From NCBI GenBank assembly GCA_025356505.1, contig JANXSV010000438.1, positions 1 to 10,985 of the forward strand: a stretch of DNA of 10,985 nucleotides, given 5' to 3'. Positions 1-10,985 of the stretch are shown here, in pieces. The notes beneath the pieces were generated by a model, which was given only the letters and a program-made list of their open reading frames with translations, ran no database searches and was not told the DNA's origin. Position numbers and translations under genes: made by a program. Source of the stretch: Methylovirgula sp. (GTDB taxonomy: Bacteria; Pseudomonadota; Alphaproteobacteria; Rhizobiales; Beijerinckiaceae). How positions within the stretch are numbered: position 1 is the stretch's first letter; the number at the start of each line of letters is the position of its first letter.

Positions 1-1
1 C

Positions 2-562
2 AGCGTCCACGCTGATGCCTCGGCTGGTGATGCGGCCATGCGCGATTCTGTGCGGTTTCACTTTGGTTTCACCGTGCCCTACATGCCGCATCCCGATGCG
101 GCCGGTGTCATTGAAAGTGTTGCCGCCGCCGCGAGTGACCTTGGAATGATTGGCGTCGAAAATAAAAGCGCCGGTTGGCCGTGGTGGGCCTTGCTTGCGC
201 GCGCAGAAGCCCCGAAAATCATCGCACGGCTTCCCTTTGTGGAAAGGCCGGGACACCCCGCCGGCATGCCGGTTTTTCTGCTCAGCAAGCCCCTAAACGA
301 AGCCGCAGCCCGCGATACGGTTCTTTACAGTGTCGCCATAGAGCGATGGTATGATGCTATTCATATGTCACTTGAGGCGATGAGCGGCGAGATGCTCGGC
401 AACGCGGCTACCCCATCGGGGCTGAGCCTGCTCATATGCCTCCCGGGCACGGTAGGCATCAACCGCCTAACCGCCGAGCTGGCAAAACTGCCGGTTGGCG
501 CAAGCGAAGTCACCGAGGTCGGCAGCCACGCGGCGCGTTATGCAATACAGCCTAATTCCTAA
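2..562 (+). CDS. Chorismate mutase-type protein, C-terminal part (5' end outside window)
   Basis: The frame is open to the left edge of the window, and 186 residues plus a TAA stop are present, so the start lies outside. The readable part contains the segments SDLGMIGVE, GWPWWALL, PKIIARLPFVER and HPAGMPVFLLSKPL. I recall these from the C-terminal half of the roughly 280-300 residue rhizobial proteins annotated as chorismate mutase, whose AroQ domain sits at the N-terminus. That domain is not in the window, so the catalytic assignment rests on this resemblance and on context. The next genes are a HisC-family aminotransferase and prephenate dehydrogenase, which would use the prephenate made here. 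A Met codon at position 38 is internal, because coding-like sequence (SVHADAS) continues upstream of it. A purely regulatory or PDT-like role for the C-terminal part cannot be excluded. Confidence 0.6.
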   Translation, partial: SVHADASAGDAAMRDSVRFHFGFTVPYMPHPDAAGVIESVAAAASDLGMIGVENKSAGWPWWALLARAEAPKIIARLPFVERPGHPAGMPVFLLSKPLNEAAARDTVLYSVAIERWYDAIHMSLEAMSGEMLGNAATPSGLSLLICLPGTVGINRLTAELAKLPVGASEVTEVGSHAARYAIQPNS

Positions 563-622
563 AGCCAAACCCCTCTTCCACAAAACCTTCTTCAACAAGC
601 CCTTTTTGCACGAGCACGATCT

Positions 623-1729
623 ATGACGAATTTGACATCAAACCGGCCAGTTCCCCGCAGCGGCATTATGGATATTCAGGCCTATGTGCCGGGAAAAAGT
701 GCTGCGAAATCCGGAACAAAGGTATTCAAGCTTTCGTCAAACGAGACCCCGCTTGGCGCGTCCCCCCATGCCATCACCGCCTATCAAAAAGCTGCGGAAC
801 ATCTGGAGCTCTATCCGGACGGCTCCGCCTTGGCGCTACGCACTGCAATTGGAACGCTTCACGGTATCGATCCCGCACAGATTGTCTGCGGCGGCGGATC
901 GGATGAAATTCTTACAATGATAACCAATGCTTATGTCGGCCCCGGCGATGAAGGCATTTTTACCGAGCATGGCTTTCTGGTTTATAAAATTGCCATTCTA
1001 GCGGCTGGCGGACACCCGGTTGTTGCCAAGGAAGTTGGCCTGACAGCGAGCGTTGACGCCATTTTGGCGAAGGTCAGTCCTCGCACCAAAATCGTATTTT
1101 TGGCTAATCCCAACAACCCGACTGGCACTTACATTCCAGTGGAAGAAGTAAGGCGGCTACACGCGGGCCTGCCATCGCACGTCATTTTGGTTTTAGATGC
1201 AGCTTATGCGGAATATGCCCGCAAGAATGATTATTCGAGCGGGATTGAACTCGTCGCGTCGGCGCAAAATGTTGTCATGACGCGAACTTTCTCAAAAATT
1301 TACGGGTTGGCAGCAGTTCGCCTTGGTTGGTGCTATGCGCCGCCGCATATCTGTGACGCGCTCAACCGAATTCGCGGACCTTTCAACGTTAATACTCCGG
1401 CCTCACGCGCGGGCGTTGCCGCATTGCAAGATCAGGCCCACATTGCCGAGGCCTTGAGCCACAATGATCACTGGCTGCCCTGGTTGACTGATCGGATTGC
1501 GGAGCTTGGCCTCAAAGTTACGCCGAGCGTGGCGAATTTTGTGCTTGTCCATTTTCCTCAAACCGGACCCCACACCGCCGCCAAGGCCGACAGCTACCTC
1601 TCGGAACATGGTTTGATAGTGCGCTCGGTGGCAGCTTACGGGCTGCCTGAGTGTCTACGCATCACGGTGGGCAGCGCAGAAGCCAACGAAAAAGTGGTTG
1701 CCGTGTTGACGCAATTTATGAAGGCCTGA
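623..1729 (+). CDS. hisC: Histidinol-phosphate / aromatic aminotransferase
   Basis: A 368-residue class I/II PLP-dependent aminotransferase (fold type I), full length for HisC. It moves an amino group from glutamate to imidazole-acetol phosphate in histidine synthesis, and members of this group often also aminate prephenate or 4-hydroxyphenylpyruvate. Visible motifs are SSNETPLG (38-45), the [10 protein letters not shown] loop (161-170), DAAYAEY (192-198) with the Asp that pairs with the PLP ring nitrogen, [15 protein letters not shown] (222-236) with Schiff-base Lys225, and LRITVG (345-350) with the substrate-carboxylate Arg346. It starts 60 bases after the chorismate mutase gene with only a weak ribosome site. 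The ATG at 623 is kept because the segment [19 protein letters not shown] is the usual N-terminus of alphaproteobacterial homologues. An internal ATG at 668 is the alternative. Its position directly before tyrC, as in the Zymomonas mobilis hisH-tyrC pair, suggests a dual role in histidine and tyrosine/phenylalanine synthesis. Confidence 0.92.
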
Positions 1730-1731
1730 TG

Positions 1732-2688
1732 ATGAGCGACAGTTTGGGTCCAAAGCTGCAGAGCCCGCTTTTTGATCAGATAACCATCATCGGCCTTGGA
1801 CTCATCGGGTCATCGCTGGCGCGTGCCGCCATGCAGCAGAACTTGGGCACAACTGTCATCGGTTTCGATCGTTCGCCGGAGGTGCGCGCCCGGTCGCGCG
1901 AACTCAAATTCGCAACTTCCATCGCTGAAGACTTGGCGCAGGCCGTGCGCGAGGCTGATTTGATCATTCTGTGTGCACCCGTGGGCGCCAACGCGGAAAT
2001 TGCCGAGCAAATGGCGCCTCACCTCAAAACGGGCGCGATCATCTCAGATGTTGGCTCGGTTAAGGCGTCCGTGGTGGCTGCCATATCGCCGCATCTGCCG
2101 CAGGGCGTTCACTTTATTCCCGCACACCCGGTTGCGGGCACGGAATATTCAGGGCCGGATGCCGGCTTTGCCACGCTGTTCAACAAGCGCTGGTGCATCG
2201 TCACCCCTTTGCCGGACTCCAGCGAAGCGGCCATCGCCAAAGTTGCTGAGTTCTGGCAGGCATGCGGGTCAAATGTTGAGCTGATGTCCCCGCACCACCA
2301 TGATCAGGTTTTGGCAATCACCAGCCATATCCCGCATCTGATCGCCTATAATATTGTCGGGACGGCAGCGCATATGGAGGCTGTGACCCAATCAGAGGTC
2401 ATCAAATTTTCTGCCGGTGGCTTTCGGGACTTTACACGCATAGCAGCGTCCGACCCGACCATGTGGCGGGACGTATTTTTGAATAATAAAGAGGCTGTTC
2501 TGGAAATGTTGGGACGCTTCACCGAAGATCTGACAGCGCTGCAACGCATGATCCGCTATGGTGATGGCGACGGCTTGTTCGATTTATTCACGCGAACGCG
2601 GGACATTCGCCGAAACATCATCGCCGAGGGCCAAGAAACTGCCGCGCCGGACTTTGGCCGCCGGTCTGAAAGTGAGCCGCAGAAATAA
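1732..2688 (+). CDS. tyrC: Prephenate / cyclohexadienyl dehydrogenase
   Basis: A TyrA/TyrC-family oxidoreductase of 318 residues. It oxidatively decarboxylates prephenate to 4-hydroxyphenylpyruvate, or arogenate to tyrosine, using NAD(P)+. The N-terminal Rossmann domain shows IIGLGLIGSS with the GxGxxG signature at 21-26, DVGS at 106-109 and HPVAGTEYSGP from 132. The helical C-terminal domain has the SPHHHDQVLAITSHIPH segment (187-202) with the conserved catalytic-region histidines, and GGFRDFTRIAASDPTMW near 229-245. No chorismate mutase or ACT domain is fused. The hisC stop and this gene's start form TGATGATG. ATG 1729 overlaps the stop, while ATG 1732 lies 7 bases after a GAAGG ribosome site at 1720-1724, so I chose 1732. 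Translation is very probably coupled to hisC. Sequence alone does not decide prephenate versus arogenate preference. Confidence 0.93.
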   Translation: MSDSLGPKLQSPLFDQITIIGLGLIGSSLARAAMQQNLGTTVIGFDRSPEVRARSRELKFATSIAEDLAQAVREADLIILCAPVGANAEIAEQMAPHLKTGAIISDVGSVKASVVAAISPHLPQGVHFIPAHPVAGTEYSGPDAGFATLFNKRWCIVTPLPDSSEAAIAKVAEFWQACGSNVELMSPHHHDQVLAITSHIPHLIAYNIVGTAAHMEAVTQSEVIKFSAGGFRDFTRIAASDPTMWRDVFLNNKEAVLEMLGRFTEDLTALQRMIRYGDGDGLFDLFTRTRDIRRNIIAEGQETAAPDFGRRSESEPQK

Positions 2689-2696
2689 GTTAGCGG

Positions 2697-3698
2697 CTAG
2701 TACAACGGCGCGAGCGCAAACGGCAAAGGAAAAGCACCCAACTTCGCCCGACCGTTTTCGATCACCAGTGTCACTTTATGGACCTCGCCGACTCCCGGAA
2801 CCTGTTCGACCTGCATCATCTGGACGAAGGCTGCGCTCATAAAGTTTGATTTGGGGGAAAGGCCGTGCTTCTCCAGCCACGGCACCAATCCGCTTATTTG
2901 CGCATCAAGCCGAGCAAAAGCGCGGTGCTGCGGGTCCAGCCCTGCGTTTGCCTGCGCGGTGACTTTAAGATCACCGCTGTGAAGCTCGATCGCGCTGAGC
3001 CGCAGCCTGCCCTCCGCCAGACGCCATTTTTCCGCGGCCGATGCGGCATCGGACAGCGGCGGCACGTCCAGATGATCGACCACGCCCTCAATTTTGATAT
3101 CCAGAGCCTCCGATCCAAAGAACGACGCAGCCAGCGCATCTGACCGAAACCTGTCCAGTTTAACGCTAAACGGCAGAATATTGTCTTGCGGCTTCAAGAC
3201 ACCCGGCGTTGCAGAGGCGTCAAAACGCTCAAATGTGAAATGCCCGAGCCCAGACGAGGACTTGACCGATAAATCACCATGGCGAACTGCAACATCTGTC
3301 CATGAGCGGTTGTTGAGGATGCCGCCGTAGCGCGTGACAGAACTGTCCCAACTGCTGATGATCTCGAACGGGCCCGCTTCAAAGCGTGAAGGACTGGCGA
3401 GACTGACGCTGACTGCATTTGGAGAGAGCACCGACCAGCTCGCAGTCAAATCGGCCAGTGTCGCTTTTGAATTTGCATCGCTGAATTGAAGTCCGCTGCA
3501 ACTGCGCGAAATTCCAAATGGGAAGCCACCTTTTTGCTGGGAGCTGCACGCCAATTGGTGCCCGGCTGCCCGTTCGCGATCCATCAACTTATCAAGGAAC
3601 GCCGTCACTTTTTGCTGCGCGCCATACCAGCCTAACGCAAGCCCGGCCAGAATCACCACAAAAGCCAGCACCGCCCAGATACGTTTTATGCTATCCAC
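2697..3698 (-). CDS. DUF2125 family membrane-anchored protein
   Basis: An uncharacterised alphaproteobacterial family (DUF2125). With the GTG start the protein has 333 residues: a short positively charged N-terminus, one hydrophobic segment at about residues 7-26 (IWAVLAFVVILAGLALGW), and a long periplasmic part rich in beta-type alternation. Two cysteines at about 51 and 67 flank the GGFPFGI segment, a hallmark I associate with this family, and may form a disulfide. Start choice: the frame extends to a TTG at 3782 (361 residues), but that codon has no ribosome site. GTG 3698 has a clear AGGAG 8 bases upstream and puts the membrane anchor at the very N-terminus, as expected. The gene is convergent with tyrC (8 bases between stops) and divergent from chaC, an arrangement I recall from other Hyphomicrobiales. 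Function is unknown; a cell-envelope role is only an inference from topology. Confidence 0.85.
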   Translation of the reverse strand: MDSIKRIWAVLAFVVILAGLALGWYGAQQKVTAFLDKLMDRERAAGHQLACSSQQKGGFPFGISRSCSGLQFSDANSKATLADLTASWSVLSPNAVSVSLASPSRFEAGPFEIISSWDSSVTRYGGILNNRSWTDVAVRHGDLSVKSSSGLGHFTFERFDASATPGVLKPQDNILPFSVKLDRFRSDALAASFFGSEALDIKIEGVVDHLDVPPLSDAASAAEKWRLAEGRLRLSAIELHSGDLKVTAQANAGLDPQHRAFARLDAQISGLVPWLEKHGLSPKSNFMSAAFVQMMQVEQVPGVGEVHKVTLVIENGRAKLGAFPLPFALAPLY

Positions 3699-3706
3699 GA
3701 CAGGCG

Positions 3707-3711
3707 CTCCT
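3707..3711 (-). promoter_or_regulatory. Ribosome binding site that decides the DUF2125 start
   Basis: AGGAG on the minus strand, 8 bases upstream of GTG 3698. The longer alternative (TTG at 3782) has no comparable site. The longer form would also place 33 mostly polar residues before the membrane anchor. Confidence 0.7.
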
Positions 3712-3830
3712 GAATTATATGTCCCCGGAACGCGGGCGGCAAATTCTCGTGTCTGTTCGCGCCACGTGGCCACCAATTTCAATACGCTCGGACACTGACA
3801 TCATATCTGCGACAATTTTTTAAAATCAAC

Positions 3831-3837
3831 AAAGGGG
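3831..3837 (+). promoter_or_regulatory. Strong Shine-Dalgarno sequence before a possible ATT start of chaC
   Basis: AAAGGGG ends 8 bases before an ATT codon at 3846 that is in frame with chaC. A TAA stop lies directly before that ATT, at 3843-3845. The annotated ATG at 3873 is 35 bases away from this site and has no good site of its own. If ATT is used, chaC gains nine residues (start-TQQPIKQD). Confidence 0.35.
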
Positions 3838-3872
3838 ATCTTTAAATTACACAACAACCTATCAAACAAGAC

Positions 3873-4415
3873 ATGGCGGTGGAAGCTCCGGCGCTCTGGG
3901 TTTTTGGCTATGGTTCGTTGATTTGGAACCCCGGCTTTCCCTTCATAGAGCGGCTGCCAGCGCGCGTGTTCGGCTATCACCGCACTCTCTGCGTCTATTC
4001 CCACGTTCATAGGGGCACAAGGGATGCACCAGGCCTCGTCCTTGGGCTTGACCGCGGCGGTTCCTGTAAGGGTGTGGCCTTTCAAGTCGAGGCACGCCAC
4101 CGCGAGGAAACGCTCAATTATCTGCGCGCACGCGAGCTGGTGACCAATGTTTACCACGAAGCCCATCTCGAAGTGCGCTTCGACTCTGGCCGACGAACTC
4201 ATGCCGTAACATATGTTGTCGACAAACTTCACGCCCAGTATGCGGGCCGCCTGTCCTTGCCGCGTCAGCTTGAATTGATCCGCCAGGGCAGAGGACAATC
4301 CGGCCTAAATCGAGACTATGTCCTCGCCACGGCAGATCACTTGCGGGATCTGAAGATAAAAGATCACGGGCTGGAATGGCTCGCGCAAGAGCTGCAAAAC
4401 ACCACTGCTGCTTAA
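3873..4415 (+). CDS. chaC: ChaC-type glutathione-specific gamma-glutamylcyclotransferase
   Basis: A 180-residue protein of the ChaC family, which cleaves glutathione to 5-oxoproline and Cys-Gly in the cytoplasm. The beta-barrel signature VFGYGSLIWNPGF is at residues 10-22, where YGSL binds the gamma-glutamyl group. HRTLCVYSHVHRGTRDAPGLVLGL follows at 36-59, and the catalytic glutamate is most likely Glu88 in RARELVTNVY. No signal peptide is present, and the length is normal for bacterial ChaC. ATG 3873 puts the conserved core ten residues from the N-terminus, as in many homologues, but its ribosome site is poor and an upstream ATT start is possible. The stop codon is shared: the palindrome TTAA at 4412-4415 ends both this gene and the opposing gene. 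The flanking genes do not suggest a pathway; a role in glutathione turnover is inferred from the family. Confidence 0.9.
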   Translation: MAVEAPALWVFGYGSLIWNPGFPFIERLPARVFGYHRTLCVYSHVHRGTRDAPGLVLGLDRGGSCKGVAFQVEARHREETLNYLRARELVTNVYHEAHLEVRFDSGRRTHAVTYVVDKLHAQYAGRLSLPRQLELIRQGRGQSGLNRDYVLATADHLRDLKIKDHGLEWLAQELQNTTAA

Positions 4416-4843
4416 TGAATGGCAACGCATAACAAATCGCGCAGCGCGACCTGACGCGCCTCGAGCGTTTCCGCAATCAAATGGATATGGAACTCGTCGG
4501 CACCCTGTGCGCCAAGGTGTGACGCCGCCGGACCGTTCCAAAAAAGTTCCGGCAATTCGCCGGTTTCACCCCCGCCAATGAGGGTCTTTTCACCACTCAG
4601 GCCGCAGCGCACAGCCAGAACCACAGCCCCGCTATAGGACCTCGCCACATCCATGCCCACTATATCTTCGCTCGAAAAAACCGAACAAATATAACGCGCG
4701 CCGCTGCGGCCCATCCAGGCGTGAAATTTGCCCGATAGACCATTGCCCGCCAGAGATCCCAAACGGACCCCGACACACGCAGGCATGTTTGCCTGCAGTT
4801 GGCTGAAACGAAAATGACCGTCGGCGGAGTGACCATATTCCAT
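4412..4843 (-). CDS. Uncharacterised 143-residue protein behind a putative LexA-type operator
   Basis: I do not recognise this family. The product has 143 residues, no signal peptide and no membrane segment, and looks like a small mixed alpha/beta cytoplasmic protein. Distinctive parts are LSGKFHAWMGRSGARYICSV (about 36-55), a segment SGAVVLAVRC (71-80) that may be a beta strand, and the C-terminal FHIHLIAETLEARQVALRDL (118-137), probably strand then helix. The ATG at 4843 has an AGAG ribosome site 7 bases upstream. Codon use and base composition resemble the neighbours, so I treat it as a real gene, not an antisense shadow. It has its own promoter (TTGACT, 17 bases, AATAAT) overlapped by repeated GTTC half-sites, so it is probably a single-gene unit under a repressor, perhaps SOS-controlled. 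Its stop overlaps that of chaC. Function unknown. Confidence 0.75.
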   Translation of the reverse strand: MEYGHSADGHFRFSQLQANMPACVGVRLGSLAGNGLSGKFHAWMGRSGARYICSVFSSEDIVGMDVARSYSGAVVLAVRCGLSGEKTLIGGGETGELPELFWNGPAASHLGAQGADEFHIHLIAETLEARQVALRDLLCVAIH

Positions 4844-4856
4844 ATTTGATCTCTTT

Positions 4857-4898
4857 TGTTCTAAATATATGAGAACATTATTCGAACATTTAAGAACA
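4857..4898. promoter_or_regulatory. Putative LexA-type operator array (phased GAACA/TGTTC half-sites)
   Basis: Four half-sites lie over the promoter: TGTTCT at 4857-4862, AGAACA at 4872-4877, CGAACA at 4883-4888 and AGAACA at 4893-4898. The last three are direct repeats starting 11 and 10 bases apart, so on the same face of the helix. The first is inverted and forms a palindrome with the second. GAAC 4873-4876 and GAAC 4884-4887 are 7 bases apart, which read on the minus strand is GTTC-N7-GTTC, the published alphaproteobacterial LexA consensus. The box covers the -10 element, a fitting place for repression. Binding by another repressor is possible. Confidence 0.6.
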
Positions 4899-4905
4899 AA
4901 GTCAA
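4877..4905 (-). promoter_or_regulatory. Sigma70-type promoter of the uncharacterised gene
   Basis: On the minus strand, TTGACT (4905-4900) and AATAAT (4882-4877) are separated by exactly 17 bases. Transcription would begin near 4870, giving a leader of about 27 bases before ATG 4843. This is the best promoter match in the window, and it lies in a distinctly AT-rich 93-base gap between plsC and the gene. Confidence 0.65.
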
Positions 4906-4936
4906 GAGCTGTTGAAATATTTTAGCGAATCTGTCG

Positions 4937-5695
4937 TTATTTTTCCCAACCAAGGACAGAAACTGCCAAGGCTGGATCGGCAGTGACGGCCTCGTCCACC
5001 AATTTATTGGTGGCTGTCTCAATTTTATCTTCAAGCAGCTTGAGGAATTCCTTTTTATCAAGGCCCGGCTCAATGGCAGGCAGGAACTCGATAACCAGTT
5101 TGCCCGGACGCCGCAGAAAAGATCGACGTGGCCAGAACAATCCAGCGTTCAACGCTACTGGCACGCAGCACACGTCGCTGGCTCCGTAGACTTGAGCCAC
5201 GCCGAATTTATAGTCCGGCGGAGCCCCTACAGCCTTGCGTGTTCCTTCAGGAAATATCATCAGCTTCCGCCCTTGGCTAAAGGCTTTGCGCGTGCCTTGT
5301 ACCACTTGGGTCATGGCCGATGCACCTGCCTTGCGGTTAATGGCGATTTGTTCCGAATAAACCATGTAGAGGCCGAAAATCGGCACATATTTCAGCTGGT
5401 CCTTCACTACAAAAGTGAAATCAGACATATGCGGTATGATCGCGAAGGTCTCTAAAATTGATTGATGTTTGGACGCCACGATGCATGCGCCGTCAGGCAC
5501 GTTTTCCAGTCCGCGATATTCAATTGACACGCCGCACACTTTTTTCAAAAGCCAGAGCGAAGTCCGTCCCCAGATCCGCCCGGATTCCAACCCGTTTCTG
5601 CGATTGCCAAATAGAAAAGGCAGTCCCGTGATCATGATAATAAATAAATTGATATAAAACAGGACGTTAAATACAAACGATCGCACATAGAGCAT
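4937..5695 (-). CDS. plsC: 1-acyl-sn-glycerol-3-phosphate acyltransferase
   Basis: A 252-residue PlsC/LPLAT-family enzyme. It acylates lysophosphatidic acid to phosphatidic acid at the inner membrane, in phospholipid synthesis. A hydrophobic N-terminal segment spans about residues 7-29. Motif I reads SKHQSILE with His77 and Glu82, so the usual HX4D is HX4E. Motif II is around AINRK (118-122), motif III is FPEGTR (148-153) and motif IV is VPVALN (178-183). GTG 5698 is the first possible start, but ATG 5695 is preferred because GAGG (5704-5701) is 5 bases upstream of it and only 2 from the GTG. The ribosome site overlaps the TGA stop of the upstream DUF218 gene, so translation is probably coupled. 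It is last in the ftsE-ftsX-DUF218-plsC series. Substrate preference (for example ornithine-lipid versus glycerolipid acylation) is not readable. Confidence 0.9.
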   Translation of the reverse strand: MLYVRSFVFNVLFYINLFIIMITGLPFLFGNRRNGLESGRIWGRTSLWLLKKVCGVSIEYRGLENVPDGACIVASKHQSILETFAIIPHMSDFTFVVKDQLKYVPIFGLYMVYSEQIAINRKAGASAMTQVVQGTRKAFSQGRKLMIFPEGTRKAVGAPPDYKFGVAQVYGASDVCCVPVALNAGLFWPRRSFLRRPGKLVIEFLPAIEPGLDKKEFLKLLEDKIETATNKLVDEAVTADPALAVSVLGWEK

Positions 5696-5702
5696 CACAA
5701 CC

Positions 5703-6374
5703 TCACGAAAACACCTGTGTCACGAAAACACCTGTCTCACGAAACGCAGCCTTACTCGCTCCGTTCGAAGATTTTGGCACAGCCGGGCTTACCAAAAACC
5801 GCGCTTGCGCCGCTAAGAACTTCACATATTCGGTAAAGTAAAGCCGCAAATCATCAACGCCAAGGCGCACTGCATCGCCGCGCGGCCCGTCGCGCACCAC
5901 AACATGGGGTATTATTTCGGTACCCGGCAGAGCATGCTGCATTTCCGCCAGCGCCCGGGGCATGTGATAGGACGACGTGACAATGACCAGAGATTGAAAA
6001 TTAAGCTGCCGCGCCCAAGCTCTTGCCTCCTCCGCATTGCCGATTGTGTTTTGCGCGGAATAGCCAAGGTCGATGCAGCACTGCGCGAACTCTCTGAATT
6101 TGGGAATGTCTCGCGAAAGGTCGCTGAGAGCAACATCGGGATTGACCCCGGAAATCAATAGGCGCTTGACGCGCCCGGAGGCCAACACATCCACGCCTTC
6201 GGCTATCCGGTCCTGACCGCCGGTGAGCACCACGGCTCCATCAATATCACTGCGAGAAAATTCGACCGTTTCAAATTTTTTGGCTGATCGCACAAACCCC
6301 ACGAAACCACCGCCGAAGACCACCGCTCCGGCCAGCAGAGCCAATAATACAAAGCGGCGTGCGTAAAAACCCAC
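5703..6374 (-). CDS. DUF218 (YdcF/ElyC/SanA-like) membrane protein
   Basis: A 223-residue protein with an N-terminal membrane anchor (about 8-28, after MGFYARR) and a DUF218 domain. Domain segments seen are DGAVVLTGG (45-53), RVKRLLISGVNP (68-79), NTIGNAEEARAW (108-119) and VIVTSSYHMPRA (130-141), in the order usual for the family. Relatives SanA and ElyC act in envelope integrity; their biochemistry is not settled. The GTG start at 6374 has GAGG (6386-6383) 8 bases upstream. The gene lies 43 bases after ftsX and just before plsC, an order I recall from other Hyphomicrobiales. Oddity: the last residues (ETGVFVTQVFS) are encoded by a 17-bp tandem duplication that shifted the reading frame and changed the stop. 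Confidence 0.85.
   Translation of the reverse strand: MGFYARRFVLLALLAGAVVFGGGFVGFVRSAKKFETVEFSRSDIDGAVVLTGGQDRIAEGVDVLASGRVKRLLISGVNPDVALSDLSRDIPKFREFAQCCIDLGYSAQNTIGNAEEARAWARQLNFQSLVIVTSSYHMPRALAEMQHALPGTEIIPHVVVRDGPRGDAVRLGVDDLRLYFTEYVKFLAAQARFLVSPAVPKSSNGASKAAFRETGVFVTQVFS
5704..5737. repeat. 17-bp tandem duplication at the 3' end of the DUF218 gene
   Basis: CACGAAAACACCTGTGT (5704-5720) is followed directly by CACGAAAACACCTGTCT (5721-5737), a single-base difference, and by a partial third copy CACGAAA (5738-5744). Because 17 is not a multiple of three, the second copy moves the frame of the DUF218 gene just before its stop. With one copy the gene would read on to a TGA that shares a base with ATG 5695 of plsC. 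Confidence 0.9.
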
Positions 6375-6417
6375 CTTTTAAGCCTCAATCATGGAAAAGC
6401 GTTTCAGCATGTGAATG

Positions 6418-7365
6418 TCATTCCAGCCCCCGCAAGTGACGGAATACAATCACGCGCGACATGACCCCGGTCACCAATGCCATCGCCAAACCTATCGTTA
6501 AAAGGATAAGATAGCCGCTGATGCCGAGCGAAAAAGTCCCGAACAGCGCTTCCACCTGCTCGCCTCCCGGGACAGAGGAAAATGCACCGGCCAACCATCC
6601 GGCAAACACGAAAGCCACCGCTGCTGCCACAGCCCCGATAAGGCCGCCGCGTAAGCCCAAGCGCAGAAAATGCCGTTGAAACTGCTGGGCAATAAACCCG
6701 TCCGCTGCCCCCACAAGATGCAGCACGCTGACAATCTCACGATTTCCGGCCATGGCACCGCGCGTCGCAAAAGCCACCGCCATAATCATTGCAATCACCA
6801 CGAGTACAAAAATCATCAGTGCAATGAACACAATCGAATTTGCCATGATCGCGAGCCTGTCCAGCCACAGGCTGTGATCATCGAGGCTTGAGCCTGGAAC
6901 ATCCCTCGCCAAAGCCTGCCGCAACATCGTCAAATCTGGCTTCGCGCTGTTGTTGGTCAATTTTATCACGATCAACCGGGGCACCGGCAGTTCGGACAGG
7001 TCAAGGCCGGATCCGAGCCAAGGCTCCAGCAGTTTCTGCGACTCGGCTTTGGAATAGACTTTAACATCGCCAATGCCCGGTTGGAGCCGCGTAATCTCCC
7101 CGGCCTTCTGGGCAGCGGCATCAACATCATTGCCTGCCACCTGGCGCACCTGAACCGTGATTTCCTGCGATACGGAAGCGCGCCATTCGCGCGAAGCCTG
7201 CGTCACTAAAAGAGCGCCCCCCGCAGTCAAGGCTGCCAGAAATGTCATTATGGCAATCACCGTAACCAGCGCGCGCCCTGCAATGGAGTCGGCTGGCACC
7301 AGCGACATTGCACCCGCAGGTGCCTGCACAACAATCTCCTCATGCGGAACACTCGCATCTGTCAT
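6418..7365 (-). CDS. ftsX: Cell division protein FtsX
   Basis: The membrane subunit of the FtsEX complex, an ABC transporter-like machine that couples ATP hydrolysis at the divisome to activation of peptidoglycan hydrolases. The 315 residues show the FtsX layout: a cytoplasmic N-terminus of about 30 residues, TM1 at about 33-54, a periplasmic domain at about 56-170 (includes ITVQVRQVAGND and KVYSKAESQKLLEPW), then TM2 about 175-200, TM3 about 235-262 and TM4 about 281-305, ending in VIVFRHLRGLE. The loop between TM2 and TM3 carries REIVSVLHLVGA (209-220), the conserved FtsX segment that meets FtsE. ATG 7365 has AAGGAAG 11 bases upstream, a long spacing. It lies 39 bases after ftsE, in the same reading frame. 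Confidence 0.93.
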   Translation of the reverse strand: MTDASVPHEEIVVQAPAGAMSLVPADSIAGRALVTVIAIMTFLAALTAGGALLVTQASREWRASVSQEITVQVRQVAGNDVDAAAQKAGEITRLQPGIGDVKVYSKAESQKLLEPWLGSGLDLSELPVPRLIVIKLTNNSAKPDLTMLRQALARDVPGSSLDDHSLWLDRLAIMANSIVFIALMIFVLVVIAMIMAVAFATRGAMAGNREIVSVLHLVGAADGFIAQQFQRHFLRLGLRGGLIGAVAAAVAFVFAGWLAGAFSSVPGGEQVEALFGTFSLGISGYLILLTIGLAMALVTGVMSRVIVFRHLRGLE

Positions 7366-7404
7366 CGCGCCTGTCGCTTCCTTGATGAAATGGTCAAAAA
7401 ATCC

Positions 7405-8073
7405 TCAATCATAGATATGCATACGCCCATCACCCAGAACCAGCCTGCGGGCATCATCAAACATATCCATCAACGCCAGATCATGGGTGGCAATGACAAC
7501 CGCGGTGCCGGACTTTTGCAGTTCCACAAACAGGCGCATCAGCCGCCGCCCTAGGGAGGGATCGACATTACCTGTCGGCTCATCCGCCAGGAGCAGTTCC
7601 GGACTGGCAATTACCGCACGGGCAATTGCCGCGCGCTGTTTTTCGCCCCCCGAAAGTACGGGCGGCAGAACGTGCATCCGCTCGCCAAGCCCGACCCAGC
7701 GCAAGAGCTCAACAACTTCCGATCTATAGCTAAATTCGTTCTTACCGAGCACACGCAGCGGCAGCGCGACATTTTCGTAAGTCGTCAGATGTTCCAGTAA
7801 CCTGAAATCTTGAAACACCACCCCAATCCGGCGGCGCATCGCAGTAATTTCGTCTTTCGTCAAGGTGGCGGCGTTGCGGCCAAAAACTGTGATAAGCCCT
7901 CGGGTCGGCTGCAAAGCCTGAAGCATCAAGCGCATGAGCGTAGTTTTCCCAGCGCCGGAGGGCCCGGTGAGAAACTGGAAACTCTGCGGCGCAATGTTGA
8001 AGCTTAAGTCGCGCAGAATCTCCGGCCCGAACCCGTAGCGCAACCCAACATTCTCAAATCGCACCACATCCAT
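7405..8073 (-). CDS. ftsE: Cell division ATP-binding protein FtsE
   Basis: The cytoplasmic ATPase of FtsEX, 222 residues, normal for the family. ABC motifs are in order: Walker A GPSGAGKTT (37-45), Q-loop in VVFQDFRLLEHLT (Gln88), signature LSGGEKQR (140-147), Walker B LLLADEP (160-166), D-loop region TGNVDP and H-loop THDL (His197). The N-terminus VVRFENVGLRYG is typical of FtsE. Start is ambiguous: TTG 8076, ATG 8073 and two GTG codons (8067, 8064) are all near, with no strong ribosome site; ATG 8073 is chosen. ftsE is first in the minus-strand series ftsE-ftsX-DUF218-plsC, and a CtrA-type site lies 38 bases upstream, so its expression may follow the cell cycle. Confidence 0.95.
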   Translation of the reverse strand: MDVVRFENVGLRYGFGPEILRDLSFNIAPQSFQFLTGPSGAGKTTLMRLMLQALQPTRGLITVFGRNAATLTKDEITAMRRRIGVVFQDFRLLEHLTTYENVALPLRVLGKNEFSYRSEVVELLRWVGLGERMHVLPPVLSGGEKQRAAIARAVIASPELLLADEPTGNVDPSLGRRLMRLFVELQKSGTAVVIATHDLALMDMFDDARRLVLGDGRMHIYD

Positions 8074-8110
8074 CAATCCGGCCAGATTTTAAACAGCATC
8101 ATGATTAAGG

Positions 8111-8125
8111 TTAACCCGTCCTTAA
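8111..8125. promoter_or_regulatory. Putative CtrA binding site between ftsE and the divergent gene
   Basis: TTAA (8111-8114), seven bases, TTAA (8122-8125) is an exact match to the CtrA consensus TTAA-N7-TTAA, followed by CCAT as in many alphaproteobacterial CtrA half-sites. A further TTAA lies at 8105-8108. The site is in the 121-base gap between two divergent genes and could act on either. I could not fix a -10 element with confidence for either direction. Confidence 0.6.
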
Positions 8126-8194
8126 CCATCCTAACAGCCCTATAGAGACAAGTTTCGCGCGATAAAAGCCGCAACACCCAACTTTATGTGATGC

Positions 8195-8860
8195 ATGATG
8201 TCCCACTCTTTTCACCAGCTCAAATCCGAAGACACTGCCGCAAGCCATGAAGCCGGCATTTCTCCAAAAATTCGGCATGCGCTTATAGGTGTTGCGGCCA
8301 ACGATGATCGTCCACGCAGTGACATCACCGTAGAGGCCATTTCGCGCCATGTCATGCGGCCAGGGCGACAAAGATTTGTTTTGCAACCCTTCAAACCTCA
8401 GCCAACAGCGAAAATTCGCCAGCCCGGAAGCCCGTTTTGGCCCGCAGCCATATGCCTTGTTACAGCGATTGCTCTCATCGCCGCCATTGGCGAACGCAGA
8501 CCGTTGGTGCGCAACGTTCCGCAAACTGCTGCCGTGTTCAAGGCCATTTCAATGCCGGTAAATCTGCGCGGGCTGGACATCAAAGATGTAAAAGCCCGCC
8601 TCTTTGAAGAAAATGGCCAGCAGGTTCTGGCGGTGGAGGGCATTATCAAAAATGCGCTCAAAACCGGCAATCATGTTTCACCGTTGCTGATCTCGCTGCG
8701 CGGCGAAGACGGACGCGAGATCTACAGCTGGTCTGCCCAGCCGGGCGTCTCGCGGCTCGATGGTGGAGCCAGTCTAATGTTTCGCACGCGCCTGGCCAGT
8801 CCGCCATCCAGCGCCAAAACTGCACTTGTTAATTTCGCCGAAGCAGACAACGATAAGTGA
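8195..8860 (+). CDS. Membrane-anchored protein of the MJ0042/zinc-ribbon type, ribbon absent
   Basis: A 221-residue protein with one membrane segment at about 80-99 (PFWPAAICLVTAIALIAAIG). Its C-terminal domain, with VPQTAAVFKAISMPVNLRGLDI, VLAVEGIIKN, YSWSAQPGVSRL and FRTRLASPP, resembles the DUF3426-like domain of alphaproteobacterial proteins found next to ftsE. Those relatives begin with a two-CxxC zinc ribbon. Here the 80-residue N-terminus has no cysteine, and no frame upstream encodes CxxC pairs. ATG 8195 (or the adjacent ATG 8198) is the first start after a stop, and no ribosome site is visible. A shorter start at Met54 (8354) is possible. Divergent from ftsE and 22 bases before hpt, so likely cotranscribed with hpt. 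Function unknown; type II membrane topology with the C-terminal domain outside is inferred. Confidence 0.7.
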   Translation: MMSHSFHQLKSEDTAASHEAGISPKIRHALIGVAANDDRPRSDITVEAISRHVMRPGRQRFVLQPFKPQPTAKIRQPGSPFWPAAICLVTAIALIAAIGERRPLVRNVPQTAAVFKAISMPVNLRGLDIKDVKARLFEENGQQVLAVEGIIKNALKTGNHVSPLLISLRGEDGREIYSWSAQPGVSRLDGGASLMFRTRLASPPSSAKTALVNFAEADNDK

Positions 8861-8882
8861 GTTGAAGCAGGACTGGATTAAC

Positions 8883-9422
8883 ATGACCCGTAAAAGACAT
8901 GTGCGTGTGCTTATCGATGCGCAGACTATCGAAAAGCGCGTAACCGAGCTGGCGCAAGAAATTATAAAGTCAAATCCGGAAGATCTGCTTGTTGTTGCGG
9001 TGTTGAAAGGCTCATTCATGTTTGCGGCGGACCTGTTGCGGGCCCTGCACACTGCCGGAATGGAGCCGCAGGCCGAATTTATTCACATCTCATCCTATAA
9101 GGAAGGCATGGTGTCTTCGGGCAAAGTGAGTGTGCTCAAGGATATTGATTCGCCCGTAAAAGGCCGGGATGTACTCCTCGTCGATGATATCCTCGAGTCC
9201 GGGCGCACCTTGGCCTACGCCAAAGATCTGTTTGCGGCGCGCGGCGCAAAATCCGTCAAGCTCTGCGTGCTTTTGGAAAAGCCCGGCCACCGGGCTGTGC
9301 AAATCAACGCCGACTTTACCGGATTTCAGTGCCCGGATCTGTTTGTCGTCGGATATGGAATGGATGTGGCACATTCCTATCGCCAATTGCCTTTCGTCGG
9401 CGTGGTCGAAACTGAAGCCTGA
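8883..9422 (+). CDS. hpt: Hypoxanthine phosphoribosyltransferase
   Basis: A 179-residue type I phosphoribosyltransferase of purine salvage that makes IMP (and possibly GMP) from hypoxanthine/guanine and PRPP. Motifs are VLKGSFMFAADLLR (40-53), the flexible-loop segment SSYKEGMVSSGKV (70-82), the PRPP-binding loop LLVDDILESGRTL (98-110) with the two acidic residues Asp101 and Asp102, LLEKPGHR (130-137) with the purine-contacting Lys133, and VGYGMD (156-161) near the C-terminus. The frame opens farther upstream at a TTG (8826), but that would overlap the preceding gene by 35 bases. ATG 8883 has AGGA 10 bases before it and gives the usual length. No signal peptide; cytoplasmic. Confidence 0.94.
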   Translation: MTRKRHVRVLIDAQTIEKRVTELAQEIIKSNPEDLLVVAVLKGSFMFAADLLRALHTAGMEPQAEFIHISSYKEGMVSSGKVSVLKDIDSPVKGRDVLLVDDILESGRTLAYAKDLFAARGAKSVKLCVLLEKPGHRAVQINADFTGFQCPDLFVVGYGMDVAHSYRQLPFVGVVETEA

Positions 9423-9466
9423 CACGGCGAAATTGACCTGATCGCCCCGGCGGGTGATAAAGCATC

Positions 9467-10264
9467 ATGGCATTTGATATCGTCGATCTGCGTTCGTTTT
9501 ACGCGTCAAATCTGGGTCAGAGTGCCAGTGCGATCCTGTGCTCTGCCATTCGCGCGCGCTGGACATCGTGCGTCGGCCAATCGGTCCTTGGTATCGGCTA
9601 TGCGTCGCCCTTCCTCAACATGCTCAAATCCGAAGGTCTGAGAACATTGTCGTTCATGCCGTCCAATATGGGCGTCGTGAATTGGCCCAGCACCGGACTT
9701 TCGGCTTCGGCTTTGATTGATACCGATGCCTTGCCGCTGCCAGACTCTTCTATCGACCGCATTTTATTGGTTCACGCGCTCGAAAATTGCGAGCACAAGC
9801 GCGACCTGCTCGACGAAATCTGGCGGGTCTTAACCCCCGGCGGCCGCCTCATCGTGATCACGCCGTCGCGCCACGGCTGGTGGGCGCATTATGAGCACAC
9901 GCCGTTTGGACAAGGCCAACCCTTTTCAAAAGGCCAACTCCGAGACCTAATGCGCGATGCTTTGTTTTCGCCCTTGTACTGGAGCGAGGCGCTGTATCTA
10001 CCGCCCAGCACCCGTCAGATTTGGCTCAGAAGCGCAAAAACGATCGAGGCGATTGGCCATCGCTTATCTTTGCCCATGGCCGGAGTGCACCTCGTCGAGG
10101 CGACAAAACAACTCTACCGGCCCATCCTTGCGCGCAAGCAATCGCGTTTTCGCCTGCCCAAGTTGGCCCCGGCGCTCATCAGTCAGCGAGAATCATCAAG
10201 CTCGCATTCCCCCCGGCCGCAGCAACATTTATTGAAACAATCTGCTCTTGAGAAAATCTCTTGA
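9467..10264 (+). CDS. SAM-dependent methyltransferase (class I, type 11-like)
   Basis: A 265-residue class I methyltransferase with unknown substrate. The N-terminus MAFDIVDLRSFYASNLGQ is typical of an alphaproteobacterial family often found beside glyoxalase II genes; none is in the window. SVLGIGYASPFL (39-50) is motif I, where SAM binds, with a less usual Gly-rich loop. ALPLPDSSIDRILLVHALEN (88-107) and DEIWRVLTPGGRLIVITPSR (116-135) are the later Rossmann motifs. It starts 44 bases after hpt and is probably cotranscribed with it. The last 28 residues (from about 238, rich in Ser, Gln and Pro) are encoded opposite the 3' end of putA, an 86-base antisense overlap. The tail looks unstructured and may be a late extension beyond the ancestral stop. 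Confidence 0.82.
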   Translation: MAFDIVDLRSFYASNLGQSASAILCSAIRARWTSCVGQSVLGIGYASPFLNMLKSEGLRTLSFMPSNMGVVNWPSTGLSASALIDTDALPLPDSSIDRILLVHALENCEHKRDLLDEIWRVLTPGGRLIVITPSRHGWWAHYEHTPFGQGQPFSKGQLRDLMRDALFSPLYWSEALYLPPSTRQIWLRSAKTIEAIGHRLSLPMAGVHLVEATKQLYRPILARKQSRFRLPKLAPALISQRESSSSHSPRPQQHLLKQSALEKIS

Positions 10265-10985
10265 GATAATTCGGCCCGCCAGCCTTTGGGCCTGTGCCGG
10301 ATAGTCCTGAACCCCCGAAGGGCTGTGTTCCCACAACGGCACCAATAATATTGCGGTTCACATAGATATTGCCCGCACTCAATCTCTCGCACACGCGCGC
10401 CACAGCTGAATCGATGCGCGAGTGGATGCCGAGCGTCAGCCCATAGCCCATCGCCTCAATGGCATCGCAAACCGCATCAAGTTGCCCCGCTTTGTAGCGA
10501 ACCACATGAAGAACCGGCCCGAAAACTTCCGCTTTCAAATCGCTTACAGCGTTCAACTCAAAAATATGCGGGGCGATGAACGTACCGCTTGCAGGTAAAA
10601 CACCGCCAACTTTAATTTCACGCACTCCGGCTTGCATTTCGCGCACGTGAATTTGCAGCCGCTCCAGAGCCACCGCATCGATGACAGGCCCGATTTGGGT
10701 GGAAACGTCGCGCGGATCGCCCATTTTAAGCTCGCTTGCAGCTCCCGCGATCATGTTCAACATTTTGTCCGCGACGTCATCTTGCAGACACAACAGGCGT
10801 AACGCCGAGCAACGCTGACCGGCTGACCGGAAAGCCGACATCACAACATCGTCGGCAACCTGTTCCGGCAGCGCCGTGGCATCGACGATCATCGCATTGA
10901 TGCCACCTGTCTCGGCAATCAGCGGTACGATCGCCGCATCTTTGGCAGCCAGCGCGCGGTTGATGCGCCATGCCGTCGCCGTTGA
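10179..10985 (-). CDS. putA: Bifunctional proline dehydrogenase / P5C dehydrogenase, C-terminal part (5' end outside window)
   Basis: The open frame runs off the right edge; 268 residues and the stop are seen, roughly a quarter of a typical PutA. This is the L-glutamate gamma-semialdehyde (P5C) dehydrogenase domain, which oxidises P5C to glutamate with NAD+. ETGGINAMIVDATALPEQV holds the catalytic-domain Glu (residue 25 of the fragment), and SAFRSAGQRCSALRLLCLQ holds the nucleophile Cys59. EVFGPVLHVVRYK, GNIYVNRNIIGAVVGTQPFGG and GGNASLMILAD follow. The protein ends at the GGNASL motif with no long extra C-terminal domain, as in short (type A) PutA. The proline dehydrogenase domain is outside the window. 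A stand-alone P5C dehydrogenase is less likely, because the C-terminal segment matches PutA. The 3' end overlaps the methyltransferase gene. Confidence 0.9.
   Translation of the reverse strand, partial: STATAWRINRALAAKDAAIVPLIAETGGINAMIVDATALPEQVADDVVMSAFRSAGQRCSALRLLCLQDDVADKMLNMIAGAASELKMGDPRDVSTQIGPVIDAVALERLQIHVREMQAGVREIKVGGVLPASGTFIAPHIFELNAVSDLKAEVFGPVLHVVRYKAGQLDAVCDAIEAMGYGLTLGIHSRIDSAVARVCERLSAGNIYVNRNIIGAVVGTQPFGGSGLSGTGPKAGGPNYLKRFSQEQIVSINVAAAGGNASLMILAD

Follow-up and report, generated by a model that had tools for sequence, protein, structure and literature searches.

SOS regulons beyond the model bacteria include genes without known function. The order to which the gene described here belongs, probably the Hyphomicrobiales, includes root-nodule symbionts and methylotrophs. 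Among the described systems that come closest to this gene, cho of Escherichia coli is LexA-repressed (PMC3820734), and its product carries a GIY-YIG domain and C-terminal domains (PMC1564403). In the Bacteroidetes, a GIY-YIG-containing exonuclease (COG0847) was predicted to be under SOS motifs (PMC8565304). The Caulobacter SOS box is given in Table 1 of PMC9578287 as GTTC-N7-GTTC, and that table's source reports the same box in related bacteria.

We analysed the window, that is, the whole stretch of 10,985 nt from Methylovirgula sp. (contig JANXSV010000438.1), in which a gene of 143 codons, here called gene X, lies behind a box of the Caulobacter type. Cho is the closest functional parallel, since in both cases a gene for a GIY-YIG protein is, or for gene X is predicted to be, LexA-repressed. 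However, the 143-aa product of gene X ends at the GIY-YIG-like core and leaves no room for the C-terminal domains of Cho (as given in PMC1564403), its canonical catalytic residues are missing, and the LexA box is a different one. Gene X is not a member of the Cho family. The Bacteroidetes COG0847 protein shares with gene X the predicted SOS control of a GIY-YIG-domain protein; according to PMC8565304, however, it is an exonuclease homologous to the DNA polymerase III proofreading subunit, and it belongs to another phylum with other LexA motifs. The N-terminal GIY-YIG domain of UvrC differs from gene X in that the sequence similarity is not significant, gene X has an extra N-terminal hairpin, and the catalytic Tyr and Glu are replaced. 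The structure 2lwf, the N-terminal domain of a plant glutaredoxin, which we take to be a GIY-YIG domain, is only 7-8% identical to gene X and is part of a plant protein. We know of no SOS link for this plant domain.

Predicted promoter and LexA-type box of gene X

The features of the locus are as follows.

4843-4412, minus strand: gene X, 143 aa, from the ORF list; family without a name, predicted divergent GIY-YIG-fold homologue
4937..5698, minus strand (same strand as gene X): upstream neighbour, plsC-like acyltransferase (Pfam Acyltransferase, 7.8e-16)
3873..4415, plus strand: convergent downstream neighbour, chaC-like gamma-glutamylcyclotransferase (Pfam ChaC, 8.6e-44)
4905-4900, minus strand: predicted -35 element TTGACT, 17-nt spacer to the -10 element
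4882-4877, minus strand: predicted -10 element AATAAT, inside the LexA-type box
4887-4873, minus strand: LexA-type box GTTC-N7-GTTC (GTTCGAATAATGTTC), exact match
4897-4894, minus strand: extra GTTC half-site, separated by 6 nt from the upstream end of the box
4861-4858, minus strand: GAAC half-site in inverted orientation, 11 nt beyond the downstream end of the box
4535-4549, plus strand: second exact GTTC-N7-GTTC of the window, inside the gene X ORF

The initial annotation had described an exact box over the -10 element of a minus-strand promoter in front of the 143-aa gene. A pattern scan confirmed the box, and TTGACT-N17-AATAAT was found again as the sole promoter-like site in positions 4380-5000, with 10 of 12 matches to the promoter pattern (50 shuffles gave a mean of 0.4 such sites). 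The window held two exact GTTC-N7-GTTC matches against 0.26 expected, and at least two were seen in 6 of 200 shuffles. The second match is probably due to chance, because it lies inside the gene X ORF and the homologue matrix described below places it only 20th of 60. Taken alone, the single box match at gene X is weak evidence. The end of the plsC-like ORF (4937) is separated from the gene X start by 93 nt. Since the chaC-like neighbour is convergent, the box has, among the ORFs seen, just gene X directly downstream.

Spread of the family and conservation of the box

Homologues of the gene X protein were found in 31 of 60 related genomes, its own included. When the profile of alignment A1 was searched against a sample of the order, homologues were present in 177 of 297 genomes and 73 of 118 genera. 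A class-level sample gave matches in 11 of 289 genomes; three of these belonged to the family of the window itself, and the weakest matches were not clear relatives. The wider distribution is given by genome samples. In nine loci from the class sample (L175-L183), the match could be placed in eight, and an exact box within the 400 bp upstream was present in none of the eight. Searches of plasmids and phages gave no match for four of six queries; the other two queries matched.

A total of 120 loci was examined, namely 30 from the 60-genome search, 30 from the A1 search and 60 picked from the A1 list, mostly for genus diversity; they yielded 114 unique homologues. The box was sought over 400 bp, counted upstream from the conserved Trp codon or, in 12 rows without a match to the Trp pattern, from the start of the profile alignment. 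For L116 the pattern landed on another Trp, and its box was counted. An exact box was found upstream of 89 of the 114 homologues and was missing in 25; in one of these (L004), a box of the right kind with one mismatch is present. The same loci served as controls, with exact boxes in 10 of 504 other 400-bp windows and in 7 of 319 upstream-300 windows of other ORFs; since the rows are related, Fisher values for this enrichment overstate their independence. The boxed rows carry 26 different family labels, protein identity to the first row ranges from 22 to 74%, and the box sequences themselves are diverse (60 distinct ones among 88 loci). Absence of the box from orthologues had been named in the initial annotation as the outcome that would speak against LexA control, and for most homologues the opposite was observed.

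Among the 89 boxed loci, a plsC-like homologue lay upstream in 31 and a chaC-like homologue downstream in 28, the window's own locus included in both counts, and only 5 had a same-strand ORF within 50 nt downstream; the ORF picks are rough in these GC-rich loci, and the three counts are probably low. An operon partner for gene X was sought and none was found, the plsC- and chaC-like genes being adjoining genes in many loci. In 11 loci (e.g. L027, L086, L091 and L099), the upstream ORFs form one cluster, the first member of which resembles, by eye, a class II ribonucleotide reductase.

Use of the box in the source genome

The genome of the window (2.57 Mb in 453 contigs) contains 60 exact GTTC-N7-GTTC sites versus 102 for the reversed pattern. 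Because the exact sites are fewer than this control, the genome-wide count carries no information. The surroundings were inspected for 20 of the 60 sites, besides the window's own two. An exact box was found upstream of lexA (contig C306), its far edge 48 nt before the start, and further exact boxes stand upstream of ssb, RmuC-family, ImuA-like, SocA/Panacea and PA0069-type radical SAM genes, with the far edge 19-119 nt from the start; the ImuA-like gene was called by an NCBIfam match of 4.5e-15, under the family cut-off.

A base-frequency matrix was made from the 60 distinct boxes that stand upstream of homologues in 88 loci other than the window's own, and the spacers of the 60 genomic sites were scored with it. 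Ranks 1-6 were taken by ssb, rmuC-like, imuA-like, SocA-like, lexA and the gene X box; the scores were 6.3-3.6 for ranks 1-4, 0.62 for lexA and 0.54 for gene X. The next three sites are one within an ORF (rank 7, 0.30), one at an ambiguous locus (rank 8) and that of the PA0069-type radical SAM gene (rank 9). These first six ranks indicate that a motif trained on relatives of gene X retrieves SOS-type promoters in this genome. The operator type is thus in use in the organism, lexA and other SOS-type genes sharing it, and together with the conserved box at homologues these boxes support the SOS reading first proposed for the gene. LexA binding and induction are thereby predicted, and gene X is very likely under LexA control.

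No RecA match above the family cut-off was obtained in this genome, the completeness of which is given as 97%; the missing match is probably an assembly gap. At contig C273 (L036, box at locus position 1001), the box ranked 4 of 60 has its far edge 19 nt before the start of a SocA/Panacea antitoxin-like gene, and judged by this arrangement the gene is a possible SOS-controlled toxin-antitoxin component. At contig C282 (L037, box at locus position 1001), the far edge of the box is 59 nt before the start of a PA0069-family radical SAM gene.

Homologues without the box

On a tree of the 114 rows, the box label required 6 changes versus about 23 in shuffles. Of the 25 box-less rows, 22 fell in one clade of 36 rows, which also holds 14 boxed ones; since the tree is unrooted, a "loss" of the box is to be read as inferred. 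In named records, the box was present in all 10 of Methyloceanibacter and in 2 of the 3 of Methyloligella, and in no Hyphomicrobium or Filomicrobium. The named set as a whole, which was drawn towards the box-poor clade, had the box in 23 of 80 records, the same figure being obtained when counting from the profile start; one of the 57 box-less records (L253) has only 91 nt of upstream sequence.

To compare the regulator itself, lexA loci were scanned, and 12 of 13 had an exact match. In the Hyphomicrobium family, an exact match stood within 300 bp upstream of lexA in 7 of 7 genomes, for two of which it came no nearer than 284-290 nt, and the spacers of these lexA boxes are GC-richer than the homologue matrix. 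While lexA of this family keeps the box, gene X is without it, suggesting that the gene, and not the regulon, left. Hyphomicrobium sulfonivorans has two homologues, L126 without a box and L127 with one; L127 has the first Tyr and the Glu of the canonical active site, and Phe replaces the second Tyr. In another genome (G043, listed as 100% complete), a LexA DNA-binding domain was not found, and the gene X homologue has no exact box.

Family identity and fold

The gene X protein had no Pfam match and no NCBIfam family at E ≤ 1, SulA models included. When 30 A1 homologues were compared with Pfam, single chance-level matches only were obtained, none of them to GIY-YIG, whose gathering cut-off was not reached. 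A profile search of solved structures gave one chance-level match, and viral structures gave no match at E ≤ 0.001. A profile-profile comparison with GIY-YIG alignments was not significant, and only its register agreed with that of the bridging sequences described next.

Two AlphaFold2 models resembled GIY-YIG domains in a fold comparison and displayed the GIY-YIG core, to which gene X adds an extra N-terminal beta-hairpin (W-x-G-x-S-G-x-R-Y). Moreover, the A1 profile matched four bridging sequences with GIY-YIG motifs, L277 (86.0 bits), L175 (54.5), L127 (53.5) and L177 (35.1), and L177 matched the A2 profile at E 6.2e-9. A GIY-YIG ancestry of gene X is therefore highly probable. The initial annotation had assigned the protein to a family without known function. 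This holds in so far as the window protein matches no Pfam or NCBIfam family, but a distant origin, the GIY-YIG nuclease fold, can now be named. No description of the family appeared among the literature titles listed; most subscription journals lie outside that scope, so that absence is not proven by it.

The first of the bridging sequences (L277), WP_231146028.1 of Bradyrhizobium barranii plasmid pCC829_3, is annotated as "GIY-YIG nuclease family protein". It shares W-x-G-x-SG and E-x-H-x-H with gene X. It differs in retaining the whole canonical Tyr/Tyr/Glu set in the aligned columns, and Arg, His and Asn by spacing (assigned by eye), in lacking the hairpin Arg, and in being plasmid-borne with transposase genes on both sides. 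Its locus (6.3 kb) contains no exact GTTC-N7-GTTC. In the stretch 2995-3363 of this locus, the annotated gene start (3049) is preceded by an in-frame ATG and by the N-terminal motif W-x-G-x-SG of the family, and may therefore be too late.

Active-site residues

In the alignment through the bridging sequences, V, G and L occupy the canonical Tyr/Tyr/Glu columns of the window protein. Of the 114 homologues, 36 have the first Tyr, 34 the Glu and a single one the second Tyr; no homologue combines all three. Rows without a box more often have the first Tyr (19/25, versus 17/89 of the boxed rows) and the Glu (17/25 versus 17/89). The C-terminal Asn, which is variable across the GIY-YIG superfamily (PMC1564403), is present in L177, L277 and L127, and the window protein has no Asn after Asp136 of the last helix. 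On this alignment, canonical GIY-YIG catalysis is quite unlikely for the window protein.

Position by position, between 90 and 113 of the 114 homologues retain the hairpin residues W, G, S-G and R-Y, the E-x-H-x-H motif, an Arg and an Asp. Since all four bridging sequences also have the W, the two G, the E and the first His, part of this set is, as judged from the alignment, older than the family. The hairpin Arg, present in 103 of 114 homologues, occurs in none of the four bridging sequences and may thus be the family's own addition. The near-invariant Asp was considered as a substitute for the catalytic Glu; this was dropped, for the bridging alignment sets the Glu two residues earlier.

Discussion

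We propose that gene X is probably a single-gene SOS effector under LexA repression, a non-canonical descendant of a GIY-YIG nuclease, and likely a DNA-binding pseudo-nuclease or repair accessory. In undamaged cells, LexA on the GTTC-N7-GTTC over the -10 element would block RNA polymerase; DNA damage would lead to cleavage of LexA, and the gene X protein would be made. The product would be a small GIY-YIG-derived protein, usually encoded alone, in whose lineage the canonical Tyr/Tyr/Glu would have been lost and another set (W, S, R, Y, E-x-H-x-H, R and D) retained. The protein would most likely act on, or mark, damaged or branched DNA. Since nuclease ancestry and SOS-type regulation coincide, DNA suggests itself as the partner, and that gene X acts on DNA seems rather likely.

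That the box is a chance match or the site of a non-LexA regulator is very improbable. The modest matrix score, the 0.26 matches expected in the window and the excess of reversed-pattern sites over the 60 exact ones fit with it, but exact boxes stand at 89 of 114 homologues with 60 distinct sequences among 88 loci, and the same matrix picks the ssb, rmuC-like, imuA-like and lexA promoters. Conservation at homologues and the regulon of the source genome thus disfavour this explanation.

Concerning the function of the protein, we consider a pseudo-nuclease that binds DNA, or a repair accessory, more probable than an enzyme whose active site has been rebuilt; a division inhibitor ranks below both. 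As an active SOS-induced nuclease, gene X would play a Cho-like role in excision or fork processing, with a rebuilt site composed of the E-x-H-x-H motif of the third core strand, the Arg and Asp of the last helix and the Arg-Tyr of the hairpin. The retention of nine polar or aromatic positions in 90-112 of 114 homologues (Asp in 112) is enzyme-like, the hairpin Arg (103/114, against 0/4 in bridging sequences) could belong to such a new site, and E. coli cho is likewise a LexA-repressed gene (PMC3820734) with a GIY-YIG domain (PMC1564403). However, the window protein lacks the canonical Tyr/Tyr/Glu, no homologue has all three, and the conserved W, G, G, E and first His are also found in the bridging sequences and so may be structural; we regard an active nuclease as possible, though rather doubtful. 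An SOS-induced division inhibitor or checkpoint protein on a borrowed GIY-YIG fold, a counterpart of SulA or SidA, would agree with a short, fast-evolving gene that usually stands alone (a close same-strand downstream ORF in 5/89 boxed loci, by rough picks). The window protein matched no NCBIfam model, however, those of SulA included, and nuclease ancestry points to nucleic acid, so that this function appears improbable.

Taken more broadly, we lean slightly towards a picture in which gene X would be an order-wide, previously unnamed SOS effector of the Hyphomicrobiales with a GIY-YIG nuclease as its ancestor. While the classical active site eroded, the conserved residues and the LexA box would have been kept, and the hairpin Arg, absent in canonical relatives, would have become near-invariant; the product would then be either a pseudo-nuclease induced by damage or a nuclease of new chemistry, and SOS control would later have been escaped in the relatives of Hyphomicrobium. 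The Hyphomicrobium clade, with a boxed lexA and a gene X without the box, offers a natural comparison. Gene X is a widely conserved SOS-type candidate (177/297 sampled genomes of the order), predicted to be damage-induced, LexA-bound and nuclease-descended. If this is true, a repair-nuclease fold would have been turned into a non-canonical SOS protein.
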